Shown here piece after piece: positions 1 through 64,000 of a stretch of DNA of 64,000 nt. Within the stretch, counting starts at the first letter, position 1. The number at the start of each line of letters is the position of its first letter. A model generated the notes under the pieces. It saw only the letters and a program-made list of their open reading frames with translations, was not told where the DNA came from and did not search any database. The position numbers were made by a program, and so were the translations under genes. Source of the DNA: Paramacrobiotus metropolitanus (Eukaryota; Tardigrada; Eutardigrada; Parachela; Macrobiotidae); contig NW_026570365.1 of the NCBI RefSeq assembly GCF_019649055.1, forward strand, positions 1-64,000, in the 5' to 3' direction.

Positions 1-1722
1 TAGAAAATAGGGGTATACTTTGAGGGTGCTGGTTGGCCTCAAAAGCATAAATGCAAGCAAGATGGTTAAAGCATAAATTTCAAATGATCTTCATAATAAG
101 TACCTCCTGCCAATGCCGGATAATTTTTATTTGAACGGGCTATTGCCAAAAAATAAAGAGAATTTAGTATAATAATTTTTACGTACTGCATAGTACGTAG
201 TTGATAATCGATTAAAACAATCCTTTCCCTACCTCAAAAGGAAGTGTACGGAGTAAAGGGTAAACACTACCTTTCCCGGAAAGGTAGTGTACAGAGTGCT
301 CACATATAAAAAAACAGCGATCCTAAATCGGTTAATAGTGAAACTTTATTTTGTAATTTTATTGTCACGGATTCGCTTGAGTACTATTCTCTTGAGTATC
401 TGTGACTGTAAGTCAAAAACTGCACATCTGTATATCTGGGTGCCGTTCTTAATATGCTATTATATATTTTATAATTATTACATTATTATATAATTATTAT
501 ATACTATATCGGAGTGTGTAACTAAACGCAGTAGAAATCAAATTAGGCGATTACACAACATGCGTTCACGCATGTTGCGTAATCACTTAATACGATGGCA
601 TAACGTATTCGCATAATTATTGTTATTATAATATTGGAAGTGTAAAAATTAATTAGCTTTTTCAGATAGACCCGGGTAGTTCCCGGCAACGGCCAGTGAC
701 CACGACTTTCGCAAACTGTGCCCGTTAACGTTCTGCGAGTATTTAGTGGTTTACGGGGTATACCACACAGTCCACATCGAATATCAGAACAAGACAGCCT
801 TTCCACATTACATACAGACAAATGACGACAAGAACGTTTCATTTATACTGGGTATACTACCATATTTTTAAATTAGTAGTCATGGGCTTCTGAATCTGAG
901 GCGTTTAAAGGTAAAATATCAAAGCCTTTATGCTAGCGCTGTTGTCATACACCGTTAACAGAGAGATACTCCGAAAACGGAGGGGGCTACACTTTGAGCT
1001 AAGCTGGGGAAGACTTATACCGCAGATGGGCCTTCTGTTGCGGAGGACGCTTAAATTCGAAAAATGCGGTATTTCCAAGCGCAACTTACTATTTTTTTTC
1101 GGCGCTTCTAATTAATAACGCCCTTTGAGTGGTAACTTTAGGGCTGTCCCAATTCTTCAGACATGGCTGATGAGGGAACTTATTACAGAGGGAGGGCACC
1201 GATTGTGGGTAATGGATTGTTAGTTATTGCCGTACATATCTGTATATACGTAAGTCTATAATAAGGTGCATGACAATCACGGCCAAGAGCAGATTTTTTA
1301 TCCAGGAAGCTGGTCATCGTTGTGGTACAATTATACATAGAGCACTTAACAAGTTAACCAAGCATTTAAAGTAGCACTCCTCCATTTGCATCTTAACGGT
1401 TATGCCACAACAAGATGCATAATCACCGCGGTCAACATAAAGCCGACAACAGCTCACTGAGTTGACAACAGCTCACTGCCAAAAGAATTCCCTTTTTTTT
1501 ACGTTCTTCAAAAATTGATGATTTGTAACACTCTCTGGAATCGCAAAAGCTAAGGGTATACAAACTGCCTAAGTTAGGTATACTAATGTATTTAAATGTA
1601 ACTAAATAGGAGTATGAATGCCGCTAATAAAATTTGATAAAATTACTGAAGACATTTCACTGAGATAACTTTGGTTAACTAAGTTAACCAATGACAAGTT
1701 GCATGATAAAAATTCTACTTAC
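1..1722. other. AT-rich intergenic DNA, no supported gene
   Basis: I see no convincing exon here. The only structure I can point to is a near-perfect palindrome at about 264-290 (arms begin ACACTACC and end GGTAGTGT). It sits in a stretch that resembles the GGTAGTGTACCGAGTG part of the repeat near 10550, so it may be a remnant of the palindromic repeat family described below. Short ORFs in this stretch have no motif. Confidence 0.5.
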
Positions 1723-1882
1723 AAACTCCCTGTGTTGTCATGCTGGTGCAGCCCAGCGCAATCTGCAGCGCCGAGAGCACACGGATCGTCCTTAAAACAC
1801 CCAAAATGGAGCCGCTCACCCCCGAACTGAGACCACCATGGTCAAACTGGCGGAATTCTTGCGGTGCCGGTAATGTCGTCAT
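1723..1882 (-). CDS. first exon of a small membrane protein (MS4A/tetraspan-like?)
   Basis: On the minus strand an ATG at 1882 opens 53 codons that end at a canonical donor (GTAAGT, plus positions 1717-1722), phase 1. The peptide starts MTTLPAPQEF, is hydrophilic for about 25 residues, then has a hydrophobic segment containing LRTIRVLSALQIALG. That resembles the beginning of the first membrane span of CD20/MS4A-like or MARVEL-type proteins, where a basic residue pair precedes LQIxLG. I did not find a matching second exon at lower coordinates, so the gene is incomplete here. The call rests on codon openness, the donor and the hydrophobic stretch only; an unrelated membrane protein is equally possible. 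Confidence 0.35.
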
Positions 1883-2918
1883 TGTGACCGATGTTTGCTC
1901 TAATAAAAACAGCAACAGCTGTTCACTAAACAGAGTCGTTAGGGAATGCAAAAATTTTACATACAAATGCTCGTTTAAAAGGCGGCATCGTGACACGACA
2001 GAATGAATAATTGCAAGTACAGATGCACAGCAAAGTTTACGGGGAAGCATGGCGTCGACGAAAAATATCTCAACAGCTCCGCACTTGATCTGTCACGCAT
2101 AAATGGAAACTGCACGCGGGGGCGAGACATAAACTAATTAACGATTGGTTTAACCAGGGCTTGTTCTGGTATGCAAATCACCCGCCAATTAATTTGCGCA
2201 AAAACCGATTCGGAATGATTAGCCATCCCGTTCCCAAAACGCTGATGTCGCCCCTGAAGGGGTACATGCCACACGAAATACCGCCATGCCTAATAGTCAC
2301 AGCAGCGCCAAAAAGGAATGGTTGTTCTTCGCGCTTTAACAGCATACGCTAATAGAATGCCCTGAATTAAGCTCCGCCATCAGAAAAGTTATGGGTCCAC
2401 TGGGTCGAAAGGTTCTTAATTTTGCCGGTATATCCAAACCCGATGTGTCGAAATTCCCAACTCTTGTTAAACCCTTAACAACCATCTCTAGAGAGTATAA
2501 AGTGCAGGCGGTTCTCTTATGCTTTGAGAACAAAAGCAAAGATGGTGAAAAACATCAACAAAATACAGAACTGTTTGACGTTTGCGATTGTGTGTGCATG
2601 GCTGAGGATGTATTGACCACCATTCCTTGTATCGAGGGTCGGCGAGCGACATGGTCACCTCGCACTCACCTGAGCAATGCCAACCGATCGTTGTTATCGT
2701 TCGAGTATACAGTGCACACTCCACTGTATGTACTGTACGTACGGCACTATATGTTTCTGCAAGGCCGGTGATTTATTTCCTCCGTAAAGATACAACGAGA
2801 ACAATTACACCCTATATGCGTCTTTGTTTCCCTGTTACATTTTTTACTGAAGGTGCGCGCGCGCAGGCCAGCGGTGCTGAAATGTACAAAGATTTACGGT
2901 TCACATTACATTCAAAAT

Positions 2919-3109
2919 ATAAGGGGCAAAACTAAACGTGTTCCCCTGTTCTGCTGCCGTCGCCCGGCTGGAGTTTTACGTTGTGGCTAAACATGGAGCT
3001 TATGTACCGCGCCAGATTTAACCATATGTACTGCCGTAACGTCACACTCCAGGCGGGTGACGGCAGCAGTACAGGGGAACGGTAGAACGCGTTTACTTTC
3101 GCCCCTTAT
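2919..3109. mobile_element. MITE-like element with about 55-bp inverted repeats
   Basis: The left end (ATAAGGGGC...) and the right end (...GCCCCTTAT) are reverse complements over about 55-60 bases. One 8-base gap separates the arms' alignment, and both include CTGCTGCCGTC and end near a CCTGGAG-type core. The centre is about 70 unique bases and there is no ORF. This is the architecture of a non-autonomous DNA transposon. The target duplication is not clear; the flanking ACAAAGATTT at 2887 and 3112 lies outside the inverted repeats and may be chance. Confidence 0.65.
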
Positions 3110-6100
3110 TTACAAAGATTTTTATTCATGGGCTACACCGCAGTGCATACTTCTATAAATAGCCGCGTATTACATACTTCTCCTCCTCTGTACTCCTCTG
3201 TAAAGTGTAAATTCTCCTTTATATGAACTACGGTTACAAACAGCTCCTTACCGCAGCTAGCTATGCCTATCTGTTAAGCGCCAGAGTCGCGCTTAGCCTG
3301 TACTTATTGTACTTCCTGTACTTATTGTACTTATTGTACTTCCTGTATTTATTGTACTTCCTTTACTTTAGGCCAGCAAATTAATCTGCAAGCTTGTACA
3401 CTGTACATACGGCGCACTCGAAGATTAGAGTGCTCGTCTACGTTTGTACGCGGTAGGTACTACGTACATTCTGTATGTTTTTCACATGCCACACGAGTGT
3501 AGATAACCAATACAGTAAAATAACAATAGTTTTCATAGTCATTCTACATTATTTGTAAACTGTAAGTACTCGATCTCGGACATTTTCAACTTGACAAAAC
3601 AAACGAGTTTCGTACAGCAGTACACTGGCTAAGCAACCAGGCTCGAGATTTGGATATGGCAACGCCAAAATTTTCTCACATAAGAATGTTCAAACTGAAT
3701 ACTGCTAGGTACGCCGTCCGATCGCAGTCGTACGTACTACATGGTAACATAATTATTCTGTACAGTTAAACAGTATACTATACCATTTGCTTGGAATCTG
3801 ACTCAGATAACAGGTAGACTGTAAGTGCGAAAATTTAAATGCAAACCAGTTTTGCTGATACGGTACACTTGTACAGTTACGCTCCAGTGGCAGTGAAGAC
3901 GGGTCAATCGATTCCTGTGCTGATGGATACAAATGGATGGGCAGCAGTGTATGAGCCATTGGACCTTCGGTAGTACTTTCAACTGACATTGGCAGTCAAT
4001 TTGCTGGGTAGCTCATGCGCTAAGCTGTCCGGCCGGCACTTATAGTGTACTACCAGGAAACGTATGAGTGATATGCCAGAGCAAAGAGACACCTGGATGG
4101 CAGTACGGTTGTTGGCCAAACCTTGTAGCCGGAAACTGACCCGGACAGTGATTTTACCGCTTCAACTGTAAAATCGTTTATAGAGCGTCAATTTCCCTAT
4201 TTAATTCAACAGAAGCAAATCTAAAAAGAGAAACAAAATAGTATTACAAAGTGTGAACTCGCTTTTAGCGGGCACCAGATGCTTAAATATAAAAAAATAA
4301 TATATCATCATAATAATACTCATACATGTATTACCAATAATACAACCAAGGCAGTCCATTACATCTGCCGGTAGTAATACGAGTAGATGTCTGTAGAGTT
4401 CTGATAGGAACTAATACTTGCACCTCTAATACGGGTACCGAAACGAGTGTATAAATGAATCAGGAATCAAAACCTCGTGCCACTTCAACCTTTACAATAA
4501 CCAATCAGTACTGGAAAAACTTGTTTCATTAATTAGCAAATATCGTATGTTTTTTATTATTTCGGCATTCACATTTCGAAACGGAATTCTCAATAGGATT
4601 TTTTGCAGAGCCACATTATAGCAAATCTCATACTACTACGATGAATATTACTACATACTTTGTAGATGTTAAATCTTTTTAACGGATGCGATACTCAAGG
4701 ATACTCACAGTACCGTGCTCCTGTTTTTTAATCCCAAAGCGTTGAAAATTACAACGTTAATGCCCAAAATATACTGTGCAACAACTGTGAAGCAACTGTG
4801 AAAAATTAGGCGCGATTAATTTTATATCGGTCTTTTGTCTGCTTCAGCAGTCTAATATGCTTTTTATAAGTAATAAGTTGTGCCGCAATACGCGTGACTG
4901 GCAAAATTCATCGGATGACTCGGTAACCATAACAGTTGCACCAAGCGCGAGTGATAGCCAGCTAATACACTCTGTTTTAAATCAATATTTTATTTCAACT
5001 GAAAAGTACGAGTATAGTAAATGGGTGTTTTCGAGCTTTTTAATCAGAAATTACTGCAACCTCTTAACATCTCGCTTTTGCGCTGTCCTAGCGCTAAATC
5101 TAGTTACTGTATGACCAAGGAAGTGTTCCCGTGAACCTGTATCTGATCTCGCCCTTCCTAGACGTAGCTGGAACAAAACGTTAAAGAAAATTATAAAAAA
5201 TCGCGTTAACTATGGCAAAATAACCTTCAATAAATTATCATGTAATCCTGCAACAACTTCGCTTATAAGACCATGCAGTGTCCGCGTGTTCCTAATTTAC
5301 ATGCTTTTTTATTATTTTTCAAAAAATGTATGGATTAACAGGAACAGATTAATTAAGTATTCGGTTCAACCTTTGACAACCAATACTTAATTTGGGATAC
5401 ACAAACAAAATCATATTATACTGTACTACTGGGGGAAGGATTAATGAACTACGAGTACCCTAAAAAATTTTGCTGCCGTGTCATGCTACTGCAGTTAAGC
5501 TTTTCTCTGGTTCTGCTAAAAAAATCTTAATATTTCTAGTATTTCTGCTTGGTAGTTTTCGTTCTGTATCACATTTCGTAATCCCGTGTCCCGGGTAGAA
5601 TTTGAGGAGCAGAGAACATGATAATGTCAGCATGTACCTACGCATTATCCACTAGTAAACTACGTTTCGCTATTTGATACTTCCGGTACAGTAACGAATA
5701 TTCTTCAGCACGGATCAGTATGTACGCTTTTCATTATCAGATTCCATAGCCGTTCTACAATAGCCATAATTATGCTGTCCATAAACTGAAGAATCTCGAA
5801 CATTAAGGCAACCAAACATTTCAGTGTGCAAGGTAGAGAATTTTTACCTTAATGCACCGTCTTCGCGGTGATTGTGCAGTCTTCCCGTACCTATGAGTTT
5901 TGTAAAAAATTTTTGGATAACAACATTAATCAGGCAGCCAGTTGTGTTACTTATAATGCGATCTGACATACGGCCACCGGCGGTATCGTACATTTCACGT
6001 TGCAGAACACAAATTTTCTTTCAAATTGCGGTCGGCTTGTACCTCTGTAGTGCCATCAAAGTTGTCTGCAGTAAGACTGCATGCACAGTTTCACGTGGAT

Positions 6101-6311
6101 AGCGAATGATAATCCAGCACCTTTTATAGTTATTCTGCAGAGAAAATCTCTCACTAATTCTGCGCTAAAAGTGCGCTGTGGTGCGGTATCACCTAAAGGC
6201 ATTTTTAACTCAAAAGTCAAGCTTCCGCTTAAACTGGTGTTAACGCTATTTCCGTCTTGTTTGTTTTTCACGCGCAGTGATCCGTAAGCAAGAAAAAGCA
6301 TCAAAATTATC
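3110..6311. other. intergenic, no supported gene
   Basis: This stretch is AT-rich. A short tandem array of TGTACTTATT/TGTACTTCC units lies at about 3299-3365. Open stretches at 3753-3989 (minus), 4857-5114 and 5872-6102 (plus) have no recognisable motif and no paired splice signals I trust. Part of the last 300 bases is the upstream region of the sugar transporter, but I see no clear core promoter. Confidence 0.5.
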
Positions 6312-7889
6312 ATGTTTGAACACAGCCACCTTACTTTCCGCTTAGCCCTGGCCTTACTGGCCGCCACCTTTGGGACCTGGTTCACGCACAGTTTCAGCAT
6401 GTCGGCTCTCAACGTTCCGCAGTTTATCGTGCAGAACTGGATCCGCTCCGTCAAATGCCATCGTTTCGGTGGCATTTTCCGCGGCAACTATATCACCGGC
6501 AATTTAACCAACGCCGATTACTTCACCAACGCCACTGCCGATCCTACCCTGGCGCTGTGGTGTAGCGCCATCCCATCTCAACAAAAAGCGCGGGTGCTGA
6601 GTGATAACACGGAACTGAACACCCTGTGGGCGTTGTTTTCCTCCATGTTGTGCGTCGGCGCCCTCTTCGGGACGCTGCTGACCAATCCCCTGATCCGCTG
6701 CGTCGGGGTCAAACGGTCTCTGATGTGCGGAGCTGTGGTGCTGGCCGCCGGTTGCGTCATGTGTTCGTTCGCACCACTGGCGGCAGCGTGGGAGCTCTTT
6801 CTCGTCGGACGGATTGTCATAGGACTGGGAATCGGGGTGGGCTCCGTGGTAGCCCCTGTCTATACGGCGGAGATCACCCCTCCGGACCTGCGGGGTGCCG
6901 CTGGAACCCTACCGCCGATTATGTACGTGCTGGGATTAATCGCCACCACGGCAATCGGATTCCCGTCGGCGCTGGGGACGGAAACGGGGTGGCCGTGGTT
7001 GGTCAGCGTTGTACTTATCCCGGTGGCGGTGTCCTGTATTGCGCTTCCATTTTGCCCGGAGAGCCCGCGGTATCTTTACATGGAGAATAACGATGTGCAG
7101 CATGCCACGGCAGCGCTGGCATGGTTTCGTGGCACCTCCGACATCCAGGACGAAATCGAGCAGATGCACATGGAAGTTAACCACATGAAAGGAATGCGGA
7201 AGGTGTCGGTGTGGGGCCTCTTCACCGATCCGTACCTGCGGAAAATCACCGTCCTGACCGCCGTCCCCATGCTGGTCCACCAGTTCTGCGGATTCCAGTG
7301 CGTGATTTTCTATTCCACGTCCATCTTCGACAGCGTGGGACTGCGACAGTTGTATTCCGTATACGCCACGATGGGCGTCTGGTGCTGCTACTTCGCCTCG
7401 TTATTCATCTCGATGTTCCTGGTGGACCGGTTGGGACGCCGGACATTGCTGCTGATCAGCCAGTGCGGGATGATCGTCGCCCTTATCCTCTTTGTTATTT
7501 TTGCTAGTATAACGGAGAGCGGTGTCGAGGGAACGGAGTATGGAAGTGCAGCGTGTCTGCCGTTCTTTATTGTGTGCTTTGCGCTGGGCTCGGCGGCAAT
7601 TCCCTGGATCCTCCCCGGGGAACTGTTTCCACAGGAGGCCCATAGCTCCGCGGCCAGCTTTACTGCGTCAGTGTGTTGGGCGTCCGCCATCCTGACGACC
7701 TTTTTGTTCCCGATTGTGCAGCATGCGGCGAAGCAGTACACGTTTCTGATTTTTGCCGGTTTGGTCATTCTGGGAACAGTGCATGTGGCCTGGAAGTTGC
7801 CGGAAACTAAAGGAAAAACTATTGATGAGATACAGACATATTTGCATGATGAAAGACTTATTAGCGAGCATGCGTTGCATGAGTGAACG
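6312..7889 (+). CDS. SLC2/GLUT-like sugar transporter, intronless
   Basis: A single uninterrupted ORF encodes 524 residues, the usual length of facilitative sugar transporters with twelve membrane spans in the plasma membrane. Diagnostic motifs are in the family order: an AEITPPDLRG block near residues 186-195, PESPRYL at 249-255, the QFCGFQ segment of TM7 near 324, DRLGRR at 372-377, a PWILPGELFPQE block around 431-442, and PETKG at 497-501 before a short cytoplasmic tail. NLT at about 64 and NAT at 73 are likely N-glycosylation sites in the long first extracellular loop, as in GLUTs. The substrate (hexose or polyol) cannot be read. The ATG at 6312 is chosen because it directly precedes TM1. 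The ORF is clearly more GC-rich than its AT-rich surroundings and has no intron, unlike the other genes here, which suggests a retrogene or a lineage of intronless copies. Confidence 0.93.
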
Positions 7890-8935
7890 GCGCGCAACGC
7901 CCTGAGGGAAAACTGCGCTCGATGCATCTTTACTGAAAAGAACGGTTTTGCAATAGGAGTCAATGCTCCGTAGCAACGTTTGTCATACAGTTTGCCTTTG
8001 TACCACTTTGCTGCTTTGTGGCAGCAGCCTGAAAATTAAAGCGATGGAAAACCGTTGCCGACAAATATGAAGCACTGCTCAATTCGAAACAATCATTTTG
8101 CAAATATTAGAGGAAATAGTCGCGTTACCTACCATCGGCGTGAACCATTCCGTAAAAGTGTTACGCTTAAATAAAGAAATTTAAATTAAAAATAAAATTA
8201 TTCTAAAAAAATTTAAAAAAATTAAATTAAATTAAATCAACATCCAAAACATTTATTCATTAGATAATAACTAAACCCTCTGCAACTTGGAACTGAAGTA
8301 ATTAGCTTGTTTTTGATAAATAAATACCAAGGTATTCAAACGGAAGTATGTATGTTTTCGCAGATGGTTGGCTAAATAGCGTGTTGGGCATTTGGTAGCA
8401 CATTCCGGTCAAAACGCGCTTTGGTTATTTTGTTAGACTGCAGTTACGCCCATCTCGCTGCTTTGTTAATCTTCCTGCTATTCTCCGAATACTACAGAAC
8501 CTAAAAATTTTTACGTTGTCTGCATGTACTGTGTAATGCAGATACAGCAACACAAACACTGATAAGGATTAAAATGTGCTATGTATTGTGGCTTCGGTAC
8601 CACTACAGACCTTAACACAACATTAAAATTTTAGCAACGCCAGTTTGTGCGATATTCCGTGGTTAAATTACTAACAAACTGCCAACTGGGCACTACGACG
8701 AAATAATAACTTATATGATGAGAATATTGGATCTTTAATGTCGCGATCGAATGTTTTGGTATGCTTGTAGCTTATTTTCATTTCAGAAAAGAAATAGGTA
8801 TTTGTCAATTTCAGGAAAATTTTATGAACATCATGTTGATTTACTGTAGATTCGACTTATTATAGCCATGTGTCCATTTTAAACGCCGTATGTCGACAAC
8901 CGAACTTGTGTACGCGTACAAACGGTTCTCAAAGG
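7890..8935. other. AT-rich 3' flank, no gene
   Basis: The likely 3' UTR and flank of the transporter contain AATAAA-type sequences near 8170-8175, followed by A/T-rich runs at 8175-8260. I see nothing else that can be supported. Confidence 0.45.
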
Positions 8936-9115
8936 GTGAAGCACGGAATAAAAAAACTGCAAAAGATGGTGCACGGAGTAAAAGATAGTGATTAGTAGGG
9001 TACGGAGTAATCATTGATTATTTCATACAAGCACCATAGCTGGCGGCTTTTATTACGGGAAATGGCCCGGTACATGGTGCCTAATTTGGGTACATACGCG
9101 AAAACATCAAGTCAA
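8936..9115 (+). repeat. partial copy of the palindromic repeat family
   Basis: About 180 bases closely match 10496-10675. Shared blocks include GAAGCACGGAATAAAAA / TAAAGCACGGAATAAAAA, ATTATTTCATACAAGCACC, and GGAAATGGCCCGGTACATGG followed by GTGCCTAATTTGGG. Only the outer part of one arm is present, and the match stops after the CATACGCGAAAACATC segment. Confidence 0.8.
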
Positions 9116-9782
9116 TGTATATGAATCCTTCAACTATAAATGACAGAAATCGTGCTAAAAAGGGGTTTTGGACTGCGCGTATCAGTCGAATCATACCAGC
9201 TAAATGACAAAGAAGCTGATGGCCAAAAGAACCACATGTACACCAGCCTTTTCGCTGAAATCCAGCAGAATGGTCGATGCTGCGTAAAACGTCCTGTAGA
9301 CTGTATCCTCATTTCGGCCGGCGGCACCTTTGATGAATCCACTACTACGTGGGGCTGCCGGCGGCATACAATCACGGCGGCATTGTAATATACTTTAGTA
9401 AAACATGACATCACTCCAGCCATTCAGCGATCTTTATGGTATCGGTGCCCGAACCGAAGTATTCTTTTGTGGTAGTTGTGCAGCGCTCAGAAGTGAACTT
9501 AGGTACTGCATACAGAATGTATTTCGTACCATAATATGAAAATCTGATCGATTGCGTCGCACTTTGTGATACTTTTTGTTACCAGTTAGTGGCAGTTACA
9601 CATGCCGACTAGCTTTGGTACGTAAGCGATGACACCTTGGAAATAACAAAAACTCATTTATTAAATTATTTTTCATATGTGGGTTGTTAGGATTTCCGCT
9701 GTGAATACGGCATGCTAGCTAAAATGTTCTCACGCTAGCTTTATAAAAAAAGGAAAGGGCGATTCTTTCGGTGCACTATGCC

Positions 9783-9965
9783 CAGGGCCGTGGCGAGGGC
9801 GGGGGGGGGGGGCGCGCTACCCCCCTTCCGGGAAAAAAGTGTTAAAATTTCCCATACTTCGTATAAAATTTAAAAAAATCGGGACTGGCGCATTCGGCGC
9901 CATACTTCGCCCTCGGGAAGAACAATAGCGCCCCCCACCCTCCCGAAAAGCTCGCGACGGCCCTG
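9783..9965. mobile_element. hAT-type MITE with 8-bp target duplication
   Basis: The left end reads CAGGGCCGTGGCGAG and the right end is its near reverse complement (CTCGCGACGGCCCTG). The flanking 8 bases are ACTATGCC on the left (9775-9782) and ACTATTCC on the right (9966-9973), a 7/8 duplication. An 8-bp duplication with CAGGG-starting termini is the signature of the hAT superfamily. At 183 bp and with no ORF, the element is non-autonomous. It includes a run of about eleven G at 9800. Confidence 0.82.
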
Positions 9966-10495
9966 ACTATTCCCATCCGTGATTTCTCACTACGGGCTTT
10001 GAGAATGCAGACTGACCTTGACACAAAGCCATCTTTCCTTGCCGTAGCATCCCAAGCCACCACAGGTCACAGAAAACTTGAGCGCATGGAGCTGTATTTT
10101 GGAACACCAAGATACGAAAGATGGGTGAATGCATAAAACATCTCCAATGATATCGAAAACCGGTGACCTGACCTAAAACCACATAAATTGTCTACATTTT
10201 TGGAGTAGTACATCAATATTCGAGATGATTTTGTTGGCAAACTGCTAAACGATGAAACTCGACGAAGAAAAACCGGCACGCGAACGCCGAAAGCTCCTTA
10301 CTCACGGGACAGCGATTTTGTCACATCAGATGATGTTCTATACTGCGCGGTTATCACAGCTGTTAAGAACAAAGTGACAGTTCCGGGAATCACTTTGATG
10401 TGAATAGTTCAAAAAATTAAAGGTCGTGCACACAGGATAAATGTAGTACCGAATGGTGGAGCGCGGAGTCAAATGTAGCGCTCGAAAAGATAGAA

Positions 10496-11312
10496 AAGGG
10501 TAAAGCACGGAATAAAAAAACTGCAAAAAATGGTGCAAGGAGTAAAAGATTGTGAAAGGTAGTGTACCGAGTGGTCATTAATTATTTCATACAAGCACCA
10601 AAGCTGGTGGCTTTTATTAAGGGAAATGGCCCGGTACATGGTGCCTAATTTGGGTACATACACGAAGACATCCACTTTCGCGAACTCCCAAACACTTTTC
10701 TGCATCGCTTTGTTGCATTCCGAAGCCAAATGATTTGTGTACATTGGTGTGAAAACCATTTGTGCGCGCAACATCCGGTTGGGAATTTATGAGCGAAATA
10801 AGATTACGAAAAGTTTAAATGCAAGAAGGTGTACCAAAAGTCTCATTGTGAAGCGATCTCTTCCAAATGTTGCAGAAAAAGGCACATAAGTATAAAGATC
10901 GTTTTGACACGCAAACAGAATTTTGGTATTTCTTCCAATTTTAAAATGAATTTTAAAATTTTTTAAATTCATTCTAAAATTTGAAAATCATCATGGAAAC
11001 CTGGTTCCGTGTCGAAACGATCTTTATTCTTATATACCGTTTTGCGCAAAACTTTAAAAAGATCGCTTCATAATGAGACTTTTGGTACACCTGCTTGCAT
11101 TTAAACTATTCGTAATCTTATTTCGCCCATAACTTCCCAACCGGATGTTGCGCGCACAATTTAACGGTTTTCGCACCAATGTACACAAATCATTTGGCTA
11201 CAGAAAGCAATAAAACGATGCAAAAAAGTGTTTAGGAGTGTGCAAAAGTGGTTGTTTTCGTATATGTACCCAAATCTGGCAACATGTACCGGGCCAATTC
11301 CCTTTACACCTG
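10496..11312. repeat. large palindromic (fold-back) repeat, fullest copy
   Basis: A left arm (about 10620-10945) and a right arm (about 10985-11312) are imperfect reverse complements around an AT-rich centre of A/T-only words near 10945-10985. Matching landmarks are GTGCGCGCAACATCCGGTT on the left and AACCGGATGTTGCGCGCAC on the right, and the paired blocks GGTGTACCAAAAGTCTCATT and AATGAGACTTTTGGTACACC. The left side carries an extra outer 120 bases (10496-10620) that also occurs at 8936. No transposase-like ORF is present; the ORFs in the arms are by-products of the symmetry. Confidence 0.85.
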
Positions 11313-12262
11313 TTTTCCTTTTGTTTCCCTCATCTACTTAATTTTATAAAATCAAATTTTAAATGAGATCAGGACCGATCTAAGCTTTCCATACATTTCC
11401 GCGTTTACGTTCACCATCCAATAAACATTTCTTTTTACACAACAACAACGGATCTTTTGGGTTGGTCAGATGTTATCGACCATTTTAAAATAGCTTACAA
11501 ATAACCAGTTCGATAAATAACTCCTTGCAGAATGCCAGGAACATGATGACTGGTGTAGCTGCTTGTATTTTGACGGCGCTGAACGCATTCGCCGAACATG
11601 ATAACCAGTTTACTGCTCTTCGAGTTCGGCTTCCATAACTTTGACATTGCATTTCATAAAATAAACTTGTAAAATTGGAAATGGTTTAATAATTTCTATA
11701 GTAATTACCGCGCCTAAGGCTTAGGTGGGTGGTATAGTACTGTATGTGGGATGGTCGATGCCAGCCAGTTGGTCTGTATAATGAAAAGCACTGATGGAGA
11801 GGAGCGACTGCTTTAAACAGAGTGTCACATCCAACACCCGTCCTCGTATGTTGATCCGCAGCATACACACAACTCCACGTAAACACCACAGTTACAATCT
11901 AAGCAGCCGGCATAACATGCTTATTTTCCCGCGACTATTAGGTAGCATACCATCATTCCTTTTCTGTGTATTCTTAGCCATATGATTTCTCTCCGACCCC
12001 AATAAAGTGGGTTGATCCACACGTCTGCCACTTTTATGGCGCTTCCAGTGCAAATCGCAGGCTTATTTATTCCGGTCTAAAAAGAATCGCGTTAAGGATA
12101 TTCCGTGGTAATGCTTCTTTAATACAGTCGTTTAAACCGACTTCGCCACGTTAGTCCGCTGTGCGTGGATTTCTATTAATCCTCCGAGGTGAATCGGCTG
12201 TAGAGATACACCTGTCTTTTTTACTGCGGTTGTTACACAATTGATTGTGATATCCATAGGTC
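11313..12262. other. intergenic region and probable GPCR upstream region
   Basis: No exon is supported here. The last few hundred bases before the receptor ATG at 12263 probably include its promoter and 5' UTR, but I cannot point to a TATA box or initiator with confidence. Confidence 0.4.
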
Positions 12263-15200
12263 ATGGATCTCACAGAAGAAGACGCTGCCTTTTATGCCCG
12301 CTTAAATTGCACGGTAAACAGCTCGGTGGACGTGCTGATGTTTGTGGACCAGAGTGATCCCGGCTACTTGACCCAGAGATATAACCACATCAGCATCCTG
12401 CTCGTTTTGGCCGGTTTCGGTGTGGTACTCAATGCCAGCATGATTGCGATACTGCTGAAGAGTGCCTTGTATCGTCATTCGACGTTAAGCATACTGGTAG
12501 GTTAACAATCGTGTTTTAGTTGGAATTATTCTGTAACAATAAATTGTATGCCGTGGAATAATTATCTACTGCAACATCATTATGGCACACAGTAGTTATG
12601 CTAAATCGATCCAAATCATACTTACAATAATTATGATTATATAAATTAAGATAAAAGTTGCGCAAACCATCTGCTGAGCTATTTCCTCATCATGATTCCT
12701 GCAGACCGTCGAGAAAAATATGAACGTGTGAAATTTACGACCATAAAAGAATACGTACCGGTTCCCAGGTTTCGTGGTTTTGGCCAATGGCCATTGTGCT
12801 CATAATGACCTCACCTTACCTCACCTCACCTCACCTCACCTCACCTCACCTCACCTCACCTCACCTCACCTCACCTCACCTCACCTCACCTCACCTCACC
12901 TCACCTCACCTCACCTCATCTCATCTCACCTCACCTCACCTCACCTCATTTAAAACTGCCGAAAAGGCACGTAGGGTTGTTTTAACACAAGCGCCGTAAC
13001 GCACATCTGCTGTATCTTTTACGCATGTCCGTAGATTCTGCACTGTAGTGGAAACCCTGCTCTGTATAATGCAATTTTATTTTGCTGAAAAGTGTTCAAA
13101 AATGCTGAAAATTTGATAAAGTTAGAGAATTAGTTACTTTTGCGACACTTGCAGCATTCTATAAACCGCTTGGTGTGGCAGCGTAATGCGGTTCTTGTAT
13201 TAAAAAGTTTTCAAAACTCCCGTTCGTTTTCTTTTTTATTTTCGTTTCAAGAAGCGGCTTTTTAGCAGTATTTCTACAACCGCAATACTGCGAGAAATAC
13301 GCTTTATTGCTCCTTATTCGATTCGATAGATTCGATAGAATTCTATTGAACAAGGAGCAATAAAACGTATGAAACGGTTTTGCAAATGCGCTGCCTAGCT
13401 AGCTGGAAGGAAGCTAATGCGGAATCAACAGATTTGCGTTAACGATGCACAGAAATATTACACAAAATCAATCGAACGTGAAATACGACGGGTGTTAATG
13501 AGCGTACACAAGTATGTTTACCAAATCAGCGTAATGATGCGCACACAGATAGGTGCGGGCATGCGGAGAGTACGGGTAAGACGAGACGACGATAGAGTGA
13601 CAACTTAATCACTTGAGCGCTTCAGTGTCATAATAACTGATAATTTTGAAATGAGGCACCTCTCGATAAGAAAATGCCCCGAGAGAAAAATAAGGGACTT
13701 GCTAGAATGCAGTCAGTTTAATTGTTATCACAATAATTATTAGAGATTTGCATCATGCGTGTATCGATGTATGCAGTTAATGATATTACTAATTTGCATA
13801 AGAGTAATAATAATAATAAACAATATCATCATTAGTAGTAATAATAATAAACAAATACCATAAAAGATTTCCGTGGTGGTGGTGCTTTAAATGATTAATC
13901 TTAAATCCCCTAATAAGTATTTACCAGCACGGGTAAGGTATATACCACATAAACATATACAACCACCAGCACGGGCTCGCCTAACATTTGCAGTTACCGG
14001 CTGCTAATAAAATTTGTAATCCGTAATAGCGATTTGTTACGTTGTACATGTGTCACCAATTTGAGCTATTCTTCGTGCTCTATCATCGAAGAATTTGCTC
14101 ATAAAAAAAATTATACTCAAGTATCTTTAGCACGCTAACATTAACCGGCTGGTTTGTTGTTTTGTTGTTTTTATAGGATTTGTCGTTTTAAAATTTTGCA
14201 GCGGGGTAATTTATGTTTGTTTATCTTTTGCAGTTATTGCAGTTGTTTGCGGCTAATTTGCTGGTGTCGGTGTTCTGTCTTCTGGCTGACGGGATCTGGA
14301 ACATCACCGTGCAGTGGTTGGGTGGGGATTTTCTCTGCAGAATCATCAAGTTTTGCCAAATGTTCAGGTGCGTTTTACAACTATCACACTACTGCATTTT
14401 ACGTTTCCGCGGACCGGACCTTTATCGGGCAAGATAATGGTGTGTTGATGTTTGACTTCCGTATCGTGCGTACAGATAGTATGTATGGTGCAGCTAGCAG
14501 GATCCGGATGTAATGATCAGGCGCGCCACGAGCAGAGTAATTGACTCCCCGATGGTCCGCTACAGCCCAGTTGGAAAACACGCGTGCTTTTTAGCGGCAC
14601 GGCGGGAATTTGTTGTTAGTGCACACAATACAATGAAGGTCGACTAGGGACTATGTGTGCCATTGTTAGCGCTGGTCTCCGCTGCCAGCATTGGCAATGC
14701 TAATCGGTCAGACAAACGCTCCGCATATTGCCGGCACGCTCAGTGTCCGCATGTATCATTTTAACTCGCTTCTCACTTCATTTTTATGCTGCCGAAAGAA
14801 ATCAATATCCCAGCCAAGCGGAAACCTGGAGTGCTAAATTTCATAATCATGAGTGAATTTAAAAAATTTCAAGGAACTGATGGTAACAGAGCAGTATCAA
14901 ACATTACTGCTGCCTCCGGCTGGAAAATATTTTGCAGCTGATACCCGACAGTACCAAAAAAATAAATAAACATGTTAACCAGGAATGTACGCTCGCTTTT
15001 GGCGGGCACTGCATGACCATGCAAAACGCAGCAGTGGATCTAAAAATGCTTTTTATTTAATTACGGTATATATCTGTAGTAGAAAAGGTGAATGTTACGA
15101 TTATGAAGAATGTTTAAAAAAATTCAGTTAGACTTCCCGGACAAATGCATATTCCGCGGTTCTAAGATAATATAAATTTTGGATGCAATATTTTTGCCGG

Positions 15201-18200
15201 CCATATTGAAAAATATTCTATGAAAGCTACTTGGAGGGAAATAGCGGTCTAATTTCGGTGGCCGTCCTTCAGACCCGGCGGATGCATGGTTTTACCGATT
15301 ATAGACGTGTTACTGGGCAACAGTTATTGCAGTTTCCAAATTTTATCTTTGACGATTTGAGTAACGCCTAGTCTTGTTTGTTTTACTCGCTCATCATTCG
15401 AAAAGACGGCGGGAACGTTCCCGGCAAAAGCCAAAGTATTTTCAACATAAACGGATTTTTAAGTACGGTTTTTAGAAATTCGTTACACGTTAAACAGCTG
15501 CAGCCCTCCATGAAAATGCACTGCCCATTATCAGACCAGGAGGCAGTTTGTCCGTTCCGGTATTGTGTTGTCAGAACAAAAACGGATCAATAGAAAGGCT
15601 CCTTACATGTTAGCAGGCACGCAGCGCACTCACAGAAAATCAGCCAACCTAATTTGATCACTACCAAGACATTCAGGAAGTCACTGTCCACATTACCCTT
15701 TAATTAAGTCACACATGATTTCCTCAGCAAATCCATTTCTTTTGTCAAACAAATCAGACACAACCCGCATCGTTCGTTCTGCTGCAACGCCACCGGAAAA
15801 ACCGGTTCACTGCAAAGCAGAATAAGCGGCGCTTAATCGGGGCCGGCACGCAGTAATTCGCTGCAGCTCATCCCTTGCGGTTAATGCTTGCGCGTGCGCT
15901 CACGTCAGTAATTATCTCGTAAAGTATTGTTGTCTTCTCCATATTTAACCCGGATGTCATGTGCTGCAGAACACTGATTTATATGTAATAATGATATTTT
16001 CAGTTTATACGCCACCAACCTGATCCTCACCGGGATAAGCATTGAGACTTGCATTACTGTGACCTTTCCGCTGAGTAAATCCAGTAGGGCGGAGAGTCAA
16101 TCCCGAGTCAAAATCATCAGCGGATTTACCTGGGTCGTCTCCTCACTGTGCAGTGTACCGCAGGTGAGATCTGCTGTCGGTTGCTACAAAATATGCAGCA
16201 AAATTATGCCGGTACGGGCAACACAACAGTTGAACTGGGAATAGCGTGGCAAAAGTTACGTCAGGCTGCTAAAGCAGCTTGGGCGGCAATAAAACATTTC
16301 CAGCAACCAATTTGGATCGGTTGTGAATGATGTGAAAACAGTTGAACTTTACTGAACACAGACAGGCTGGGCTGTTTCTAAAACTTTTGGAATTTTACGC
16401 AAAGAAAACAACTCTACATAAATCCTTTAGAGGTTTGCACGGAAAATAACAGTCTACAAATGTGCCCGTGTATAAAAAAATGCTGTATTCGCTCCGTAAA
16501 GTTATTCCAGAACTAAATGCGCCCAAGTACGTACGTTAGAAAATATAGCAGAGGAAAGATGCGTGAAAAAGGCAGGTATGTTTAAAGTGCAGCTGCTGTC
16601 TGTTAGCCGTCGTTGTTTCAAATAACCACGTGCTAGAAAGACAGTTAATATATGGTTCCGACTCTATTAAATGCAAATTCGTACAGCAATTTTAATGTGA
16701 AACCATCGAGACATATGTAAATTCATGAAAAATAAGCCAAATAAAAACCTCAAAAACACCTGATGCAGCATTATTTTTCATGAGATATTCAAACCACTTT
16801 TTGAAAAGGTTGTATACCAAAATAACGTATTTTGTAACGTATTTTGTATGATCACGAAGTGATTTTGCAATATACCCGTTAAAGATATTTTCAAAAGCAA
16901 CAATTCGAAACATTTACGGAAAAACGGCAACTTTTTGGAAATAATCATGCTGTTGTGTGAGCATCCTTCCAGATTAGAACTCCATGGGTAATATAATCAA
17001 ATCTTAACGAAAACATCTTCGCTGAGTCGGCATTTTTGTAGGCGGTGATTTTCCATGCGGAGCGTGCGCCGATTTGCGCTAAATTCTATCAGTGCGTAAC
17101 GCATGGCTTCTACTCGAGCACCGACCAAGAGCTCGCCTATACCATGGCCACCCTCATTGTCATGTGCATGGTCCCGTTGTGCGTTATTATTGTCTGCTAC
17201 TTGGTGATTTCCGTGGCCATTACGAAGGAATCAAGGATTGCAGCCGGGAGTCCTGGTAGGCGGTCGATCATCAGAAGAGACCATATCACACTATTTTTTT
17301 GTTGCGATTCCGGGGTGCTTTGATTAGTGTTTCCTTAATGACCATTAATATAAGCTTTTGTAATGCTCTGGAATCACGTAACTGTAGTGCTTGAAATGTG
17401 TCTCACGTGTTGATATTTATTGTTATATTATTCAACATAAACATAATTATACTGATTCCTAATGTGCAATATAGTGTATAATATGTACTGTTAATGCAAC
17501 ATAGTCACGTGACTTAGGTTTATTGTATTTAGCGGAACACACCTGTTAATCCACTGAGCATTTACCGCACCCACACTTTTCACCGGAATCGATAGATTTA
17601 TGCGAATTACATAATATAATGCGTAATCCGTATCCTTGCACGCCATTTATTAGACCCTTATACAGTATATCCAGATTCACACACTGCAAATTTGAGTTCT
17701 GTTTTTGCTGAATGATCATCATCCACAATCACAACTAGCACCTCAGGTTTGCCGCACGATAGTAAGGAAAAACTAAAAAAGATAAGAAAAACGAAAAAAA
17801 AAGAAACGAAGAAAAACGAAGATATGAAAAAATTAAAAAAACACCTACTGTGAATGGCAACAATCTATATACTGGGCAGCAGGATTATGTAAAATACAAG
17901 TCCATGTAGTCCATGTATTGTATGTAGTCCATGGTGCTCTACACTATGTCGGCCAGCGATTCGTCGGCTACCGAATTTCAGCTGCCCGATGTGAAGCGAG
18001 GTCCGGTGTTGGTCAACAAAATATAGTTTCTGCGAGATTTCGTTCAACGATTTCGAGCGAGAGCAGTAGTCGGGTAGCGATACTTAAAATTAGCTCTTAG
18101 TACTGAAAAACTACTAGTGACATGCTGCCGCTCAAAATCAAAGTTTTACTAGCAACTTCCAAAGCAACGAGATCATTTCTGAGAGAGTCCGTGTATTAAC

Positions 18201-19227
18201 ACACTTTATGCATGTATTTATAATTATTACATCACACGAGTATGTGGTTCTAGCAGTTATTACCTAAATTTTTCATGAAAAAGATTTAATTCAGCTCTTT
18301 TTTCTTGCTTAGATTCTGTCGTTAATTTGAGGATGTGCCCATGTCAGTGCCACCTAGAAGAAACCAGCATTTCCATGTCTAGTATGCAGAACACCGTGAT
18401 GCTGTGTCCGGGCAGTACGGGCCAGGGGAAACGGATGTACCGGAAAACCCGGCAGATATCGTTGTGGATGACTTTCATTACGGCTGCCAGCTTTGTTATC
18501 TGCTGGGGTAAGTCTGATCAGCAGGTATAACAAACGGAAAGTATTTATAGTACTGTACCTTACCTAAAAATACACTATACTTACGGCGTAATGACCAAAT
18601 TAAACTTCCTTTCCGTTGACTCCAACACAGATCGATCGCGTTCTCGTAGTATTCCTTGAGACTAATTCAGTCGGTAACATCAAGGAAACAATCCGTTTGA
18701 CTGTACCCTCGTGCTTGCAGTGCCGTACTATGTGGGAATGCTGGGATATTTGTTCCACTGGAGCATCTCCTCTCGGACAATGACTATCATTTTTTGTCTG
18801 GGTAAGCGTTGGTTTTATGAAAATCAGAAAACACAAGCATAAAGCGAAGCGCGATTCTGAAGAAAATATAAGCATTAAATAAATTCAAATAAAATAAACT
18901 GAATATAAAACGTTCCAGGAAACACATGCAGGTTAACAAGATACCGGTGTCTTTGTGAATTTTACGCCTTGGGCTACTCTTGCAAGCCTGAAGAAACCAG
19001 CAAAATATTTTATCTGAAAAGAATTTGCAGCGTCCCGAGCCGCCTGACATTATTTTGTTTTAATAAATTTAGGAATGAGTTTTTCGGTGGTCAATCCGAT
19101 TATTTTTGGCGGATTTTTGTTAACCCGTCATTCCATCTGGAGCAACCAACAATGGCACTACACAGTTAGACGACCTTCTATTTTCTCGTTCATTTGCTCT
19201 ACAGAGCACGTACCGTATTTTGCATAA
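12263..19227 (+). CDS. GnRH/AKH/corazonin-receptor-like GPCR, seven exons
   Basis: The exons are 12263-12496, 14234-14367, 16004-16163, 17042-17255, 18313-18507, 18721-18801 and 19073-19227. All have GT-AG borders and the phases (0,2,0,1,1,1) close exactly on a TAA, giving 390 residues. The protein is a class A GPCR of the plasma membrane. The N-terminus has NCT/NSS glycosylation sites, and TM1 is in exon 1. Exon 2 holds TM2 and the family-specific WNITVQWLGGDFLCR block with the TM3 cysteine. Exon 3 (TM3-TM4) ends SSLCSVPQ, joining to AVIFHAER in exon 4. The second disulphide cysteine is in YQCVTHG, followed by TM5. TM6 ends VICW, joined to VPYYVG, and TM7 ends NPIIFGGF. These blocks are those of the GnRH/adipokinetic-hormone/corazonin receptor superfamily; the exact ligand cannot be read. 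The DRY-equivalent is IETCI, so the key arginine is replaced by threonine. Exon 2 could alternatively start 9 bases later at a second CAG. Confidence 0.88.
12808..12950 (+). repeat. (CTCAC)n pentanucleotide microsatellite
   Basis: About 28 near-perfect copies of the 5-base unit CTCAC, with a few CTCAT and CTTAC variants, lie inside intron 1 of the GPCR. The ORF across it (repeated SPHLT) is an artefact of the repeat. Confidence 0.97.
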
Positions 19228-21640
19228 TTTATTCTGGTTTTGCATCTGCCGACACTGTCGTATCATAGTCTACGTGTAAAACGCTTGTTTTACTGGATAA
19301 TTTCCTTTTTAATGGTGGTACAAGTACAGCGACTGCGACAGGGATATTTGGTGTTTTGACTGTTCTGTTATGGTACGGAATTTGTGCTATAGCTTCATCC
19401 TGTTTAAATAAATTTACTATACTCCGTATCATATCTGGAATAGCGATGAAATAAGATTAACCTTAAATAAGGCATGACCGCCACTGGCGGTTATGCCTGC
19501 ATAAGCAGACAGCAACCTGGAATTACAAAAATTCTGGTGATGCAAGTAAACATGCCAAAAAACCCTTCGCGTTGGGATCGGCGGCCGAGGGGTGTCCTAC
19601 GGCTAAATGCACCAAAAAAGAGCCCGCCCGCGGCTGACATTGTTGCTAATGCTGTGCAGGACGTTGATATTATATTGTCGAACTGAGTCATTAAAATCCA
19701 GCAAACCCACACTTACACTCGAAAACTGCTAAGACGCTGAAGTGGTAGGCACTAATGATGCTGACCAGTAATGTACGATTAAGGTGCAGTGCTGGAAGTA
19801 GTTATATGTGAGGAAATACCGGTTTCTATGAAAAAGGAGTCTTGATAATACAACCAGGATTGAACGAAACCATCAACAGGTTTACTGCAATCTTAACGTT
19901 CCACCTTACTTACGAGCCGCTTTATGGACAGAGTAGAAAAAACTAACCTAAAAAACTTGGTAAAATGTTTTTGATAAAACTGGCTCGGTTATGCTGCTAG
20001 TCAGCTGAACTATATATTTAGCGACATACACCAAAAGGTGCGCCGAACTTTATATATAATCGTGGGAAATGAACACGGAAGCGCACTTCCAATCGGCTAT
20101 ACGTGGTTTCGGAAAGCTCCACGCTCGCTTTCCAGCAGTGAAGTGAAGGAGTGAAGTGAAGGTGAGATGGAGGACATGGAGTGAAGGTAAGACGGGAAAA
20201 GGCAGCATATAAGAATAAATAGGCTGCGATTATTGAAACATGGGACGGGATCCTGGAAAATACTTTAAATATACTCCAAGTTCTAAAAAACTATGAAATT
20301 GTATCGGTTGTACCAGAGGTACAGAGCACCGTGCCACTTGCGTGCTCTTTGCATGTAATCTGCTTTAGAAATACGGTATTCTTGAAAACAGATCACAACC
20401 TGGGAACGATTACGTTATCCAATTAAGGTGATGTCAAAAATTAGGAATAACTTACAATCAATTTTGTAAGTATTGTTAAACAGCCGATAATCGCGCCGAC
20501 ATTCCGTTCATATATCCCACGCTTATTCACAGACTCCGTGAACGCAGCCGAATCCCGTGCGGACCCCAAAAGGTCACGGGCGCATGCATTCAGTGCCCGT
20601 GTTTCTCCGCCTTTCCCGTGCATCTAGTCATGACGCTAATTACGATAAATGTCCAGCATCAACAGGCATCTGCCCCTGTACTCCTTATTCAAAACATCTG
20701 ATAACTACTGCCTGTATTCTACAGAAAACTGATCGTGTTTAATCTTTGCGGCATCACGTTTTTCTTAGCACTTACAACGTTTGAACGGATGCGAGCAAGG
20801 TATGTCCTTGGTGGGGAATGTTAAGTTAACATTAAAACAATAGAAAAACTGTTGAAAATTTGCCGAATTCTTTATTTAACCTCTGGAGATATTTGTAGGT
20901 GCTCTGAAATTTCAAAATATTATAAGATTTTGGGACGTCATTGTGTCAGCTGCGTGTCAGCTGGTTCTTCGAAAACTGATGTACTGGCTTTAAAGTGTAC
21001 ACTGCCCGGCGTGCCCACTGAACAGAAGCGGACTTGACAGCCCATGTTGTTGGGAACGTTGTGAGTTTTGTTGGCTCAGACCTTATAAAACAGCATTCGA
21101 TGTGTCGACATTGTACATTCACCCATGGCCATGACCGACTAATCTGCTCCTACCCTGCAGATTCTTTTCGTCACATATAGGCAAAAAAATCCTGTTCGTA
21201 AGCACCGCCGAACTGATTATTCATGGTTAGCAGTGAGAACACATTAATGCGCCTTAGTAGTTTAATCTGCCAGTGTGACATTTTATGCCCGGTATCATTT
21301 CCTTTGTTTTTCATCGGATCTACCTACACAGTATATTAAAATGAGATTTTCCATGATATTGGCTTTATAGTTTTGCCGTTGTCTCCTGATCTGCGGGAAC
21401 GTGTCGGCCCCTTCCTTATCAGTGTCATGGAATTGTCCACAGCTCTAGTTAGATTTGATTTGTAAGTTGCAGTCATTTGCAGTAATTCTACAACCTTGAA
21501 AAACTATTCACAGTTTGGATTCCTTTTGTTTGCAGTTTTTCTTAAAGTCCAAATTCCCAAGCATTCTTCCGCAATATCTTTTTGCAGTTATTTCGCCAGT
21601 ATATTTATTGGAAAGGAAAGCATCATATTATCGAATTAAA
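19228..21640. other. no assembled gene; two orphan exon-like stretches
   Basis: Two stretches have acceptor and donor signals and hydrophobic translations. One at 20725-20799 contains FNLCGITFFLALTTFERMR; the other at 21371-21461 contains GPFLISVMELSTALV. Both could be pieces of a multi-span membrane protein, but their reading phases do not join, and I could not find the connecting exons. On the minus strand an exon-like stretch at about 20456-20524 (KRGIYERNVGAIIGCL, donor GTAAGT) is equally unresolved. Confidence 0.25.
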
Positions 21641-21861
21641 ATCAAATAAACACGAGTAAAAGTTTTATTACAAGATTAATGTTACCGCTTCCGGAGTCCA
21701 CTGTGGGCACTGGAACCCCGGCTGCTGGGAAGCTGGTACTCTCGGCAATCGGCTGAGTGCGGTGACCGTGGGTCAACGAGAAGCCGGCCGACCGGGGGTC
21801 GGCAGAGGAGAGCGACCAGTGCCCTGCACAACCGAAGGCCCCAAACAAAACCCCAAACAAA

Positions 21862-22833
21862 TCATCGGTAAGGATTGATGCCGTCGACAGGCACAGTGCC
21901 GCGGATATATTTCGCGAAACATCCGGATTTCCATCGGCCGGTACGTTGAATTTGGCTGTCTTCGCATCCTGCCAAGGCGGCTGTCGTTGTGCCGCCGATG
22001 CGGAAGCTGTGGGTACTGTACTTCTGGTGATCCGGAAGCGCACGCAAAAGTTTCTTCAAGGTGAAATCGACTGCAGAGCGGGTAAGGTAGGCACCGCTAG
22101 ACTGAATGAAGAGCGGTTCACGTTGGCTGGCCATGGTCGTCCTAACCGCTGTGTACGCGCGTAAGGATTCCACGGGATACACGGAACGCCCGGTCTTGCG
22201 CAGTGACAGACGATAACCATACCCGAACTGATCCGTCTTTGTTGACTTCAGATTCAGAACGACAGAATCTGTGTGGAGTGTGACGTCTTCCAAGAGGAGG
22301 GTCTGCTTGGCTGCAAACTGATTGGGCGCAGCAGCGGTATATTCGCTCACCCTCAAGAGTCCGGTGAAAGCCGCAGTGAAGGCTGCCCAGTACATTTTCT
22401 TATCGAGGGAAGGCAGGCTGGACTTCGATATTTCGTCTTTCAGGTGACGCATAATCTGCAGCGTGATGGGCAGGCGTTGGTCACGTTGTTGTCCAGATAA
22501 GCGCTGGTAACCGTCCATTGCACGCATCACGACGTTTGAGCCAGCGAACGGAGTTAAGCCACGTTCAACATGCAGCTTACTAATAGCGGCTAAATACACC
22601 TTTGCGGTTGATGGCGCAACATTCCGCAAATGCAAATGCGCGATAAAACGGAGAAGGGTTTCTTTTGATGCCGGCAGGCTGGTTTCACCGTGCGCGCGGC
22701 AGTACGTGGCAAACTGGTGCCATCCGGAACCATATGTATTTCTGGTACTCTGCGCCAAGTGTTGTTTTTGTAGCATGGACGCAACATCGTTCAGCTGACC
22801 GAGGCCGTGTAGCTGCTCTGTAAATCGCTCCAT
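21862..22833 (-). CDS. tyrosine recombinase of the DIRS-type element
   Basis: The 323-residue ORF is a phage-integrase-family recombinase. The N-terminal SAM-like DNA-binding half contains STRNTYGSGWHQFATYC and STAKVYLAAISKLH. The catalytic half has the first arginine in GLLRVSEYTA, HSFRIGG as the H-x-x-R box, GRWKS for the W/H position, and the nucleophile tyrosine in AKYIRG near the C-terminus. All catalytic residues appear to be present. The start overlaps the end of the RT/RNase H ORF by about 43 bases in a different frame, as is common in this class, so translation may depend on reinitiation, or an upstream in-frame start may be used. Confidence 0.9.
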   Translation of the reverse strand: MERFTEQLHGLGQLNDVASMLQKQHLAQSTRNTYGSGWHQFATYCRAHGETSLPASKETLLRFIAHLHLRNVAPSTAKVYLAAISKLHVERGLTPFAGSNVVMRAMDGYQRLSGQQRDQRLPITLQIMRHLKDEISKSSLPSLDKKMYWAAFTAAFTGLLRVSEYTAAAPNQFAAKQTLLLEDVTLHTDSVVLNLKSTKTDQFGYGYRLSLRKTGRSVYPVESLRAYTAVRTTMASQREPLFIQSSGAYLTRSAVDFTLKKLLRALPDHQKYSTHSFRIGGTTTAALAGCEDSQIQRTGRWKSGCFAKYIRGTVPVDGINPYR

Positions 22834-24803
22834 ATGTCGGGAAGACTGTCGGGGTAGAGGTTGGCTGCGGGTGCTAGCCGGCGAAACCGGTCTACCTGAA
22901 AGCGGGAGATTGCATCAGCTACGCCGTTATCACATCCACTAATATGTTTGATGGTGAAGTGGAAGTTTCCTTCTGCTGCGATCATGGTCATTCTGCGCAT
23001 GAGGTCAAGCACAGCTCGATTGGTTGAGCCTAACTTATCCCAAGCCTCACAGACTCCCAGATTGTCACAGTGAAACATAACGTTCTTGTTCCGAAACGAT
23101 TGCTGCCACAGCGTTATCGCGAACAAGACGCCTAACATCTCCAGATACTCGATGCACGGCATGGCATCCTTAATCCATTGTGGCCATGGAGATGCAAACC
23201 AGCGGCCGCTGTAATAACCGCCCACTCCAAGGCGGCCCGAGGCATCGGTAGAGAGGTGCAACGTGTCTGGCCTGCTCCATTCTGGCTCCAGAATAGTAGC
23301 TGAACCATTCCAAGCGGGCAGAAACCTGAGCCACCAAGCGATGTCCAACTGAAAGTCAGCGTCTAGTTGAATGGCTGTGACAAACCGGGGTCTGTGAGTG
23401 GACAGACCGGACATTTTGTGAATGAGACGTCTTAAGTAAAGCCTACCAGCCGGCACACATTTGGTTGCAAACTGTAACGAGCCGACAAGACTCTGCAGTT
23501 CTACCAACGAGCATGACGTTTTCTTCGACCAGGACCGAAGCAGCTCAGTTAGATTGTTGAGCTTTCCTTCTGGTAAAGACAAAGTCTGAGCAACGGAATC
23601 GATAGTTATTCCCAGAAAGACTATGCGCGTGCATGGGCCCTCTAGCTTGTTTGCTGCGAGCGGAACACCCAATTCGTCACACAGTTTCATGAACAAACTG
23701 ACCAATTCAGCGCATCTACTACCAACCGGCGCGATGATTAGGTAATCATCAATGTAGTGTAAAAGTGCAACGTGGCCGGAAATCTTGCAAAATATCCAGT
23801 GTATGGCATCAGAGCACATACAAAATAAGCGCGGCGCGGAGCGGCAGCCAAAAGGTAAAACCACGTCGTGGTAATATTTACCTTTGAACTTGTAGCCAAG
23901 AAGGTTCCACTGAGAGCGGCGTACAGGAATTAGGCGGAACGCATTGGCAATGTCCAGTTTCGCCATCACTGCGCCCTTTCCATATGCGGCGATCAGCTTA
24001 GTGGCGTCGTCCACAGAACAAAACTTCAAAGGTGGTTCATCCTTTGCGATGAAGTCGTTGACGGATGTTCCAGTCGGTTGGGAGAGGTCCATAATTGTGC
24101 GAAATCCACCGCTGGACTTCGGTCTAACACCAAGAGCGTTGCAAACAAAGTTTGGTAGTGGCGGCCGGTCGAAAGGGCCGAGTGCGTGACCACATTTAAC
24201 GCTGTTCTCAATTGATGATGAAATTGCTTCAGGATTTTCATCTGCAGTGCGGGAATTTTTTGTGTAGCGGGATAATTCTGGGCCGCGGTATCCAATATCC
24301 GCTCCGTCAGTGATCATGCGGATCAAATCTTCGACAAACGTTCGGTCAGGATGTGCTGACAGGAGTTTTTTGAAGGCCGCCGGTTTAAGTGGCGTACTAC
24401 TCCTAACGGCGTTCAGCTCGCTTGTCATACCGACGGGGGCAATTGTATTCGGCGTGACCTTCGGAATTGCATTCGCTGCACTCGTGCAAGCGTCCTCGGC
24501 GGCATGGTGTTGTGCAGTTTCCTTTGTTGAAATTGTTGCAGATTTCGCCCTCTGCAGCCGGGCGCCCGCGAAAGGGCTGCTTACAATCCCGTGCGACGTG
24601 GCCCACCTCCTTGCAGCGTCCGCACTGCAGCGTGCTATGTCGTGGGTTCGACAAGCCGCTAGTGCTGGCTGTTCGTGCAGTGAGAGTCTTGGGATTAGCG
24701 ATGCACTCCTGGAAAGACTCTTCATGGCGTCGCGTCCAGATTTCAAAATCAAGGGGGTTATTGGCAGCGTAGTTCCGGAATTGCATGTCATATTCCATGA
24801 CAT
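22791..24803 (-). CDS. reverse transcriptase-RNase H polyprotein of the DIRS-type element
   Basis: The open frame is 670 codons, but only from roughly residue 135 on does it look like true pol sequence; the first 400 bases overlap gag in another frame and are probably not translated as pol. RT motifs in order: FRTIMDLSQP, AKLDIANAFRLIPV, PFGCRSAPRLF, and the catalytic box YIDDYL, followed by FLGITID. RNase H follows with STDAS, YLEML, HCDNLG and NGVADAIS carrying the four acidic residues. The enzyme copies the element RNA and removes the template. Both catalytic centres look intact. Confidence 0.9.
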   Translation of the reverse strand: MSWNMTCNSGTTLPITPLILKSGRDAMKSLSRSASLIPRLSLHEQPALAACRTHDIARCSADAARRWATSHGIVSSPFAGARLQRAKSATISTKETAQHHAAEDACTSAANAIPKVTPNTIAPVGMTSELNAVRSSTPLKPAAFKKLLSAHPDRTFVEDLIRMITDGADIGYRGPELSRYTKNSRTADENPEAISSSIENSVKCGHALGPFDRPPLPNFVCNALGVRPKSSGGFRTIMDLSQPTGTSVNDFIAKDEPPLKFCSVDDATKLIAAYGKGAVMAKLDIANAFRLIPVRRSQWNLLGYKFKGKYYHDVVLPFGCRSAPRLFCMCSDAIHWIFCKISGHVALLHYIDDYLIIAPVGSRCAELVSLFMKLCDELGVPLAANKLEGPCTRIVFLGITIDSVAQTLSLPEGKLNNLTELLRSWSKKTSCSLVELQSLVGSLQFATKCVPAGRLYLRRLIHKMSGLSTHRPRFVTAIQLDADFQLDIAWWLRFLPAWNGSATILEPEWSRPDTLHLSTDASGRLGVGGYYSGRWFASPWPQWIKDAMPCIEYLEMLGVLFAITLWQQSFRNKNVMFHCDNLGVCEAWDKLGSTNRAVLDLMRRMTMIAAEGNFHFTIKHISGCDNGVADAISRFQVDRFRRLAPAANLYPDSLPDIWSDLQSSYTASVS

Positions 24804-25534
24804 GCTCGAACTTATAGCCCCGGTCGGGATCTGACAGAAGCCCGATGAGGTCTTGGTATTTCATCAACGGGATTATAAAGTCCGGGTGGTGGAACGTGCG
24901 GTATTCAACGAATACTGAGAATGCTCGTGACCATTTAAAATAATCGGTAATCTGCTCCTTCTTCATAGACGGAAGAAAAATAGCTTCGCCGGTGGTAGGG
25001 TCGTGTGTCATCTTAGTGCCCGTCTGCGGCCGCTTGGAAGGCACTCTATTTTGTGGTAGCAAATCCGCAAAGTCCACAAACTGCGAGTGATCAAGCAAGG
25101 CGTCGCGCAACTTGGGGTTCACCGCTCGCAGGTCTCGATACACGGACGGGCCAAGTCGTTCGTAGATGTTTTTGTTCAATAGTGATTTCAGTAATTGGTT
25201 TCTTACTGTTACCTGCAACAACACGATTCGAAGAGGGAGACAGTGTTCGGCTGGGACCAGCGTTCACGGTAAGAGGTCCATGCGCCGCACTCTTTTCCAC
25301 GGTTGTAATTCTTTCATTAAGCGCCTGGACTTGATCACTGATGTTCTTCAGAAGGTCGTTCGTGCTAGGTGGAAATGTCGTTGACGGCGGTACTGTCACC
25401 TGTGAGCGGAGACGGTTTTGTGCGGGAGGAGATGCGCTGGCTATTCGTTTACGGCCGCGACTCGCAGAAGCCTCTGTCGGTCTCCCGCGTCCCGACGGTC
25501 TGCCGCGTCCTGAACGTTTGGGTGGCATCTTCAA
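24403..25534 (-). CDS. gag of the DIRS-type element, in two overlapping frames
   Basis: The first ORF (25534 down to 25091) starts with a basic RGRPSGRGRP-rich segment and a short coiled-coil-like stretch (LLKNISDQVQALNERI). The second (25224 down to 24403) continues in another frame with a capsid-like region and zinc knuckles: CGRCKEVGHVARDC (CCHC), a CNNFNKGNCTTPC cluster and CSECNSEGHAEYNC. The sequence suggests one structural protein interrupted by a one-base shift in the 25091-25224 overlap. This could be a mutation, a sequence error or programmed frameshifting; no slippery site is obvious. Confidence 0.75.
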
Positions 25535-25979
25535 GCTGTAGTATTCGGTTATCGAAAGAACTGGGTAAAGTTTTCTTTCTCAAAATAAAAGAACTTCTAA
25601 AAGAACAAGATCACTCGCGCGCACACGATACAGAAATGCAAAGACAACTGCATGTCGAAACAGAAACGCAAAACCAAATGCGGGCACAGGAACAGTGCCG
25701 GGCGCAAACAGCACGCGCAAGCGCACCGGCGGCCGCTTTGATCTAAGGGCCGCGACAGCGCGCAGCGCCATCTCTCGAGGCTCACGTAACGCGCTACGGC
25801 GGGAGAAAAGAAAAGAGCGGGAGGCATACCCTCCAGCTAACATTAACAACAATTAACTTGTTAATTGTAACTTATGTTACGATTTAGTGCAGACCGCAGT
25901 TAGTTTGATCACGGTCCAGAGCATAAAACTTGTCAGATGCCTCAAAGAGTGTCACGGCAACGTTACTCCAAATAAAAAA

Positions 25980-26094
25980 ATGCACATCTTCGCTGCGTTC
26001 TCGTTCGTTGTTCTGGCATCTGCAATCAACGTTATCGAAGTGGAAAGCTGTGAGTTGGATCTTATGTACACCGGAAGTGGCTTACGCTCTCGAG
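25980..26094 (+). CDS. first exon of a small secreted peptide
   Basis: An ATG at 25980 opens a typical signal peptide (MHIFAAFSFVVLASAIN), then ESCELDLMYTGSGLRSR, and ends in phase 1 at a GTACGT donor. The same exon design, with the same splice position, occurs on the minus strand at 49127-49235 (about 60% identical residues), which strongly supports that it is real. A candidate second exon at about 26203 would add about 27 residues (KLKNVYGQEW...) to a stop, but it does not resemble the candidate second exon of the paralogue, so I leave it out. The function is unknown; the size fits a neuropeptide, cysteine peptide or defence peptide. Confidence 0.6.
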
Positions 26095-26538
26095 GTACGT
26101 GTACCCTTTTAACGCACATCTTTTTATAATAAACGCAACGATCTGTTATTTTTGAGGCCACGGCAATCAGCTTATTTTACAAATCAACACTGTCCCAGCG
26201 CAGGCAAATTAAAGAACGTGTACGGGCAAGAATGGCAACTTATGCAGCAAAGACTTCGACAACGACAACACCCAAGCAACCTTTGATGACCTTTGACCCA
26301 CAACCCACGAAATCGTCACACTTGTAGTGTATGTCAGTACTCGTACAAAGGTTGTATGAGTATCTCGTGAAATGGATAACGGCCTATGGCTAATGTGCCG
26401 TAGCAACGGTATTGTTGTTGTCCGTTATTATTGCCATGTCTAGAGTTTAGTTGGTTTTTTGCTGCTGTCCCGAGCGGACATAATAAAAGATTATGCCGTT
26501 CGTTCAATTCATGACAACACTGACAAGGGACTTTTCAG

Positions 26539-26811
26539 GTGGCGCGAATGATTTTTGCGACTGCAATGGTATTTGCCACTGCGTGGCTCCCTTTCCAGGG
26601 TTGGCTTTAGTACAACACCTTTGCGGCTACGCCATCGCACAACGAATGGTATTCCTTGTTCGCCAAAACACTTATTTATCTCAACTCGGCAATAAATCCG
26701 GTCCTGTATAACATTATAAGGGCGAGATTCCGAAGGGAGTTTTATCAAACGATCACTTGCAAAGGTATTTGCGTTCAAAACGAAAGTGTACATACGTGTC
26801 ACTTGGGTTAG
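26539..26811 (+). pseudogene. TRH-receptor-like GPCR last exon with in-frame stop
   Basis: After an acceptor (TTTTCAG) the frame encodes TM6 (VARMIFATAMVFATAWLPF), an extracellular loop, and TM7 ending SAINPVLYNII with a short tail RARFRREFYQ, then a TAG at 26809. The spacing and the block YLNSAINPVLYN match thyrotropin-releasing-hormone receptors and related neuropeptide receptors. A TAG at 26608-26610 interrupts the frame just after TM6 with no change of spacing, so it looks like a point change and not an intron. I could not find exons for TM1-TM5 upstream; the DIRS-type element lies in that direction. It is either a decayed gene fragment or a gene with a base error. Confidence 0.72.
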
Positions 26812-28084
26812 AAGTTAGAACCAATATGCTTAACTTTACAAGAGTGCGCCAATCGCCCAAAAGGGAAAGTGATAAGGACGGAACTGGGTCCGCGGGAGCC
26901 ATACATCTGTGCCATTGTTTCTAAAGCCGATTTCCTCATGGATATCTGGATTTATTTCGTTTTTTTTTCTCCAAAAATTTCACTTTAGAAAGAACGAAGT
27001 TCAATAAAGCATCAGCTGCACTGTGCGCACTTTCAAAATTCTGAATACTTCCCGTCAGAAAATCTGGGAGCGTTTGCTGATGTGACTTAAAAGCTCAGTG
27101 TACCGCATGTAATTTCTAAAAAGCCTTATCATATCTATATAGCGCGCCTATTTGCCCATACATTCGCGGCTTAACCGTATAAGGTGTGGATATCTGTTGA
27201 AAACAATAATGCTAGATCACTAAATGTACATACCGTAAGAGATATTAAGCACTTATGCACCTCTCTTCAAATATTGTCATATAAAAAATGATAAGCTGAA
27301 AAACCCCGAGCTCCTTTTACAAATCCAAATTAACATGTTAGATTGAATGGATGTACGTTGGATTCCAAACGAGCATGTAGGTAGAAGTACTACTGCCTCA
27401 GGACTTTAGTCATCATTTATAAGGCACAAGTTTCTGTAATCGTCAAAACACCTCCTCCTTTAACAAACAGAGACCATGCATCTATTGCAGATTTTCTAGA
27501 TTAATAATGTCTGTGGCGAACTGCATCAGTACTATGAATTACAGTTTCCTATTGGCTACTGCACATCCTGCAGCAGACTTATTACAGAACAGGACAAAAA
27601 TAAACAGAAATCGGCCAGTTTTTTTCCGCAGTCGCGACTCACCTGCTAATTTTTGTCGGTGAGCCGTCATATCAGGTCGACTGAAATTCGTCGACCAGTA
27701 CTAAATCCTGCAGACACGATGTTGACACGTCGCAAAGCCGAGCTAGCGTTCTGCAGGTATGTCTTAGTTTTCTTTAGATTAATTTAAGTTTTTTTAAGCT
27801 TTCTTAGATTTGTTATACTATTTTTAATGGGTTCCTATATTTTCTTATTTTTATGTTTGTTAGTTTATTTCTGGGTACACCAGCTACTACAGTCAGTGAA
27901 AATTTTATCCCGGGCAATTGATTTTAGGGAGATATCTGGTTCCATCCACCAAAACTCGCGCTGCTTCCTCGTCACACTTTCTTGCAATGGCTGCCGCTGT
28001 TCCATTTATATGTACTTGCATGTCTGACATCGCACTACAAACCAGTTTCATAACTGTTAGATGCAGGTGTTCCACAACATCATC
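26812..28084. other. intergenic, no supported gene
   Basis: AT-rich sequence with no convincing exon. At about 27719-27757 an ATG (MLTRRKAELAFC) is followed by a good GTATGT donor and could be a lone first exon, but nothing confirms it. Confidence 0.35.
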
Positions 28085-31000
28085 TCAAGAAATACTGGGT
28101 ACCGACCTGCAAGCGTTTTCCTGAGCAGATGAAACGCTGACAGACTGCAGAACATATGGCGACGTGGGTGACAGCACGATTGAAGGGACAATATCGGCAT
28201 TTTGCGCGTAACACTGTCCGTACACTGCGGGTATGTAGCGCTGAAGAGGGACAGGCGTGTCGCAAAGCTTGCCCACAAATGTCTCCCATGTGGCCCCAAA
28301 CCAGCCGTTTGCGTTCTCGGGCGTCGTATATCCAGGACAACGCTGGTTCATGGTCAGCAGGCACTGCCCGTATTCTTGGCTCAGACTGCAAAAGATTGCG
28401 ACAATCACTTTTGACTGGTAACGCTAACGGTTCGGGGAAGCAATCCGTCAAAACCTTAACACTAACGTCTATTCGCAAATGCTGCACTTTCAGCAATTTA
28501 TTCAGGGATTGTGTGCTCGGAGATAAAATAATCATTAAGATAAAATGATTGTTAGTAAACCATTTCTTCCTGTAAATTTAAATTATGTTCAAAAATGAAC
28601 CTTTTTTCGAAAACAGTCTGTTCGCGCATCATACGGGTCGAGGAATATGCCTGTTACTACAGGCTGTAGTTTACGTTCTAAAAAGGCAGGTTACATGTAA
28701 CTTCGTAGGTAGTGCTAGGACCAGTTCTGTTTTGTTTAGTTTTGCAGTTTATCGTGGATCGTGGATCACCGAACTGAACGCGTGGTTTATGGACGATGGA
28801 ACACTAGGAGGCCGCCCGGGAGAAATCCTGAGCAATTTTAAACTACTCGTCACGGAAGAAGAAAAAGTCGGTTATCTGTGAACCTTTCAAAATGCGAGCT
28901 CTTTATCTGCGGTGGATCGGAGACACAACAAGAAGATGTCGCTGCAAATTTCAAGACACATTTTCCCAGTTTGTCGGTGGTGTCCAAAGACAAGCTGAGC
29001 CTCTTGGGATCACCTTTGTTGCCGACAGGAGTAACACCCGTGATTAAAAACAAAGTGGAAGAAGTGAAGAACACGTGCGAACGACTTACGCTAATTCCAA
29101 AACACCAAGCACTGTTTTTGTTAAAAAATTGCCTTGGCGTACCGAAAATCGTTCACCTCCTTCGTACTTCCTTGGCGTGGCAGTTTTCGGAAGAATTATA
29201 CGCCTTAGATCAAACTTTTCGCGCTGCTGTGGAGACCATCACTGACGTGAAAATGGATCACCCTACGTGGATGCAGGCATCACTTCCTGTTCGATTGGGT
29301 GGTTTAGGTATCCGACGCACCGAGGAGCTAGCTTCCTCCGCCTACCTGGCATCGGCTTCCTCTGTGCGCCCGCTTATCTCTAAATTATGCCCGATACTAC
29401 CACCGACCGATGTAACATCCGCAACACTGGCCTGGAAGTTGCTTACAGGTTTAAATGATGTGCCGGCTGAACCCCTTTACAGCGTACAAAAAGCCTGGGA
29501 CACTCCTGCGACCTTGCGTGCCCTCTCTGACCTTTCTGCACTCCGTGTCTCTGCCACAGAAGTCGCACATTTGAAGGCGGTGTCAACACCAGAATCCGGT
29601 TACTGGATTCACGCATTACCAGCTGCTTGCTTAGGTAATCTGTTAGAAAATATTGATTTTCAGACCAGCGTCGCTCTACGATTAGGTGCCCCTATCGTAA
29701 CGCCTCATGAATGTAAATGCGGCGAATGGGTGGACGAGTTCGGGAGACATGGAATGCGGTGCAAACGATCAGCCGGACGACTACCTAGACACGATGGCAT
29801 CAGCAGGGAGTTCGCTCGCGCTTAACGACGGGCGGTTTCCCTGCCAGAGTAGAACCGAAAGGATTGGCCGTAGTGGGTAACAAAAGACCGGATGTAGTTA
29901 CGCTTATCCCATGGGAACGTGGTAAACCACTCGCAATAGACGTAACCTGTGTTGACACTCTGGCAACTTCTTATGTTGACCGTACATCCGTCAATGTCGG
30001 TGCGGCAGCGGAACTAGCCGAAACAAAAAAAGCTCGCAAAACATGCGTGGCTTCAGCCAAGGTACGATTTTGTCGCCGCTGCCTTCGAAACATACGGACC
30101 TTTGGGCGGCGGAGCTAAGAAGCTAGTGGATAAAATCGGACACCTCGTCGCGGCCACTACCGGGCAACCACGGGCGAAGGAATTTTTCCGGCAGCGGATC
30201 TCCATACAGATTCAAAGAAGAAACGCTATGTGCGTGATGGGCACAATACCGGATCATGAGAAATTAGAGGAAATTTTCTTGTCATAGCCTGTTAAAACTG
30301 TCTTTGTTTAGTTGGTGTATGAAATTTGTAGTTCAGCAATAATCTTTTGTTTTAAATGCTGTTATGTATTAGTTGATAGCATTTTGCGTTTACATATTTG
30401 GGCATCCCTATGCTTGTTGCGAGAAATATTACGTGTTGGAAAGTGGCACCATAACTGCTTGTAGCATAACGTATGTAGTGCTACCTATACCGTATAAATC
30501 TACAATAAAGGGAAACATGGGGCGTCCCTAAATAATAGGTTTTACTCTTAAAAGGGCTTAAATGAGAGTAAAAACATAAAAATGGATACCGTAAAATCCG
30601 ATATTCACGCCCCCCGAAATTAACGCCCCTCGCGGTCTTAGACGCCCCTCCCACAAGCCACGAAATAATGGAAGCCTCCCCCCGAAATTATCGCCCCGGG
30701 GCGTCTGCTAAATTGCGGCGCCGCGCTATTTTGGTCTGTTGTCGATACAGTCTTGATGGTACATCTTGCTTATTTACAGTAGGTGAATTCAACTTGCAGC
30801 ACACTCGTCAAACCATGATTTTCTAACAGCAGATATTCCAACATTTTTATTGTCTTATTTTTTTGAAAATTCAGTTTGAAAAAATTCTAACAGCAATTCA
30901 CGGCTTTCGAGCGGGGAATTATCAATATGGGCTATAGACCAAAAAAACGCAAACTCAAAACTTTGGACAAAAAACGCACGCTCAATACGAAAATCGTTTT

Positions 31001-31719
31001 ACGTACACAAAACCGGATTCCCTATATTTTCTTCATTCTTTTTATCTTTTCGACCAAACCAGACTACAATAACTTTTCTCTGACTTTGAAATGATTACCA
31101 CAATTCTTAGAATTGAGTTCGTTTGAAATTAAGTTGTCAGATGTAAACAGTAAGGCCTTTTAAAGGCTTTACCTAGTACGAAATAATTCATCTGACTATC
31201 AACTTTAAAAGGCATTGTTACATATACTTCGACATTTTTTTTACTCCGGATTGCCATTTTTGCAGTACGGCTTCACGAACAGGACACTCATTGTCAGCTG
31301 TACGATAGTAAAGCGCTATCACATTCACCGATCCCGCATATATCTGATTTAGCGCGGCTGAGTTAAAGATGGCTGTACGTGGGTCCAAAATAGTCAAAAC
31401 TGCACGTAAATGCCGGTTCGCCAGACCGTAAGAATATTAAAGAATTCTAGAGTTCCAAAAACGTCGAAGTATCTGTTGTTCGGACAAATGCACCATAGTG
31501 ACCTTACCGACAAAACAGCTTTCCGGTGTTGGCTGTTTGGTTAACCTTGTCATCCGCTACGGGCCACTGTTCGCGCATCAGTTCATACCGATATTCATCT
31601 TGCTGGAGTTGCAGGCCGTAGCAGCGTGATTTCAGTCCGTCGCAGGTTTCTGCTAACGGCGATGGAGAACAACCGACAACAAGAATAAAGGTCCAGACTA
31701 AAAACGGTATTATGTGCAT
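28085..31719 (-). CDS. secreted eight-cysteine protein, two exons
   Basis: Exon 1 (31719-31508) starts MHIIPFLVWTFILVVGCS, a good signal peptide, continues from ETCDGLKSRCYGL to KLFC and ends at GTAAGG in phase 2. Exon 2 (28385-28085) follows a TTTTGCAG acceptor and continues in phase as RLSQEYGQCLLTMNQRC, ending in a TGA. The joined frame is 170 residues with eight cysteines after the signal peptide, so four disulphides are possible. A secreted or extracellular protein is likely; I do not recognise the family. The intron of about 3.1 kb holds a decayed retroelement copy in the opposite orientation (28740-30290). The joining rests on matching phase, splice signals and complementary signal peptide and stop. 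An alternative frame of exon 2 (28535-28080) is open but has no such context. Confidence 0.6.
28740..30290 (+). pseudogene. decayed non-LTR retroelement copy (RT 3' part and C-terminal nuclease-like domain)
   Basis: Similarity to the intact ORF at 33532-35316 runs through frames starting at about 28750, 28878, 29831 and 30060, so at least three frameshifts or stops break it. Landmarks: AWFMDDG (RT catalytic box), KCELFICGGSE, SLPVRLGGLGIRR, a CKCGEWVDEFGRHGMRC zinc-like cluster, KRPDVVTLIPWERGKPL followed by AIDVTCVDTLATSY, and GQPRAKEFFRQRISIQIQ to a terminal EEIFLS and stop. The copy is 5'-truncated just before the catalytic box. It lies inside the intron of the minus-strand secreted-protein gene. 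Confidence 0.85.
30291..31507. other. no gene; GC-rich repeat remnant near 30.6 kb
   Basis: At 30605-30715 the words CCCCCCGAAATTAACGCCCC and CCCCCCGAAATTATCGCCCC occur about 70 bases apart in otherwise AT-rich DNA, probably part of a mobile-element remnant. The remainder is intron of the minus-strand secreted-protein gene. Confidence 0.4.
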
Positions 31720-31869
31720 CTCTACTCTCTTTGCCAGAGATGAATACCGTCCACTTCAGTCTGTGATCACGTCGAACAAAGATGTACAACATGACGGATA
31801 TCCTTGATTACAGCTTTAACAAACTGTAGCATAGAATAATGCAGTATTTTTTTATTTCATAAACGCGTA

Positions 31870-32205
31870 TACATTACAGATTGAAAAGAAACAGTAATCA
31901 CAACAACAAAATTTCATTTAAAGCTGCCGCTCCATCCACTGTTCCGAGTACTGAAGCGGCGTTGCCCCGCTGAATTTTCAGTGACAACCGTTGACGGAGA
32001 AATTCATGGGAGCGAGGTTCACCCGTGTGTAGTTGAAGTCGTTTGCCGATTTCTTTTACTAAGAGTATGGGTAGCTTCCCCCATGGCCCAAGAGTTTCGA
32101 AACCTAATGGAGAGAAGACATATCTACCCTCCAAACACGAGTACAGTCGTAATTTTTTATCTTCGGCCTCCGCAGCAGCAGCTCCTGCGGTAACGTCCTG
32201 TCTTA
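31870..32205 (-). pseudogene. 3'-end fragment of the same non-LTR element
   Basis: On the minus strand the translation matches the last 90-100 residues of the 594-codon ORF: AAAAEAEDKK, GRYVFSPLGFETLGPWG, EIGKRLQLHTGEPRSHEF, LRQRLSLKIQRGNAASVLGT, then NEILLL and a stop. One frame change near 32134 separates the two ends. Only the extreme 3' part is present, which is the usual result of incomplete reverse transcription. Confidence 0.85.
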
Positions 32206-33049
<844 letters not shown>

Positions 33050-33531
33050 AGTATGTGTACATGCTATAAAATTTCAACCAAGCCAACGAGCTGGAATACA
33101 AAGAATTCACATGATTAATTTTCTTGTAATATGAGCGAATGATTCCATGCTTTGTTTACGGTCTTTAGCTAATGCCACGAAATTAACACACAAGAGAAAG
33201 CCTAAAGAAAACTGGCATGAAAAAGGAAGTCATATACCGGCTTCAACAGTAAACAAGCAGAAAAAGTACCGCTTATGCTTTCTATGTAAACCGGCTTTTA
33301 TCGAATGCGTGGAATCATTCGGCAACAAAACACTCTAAAGGCGCCAACCTACTGATATGACTTATGTTTTACTTGTGCAGTTAAGGGGATCCCTATGAGA
33401 TGAAAGTGGGTCTGGCAAAACATGAATAGGTTAAAAACAACTGGAAGATCATTGTTTCCATTGTTCTGACTGCATGCACAAAGGATTTGGCTACACAATG
33501 ATGTATTGCGATCTGGCTACACAATGGTGTT

Positions 33532-35316
33532 TTGCGAGCTAACCCAGCCAGCCCTACTGTTTTGTTGAAGCTCGATTTTCGAAACGCTTTCAACACTGTT
33601 CGGCGTGATGTAGTCCTGGAACAGGCTGCTGAGAAATTACCGCAGTACTTTCATTTCGTTTCTCAGTGTTACAGAAATTCTTCTACTTTGTTCTGCGGTG
33701 AAACTACGATGCCGTCATCCCATGGAGTGCAGCAGGGTGATCCGCTTGGCCCGTTGCTGTTTTGCCTCGCTTCTAACAAGCTGTCAAGAAACCTCCAGTG
33801 CGAACTCAACGCCTGGTTCCTGGACGATGGGACGGCAGGGGGAGACCCCGAAGTAGTTTTAAACGACTTCACCCGAGTACGTGATGACGCGTCAAGAATT
33901 GGCCTGGAACTCAACTTTGCCAAGTGTGAACTGTACGTTTATGGCGGGTCTGAAGCGGAACAGCAGAGCATCTACGACCGTTTTGCTGCAGTTGCACCGG
34001 GCATTCAAAGATTAACTGCTGAAACACTGGATTTGCTCGGTGCTCCCCTCACTGACTGGTCAATCGGCCGTTGCCTGGACAGTAAGATTAGCCAGATCAA
34101 AAAGTTAACCGATTCTTTGGGTGTTTTACCGGCACAGCAGGGGCTATTTTTGCTGCGAAACAGTCTTTCACTCCCGCGCCTTATGTACACCCTACGATTG
34201 GCCCCGTGTCATAAATATCCCGAGAAGCTAAAGGAGTTTGATCACGCTATTAGGTCCAAAGCCGAAGAAATAACGAATGTTAAAATGGATGAGAGCTTAT
34301 ACGCCCCGGCCTCCTTACCGGTGAAGTCTGGGGGTTTGGGATTGCCTAAAGCAGAGGAAATTGCAACACCGGCTTATCTCTCCTCGCTGTATTCCACTGA
34401 CGAATTGGTATGCACTATTGTGCCCGAAGATTGCCCCGACGACCGGTCAGACGTTGAAGTACGCTGGGAAGAAAGCACGGGAAAAGCTGCTCCTGCGATG
34501 GAAGATCGGTGCAGACAACGTTTGTGGTCGGACATGCTGACTGCCGCTAAACTGGAATCCTTAAAAGAGAACGCCGACGTTATTACCTCTGCTCGTCTGT
34601 TGGCTGCTTCTTCTAGGGACGCCAGTGCGTGGTTGTTTGCATTGCCGGTTGCTAGCCTTGGTACACTGCTAGACGACGCTGGTCTACGGATCGCTGTTGC
34701 TTTACGTATGGGGGCACAGATTTGCAAGGAGCATAAATGCCGTTGTGGGGAAATAGTCGATGCTCGCGGCTTGCATGGTTTGTCATGCTTAAAAAGTCAG
34801 GGAAGGTACAGGCGACATGCGAGTTTAAATAGCGTGATTCAACGCGGCCTGGGATCAGCAAAGGTGCCGGCAATCTTGGAGCCTCCTGGCTTAAGTAGAT
34901 CGAATGGAAAGCGGCCTGATGGACTATCACTGTTTCCTTGGAAAAATGGCCAGCCCTTGATATGGGATGTGACGGTTTGCGACACATTCGCCATGTCTTA
35001 CATTGCCGGGTCATCTGTAGCGGCAGGATCGGCAGCGGAAGATGCAGAAGATCGAAAGCGGAGCAACTATGCGGAGCTGACTGATCGTTATTTTTTCCAG
35101 CCTGTGGCTTTCGAAACTACGGGAAGTTGCGGCGTTAGCACCCGTCAGTTCATCAGTGAAATTGGCCGACGTATCACAGAACAAACAGGGGAACCGCGAG
35201 CTACCGATTTCCTGTGGCAACGTATTAGTGTGGAAATCCAGCGCGGAAACGCGGCTTCTGTTTTAGGAACTGTCGGCTGTTCTACAGAGCTAGAAGAGAT
35301 ATTTTACTTGTTCTAA
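33532..35316 (+). CDS. non-LTR retroelement ORF: RT catalytic part, zinc cluster, restriction-like nuclease domain
   Basis: The frame is open for 594 codons but starts inside the RT domain. LLKLDFRNAFNTVRRD (first catalytic aspartate, about residues 11-26), GVQQGDPLGPLLFCLA (65-80) and the catalytic box FLDDG (96-100) are present; the N-terminal fingers motifs and any ORF1 are missing. After the thumb comes a CRCGEIVDARGLHGLSC cluster that looks zinc-binding. It is followed by GKRPDGLSLFPWKNGQPLIW then DVTVCDTFAMSYI, whose P-D...D-V-T pattern resembles the PD-(D/E)xK-type nuclease at the C-terminus of R2-like elements. The end, EPRATDFLWQRISVEIQRGN to EEIFYLF, is shared with three other copies here. 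It is intact while the others are broken. It may be a truncated copy or a reduced gene carried by the surrounding inverted-repeat unit. Confidence 0.85.
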   Translation: MRANPASPTVLLKLDFRNAFNTVRRDVVLEQAAEKLPQYFHFVSQCYRNSSTLFCGETTMPSSHGVQQGDPLGPLLFCLASNKLSRNLQCELNAWFLDDGTAGGDPEVVLNDFTRVRDDASRIGLELNFAKCELYVYGGSEAEQQSIYDRFAAVAPGIQRLTAETLDLLGAPLTDWSIGRCLDSKISQIKKLTDSLGVLPAQQGLFLLRNSLSLPRLMYTLRLAPCHKYPEKLKEFDHAIRSKAEEITNVKMDESLYAPASLPVKSGGLGLPKAEEIATPAYLSSLYSTDELVCTIVPEDCPDDRSDVEVRWEESTGKAAPAMEDRCRQRLWSDMLTAAKLESLKENADVITSARLLAASSRDASAWLFALPVASLGTLLDDAGLRIAVALRMGAQICKEHKCRCGEIVDARGLHGLSCLKSQGRYRRHASLNSVIQRGLGSAKVPAILEPPGLSRSNGKRPDGLSLFPWKNGQPLIWDVTVCDTFAMSYIAGSSVAAGSAAEDAEDRKRSNYAELTDRYFFQPVAFETTGSCGVSTRQFISEIGRRITEQTGEPRATDFLWQRISVEIQRGNAASVLGTVGCSTELEEIFYLF

Positions 35317-35496
35317 TTTTTGGAAATATTTGTCTAAGTGTTAAATGGCATTTGCTTGTACAAGTATTGCGATCTTGTCTACGCTCTCTCTGGACAGAGC
35401 TATTCAAGAAACAAAGGAAAAACTTTGAATTCAAAAGTCGAATGAGAAAGTTTTTTCAAATTAGATGTGATACACATCATTGGATGTGCTTTAGCC

Positions 35497-35646
35497 TAGA
35501 AAGCTTATATTCTCCAACATGCTAATAAAAAATGTTGTTAGTTTACAAAAAAATCGAGAAAAACACTTTTTGAAAAGTGTTTTTTTGAGTTTATTCAAAC
35601 ATGCCTTATTGGACTATGGCAGTGTCTCGGTATATAAGCTTTCTAG
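35497..35646. repeat. nested fold-back structure
   Basis: The outer arms CTAGAAAGCTTATAT (35497) and ATATAAGCTTTCTAG (35632) are inverted repeats. A second hairpin with AAAACACTTTT and AAAAGTGTTTT arms lies between them at 35559-35585. It lies within the TTAA-flanked unit, downstream of its ORF. Confidence 0.7.
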
Positions 35647-36639
35647 AAAATAACACATTATCTGATGCTCTTTTGGAAAGTGTAGCAAGTTTTACAATGG
35701 AGTTATCGAATTTTAAAGCCATTTCACAAGTTTCTGGAAAACGGCAGCTGAATGAAAGGCTTGCTGACTGACCGGCAGCAATGTGTGGCAGAGCCGGCTA
35801 CCCAAGCCCGCGTTTTGCAGGATAGAGATCAGACAGAGCATAGCTAGAGAGGGAAGAATCAGCTTGGCTCCGGCCACAGGACAGCATGAGGCGTTCTGTT
35901 CTGCTGTCCAGGTCTATCTGCCATGCGGCTGGCCATGGCTAGCCGATAACATCATTGCACTTACTTCGCCTATGCTGACCCGGTCTTGTTTTTTTACTAA
36001 TAACTTATGATCGCAATTTAATATATCCCATCGAGACATACTATTTGAAAGCCCGAAAAATTTCCTACAAGCTGATGTTAATATCGATAACCCATTTATA
36101 TGAAAGTCATCTCATAGTGATCCCCTTAACCGGTTAATACTGAGGACAAAAATTCGTTCGGCAGCTCGTATTGGGGGACATTTTGCTGTACCACGGGTTG
36201 TTGTAATTATCACTTTCTGGGCATGGTAACAACCGAGCAATAAACAGAAGACATTGTCCATTTCAATAAAGCATTTGTATTTTTTTATGTGTTTTAGAAT
36301 TTGAATGCCACATGCGTAACAAACTTTTTAAGCAAATAATTTAAATTGATGTAATACGTTTTGACTGACCAGCCTAATGTTAATTCTCCAGTATTAATAT
36401 TAGTTATTGGAGAAGACCCCCTATACCACCGTGTACCACGCAGCTGTGGTGTATTGCAACGCCTTTAATAACATTTTTTAAATTCTAGTACTACCATTGC
36501 AACATTATTAGCTCCACATGCAACAAAATATTTTACTGGCATATCTCTCTAGTGTATCAGTTTTTTATATGCATACAGTACATGTACTTCTATTATTTTC
36601 ATGATCAGCATATTTTGCGATATTTGATGGTTCTCATGC

Positions 36640-37335
36640 ACAGCCCCGTTCGTATTTATATGCTACGCTACATGCACGTGTACATGCACGGAAACATTCA
36701 TTTTCGCGTACTCCCAAACACATTTTTGTTTCGTTTTATAGCATTCTGTAGCCAGATGATTTGTATACACTGGTGTAAAAACCGTTTGTGCGCGCAACAT
36801 CCGGTTCGGGAGTTATGGCTGTAAGAAAATTCCCAAAAGTTTAAAACTAATGCGTTCAGGTGTACCAAAAGTCTCATTATGGACCGATCTCCTTCAAATT
36901 TTGCATGTAAATGCGCATGGCCATGAAGATCGTTTTTACACCGATCCAGACTTCCACGATTTTTTTCAAATTTTAAAATAAATTTTAAAATTTTTGAAAT
37001 TCATTTTAAAATTTGGAAAACATGCTAGAACAGTGGATCGGTGTAAAAACGATCTTCGTGGTTATGTGCATTTACTTGCAAAATCTGAAAGAGATCGGTC
37101 CATAATAAGACTTTTGGTACACCTGAATGCATTTAAACTTTTTGGAATTTTCTAACAGCCATAACTCGCGAACCGGATGTTGCGCGCGCAAACCGTTTTC
37201 AGGCCTGTGTATACGAATCATTTGACTACAGATTGTCATAAAACAAAAAAAGAAAGGGTTGGGGAGTGCGCGAAAGTGGAAGATTTCGTGCATGTACACG
37301 AATTTGGTACCATGTACCGGTCCACTTCCCTTAAA
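36640..37335. repeat. palindromic repeat family, second nearly complete copy
   Basis: The arms share landmarks with 10620-11312: GTGCGCGCAACATCCGGTT on the left, AACCGGATGTTGCGCGCGC on the right, GGTGTACCAAAAGTCTCATT and its complement, and an AT-only centre at about 36965-37005. The end near 37310 carries ACCATGTACCGGTCCACTTCCC, matching the copy at 11280-11310. Total length is about 695 bp with no coding content. Confidence 0.85.
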
Positions 37336-37680
37336 TGCATGAAGCATCATCGATCGGCGCCGAATATGAACAAAAGCCTGAATTCTTCGACTGATCGTCC
37401 AGAAGGAAATTTGTTTATTTTAAACTTGTTATTTGCAAATGCAGGTTCTTGTTAGCTTCGCCGGTACATCATGGAGTGTCCCTTACAAGATTTGTTTTGT
37501 AAAATATGTCGCTTGTGCATTCTACTATATTGCATCTGCCAGTAAGGAAACTTATCGTAGGTCTTAATTTTCAACTTCTCACGAAATATTTAACAGCATC
37601 CATGAACTTTCCATTTTAACATATAAGGATTGAGAGTCAAATATTTTGTAAAGCGCAATTACCGCTCAAACAAGGGTGAT

Positions 37681-37845
37681 TTCGCAACAAACCGGCGGGA
37701 TTCGTAGTCTTGAGTTTCGCAACAAACCGGCGAAGATTCGTAGTCTTGAGTTTTTGAAACAGAACATCTCTTTAGCAATTCAACGTGGTAATGCCGCTTA
37801 AGTAATCGGGACCGTTGAGAATGTTGTTTTGTTTAACCGTAACTA
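37681..37845 (+). pseudogene. fourth, short 3' fragment of the non-LTR element
   Basis: The translation LEFLKQNISLAIQRGNAA, a stop, then VIGTVENVVLFN matches the conserved end of the retroelement ORF (FLWQRISVEIQRGNAASVLG). Just upstream, a 35-36-base unit (TTCGCAACAAACCGGCG...) is duplicated in tandem at 37681-37715 and 37716-37751, the second copy differing by one extra base. Confidence 0.75.
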
Positions 37846-39058
37846 GATCTTGATATTGTTTTCACGCTATTGTATTAAAGATCCTAACACAGGGTGATTT
37901 AAAAGTGGTACAACAAGTGGCCTTCGTTAAAATTATATTGTCCGGCTTTAAAACTGAATTGCTTTAGTTTTTGTTACAGTTCCACCGCTGCTAAATTTGT
38001 TATATACTGCAGTCAAGCTACTGTAATTTTATTGTATTTTGTCGCATGTTCTTCGGTTATTTTTGGAGTCGACTCCATGGAACGATCTCTCTTCCCCCTC
38101 GTTAAGCATTAATTACTGGCACCTTCGTTGCGAATGCACACGAGTGCACAGTGGGCCTTTGGATGGATGTGTGAAGCACACTGCCAGAGAGAAAGATTTC
38201 TCTCTGACACTGCCAGTCTAAGCAAAGGTGAGCTCCAGAAACTGGATTTAGACGTTGAGTAAGTTGGTGTGGAGTTAATTGTTAGGTAACTGAATTAAGT
38301 AAATGACGCGACAACAGACGAATTTCGCGCGAAGGTAACAAGCAATGTTCGGTTAAAATCTTAACAAATTCCCATGAAAATCACAGTAAACGAAATACCG
38401 AAAGATCGTCAATTTTTTGTCGCACCTTAAACTAAAATTAAGTCTCAAAAACATCCTTGCATGTATTGGTATCCTGGGTATGCTGACTGACGTGCGTGTT
38501 GACTTTTTCTTGCGGAACCTTTAATCGACCCTATTTAGCCACTGGACAGCTGTACACGTATATCCTGATCACTATTATACAGTAATTTATCCCCGCATAT
38601 TTCGATTGTTGCAGGAGCGTATACGTGTGGCCTGCTGAAAGTGCTGCTGGTGTTTATTAGGAATCGAATTTTGCAAGTCTTCAAAAGTGGGCAGATTTGT
38701 CGGCGAATTCCACTTTTGTTGAATATTACAGTTATCAAGTTACCTGTATCACGTATGAGGGCACAAACTAACACAGTTCAAGCCGAAAAGCTTTATCATT
38801 AATCGTTATAAAATTATTTAAATTACAATGATAAATTAAAGACTGTAATAATTATCAAAGACTTATGGGGCGCAGATTAATGTAAGACATACAGTAAATG
38901 CAGATCTATAATCGCAGATGGACATGAATCAAAGCGGGAAAAACGAAATCTAGAGAAAAATAATTAATCGCATCATCTTTCGGCTATGCCAAGAAGTGCT
39001 AAACCGAAATAAACCCAATTAACTGCTGCCAAAGCGAAGGGCACGCGAACATTCACTG
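37846..39058. other. intergenic, 3' side of sorbitol dehydrogenase
   Basis: No supported exon. A short inverted pair GCCAGAGAGAAAGATTTCTCTCT-like hairpin lies near 38183-38205. The 3' UTR of the minus-strand dehydrogenase probably occupies the part near 38800-39058, where AT content is high, but I cannot fix its polyadenylation site. Confidence 0.4.
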
Positions 39059-42000
39059 CTACCGACTGCAGTCGATGATGACCTTGATGCCGGCGCCGGT
39101 GCGGGCCGTCTCGAAGGCGTCCAGCGCCTGCTCCAGGGCGTAGCGGTGCGTCACCAAGGGCTTGGCGTCGACACGCCCCGAAGCCATCATTTCCAGCGCC
39201 ATGGGATAGCTGCACAACGATAACATGGTCAAGACTCATCACCAATGATTAAGGCAGCACAAAACTCATTCGCTCACCAGTTGAGAAGGCGGAAAGAACC
39301 GCGAAGGTCCACTTCGCGGCACAGCGCATCCATCACCGGCAACTTGTTCTCCATGGCGCCCATGCCCACCAGCACGACACAGCCGCCAGACTTGGTGGAC
39401 TGCAATGAAAAAATTACTTTTATAAACTGGCTTGGAGAAAAATGAGTCTTAAAATCTTTAAAAAGTCGACTAAATAAGATGGGAAAACGCTGGAAACAGA
39501 CACAAACCATTGACAGTCAATTAGTGATTACTCTGATTGTCGGCAAGGCTACTCATACAGTATAGTAGCAGGTACATTTACTGTGCGGTACGGTAAATTT
39601 AAGTATTGTGTTTACTTATGTACATGATTACGCGTAAACAAAAAACCAAACATTTTGCTATCTCACCAACTAGAAAATTTTTAACATATAATTTTCATTA
39701 TTCTTCACTGATATTTCTTTATTGATTTCAAACGGTATAATTATGATCTTTATTAAATATACGTATTTCGGTGGTCCAAAATCAGATATCTTAGAAATCG
39801 TTAAAGTGCTATTTTCTCCTTACATAAATAGCCGCCGCCTGGCTGGTTTCGAAGCCGCTGCACTCGATAGTGCAGTCCGCGTGACAACCGAGCGCTTCCT
39901 CCACCAATGCCGCGACGGCTTTGGCATTTTGCCCGTCACATTGATTGCATGGTCGGCGCCCAATTCTTTAGCGAACTTCAGCCGGTCTTCCACTACGTCT
40001 GGAAATAAATGGCAATTAAATGGCGCTAATCGAATTGTAAAAAATTCTTTTTATTTACCGGTAATGACGATCTTCGAAGCACCCATCGCGCGGGCGGCCA
40101 ACACGTTCACCAGGCCGATAGGACCTACAAAAACCAGATTGTCCATGCTACTGATTAACAGGAACGACAAAATCATACATTTGCGAAGTAATAAGTTCAA
40201 AATGCAAACAGAATGCATGAGAAAGCAAGAACGGAAAAAGTAAATCTGCGAAACACATTTCTCACAAATCAATGGGCAAACAACCTAAGCAAATAGTGAT
40301 TATGAAATTTTCGCGAAAAAGATTCTCGCAGATTATGTTAATCGCTCAGAAATCCCGTGTCAGTTACCTGCTCCGCAAACGAGAACTTTGTGACCAATTT
40401 CGATTCCAGCCCGTCGACAAGAGTGGACAGCGATGGCCAGCGGTTCACACAAGGCGCCTTCTTCCAGGGAAACATTATCCGGAAGTCTGCAGCACAGAAA
40501 CAGAATCATTTAACAGCGATATTTTATATGTACGTCAAAATACAATCAGCGCGTTCAACGGAAATGCAGACCAGTACGTACTTGTAGCAGAAACTGGCGT
40601 CATGGACGTAATAGCGCGTCAGGGTGCCGTGGAAGGGCGGTTGCGCGCAGAACTTGACGTGCGGGCACAAATTGTAGCGGCCTTCCTTGCTGTACTCACA
40701 CCGTCCGCACGGGACCCCCGGCTCGATGGCCACACGGTCGCCTGCAATTCAACGATTATGGGTCTGAAGTTTAAATTTAAATATCCACTTCATACCACAC
40801 CAGCAAAGAATGCGATCCGACCAGCAATGACCTGTCAACTATGCAAAACAGCTACTCGAGTTGGGCCTTACTGGCAAAGGCATTCTCTAACATTTTCAGA
40901 AATAGGTCAAGTACCAAATCCTATGGCGCAGAGTATTATTTTAGGACAAGGTCATTTTTCTCATGGAAAATGCTTTCATTTAGGCATATTGCCGACACAA
41001 TAAATTAATTATACCGATCGAAAACAATCAAAGTGTTGCAGATATCAGTGAGTCGCACACTGAATTCATCAAGGCTGAACGTACGACAAAAAGCCCACAC
41101 TGCCATAATCGAAAAACCTTAAGATATTTTAATTATAATATCTTAATTTAATTCTGGAATTTTAAACCTATGGTATTTTATTTTATGTATTATTGCACAA
41201 TTTATTTCCTTTTACTATTGTTATGCTATAAATTCACTATCCTGAGGAACGGCCATAAAAAACGTAAAATCTGTTCGATATTAAAATCAATAAAATGGAA
41301 CCTGCCACACGTAGTTCACCAACGAAAAAAATAAAAAAAATTCTTCAAATGCCCATCAAAGTGTCAGTGTTGCATCACTTGCATGTACTCTGCATTCTGC
41401 AATTTTATACAGTCTCATATATTTTCCCTTACTGTGTTTCATATTTTAAAAGAGAATTCAAATTCCTTACATTTATATCTTTGTAAAATGTTGATAAAAA
41501 AATCATCAAAACAACAATAAAGCGTGAAAGAATTCAACTCATGCGTCTTACCTATTTTCAGCGTGGTAACGCCCTCGCCGACGGCGGAAATGATGCCACT
41601 GGCTTCGTGTCCCAGGACGACAGGCGCTGCATTGAGAGTAGAACGATGAGCACACTGGCATGCATGCAACAGGAGCACATGGAGCCGTGATGTGGGTTGA
41701 ACGACCGTTCCGGATCATACAAAATCTTTAAATATCTGGACCGTACCTTTGAGTAAATAATCTCCCATGTGTCCGCTTTGCCTGCAAAATTGAATCATCA
41801 GCTGCTGAAAGTAATTTAACTATTCTGCTGCTATAATATTCTGACAAAAACCATTTCGAGCCATAAAGTATGAATGCCATGCACAAGTCCTAATTATCCG
41901 CTTTCCGAACAATGAGTCTTAACAACAAATTGCAGATTGTTATCAAAATTTTTTTAATCATTACACTAATCTTAAAAAAATGAAAATTAATTTTAAGTTT

Positions 42001-43476
42001 AATTAACTTCATTTTAATTAATTATTTTAACTTTTAAATTATTTTAATTAAAAAGAATTTATAATAAAAAGTTTTTAAATTAAAAACTGGTCCAAAGAGT
42101 CGGAGCAGTTCAGGGCAGGATTGCGTGCTGGCAAACCCAGACAAACGGACGGCTATGCGTCGCCAGTTAATCACTCAGACAAAAAATTTTAAAACCTTCT
42201 GCTTACAGTCAATCTCTAACTACTCAGGCAGAATCCTCAGAAAACCTCAGTTTCTTCTCAGCCTGTTCTAATAGACAGTTCCAACAGATCTGCTGAAGAT
42301 TTCAAAACTACGAATTCCAACCACTTCCGGTTGTGGAACAACTGGCAGCCTCCTGGTGCGGCAGCTTGATTTGATTAGGCTGCGCAGTTATTTTTGTTCA
42401 GATTTACTGCACCAAACGAAACGCAACTCTTTAATTTCTCTTTATATTTTCAAAAACGGAAAAACAAAGGTGCAGGTAACATATGACATGTATGTACCTC
42501 ACACCATTCTCAGCCAAACTGCGCCAACCCGTTGATTTCGCCTGAGTGCTACACAAGAAAACCCGTCAACATAAGCAGAACAGTAATGAATTCAGAAATT
42601 CGGTTTTACCTTTTTTAATGGTAAGAATTTTCAAAGTTACTGTTCCGTTGTTGCACCTGCCTACAATTGCCAACATTCTGAAAATCGAAATGGTTTCTGA
42701 GATTTCTTAGCTTGCTTTACATCAGATAATTTCCAAATCCAACGAGGTTTCGAGAATTTGAAGCATTGCGAAAACGAAGAATTACTTTTTTTAAAAATTA
42801 TTTTTATGTAAATAAGTTCAGATGAAGATACTAATTAAATTCAGTGCCAACAGAATAAAATACCAAAACGGAGATATCTCATTTAACACTATTATCTGCG
42901 AGTGCAACAAAAAAATTATCGGAAATTAAATTTCAGCCCTCAAAAGAGATTTTTATGAAGAAATCAAGCATACCAGAAATGGACGTCCGTGCCGCAGATT
43001 CCGACTTTCTGAACAGCGATCTGCACTTCTGAATACACAAGAAAAATAAAATTAATACGAATCCCGGCGCTGTTAAACAGTTTCTACAAATCACAATAAT
43101 ATTATAATTAATTTTATACAAATCCCAGCGGTACAAATAACCGCCCCGTTTCTTTGCTCGCACATACTAATAATATTAAATTAAATTAATATTACTAATT
43201 ACTAATATTACTCCAATATTAAGTACTAATATTACTCCCATAAGTACTAATAATAGAAAATTAAATACTCCAAGTTTTTCAAATGTGCAGACGATAACGT
43301 ACCATGGGGACCTGGTTGGGGGATCGGCATCTCCTCCTGAAATCACATGGCACAGTAGAGTCGACCGAGGACCCAGTATTTCTTATAAATTTATTACTGA
43401 TACGGATACTCACCAAACGCAGATTCTTCACGGACTGCAGCACTGCTGACAGATTGGTATCGCGCGAAGAATACAT
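39059..43476 (-). CDS. SORD: sorbitol (polyol) dehydrogenase, eleven exons, one frameshift
   Basis: Exons (plus coordinates, read downward): 43476-43414, 43336-43303, 43028-42974, 41781-41747, 41626-41552, 40741-40582, 40486-40368, 40124-40059, 39998-39824, 39399-39278, 39209-39059. All have GT-AG borders and matched phases. The product, about 351 residues, is a zinc-dependent medium-chain dehydrogenase that oxidises sorbitol to fructose with NAD+ in the cytosol. Evidence: [11 protein letters not shown] (catalytic zinc Cys), [10 protein letters not shown] (zinc His-Glu), [44 protein letters not shown] (NAD loop, split by an intron), [30 protein letters not shown] and [20 protein letters not shown]. 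In the structural-zinc loop the third cysteine is serine. Exon 9 lacks one base between GADHAINV and [13 protein letters not shown] (about 39900-39920), so as written the frame breaks: a pseudogene or a one-base error. Confidence 0.88.
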
Positions 43477-44591
43477 TGTCGAAGATGATCAGCTGATCAG
43501 CACCGTAACACAAAAAATTAAACGGGACTGTAAGCACAGCACGTAATTTGGGGTGCGAGATCAGGCAGAGAGGACAGAAAAATAAGCGATTGTAACATTC
43601 GACGCCAAATTATCAAACTAGCTTACTAGCTCCTCTGCTATCACAAAATCGTGATTTTCCAATGTGAGATTGTTGAAACACTCAGTGCTAAAGGCAAACC
43701 ATACGAGTGATACGACAATCAGCCATGTTGGCGCTATATCAATATTTAATATTTAATTGTATCCACTTCTCCGTATAACCCAGACTTCACGGAAAAATGT
43801 GTTTCACAGACAACCGAGCAAGTTTTAAAATCAATATCTGTCACTCCGTGAGTGACGGTGCAGTTTTAACAAGACTACTCTGTAGATACAGTGGTAACAG
43901 TACCATATCGTGTAAACTGTAGAGCATTTATAACAAGTCTCATAGAACACTGGCGATTTTCAGTACAGATAAATTACGAAACAAACCAAGTAAAACTGCA
44001 AAGCTAATGCAAGAAAAAGCAGCTGAGGTACCTGGTACTAGTGCGATGATCTCCTCCGCCTTGATTTTCAAGCCTAGAGTGTTGAATACCAAGGCTAGGA
44101 AGTGGCGGTCGGAGGTGCTTTCATTGGTGACAAAAAGCGAAAGGGAACATGATACTGACGCAGTAGCTGCAGGGCTTCCATGGATCCAGGAATAGCCCTT
44201 CCCCGGTTCCCGTTAAGCCATAACTATCATATATCACTCAAGTCATATCCAGGAGAAAACCCGTGGCTTCCAGCCATCTCATAGAGATGTCGACAGGGAT
44301 AGAAGGATATCAACACCACCACAAATCTCTCATTACAGTTGTTAATCAGTTATCACTCTAATTACAGATATTTTCCAGAATGAACCTGGGCAATATTTAA
44401 AAATAACTACGAAATTCCACAATTGTAAATTGTAACCATCCGCACTACCCGTTACCGTTTTTTGAGTTCTTCATTTTAAGCTTTTATTTCTGACTTTGAA
44501 TTTTGTTGAATAACAAGATGCCAGTGTACGGGACAGCGGCGTTAGGGACATGCCATACTGCCTACGGGTGAAGCTAAACCGGAAATGACAA
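43477..44591. other. intergenic, upstream of SORD
   Basis: Divergent flank of the dehydrogenase, whose promoter should lie here. No exon is supported. An ORF at 44007-44195 (containing SALIFKPRVLNTKARKW) has no recognisable family. Confidence 0.35.
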
Positions 44592-44651
44592 TCCTTAGTG
44601 CTACGGATTAAACAGACATGAGTCAAGTCTGTTTAATCCATAACACTAAGG
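44592..44651. repeat. long hairpin, 25-bp stem
   Basis: The arms at 44592-44616 and 44627-44651 are reverse complements at 23 of 25 positions (GTCTGTTTAATCC is exact) around a 10-base loop. It stands 40 bases before the minisatellite. It could be a tiny fold-back element. Confidence 0.85.
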
Positions 44652-44689
44652 AAGGCGTATCAATGGTTTAACCTTGTATTTCTAAATTT

Positions 44690-45120
44690 GATTCGGCCGG
44701 GACTGGACCGCGGTACTCCACCTACCGCCCGGCACTGTTTTGTGTGGCCGGAAGTAGCCCGCGGTACTGTGCCTATCGCCCGGAACTGTCTGGTGCGGCC
44801 GGAAGTGGCCCGCAGTACTGCACCTACCGCCCGGAACTGTCTGGCGCGGCCGGAAGTTGCCCGCGGTACTGCACCTACCACCCGGAACTGTCTGGTGCGG
44901 CTGGAAGTGGCCCGCGGTACTCTAGCTACCGCCCGGTACTGTTTTTGGTGGCTGGAATTTGCCCGCGGTACTGTACCTATCGCCCGGAACTGTCTGGTGC
45001 GGCCGGAAGTGGCCCGCAGTACTGTACCTACCAGCCGGCACTGTTTTGTGTGGCCGAAAGTAGCCCGCAGAACTGTGCCCACCGCCCGGCACTGTCTGGT
45101 GTGGCCGGAAGTCGATTTAG
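44690..45120. repeat. 51-bp GC-rich minisatellite, about eight units
   Basis: About 8.4 imperfect copies of a 51-base unit that includes CGCGGTACTG, CACCTACCGCCCGG and AACTGTCTGGTGCGGCCGG. Because the unit is a multiple of three and has no stop, it is open in two plus frames and one minus frame. Plus examples are VARGTVPIARNCLVRPE (17 residues) and PRYCTYRPELSG; minus is GRTRQFRAIGTVPRATS. Nothing (start context, splice sites, flanking coding) shows that any frame is translated. Confidence 0.93.
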
Positions 45121-45124
45121 TCAA

Positions 45125-46361
45125 AGTTGCGCTACACGTTAAGTCTTAATATTTTTCTGACCCTAGCCATATCTGACTTGCTATTACGGTGTTAACTATG
45201 GCTGTTTTGTTACTTTCAGTTTGATGGAAAGTTTAAAATGAGGATCGTGCGGATTCCTTATACATAAAAAATGACTCAGAATTTGTTCAGTCCGACACTG
45301 AGCATTCGGTTGGATAGACCATCGTGACACTGACCAAAAAGAAACAACAACTCAGCCAACAATTCAGGAACGTTTGCGAACGTTTAAAACTACGGCCTGC
45401 GCGTTAATAGCGTAGAAGGTGCTTCGTAGACAAAAAAACAAAATAACGGGGCTCACCCGAACCTGCAGATCGCCTTGACGCACACGATCTTCAGTTTCCC
45501 CCAGCAGAGCGCTGGTTAGGAAAGGGCCAAAAACCGGTAACCACTGAAAACTGTTCCTATGAATTGACCCGCGCCCTCCTGACTTGCGGATGGTGGGAGA
45601 AATGTAAACCAGCAATACTTTCTTGATTGTATTTCGTTGCGAATGATCCCAAAGGACATCCCACGTCTGTACGGGTGGATACCGCCCAAGGAGTCCAAAG
45701 AGGATTTTCACTTTTTTCGACCACTCTCCAAGTTGACCGTAGTCCTGACCCTGGAGTGGCCTCTGGTCAGGGTTAAGTGACGTGCCACCCGAAGGACCAC
45801 CGGATATGGCTTTGTCGCTCCCGGATGTGGCTCCTGTGGCCGATCCCCAAAGCGGAATTTAAAACTAATTTTTCGTGGGAAGGAGACCACCAAAGTTTAA
45901 TTGGACTTCTGCGCATTATTGAAAAGGTCTATTTTAGTTTTGTTAAGTTCCTGTGAATTTTTTGTATTTCAGCTCCAATCTTGATTTACCTGTCTTGTAA
46001 GTGCAGAAGAACCTATTGACAATCATGTGAAGTTAATTAAAATTTTGTTTCTGACCAGCAAAGATTTTCTAAAAAAAACCCGCCAATTTGCCGCGAACGT
46101 TGTGTAATAATACAGTATTTCAAGTTTCAGTCCGAGAGACTTCCTATCGAGTGATACTTCACTTTGTCGCACGCAGCACTTTTCTTGCCATGCTAGTGTT
46201 ATTATTGCCATGCTAGTGTTATTATCAACAAGTTCGTGCCGAACGATGTGTTATCCAGAAGTGTCATATAAGTGAGTTATGCGTCTAATTTCCTATCTGA
46301 AAGTTACCCGCAACGGAATCCCTGAACTACCCGGGTAGCAGTTAAAGCATCATTGCACGGA
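45125..46361. other. no assembled gene; open minus-strand stretch
   Basis: On the minus strand 45711-45474 is open (VKILFGLLGRYPPVQTWDV...) and ends near a GTGAGC donor. Another frame from 45893 precedes it. It may be an exon or an old element; I do not recognise it. A 19-base tandem duplication (GCCATGCTAGTGTTATTAT) lies at 46188-46225. Confidence 0.25.
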
Positions 46362-47651
46362 ATGCCTCTTGATCTGGAAGCTGACCCGACAACGATTGCG
46401 CAGAATGGAAATAATCTGCACGATCACATTTATCCCGACTCGAGATATCGAAAGGTACTTCATCACACTATAATATTATCTTGCCGATGGTACTCGTACT
46501 ATAGCTGTAAATCAAGATTATTACAGTGTTAGATGCTATAGTAACTGTACTGTAATAATATTGATTTACATTGTATTACCATCGGCACACTGGGTGTGCT
46601 AAGTACATAAAAATTATTTCAATATTTTCAAATCGAAATCCAGCCATGGGTCTTTGGATCAAACATACGAGTATATTGCACTTAACGAAACGATATGAGT
46701 TCTTTTAGCAAAGGCGAAAGTGGAAAAAACTTATGTCTGTAATCACAGCCTGTGCAGTTTTCCTTTCTGTTGGACTAATAATCGGACTGTACATCCCTCG
46801 CGAGTCTGCAGCTCTCTTATTGGAGCGAAATGAAATTTCAGGAGAACCTTCTATCACCGTGACATCCGCTGGTAGCATCACTTCGTGGAGGCAAGCACCA
46901 TGCAGGGCACCGGATAATAGCCAATGTCCTAAAGGGTATACTAACAATCGGCACATAAATTTTATGCTGCAAAAACTATTTCTAGGGCCCTTTTTTACGT
47001 GTTCGCTAAAATACTTCTCTTTTCGCCATAAATGTAACGTCTGGTATACAATAATGCAATGAATCAGTTTATTTTATGTACAATAGTACAGTACACGTAC
47101 AGGTACTTATGGCAAAAGGCATGCTAATTTTATTCTTTGCACGAAGACCTGGACCTTTAGTCTGTAATTAGATTTTTAACTTTCTGAGTGGTAGCGTGAC
47201 TTCCAGAAATTCGGATGGCTACACTAGTATTGCCTGTTGAACTGTGAGCCTGTAGTTGCATAATGCATGCTGCATTTTTATCTTTTAGTTATCGAGAGCG
47301 ACCTCCGTTGTTGGTCGTGTCAACCGATGGATTTCGCGCGGAATATTTGTCGCGGCACCTCACGCCCGCACTGGAGCGTATTCGCTCCTGTGGAGTGTCA
47401 GCTCCGTCGATGCGACCCACCCATCCGGCCATCACCTTCCCCAATCACTACAGCCTTGCCACGGGCCTCTTCGCCGAATCTCACGGAATTGTGGACAAAT
47501 TATGTTCTACGATCCCGTCTTAAAGGCGCAGTTTAACTACAAGAGTTCGGAAATTATCGAACAGTCACGCTGGTGGAAGGGTGAACCGATATGGGTAACG
47601 GCGAGAAAGCAGGGAAAACGCGCGAATGCTTATTTCTGGGCGGGGTCGGAG
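46362..47651 (+). CDS. ENPP ectonucleotide pyrophosphatase/phosphodiesterase, exons 1-3, one frameshift
   Basis: The exons are 46362-46454, 46709-46935 and 47289-47651, with phases 0 and 2 that fit. The protein is a type II membrane ectoenzyme: a short cytosolic tail ([10 protein letters not shown]... ending [10 protein letters not shown]), a transmembrane anchor ([19 protein letters not shown]), a stalk with [13 protein letters not shown], then the catalytic domain. [14 protein letters not shown] carries the metal-binding Asp, and [14 protein letters not shown] carries the nucleophile Thr. [10 protein letters not shown] and [14 protein letters not shown] follow as in ENPP4/5-like enzymes that cleave nucleotide or phosphodiester substrates. 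No somatomedin-B domains are seen. Between HGIVDK and MFYDP (about 47497-47503) one base is missing, breaking the frame. Exon 3 ends at a GTATGC donor; I could not find the later exons. Confidence 0.85.
46482..46587. repeat. imperfect inverted repeat in ENPP intron 1
   Basis: The words TGCCGATGGTA, GTAAATCAAGATTATTACAG and ACTGTA recur inverted as CTGTAATAATATTGATTTAC and TACCATCGGCA. Arms of about 45 bases form a hairpin with a small centre. It is probably a small fold-back element. Confidence 0.7.
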
Positions 47652-48728
47652 GTATGCCTGATTTTTGGCAGTCCTTTTATGTTTAATACTTAGGTATTCT
47701 TTTTTTTATTACAATTAAAGCCAACCTGCTCGCAACGGAGCTAACAACTACATGCCGCACATGACAACAGCAGTGAAAATTACTAAACCTGATTGATGTC
47801 CAGTTTTTTCCCACATTGTTGTTCGAACAGTTATGACACCATGTTAGTTGACTGTTATTTCATGCAGGACGCTATTGGTCTCATCAGCTGCATTCTCGTC
47901 TTCGCAGAACTGGCCAGTAATAATAATACGAGTTTTACCTGCGCGATCACCTCCAACATAACCTCAGGATAGGTTTTTTGATGGCGTTCATGGTAGGTAT
48001 CAACGCGAACTTTTGTTATCTGTGTATGACCATGCACATAGTCTTATTTCAGGGTTTTAATGTGCAGTCGTACGAGTTGACAGACTGTGAAGTTTGTCCA
48101 GTTATAAAGTATAATATATAAGCCGTATTTCCTCAGGTTTAAAGAGCACGGTGGGGCGTGGCCCGTGCGCGAACACTGCCTGGTTATGGTTACTTTGATT
48201 TCGACGGGGCCGGGAAAGCCGTGCTTGCGGCACGGCTCTGGAGCGTTTCTCAAACCTGAGAAAGAAATTATTCCATGACACTCTGTCTACTCGTATTATT
48301 TTTTCCGGTCTCGAATGGAAAAGACCGTTTGGGCATATTCAAGTCCTTGGTAATGTAGAAATGACGGCTGGGCATCTATGCGTGCGCACTTGTGGTTCTT
48401 CTTACCCTACACCTTTAGCAAGCCATTATCACTTTCGTTTGAATTGTTTAAAATCCAATAAGAAGACGATGTCGTGAACAATGCGCCATGCAATGAAGCA
48501 CCCATGCCAGTTACTAAAGCAGACTTTGCATCTTTAAAGGCATAGTACCGAATGTAGCCATCTGCATTCCTTGCCCTTTCTACCATCAAACAAGGATGCA
48601 CAATGGTAATGTGAACCAGAATCGTACATACGCAGAACTAGAACTTGTTAACAGCAGCAATTTGCAGCGACTTTAAAGTACATTGTACCAATACAAATCA
48701 CCCATCACCAAAGCAAGCGCTTTTTTAT
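47652..48728. other. no assembled gene
   Basis: Expected later ENPP exons are not found on the plus strand. On the minus strand two stretches look mildly coding: 48037-47943 (THKVRVDTYHERHQ-like, ending at a GTAAAA donor) and 48601-48408 (HPCLMVERARNADGYI). Neither has a recognised domain nor a consistent partner exon. The words CCTCAGGTTT (48133) and AAACCTGAG (48252) mark a small inverted pair. Confidence 0.25.
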
Positions 48729-49235
48729 TTAGCAAAAGTCGCTTTTTCCTCGACCACCGTCGTGACACTGTGGACAGCTGGAGACCCATTCCAGGTCACG
48801 GCCATCTTTGCATAAGAACAGCATGTTTTGCATAAGAACAGGGAAACGTTATGGGTTTTCTATCAGTTCCTCAAATTCTAAAAACTTCAGTTCCGAGGTC
48901 GACCTCTAGTTTCACTGGATTACAGTCATCTACAGTATGTTATCCAGTTTCTTGTTTCAACCCAGCGACCTGTTGCTGTCATCTTTTTTGGATGCGGCTG
49001 GCTCTAAATTGTGCGAAGGCTTACCAGCTTAAAGTAAACTTGTTCGGAAATCGTCTAATAAGAAAAGCGCGGGCAAAGTTGCAGGTGGTGTCAAAAAGCA
49101 GCCGGGATATATAAGGATGCACATACCTCGAGAGCGTAGGCCACTTCCGCAGTACATAAGACCCGACTTACAGCTTTCCGCTTTGATGAGCGTCACCACA
49201 GACGCCAAGACAAACAAGGCAGAGAGGATATGCAT
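48729..49235 (-). CDS. small secreted peptide, paralogue of the 25980 exon
   Basis: Exon 1 (49235-49127) encodes a signal peptide (MHILSALFVLASVVTLIKA) followed by ESCKSGLMYCGSGLRSR and ends in phase 1 at GTATGT, exactly where the plus-strand paralogue at 25980-26094 ends. A possible second exon (48805-48729) keeps the phase and gives DGRDLEWVSSCPQC, HDGGRGKSDFC and a stop, for about 61 residues with five cysteines after the signal. That exon has only a weak pyrimidine tract and is the uncertain part. Role unknown; a secreted hormone-like or defence peptide is the likely class. Confidence 0.5.
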
Positions 49236-49849
49236 TTTTTTGACTGGCGAGTAAATGAAACACAAAAGTGCCGCTGAAGTGGACTGCTCGCTTTCTATCG
49301 AAACAGCAGAAGTTGACCGAAAAGCAAGCTTTCCTTCTTCATAAAGTTGCGCATTATATATTTGTCGGTTTGCGATTTGTGAATACAAAAATCCAAAGTA
49401 GGCTACGGGCTACATTAAGCCTGTGGTTTATTATAGCTCCAGGTGCTTATGTATGCCTAATCAACAATGCGATACTTCGCATCGAATTACCTAATACGGC
49501 AAACGATGCTTATATAACTGCAGGCATGAAGCTGCGTTAGAAAATAGGCTGGATGTTGCCTTTAGCTTTGTGTCGCTTTTCGTGAGCACACAAATGCAAC
49601 CAGTAATTCCACATCGAATCATATTAATTTATGCGAAATAAGGTTATATAACAGAAGCTCAAAAATTGCACTAGAATTAGGCTCAGATTAGGCTATGATC
49701 TAATACCGCTTTACATGCGGGACTAGCCCAATCAACGTTGTAGGATATAAAAAACCATTTTATGGTAAAGATAGAATACGACAAAACGCAGGTTTTCAAA
49801 AAATTGTTCTAGAAATAGAGTAAAAGTTGCGTATGGATTTACATGTACT
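49236..49849. other. intergenic, no gene seen
   Basis: AT-rich. It contains the presumed upstream region of the minus-strand secreted peptide. No other feature can be supported. Confidence 0.4.
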
Positions 49850-50285
49850 GTCTAAGCCCACATTACTATGAAGGTCGTTTTGGCACCGAACCAGCTTTTC
49901 GTAATTTTTTTCAAATTATAAATTAACTTCTTAAATTTTTAAAATTCATTTTAAAAATTAAAAAAAGTCGTGGAAAGCAGGTTCGGTGCTAAAACGACTT
50001 TCATAGTAATGTGCACTTTTATGCAAAATTTCAAAAGCATCGGTTCATAATGTGACTTTTGGTATACCACCGCGCGTTTAAACTTTTGGAATTTTATTTC
50101 ACTAATAACTCTAACCGGATGTTGCGCGCACAAACGGTTTTTCGCCTATACAGTATCCTTTGGATGCCGAAATATCATAAAACAATGCAAAAAAGTGTTC
50201 GAGAGTGCGCGACAGCGAGAGTTGCCATATGTGTGCGAATTTGGTGCAGTGCACCGGGCCAGATCCCAAATCCCTTAAGTAAAAG
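49850..50285. repeat. palindromic repeat family, left-truncated copy
   Basis: The AT-only centre at about 49915-49965 and the full right arm are present (AACCGGATGTTGCGCGCAC near 50114, AATATCATAAAACAATGCAA near 50170, GCACCGGGCCAGATCCC near 50251). The left arm is shortened to roughly 60 bases. Confidence 0.8.
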
Positions 50286-50589
50286 GGTATTGCGTAATAA
50301 AACCGATACACTAGGGAAATATACGAGTAAACAGCTTTTTTCTTGTGGAGTTGATAGTGGTGTTGCAAAGTTTGGTATTAAAGATGGTGTAAGAAGCCGA
50401 AACTGGGTGGTAAAGGGTAGCTTAGGGGGCCCTCTCAATAATTACGCCGTTACGAAGGTCAGTTAAAAATTTATTAGATCAAATAAACTATTTAAGTAGA
50501 GTTTCCTATTTTTGTACCTTCAAATTCTAGAACATAATTTAAATTGCAGTTGCTTTATTGAAACTGACAGTATCTTTGCTTAAAAGCTT

Positions 50590-51060
50590 ATTTATTAATT
50601 ATGTCCAGAAAGCTGAATAACAATTACAACAAACTGTTGTACAGCAAAATGTCCTCCAATTAACACCGCCAAACGTCTTTTCGTTCTCAGTATTAACCGG
50701 TTAACTGCAGCAGTGAAATATGGATCGTACCATTCAGCTGGTGTCTTTACCGCTTTTTGTTGCCACATAATTCCACGCATTTGGTAGAAGCCGGTTTTCA
50801 TATACAAGCGAAAGCTGTAGAAGTACTCCTTTGGCTTATTAATTTTACAGTTGAAGGCGGTACACGAATGCCATTTTCATGCCAGGTTTTCTCCAGGCTT
50901 TCTCTTGTGCAATAAATTCGCGGCATTAGCCAAAGATCGTAAACAAAGTATAGAATTTATTGCTCATATTACGAGAAAGTAGTCATATGGATTCTTTGTA
51001 CTCCAAATCGAGGGCTCATTTTACATTCTGTAGCACATACATACAAGCGCTATATAAAGA
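50590..51060 (-). repeat. second copy of the older repeat, with the empty TTAA site
   Basis: Read on the minus strand this matches 33050-33384 joined directly to 36126-36300. The junction here is CTGCAGTTAACCGGTTAATA (near 50692-50711) with a single TTAA, showing what the other copy looked like before the 2.74-kb insertion. It contains degenerate coding-like words ([17 protein letters not shown]) but no intact ORF. Confidence 0.75.
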
Positions 51061-51144
51061 TGGGCCTGCCAAACTTAGCTTCCATGTCAATACAGATACT
51101 GTTGCCGGTAGCAGTAATAAAAATCTGCTTTTGAAAATCGAGAG

Positions 51145-52299
51145 ATGTCCGCTTCTACGCCTCTCTCACCAGCCACATCGCCGCAAAAAACCGGATGGCC
51201 GAATGGGCCCCGTAGCGTGGCGGTAAGTACTTGAACAGAATTTCTTTTTTGTTCTCCCTAACAATTTTGTCCATGTTAAGATTTACTTATTCCTCGTCGT
51301 TTTCGTGCGTCAAATTCTGTGTTATGTTTTATTTATTCAGTTTTACGAATCCCTGCGAGCCCTGTTTGTTCGCAAGGATGACACTACCAACCGGAGTACG
51401 CGCAAACGAAATAATATTTCTGGCCGAAGCTTGGATGGTCACGCAAATGGTCCCGATCCGAGCCGCGGTAATGTCGAGTGCAGCGAGGTCGCCGTGACCA
51501 AATTGATAGAAATGGACACGCAAGGTGCGCACATTGCCGATGTGGAGTGCCAGACGGTCCCTGCCCTACAGGTTAACAATGGTACGCCACAAAACTTGTC
51601 TGCTTGTCAGCAACAACCCATTTAAATGATATAAAAACAATGAAAAAGCAACTACAAAATAAACGAAAAATTACCGGGCCAAAAACAGACCTAAACGTAA
51701 AAGCGCAAATATGCGCCAGGTCGTTACAATAAATTGCATGCAATACAGCTGCGATAAAGTGAAATCAGTATACTGTAGCTTAAAGGTGACCCAATACGTA
51801 GAACTACAAGTACGTTATGTTCATCCAGGGAGGCTTTCGCGCAGTTCCAGTTTCCAAACACTTTATTGGGTTGCTTGGTAATACTTTTTTCCAAATACGT
51901 TTTGACCAAACCAACGTTTACCGTACACAATGGTGTTTGACTTATCAACGATGCTGATGAGACACGTAGGATTCTACTTTATTCGTTGTTGTCGTACCTT
52001 TTATCAATGGTCATAAAATGCTTGACATTGCATGTTCTTTCTACCTTGCATGTACTGTCAGTTTACAGATTAAAAGTTCAGATTAAAGCACAGCGCAAAC
52101 AAAGCAGGAACACTCAAACTTCAAATTGCAGTTTTTTTTTGCAGCGTCGTCAGCGAATGATTCCAATTCTGAAGAAGGATCGGTACCGTCCAGAGAGTTG
52201 GTGCTCGAGTATAAGCACAGGTTCATTGGTTACGGCTATCCGGGCACAAGGCAAACAGCGCGAAAGAAAAAAGTCAAGACTCCAAGGCACAGGGCGTAA
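51145..52299 (+). CDS. three-exon gene for a charged 157-residue protein, function unknown
   Basis: The exons are 51145-51222 (MSASTPLSPATSPQKTG...), 51341-51581 (FYESLRALFVRKDDTTNRS...) and 52145-52299 (SSANDSNSEEGSVPSREL, then EYKHRFIGYGYPGTRQ, RKKKVKTPRHRA and a TAA). Borders are GTAAGT/CAG, then GTACGC/GCAG after a long T tract. Phases 0 and 1 fit, giving 157 residues. No signal peptide, membrane span or known domain; it is rich in Ser, Asn and charged residues with a basic C-terminus. It could be a small nuclear or cytosolic protein, or the C-terminal part of a longer one whose earlier exons I did not find. The exon 1 start is the least certain point. Confidence 0.5.
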
Positions 52300-52552
52300 C
52301 GCATTGAATTCGCGTACGTCTGTAATTAGCGTCGATAGAAAAATCACATCTAAGGTCGGTAGCTGAAAATAGCACTAATCTGTAAGAGTTTGCAACTCAG
52401 CTATTTATCCGTATGATTGTATACTTATAATGTTCTTTTTATTTAAAATCGTTTTAATGTTTTTGTGTTGATCTACCAAACTACAAGCAACTTGCAAATT
52501 TAAGTTTCTAGGGATTGCGAAACACGTGTGATGTTAATTAAATGCGCGTAAG
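52300..52552. other. 3' flank, nothing seen
   Basis: A short AT-rich spacer between the unknown gene and the inverted-repeat element. It may hold the 3' UTR of the unknown gene. Confidence 0.4.
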
Positions 52553-55500
52553 GTAGCCGGCAAGAATGTTAACATGTTCACGGTTCACGGTGTGAGCATA
52601 TTTGACGGGCGAAAATGCTTGTGAGCATTCTTAAAGGGCAAAAATGCTCACGAATGATATCATGCTGGTGCATGTAGATCTGTGTGTTGCTGCGTGAGGC
52701 ATGCATTATGCATTTATGTTCGTTTACCTTTTGTTTTTTGTTAGTTTCGTTGGTGGCCCGCTATGCTAATATTTGGCGATTGGAATTTCAAAGCGCAGTT
52801 GAAACTCGTGTAATTTTTCAGTATAAGTTACGGCTGAATCTGTATTATTGTTTTCTGTTGTTTATCGAGCAATTGGGCGTGTTTGGGTACAACTATGTGG
52901 CGCACCTAGCGGTAATATCTTTTCATTACCGTCTCTCGGCTAGTACGACCAATAACTAATAATCATTAATAATTCAACAAACGCAAAAAAATTCGCGCTA
53001 GCGCGCAACCAGTTCGAGGTACGGAAGAATGAAAGAAATTACACAATATACCTCGTACAACAATGAAATAGATTTTAAAAATTTTATGGTTCGCCTGGTA
53101 GCCTGCATGAATGCATTTAGTCTGAATTGCCCTCGTACACAAATTATGCCATATGGATGCCGGGCCATATGTACGATCCACCGGCACCGCTCATCTCAGT
53201 AGTCTCCGATCGGAAGCTGCGCTTCGTCGTCGGCTAGCATAGGATGCAGTGTGTGTGTGACTTGGTTGGAGTAAACATCAATAATAATATTAAAGTGGTT
53301 AACATCATCGTGGTCCTGTTGGTGTTTGTGTTGCGAGTGACCTTTAGGGAAAGCAGTAGTGTGTACCTAGGCGGAAGTTGCTGTTTTGGTAATCCTGTAG
53401 TGTCGTAGTGAGTGTGGTGAGAGTGTGTAGTCCATCTCTTGTCTACGGAAGTAGGCAACAAGGCAACACCAGTCTCCAGAGTTCCTTCTCTGCTGACTGC
53501 GGTCAGGTTGGTTCTAGTAAGATACACGCGGTGCGTGTATTGTGTGAGTACTTATTGTACAATAAGCATTTACAGGTGCTCACAAACGTGAGCATCGCCG
53601 CCGGGCACCCTTACTCAAAAATCGTGAGCATCTCTGCTTGCATCTGTTCGTTGTTCCTATTCAACCTCCATGCTTTGCTTGTCACGACCGCAATGCAGTT
53701 ATAACAGGTAACATAACTGCGGCGCCTCTGATCTGCCAGAAAGAGCCCGCAATGGCAGCGGTATCTAATTGCGGCACACTGAACATTGCTATTCTACCTT
53801 TTGTTTTTATTATTGTTTATTTACGAAATACGTACATACTTATAATTAAATAACAGGTTGTGAGAGCATTTGGCGCATATTTACTTCAACTTTGGTCTAA
53901 CAAAACACTTTTTTATTTTATTTTATATTAATTAATTCGACAGTCAAATGATTTGAAATTTTGAGTACAGTGTCTAATGTGTATTGTTCTTTGTCGGGAA
54001 TACACAAACGGAACTGAGCTAATACTTTGAACGCATCGTTGTGCACCGAAAGTTACTTTTCCACTTTCGGCAGTTCCAGATCTTCCTCTTCCGCACCCGC
54101 CACAAATACTCCCGAATTCAATACAGATTAATGACTATACGGCTGTATGCTGTAAGCTGTATACCGCATACAGCCGCAGTGATTAACACCTTTACATTAA
54201 CGCATATTCTTATCGTTCTGTCTTTGTTAATGGAAACAGCTTACTGGTAATAGCAGTATCCGATTACCGCTGACAGATTCAAGCGTGAGCATAGTACCCG
54301 CCCGTCACGCGTGCTCACAAACGTAAACATCCTTGCCTGGCCCTTGTTCACGAGCGTTCCACAGACTGCAGAGTCCAGACTGCATACAATTACATTTACA
54401 TACAACCATCATACCATGTGAAGTAATAGCGCCTCTGATCTGACTTACAAGAGCGGCTAAAATATTTATATTAATTAATAGCGGTATCGGATTACCGCAC
54501 AGTCCTGCAAACGTGAGCATCCATGCCTGGTACCCATATTAAAAAATAATGTATGATGTTCCCAGAAGATGGAGATGCATCTGTGTGCTAAGCCTCCCCG
54601 AGTCCATAAAAAACTTAGCGTATCTGAGCAGCTCATTATCGTTATTTTTAATTTGAGCATAAGGGCAAGCTGGGCAACTGCCGTATTTTATCAGTTTGAC
54701 ACTAAATGTATACACATTCTCATTTTTGATACAGGTTCACATGTATCTTCTTTATGAGTAGGTTTATGTGGGCGCAAGGGAAGGCTCCCGTCCATGTGCA
54801 TGAACTTAAAAATGACGCAGCGTACCAGAATCCGTTTAAAAATGCACAGCAGCAGTAGAAGACAACCCTCTCTTGCGATTTAATAGTTACCGTATATTGG
54901 CACATCTCACTCAGTCTGTGTTTACCGGTATCCTGCGCCGGTAAAAACGTATAAAGAGAACAAACGTGAGCATCTTTGTCCGGCACCATTTTCACAAATG
55001 CGCAGAACAAGATTAAAGTTTTTTAGACAATGGGCAGAATGCAAAAATAATGCATAAATTAACAGTCAGTGTTATTCCTCGCAAGAGCAAGAACGAAAAA
55101 ATATACTTGTTTTCTTTGCCAGTTGCAGGAAGCAACAACACACAAGGCACAAACGTGCTTTACAATAGGTTCATGGGGCATAAAGGGATTGCAACAAAAA
55201 GTCGAGTGAAAAGTTTGTTCAAAGACATTAAATTTTACATACGGTATTTTTTATTCTTGATTCAAATGCAGCGTTTACAGCGAAAAAACTTACAAACATT
55301 TTAGATAAATACTGAAATGCGAGTTTCATGCATGCATCGTTTCATGCACACAGAAATCGTTTAGTTTACGCATGAGCGCACATCGCAAATTTAGTAATAA
55401 GTTTTATTTGATGACCGCCAAATGCATCATGGCGTTGTATTTAAAACAAATTACATTACATAATTTTCTTAAACTGTTCATGTTCATAAACGTGAACATC

Positions 55501-57196
55501 CTTGCCCAGCATACAAGTTTTCACGAATTCAGCGTAGACTACAGAGCCGTAAATTATAATTATTACATGCATAGCATTCAGCGGCAGAGACTAATGCCAC
55601 AAGATTAATGCATCTTCAATTAATTACATACCTCGTAATTACTGTATAAGAGCAGCTTATTCATCGTCAGCAGTATGTATCCGATTACCATGCCGTTATA
55701 TACGTGAGAATTCCAGCCCGGCACGCGTGCTCACAAACGTGAACATCCTGCCCGGCGCCCATGTTCACGATCGCAGTATAATAATAATATTATCGTTCTT
55801 TTACATACCCGCATTTGTCGAAGTACGAAAAACCACACCGGCATTTCCTGGGAATACAATTTTAAGAATAAAGAAATAAAAAAGAAAAAGGAAATAAGTA
55901 GTTTAGCTAGGGATACAATACACAGAATACCTTAAGGTTTGTAAGCATATTTATTATACTGTACTAGTAGAGTGTGTCCAGTAAGTATGGAAGAATTGAA
56001 GTAAGTACTTATACTGTAAGTTTAGTTTTCACTGTTCAGACTTGCTCCAAAGTTTCACACCCATGCGTTCTCTGCAAAGATATCGAAAGTCCCATCCCAA
56101 GCTGCATGGTGCAGCCCACAATGGAAACTCGCGGCCTACTTTGCTTAAATACTTGCAAGGGGTAAATTTTGTTAGTACACCTAAAAGCAAATCAGTTTTG
56201 TGGTTATATCAGGTTTCTTAACAGAATTAGTGAGAGCTATGGAAAACGGTTGTTTCAAATGAATCGTAAAATTGACCGGCTGCTGAGAAATATCGAAGTA
56301 CTTGATTATGGAATTAAGCAATCGTAAACCAATAAGCCAGCTGATTACAATGCACCTCGAAAATAGATTTCACTGTTTTGAACTAAAAACCAAAGGTCAT
56401 GCAGTGACTAGTTGATTAATGCAATCTAAAATATGAATAATAATTCTGAATTCTAAATTATGATTGTAAACTCGCATGGACCATCGAAATTCTGATTTAA
56501 AACCGTGTCATTATCACTCTTCTTAAATATTAACATTATTGATGGAATTTTCTAAATTTATTAAAAGGGCTAAAAAACGTTAACATCCCGCCCGGCATCG
56601 ATGTTCACGACCATATAGCACACTGGCTGCATATGCAGGTACGCAGAGATGGCAAAGTAACCGTTTCCCTGAACTGCTAATCAGCGGCATCCAGTTACCG
56701 CAGAGTAGCAAACGTGATCATCTCTGCACGGCACCATTCAGTAAATTAACGTCCATCCTGTTCTGTTCGCAAAATCGCCTACCCGTATTGAATTTAAATA
56801 AAATTAATAAGTATTATTAGTCAGAAATAAACAGTAAGTATCACCGCGCCTTTCTGCACAAGAGGAGCAGCCGGATAGGGAATCTTTTGACGGATGCAAT
56901 GCCACCTCTATTCAAACTCGTAGCTGTGTGGTCCTGCTCCAACCATACAGAAACTGCTTTAAAAATGAATGATAAAATTCACCGAATTTTAGGAGAGACA
57001 AATTTGATGAGACCAGCGTTTTATTCCCATTCAATTAAACCCATCCTTTGCGTACTGAGCATACAGGAACATTTAATTTCCAAGCGGATACAGAGAAAAT
57101 CAACACTGATATGCATAATTTCATTCGTGAGCATTTTCGTCCGTCAAATATGCTCACAACGTGAACCGTGAACATGTTAACATTCTTGCCGGCTAC
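52553..57196. mobile_element. 4.64-kb inverted-repeat element with internal motif array, no transposase
   Basis: The left end starts GTAGCCGGCAAGAATGTTAA and the right end is its reverse complement, finishing TTAACATTCTTGCCGGCTAC at 57196. The two agree over about 62 bases with about two mismatches, and share a further AAAATGCTCACGAATGA block. Between them a word of the type CAAACGTGAGCATC followed by TGCCCGGCACC recurs at about 53577, 54310, 54506, 54959, 55485, 55728, 56575 and 56707, often with a second word like GTATCCGATTACCGC. The termini contain related words. Repeated transposase-binding-like motifs inside inverted termini suggest a large non-autonomous DNA transposon. Small ORFs inside have no motif. 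A clear target duplication is not visible. Confidence 0.75.
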
Positions 57197-57640
57197 ACGT
57201 GTACACGATCATACATTGCGATATACGATCGTGAAAACGCCAAACTTTCTGTAGTGTCTATATGCTGGAAGAAGCATGGTTGTCACCGTGAACAATACGT
57301 TGTACACACTGTAATAGCGTTTTTGGCGATGGCTGTTGATGTGAAATTATCGCTCTGTTCAATAAACATAAACTGGTAGCTAAGGTCATGACAAGGAGGT
57401 TTCGGTGCTTGTGGCACTTTATATACGCCGCGGTTTTGAAAGTTCAGACATCCCTCCAGCGTCAGCTGTTAAGCCAGACCGCCTCGCTAGCTTAATACCC
57501 AAGGCTATTAATTGTTATCGAGGATATAGATCTGTAATTACCATGATCGGCCGCCCCGAGGAAAATGGCCAGGAAAAACCGTCAAGTAAATCAAAAAAAC
57601 GGGTATCACCATTGGACTCTGCATGTTCCAAAAGGGACGT
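57197..57640. other. intergenic, no supported gene
   Basis: An ORF at 57405-57866 is open but its second half runs through a palindromic-repeat arm, so it is not a real gene as a whole. The first half (ALYIRRGFESSDIPPAS...) is unassigned. Confidence 0.35.
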
Positions 57641-57679
57641 ACATGCACTTGTTTTCGAAAATATCTGCCCTGAGTTCCT

Positions 57680-57866
57680 CGCTTGTTACCCTCATAACTC
57701 CGCAACGAGATGTTGCGCGCGAAAACGGATTTCCCGCGTTATGTACACAGATCATTTGGCTACACTAAACCAAAAGCAATACAAAAAGTGCTTGGAAGTG
57801 CGCGAAAGCGAATATTCCCGTCAGAGTGCACGAATTTGGTGCTATGTACCAGGCCAAACCCCTTAA
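57680..57866 (+). repeat. palindromic repeat family, single arm
   Basis: Shared landmarks: GTTGCGCGCGAAAACGG, TGTACACAGATCATTTGGCT, GTGCTTGGAAGTGCGCGAAA and GGTGCTATGTACCAGGCC. Only a right-arm-like half is present; no inverted partner follows. Confidence 0.8.
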
Positions 57867-60737
57867 AGCGTTGTTACGTGGAGCAATGAGTCATGACTAT
57901 TCAAATAGGGTAATAAAAAACTGCTTTCCAATAAACTTCTTCAAAATGTTTCAGTATTGTCACATTTGTGCAAAACTCATTAAAGAAAAGGAATTCTTTG
58001 AACTGGCTCCAAAAAACCTTCGTCGTAAAGACGAAAAGCTGCAAAAGGTCCATTTTATTAATTAGTCATATTATTGTCGAACAGGCCAAATTTCTTACAG
58101 TTTTATCGCGCCGGAATCCTCGTAAATTAAAGAGAGGTGTGCTGGTACACAGTACCAATTATTAATTAGTGTAATCAAACACCTATTTCAGACACCGGTA
58201 TTCACCGCAGGTGAATTTCGGGGCCTCGCTCTCACGAGGCTTGCATGTTAATTAGCGTAATCAAATGCACGGGAACTTTTGTATCTGCGCCCTCTTATTC
58301 ATTGCAGATTTTAAATCGCATTTTTCAAGGTATATTTTGGAAATAAAATGGTGGGAATTTCATTTGGTAAAAACGGCCAGCATGTACGCAAGAACGGAAA
58401 CGATGCCCTTGCCCACTGCTCAGAGCTTGAACTGTTGAATGCACAGAATCGCGCAAAGGGTCACACCTTCCACTGACCACTACGGATCAACTGAAAAATA
58501 CATGACCACGAATCAGGCCTGTTGAGTAAACAGAAGTTACCGGATCTCGTAATACTGTTTGTTGTTTAGACCAAATAGGACCAGAACCGTTGCCACTGCG
58601 GCACTGCCTAGTTTACTGTAGTGCTAATGCTTTTTTAAAAGTTGTTACAACAATTCAAAGAACGCAGTGCCGGCCTGTGCAAAACTCACACTATCCCCCG
58701 ACAAGGTTCACTGAATTACGGGAACGGTCGCCATTGCCCAAGATTAACAACTTGTCACCGCCCTTAGAGCATTACTACCTGCATGGATTCGAGTGCCAGA
58801 GTGAAGGCATCTACAGTTTTTTTATGCTAAATGCAATTTTTTCAAAATTTTATTCGAAAAAGCTCGAAATTCAGAACAGTTCAGCCCATAGTCCATACCA
58901 GTGCATTGTATATATATAAAGATCACTGATCAGGGATGCTGCCTAATTGACGGAGTTGTCTTTTACACAGGAACGGAAGACAGTGCGTAATCGCATAACT
59001 TATTTCTTAACAGCTTGGTTTTTGTGTGCGCTTTTTGTTCGAAAATTCGTAGCGTGGGACGGCTATTCCGACGATTCTGTAGTACATTACGTGCTGGAAT
59101 AGCCATGCATATTGTACTTGTACTCCCAGTGTACTCGTACACTGTGCGATTACGCACTGCCTTCCGTCGTACGTAATAGCAGGTCCTGCACTCCGCTTAT
59201 TCAGCAGACCTGACCAGAGATGAGAGATTCATATATTTTTGCATTGGTATGGACCTATGGACCTATGGTTGAGGCGTTTTGAAAATCGCAAAGTGCAACA
59301 GATCAAATCGTATACGACCAAATAATATACCGTACTACAAACTCGTACTCTGTATCTGTTCGCTAAAGGTTCGCTTTGATTTTTCTTCGCATGCTGCATT
59401 CTAATAAGTCGCGGACAATATACGAAACATGACTTTTTTTCATATTCAGTATTCAGACTTCGGATCGCACAAGAACTATTTTCCAAGAAATTGACTGTAG
59501 ACCACAAAGAGCATCTGAGGGAAAGCCGAAGATGACAGTTGTTCATTACTACTAATTTTTAAAGATTCGTTAAAGAGAACCATCAAACCACCATGCATAA
59601 TGCATTCTACTGATACTTATGGTGGACCACTGGACCTTACATTCAAAACGAATCAGGTTTCATTATAAGAGCACCTTTCAAGGTGGCTTTGCGTATCTGT
59701 GTGAATAGCAACTGTAAACAGCATCGCGTGTGGTTGTGCAACCATATCAAAACGATGTTAAGTTACTCATAACATTTGCATTGATTCCTGAAAAGGAAGA
59801 CCACAATGGAGGCACCAGTCGATCCATAAGGTCTCTTTTTAATCGCCGCGGTTCGGCTATTAAGCTAAAAATTGCACGTGCAAATTTTCCTCTTCGGAAA
59901 CGTATGTGCGTAGTGCATACAGCAGCATTCTTCCCTTGTTGGCATCTGAGAGTGGCAAGCCGGCGTATAGTCTATGCCAAGCGACGTGCATCAAGAAACG
60001 GGAAATGCAGCCGCTAGTCCCACACACTGGCAGTGCAATGTTAATAACTGCATCAGATACGGCAAGTGGTATCCGACTATACGGCAACTGCACTAAACTA
60101 ATTTCCTGCCTAAACTAATACTGCCGCCTACAAGACTGCTTACAAAAATCACTGCCAAGGTAGTCAACTTTTTCGCCTGCCGCGTCTTTCCAGCTACCGT
60201 ACAAATTTTGATGGTTAAGTTATAATTTCCTAACGATTATTGTTCTAGATAAACACTTAGCTTTTCAATAAATAAACAAGAAACCATTGGTTCGGGCGTT
60301 CAGCATTAGTAGTATGTTGTTTAATTGATTAACTCCGATCGGGTAAAATGCCCGGTTATCGAAAATCGATTTTTTCTGAGTCTGTGTGGTCTACCTTTAG
60401 CCCGCAAGCACTTTACGTCACTATATTCGACAAGCAGCGTATATGCTCGAGGGGAGGATAATAACTGTTATTACATCACGCATCCAGGCTGATCCAACTA
60501 ATCTTCCCGAAATAGCCTTGCAAGTGTAGGATGCAGCACCGCTTACCGAGTACACACAGCCTTGGTCTTCACTGCGGCAACCGGATATATCGGAGAACAG
60601 CTCGGATGATGATGATGCGGTGTGATCGTAATTTCTTTCCAACTTACACGAACTCCACCATATGCTGCGGATGATGTGCTCCCGATGATAATGCTGTGTG
60701 ATCATGATCTTTTTTATTAACTTACAGGCCTTCCACC
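57867..60737. other. no assembled gene; a duplicated block at 60.6-60.75 kb
   Basis: Open stretches at 58637-58800 (plus, RTQCRPVQNSHYPPTRFTEL) and 60093-59860 (minus, ending YALRTYVSEEENLHVQFLA) look mildly coding but show no domain. At 60605-60735 a block of about 60 bases (GATGATGATGCGGTGTGATC ... CTCCACCATATG) is repeated in tandem as GATGATAATGCTGTGTGATC ... TTCCACCATGTG. The second copy supplies the acceptor and start context of the exon at 60738. Confidence 0.3.
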
Positions 60738-63625
60738 ATGTGTGGTGGTAGTCTCGTTAACAACATGGAAGACAATCGCGTTTATTTTGCACCAAAGCAT
60801 GAGTACAGCGATTTCTGCAGAAGGTATGATGATGATCTCGCCACCGACACCAGCACAACCGCTCTTTCCCTTTGTGGCGTATCTTGTGCCTCTGGCTCGG
60901 TTTCTCTCTGTGTCCATGGAAATTCTGCGTGCACGTTGGTGCAGTCAGGATTATTTGACCTGCCATGGAGTGATGGCAAATTCGAAGGAGACATGAAGGA
61001 AATTGATTTTATTCGGGAGGCGGACGATGTGCAATTCACTGATAATACTCGAGAATTGAACGGTTCGGGTCCTTCTATGACCGACATGATTTTGCGTTCC
61101 CCGTCGCAACTGTCCTCGCCGGCGTTCTCTTCCTCATCGACATTTGGGGCCCATGCGACGAAATTTTTGTGCCCTCGATTTAATAAATACGAGGATGCGC
61201 CATCGGAAACCTTTACGGTGCCGAAGGGAAGTGCGGATATCCCCATCGAAACATGTGGGTGGGAGGTGCAGATTTTTGTCGATAGGAAACCCGAGTGAGT
61301 CTTTAAAGGTGTATGCTTGCCGGTTACAGTAACAGAGCGGTTTATTTGATATTGTGAATATTCGTTACCCGATACCTGTACCTCTCGTTACGTCTATGGA
61401 TCCATCATATTGTACAACTTAATTAGACATAGGCAAATGTAACTCGCGTAGGCGGGACGGGCACTACGAATCCGAGAACCGAAAGCCGGTGAAATAATCT
61501 GCTGTAGACACTACTTGAAACGCTTTATAACCATAAGTAAACTAAAGCAATTTGCGTCTCAAGCCAGGCGCCGATTGGTTCAGAAAGGACATCAACTTCA
61601 TTGTGCACTTGTTACTTACTGTCGTGGACTCGTCGTTGTGAATTTTTGACAGCTATCAAAGAGTACAGTTTACTTGCAAGTTGCAGTCATGCGAGTATAC
61701 AGTACGAAATACCGTACGAAGTATCCCTTATTCTGTACACAATCGCATTCTGTAAATTATTGTACAAATGCCAAAATAAAAATCATTGCGTAGGTGTCAC
61801 CGTGCGCATTAACTAATAGATTAAACAAAATTCGTTCGTTACTCTTCGTTCAAAGCGGCCGGGGATCACAAGAAAGCAAAGCCGCAGCTGTTTCCTGTTA
61901 TATTTGTGTTGTTACTATTATTGCAGTCAAGGTACTATAGTAGGCAGTAGAATTGATATATCACTGATGTACGTGACAGTATATACTTGTACACTTCTGT
62001 ACAGAACGAAAACGTTGTTTATCACACCAGTTTGATATTTGAAATTTGGGCTGCGGTTCGAGGCGTTGTACAGTATAACGAGTACGGATCCCGTACACCG
62101 CCTTTTTTGTTGATGTTTTACTTGTTATCCTGCCCAGAATAGGAGTTCGGGGTGTAAACAATTCCATAAATCAAGAAGAACTTTTCCGGATAACTGAAAC
62201 AGAATATAGTCGAATATCGCGTACATGTAGAATTCTTTAAAATTATTATAATGTTGCAGATTTCTGTATAGCTTCTTGGACTTGGAGTATGCGGGTAATA
62301 AGTAGCATTTCAACAAAGGAGTAAATGTCACCTGGGCTCTCTTTTGATAACATCAGCCACCTAAGTCTGCGTAGATGTCACATGCAGTCACATGCAGCTT
62401 CCGTAACGAGGACAGTGAAGTTTAATCTCTTATGTACTGTATCCTTAAGTATTCTTAAGGAGTCCTTATGTATTCTTAAGTTTTCTTATGTATTATGTTT
62501 TCTTCTGTTTCTTGTTTGTAGAATTTTGTTCTTCGGTGGATTAAGATTACGGAGATTACGGGTTAAGTACATACTCGTATGTAAGATTAAGCGATAGAAA
62601 TAGGCGTGACTGCAGAAGACTACAAAAGAAAACTACCAATACATACTGTCCGAGACTGTATAAAATACATGATCTTCAGTACTACGGGTGGCTATGCACA
62701 CTACCGCTGATTACAAACACACCGAAAGTTGCTTTAATAATTATTCAAAGTTTTCACGCGTGGCTACGCAGGTTACGGTTCTACCGTACTACAGACTGAC
62801 GATGTTGGCCAAAAAAGATTATGTAGAAAACGAACTTAACCGTGCTGTATCTGTACTTGGATTTTTTTCGTAATTTTATCGCTTTAACTATGTATTTGTT
62901 TTCATATTTTGCTCTCGACGACTCAGGTCACAGTCAGATGTTGAAAGTTCCTAAGGAAATGAAGTTTACAGAAATGATCACTCTCATAGTGAAAACTTTG
63001 GTTATCAATTTGGAAGCATAAACACCAGACACTCTCCATAAAAAAAACGTAGGAGACAACGCGAACTGGTGGTTGAGCACAGCCGAAGAACCGGTTTTAC
63101 GTGTATGCAAATTTCAAAGATTTCGATTCTCAACACATTCTATTTGTTTAGACAAGTAAAGGACCGAACAAAGCAAGTCGAAAGGCAAGTCGTGCGATCG
63201 GCAGTCGTACATGTAACGTGCCACGTCAGGTGGCACCGGTGACTGGAGAGCAAAATCTGAAAACATATACGCAAAGAGAGCAGAATATGAGAAAAATGGA
63301 AGTATGTGCTAGCTGAATATTTACTACTCTACTATGTTTGCAAAATGTATTATCCTCGTAACCGGAACAATACGGAATGGTGGGATTTTCAGAAAAGCAG
63401 TATTGTGGGATTTGTTTTCAGGGTTATTTGTACATACCACATTACCTTCCACGATTCCAACGACGGATCTATTCAAATTAATGATTTCCTTATTGAACCG
63501 AATAGCGATTTAGGATGTGGATCGTTTTGTACGTACCACGTAGCGTCGTGTACAAAAGATTTTGGACTGTATGCCATCAAGTCAGTTTCCAAAACGAAAG
63601 CTCAAAGAAACTCCATGCTGTTTAA
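60738..63625 (+). CDS. RSK-like protein kinase, two 5' exons, continues past the window
   Basis: Exon 60738-61294 begins at an ATG in a CCACC context just after a TTACAG acceptor and runs 185 codons to GTGAGT (phase 2). Exon 63422-63625 follows TTTTCAG in the same phase and ends at GTAAGT. The second exon carries GSIQINDFLIEPNSDLGCGS, TKDFGLYAIKSVSK and a KAQRNS tail: a glycine-rich loop and the VAIK lysine of a kinase N-lobe. Its closest pattern, to my reading, is the C-terminal kinase of p90 RSK ([20 protein letters not shown] / AVKIIDKSK). The first exon has no kinase domain, is Ser- and acid-rich, and only near its end (ETFTVPKGSADIP) recalls the AGC tail linker of RSKs. Either the N-terminal kinase was lost or the two exons belong to different genes. 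The remaining kinase exons lie beyond 64000. Confidence 0.5.
61295..63421. other. probable intron, no other feature
   Basis: If the kinase exons belong together this is a 2.1-kb intron. It is AT-rich, with a short TATTCTTAAG/TCCTTATG tandem-like patch at 62440-62490. No further exon could be supported, though a small one could be missed. Confidence 0.35.
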
Positions 63626-63699
63626 GTAAGTCTTGCATTCGAAGATTCTGCAAAGTTTGACAATTTTTTGAAGATGTGCTTAGTAGTGCTAAGTGTTTA

Positions 63700-64000
63700 A
63701 GGGAAGTCGCCCGTGTTCGTGTACATTTCCCCGACAGATCGTTCTTGCACGGATCCGGACTTGCACGATTTTTTTGGAATTTTAAAATAATTTTACAATA
63801 TTTTAAATTCATTTCAATATTTAAAAAACATGCGAGAACAGTGAACATCGTAAGAACGATCTCCATGGCAAGTTCACTTACGTGCAAAGTTTGCAAGAGA
63901 TCGGTCCATAATAAGATTTTAGGCACAAATGAATGCATTGTGTCATAAAGTCCCTTTCGGAATCTTGTTACCGTATCAACTCTTCAACCCGACGGTGCGC
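63700..64000. repeat. palindromic repeat family, partial copy at the window edge
   Basis: The AT-only centre (63775-63825) is flanked by ACAGATCGTTCTTGCACGG on the left and its partner CGTAAGAACGATCTCCATGG on the right, followed by AGAGATCGGTCCATAATAAG, as at 37087-37110. The right arm runs off the window. It sits in the intron after the kinase exon. Confidence 0.75.

Follow-up and report, generated by a model that had tools for sequence, protein, structure and literature searches.

At this locus, a unit spanning positions 33381–36129 of the window (the whole 64,000-nt stretch of DNA that was analysed, on contig C145 of a genome of 170 Mb in 533 contigs) is bounded by inverted termini that match at 22 of 23 bp, written TTAAGGGGA...CTATGAGATGA, with TTAA flanks on both sides. 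Between the termini lies a retroelement copy with a long open frame for reverse transcriptase (RT) and nuclease domains (Table 1). The terminus pattern, allowing up to three mismatches, was found twice in the window and 0 times in 100 shuffles, which excludes a chance origin of the termini. The repeat flanking the unit aligns to a sister repeat at 51041–50701 (73.7%) and 50704–50457 (71.0%), the two alignments overlapping by exactly one TTAA at 50701–50704. This position is a true empty site and, since the flank alignments meet at a single TTAA, the unit sits at a duplicated one. Both observations of the earlier note on this region, inverted termini with TTAA on either side and a related repeat preserving the empty one-TTAA site, could thus be confirmed.

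Table 1. Features of the nested unit and of the sister repeat, in window coordinates
Feature	Position	Strand	Remarks
Left terminal inverted repeat	33381..33403	+	TTAAGGGGATCCCTATGAGATGA; includes TTAA (33381-33384)
Right terminal inverted repeat	36107..36129	-	inverse of the left, one mismatch; includes TTAA (36126-36129)
Left part of the non-autonomous TTAA element (probably Kolobok-type)	33381..33514	+	unit 1-134 aligns to empty copies; ends in the left target duplication
Right part of the non-autonomous TTAA element (probably Kolobok-type)	35364..36129	+	unit 1984-2749 aligns to empty copies; starts with the right target duplication
Left 12-bp target-site duplication	33503..33514	+	GTATTGCGATCT; made by the retroelement
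Right 12-bp target-site duplication	35364..35375	+	first four bases, GTAT, also continue the retroelement 3' UTR
16-nt filler at the 5' junction	33515..33530	+	GGCTACACAATGGTGT; part of 26-bp direct repeat D1
5'- and 3'-truncated non-LTR retrotransposon (LINE) copy, predicted RLE-type	33531..35363	+	blastn to L051; 3' end ambiguous to 35367
604-codon open frame	33502..35316	+	predicted RT palm/thumb, CCHC knuckle, PD..D restriction-like endonuclease
Remaining 3' UTR	35317..35367	+	without the GAAATAAAG tail of L051, the closest long relative
Sister copy of the flanking repeat	50457..51041	-	empty TTAA site at 50701-50704

Several other features lie in the same window. On the minus strand, 21862–25579 holds overlapping long frames with a zinc knuckle (PF00098), an RT and an RNase H-like part (RVT_1 E 1.6e-12) as well as a tyrosine-recombinase-like frame that was recognised by eye and had no Pfam match, so that this stretch resembles a DIRS/Ngaro-type element that is nearly complete. 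An intronless frame of 532 codons at 6288–7886 (+), with a Sugar_tr match of 323 bits, lies in a GC-richer patch (53.6%) and could be a single-exon sugar transporter or a retrogene. We additionally observed foldback (self-complementary) repeats, about 70–84% alike, at 10617–11304, 36677–37335, 49859–50267, 57682–57867 and 63720–64000, and a tandem array in 51-bp steps at 44592–45149, with open frames on both strands.

The outer element without its insert

Searching the whole genome with the 23-mer of the terminus, one base left free, gave 35 sites without mismatch and 77 with up to three mismatches, and 0 sites for the reversed-pattern control. From these, 30 inward-facing pairs less than 15 kb apart could be assembled, with 17 sites left unpaired. 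The spacing is 873–896 bp in 22 of the 30 pairs and shorter in two (552 and 617 bp); the remaining six are longer, at 1,359, 2,749 (the window unit), 4,240, 6,947, 10,617 and 11,379 bp. Taken together, 24 of the 30 pairs are only 552–896 bp apart and therefore cannot hold the RT insert of about 1.85 kb, so that the termini surround many RT-less copies, the outcome that the earlier note had named as pointing to a chance nested insertion.

The short form of the outer element is about 888 bp long, and most fetched copies align to unit positions 1–134 and 1984–2749, the two stretches sharing up to 12 bp. Twenty of the 24 fetched loci were aligned across the insertion point, with the exception of L026, L027, L028 and L030, for which the site is missing or not covered by the fetched sequence. 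In 19 of these 20 copies, ...GGCTACACAATGGTGTATTGCGATCTTGTCTACG... runs on unbroken, apart from point differences, where the window holds the RT, and the twentieth, L032, carries a deletion at the insertion point. When L026, L027 and L030 were inspected by eye as candidate autonomous copies, no transposase was recognised in their frames. The 11.4-kb unit on C41, of which the ends were read, aligns there to element positions 729–887 and 1–375. Other inserts were seen in the family as well: a 462-bp insert with inverted ends of its own (GGATTGCGGCGGCTCT) lies near element position 757–763 in L019 (2812–3273, on C9), and an insert of about 6 kb on C76 occupies nearly the same place, at 751–760.

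The retroelement copy and its junctions

The window frame gives an RVT_1 match with an E-value of 8.6e-13 and contains the RT motif FLDD, and its best PDB matches are the R2 chains 8gh6 (E 4.8e-5) and 8ibw (2.7e-4). A family profile likewise finds R2 first (2e-14), with LINE-1-like chains at 1.8e-11; the full-length relative L043 alone places LINE-1 ORF2 (3.2e-7 to 1.1e-6) ahead of R2 (6e-5). At the C-terminal end, the CxC...H...C, KRPDG and WDVTV columns are invariant between the window sequence and seven full-length sequences. The nuclease stretch itself aligns so weakly to the R2 chain 9nl2 (1.8 bits) that the label of a restriction-like endonuclease is mainly a reading of these motifs. From the RT, the nuclease motif, the truncation and the target duplication, with no terminal repeats of its own, we assign the copy as a predicted RLE-type non-LTR retrotransposon.

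The earlier note had described its frame as intact. It is indeed open for 604 codons, but eight full-length relatives in this genome have frames of 945–975 codons from stop to stop, so that the window frame represents the C-terminal ~60% of the LINE protein and starts inside the RT domain. Target and filler sequence, read in frame, supplies its first ~9 codons (~29 bp); the RT fingers and the N-terminal finger are both missing from the copy, as is the 3' tail. An N-terminal C2H2 finger is indicated in L043 by a weak Pfam match below the cut-off (E 0.0056; RT E 2.6e-18), and the Pfam search of L057 gave no match to such a finger. That the other copies in the window are broken, as stated previously, holds true: the RT-like stretches matched by the window protein are fragments in several frames.

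At the junctions, the order is ...GTATTGCGATCT + GGCTACACAATGGTGT + RT ... CTTGTACAA + GTATTGCGATCT..., and the two copies of the 12-bp duplication match at every base. In 10 of the 19 spanning copies (counted by eye), the target sequence that immediately precedes the duplication site is identical to the 16-nt filler, the window's own upstream copy of this sequence now differing by a single base. L051, the closest long relative (94%, blastn), aligns over 33530–35367 and runs on at its 3' end as GTATGAAATAAAG. In the window copy, the LINE sequence ends with GTAT, and these bases also open the duplication; hence 4 nt are shared at the 3' junction and the terminal tail is missing. The truncations and the 4-nt overlap can, like the empty element, the duplication and the filler, be read directly from the sequence. 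A pre-existing 26-bp tandem in the target, followed by insertion without duplication, would yield the same sequence, and we rejected it, with such a tandem present in 0 of the 19 spanning copies. The combination of empty elements, 12-bp duplication and filled site gives base-resolution support to the proposal, raised in the earlier note, of a truncated retroelement that landed in a TTAA-duplicating non-autonomous element. We therefore consider it almost certain that the window unit is a truncated R2-like LINE nested in an ~888-bp non-autonomous DNA transposon, probably of the Kolobok type.

RT copies of this kind are dense, with four RT stretches in the 64-kb window and at least 74 matches in a genome search with the RT (73 scored of 3,700 first-look candidates). 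Flanking duplications were looked for in 18 RT copies of 30 loci, and seven (the window, L037, L038, L039, L040, L053 and L062) show duplications of 10–13 bp, of which 12 bp is the commonest size (five of seven). The other 11 copies showed no duplication of at least 10 bp with ends set from the BLAST limits, the 5' end of L047 lying off its locus. The copies examined share no common target site, their duplications lying at unrelated sites. In L037, L038, L039, L040, L053 and L062, a short stretch that differs between copies follows AATAAA before the duplication (by eye); this stretch may stem from the transcript further downstream or from nucleotides added without a template.

Between the window ORF and eight subfamily relatives, NG86 dN/dS was 0.04–0.09 at dS values of 0.995–2.72, and since dS is near or above 1 these ratios are rough. 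L052 gave 0.35, from 11 synonymous and 12 nonsynonymous changes, and L051 was left out, as its overlapping alignments counted codons twice (692 against the 604 of the query). Low ratios are as expected for a once-active LINE lineage and do not speak for selection on the window copy. This RLE LINE family is abundant and apparently non-specific, and purifying selection acted while its subfamilies diverged.

Class of the outer element and alternative readings

For the class of the outer element, the termini are informative. According to the published description, Kolobok elements duplicate TTAA and have termini of the form 5'-RR...YY-3', unlike piggyBac (PMC9587614). The outer element ends in TTAA-GGGG...CCCC-TTAA, which fits this rule, and shares the TTAA target duplication. 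The 10.6-kb unit on C3 (C3:3090443–3101059, assembled from L064, L068 and L065), with near-matching terminal repeats (one and two mismatches), contains a fragment that matches the Mutator-like transposase family PF20700 with an E-value of 3.9e-5 and 23.2 bits, below the cut-off of 26.5, and includes a DxxH stretch (DHSH, by eye). We take PF20700 to cover Kolobok transposases. The fragment has five matches in the genome; only that on C3 shares a contig with outer-element termini, and no intact transposase was found between such termini, the C41 unit being read at its ends. Given a match below cut-off and a single contig, Kolobok affiliation is probable rather than proven. Besides this remnant of a decayed Mutator- or Kolobok-like transposase, the C3 unit contains a frame resembling RNase H (by eye) and, within inverted arms of ~320 bp, a nested RT set.

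Alternatively, a piggyBac transposase could have mobilised the outer element, which would then be a genuine non-autonomous member of the piggyBac type; its TTAA duplication and the presence of such transposases in the genome (38 matches to PF13843) would allow this. However, its GG...CC termini follow the Kolobok rule (PMC9587614), and at three of four piggyBac loci the candidate TTAA-adjacent ends begin with C (CACTCG, CCCTATAG and C[T/C]CTTAATGG), unlike GGGGATC; the fourth, L070, yielded no candidate terminal repeat. The nearest match to PF13843 (DDE_Tnp_1_7) lies 19 kb from any of the 77 terminus sites, so that a piggyBac transposase with matching termini, which the earlier note had advised to look for, was found at none of them within that distance, and the transposase-like fragment in the C3 unit matches PF20700 instead. 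We thus regard the piggyBac reading as unlikely and the label 'piggyBac-type' as probably wrong, its 5'-GG...CC-3' ends obeying the published Kolobok rule (PMC9587614).

A more far-reaching reading, offered as an alternative in the earlier note, makes the RT-nuclease gene a cargo of the TTAA transposon, with the whole unit moving together. Both terminal repeats are intact around the window RT, RT genes also occur within the terminus-bounded units on C82 (4,240 bp) and C3 (10,617 bp), the C76 unit (6,947 bp) has RT fragments in an insert of ~6 kb, and L027 has one about 440 bp from its lone terminus-bearing end. The details of these inserts are, however, at odds with a common cargo. On C82, an RT of another subfamily sits near element position 827–834 with an 8-bp duplication, AAGCTGAT, and C3 holds a third subfamily (98.9% to L046) with the 10-bp repeat GAACAAGTAA on both sides, the right copy lying about 86 nt beyond the usual 3' end (the C3 junctions read by eye). 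Since subfamilies, sites and duplications (12, 8 and 10 bp for the window, C82 and C3) all differ and the RTs lie at different internal places, the three are independent insertions. Moreover, the C82 and C3 inserts were found from the side of the termini; among the best 30 RT loci, taken with 1.5-kb flanks, only the window (L033) has them. Together with the 24 pairs too short for an RT and the private target duplications, this refutes the cargo reading as a statement about the family and makes it extremely improbable altogether.

R2 targets 28S rDNA, and the RLE retroelement could be target-specific for the outer transposon family in a similar manner, since an RT sits immediately within the element in two of the 30 pairs (window and C82), and at a deeper level in C3; this has next to no probability, because sister RT copies differ in 3' flanks and duplications, the inserts lie at different element positions (~123–134 in the window, ~827–834 on C82), and a density of four RT stretches per 64 kb would already predict one to two hits in ~27 kb of these elements.

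Proposed insertion history and related systems

We propose a model in which the ~888-bp non-autonomous element, probably of the Kolobok type, would have entered a TTAA first, and RNA of the abundant R2-like LINE would then have been copied into it. How the strands were cut, primed and repaired, and in which sequence, we infer as follows. The cuts by the restriction-like endonuclease of the LINE would have been staggered by 12 nt, and the nicked bottom strand, ending in ATAC, could have primed on a GUAU within the 3' UTR, about 10–20 nt before the normal 3' end. Reverse transcription would have halted within the coding region of the RT; the 16-nt filler, copied from adjacent target sequence, would have joined the 5' end, and fill-in of the stagger would have produced the 12-bp duplication. 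A Kolobok transposase, if still active, could in principle move the 2.75-kb unit including the RT, and perhaps has done so once already, which we judge very unlikely; if true, it would represent a first step towards a DNA transposon that carries a reverse transcriptase along as a passenger.

The nested reading removes the tempting claim of a 'piggyBac carrying a reverse transcriptase' and illustrates that an end-truncated LINE, read in frame inside a DNA element, can mimic an intact unit. What remains is a clean record of one insertion, featuring a 12-nt stagger, a probable 4-nt internal priming and a 16-nt filler copied from the target.

In comparison with known systems, the inner element resembles R2-type and other RLE non-LTR retrotransposons, which likewise combine a C2H2-like N-terminal finger, an RT, a CCHC knuckle and PD..D in a single ORF, and shares 5' truncation and target duplications with them. 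Many non-specific RLE families have been described in the HERO clade (PMC4640811), and by analogy a placement of the window family in this clade is suggested. The outer element shares with Kolobok and its non-autonomous derivatives the TTAA duplication and the 5'-RR...YY-3' ends (PMC9587614), here within 23-bp terminal repeats, and this likeness extends to the terminus-bounded relic on C3 with its Mutator-like transposase fragment, whereas the short ~888-bp copies leave no room for a transposase gene. With piggyBac it has the TTAA duplication in common, but its termini are unlike the candidate ends of three piggyBac loci in the same genome.
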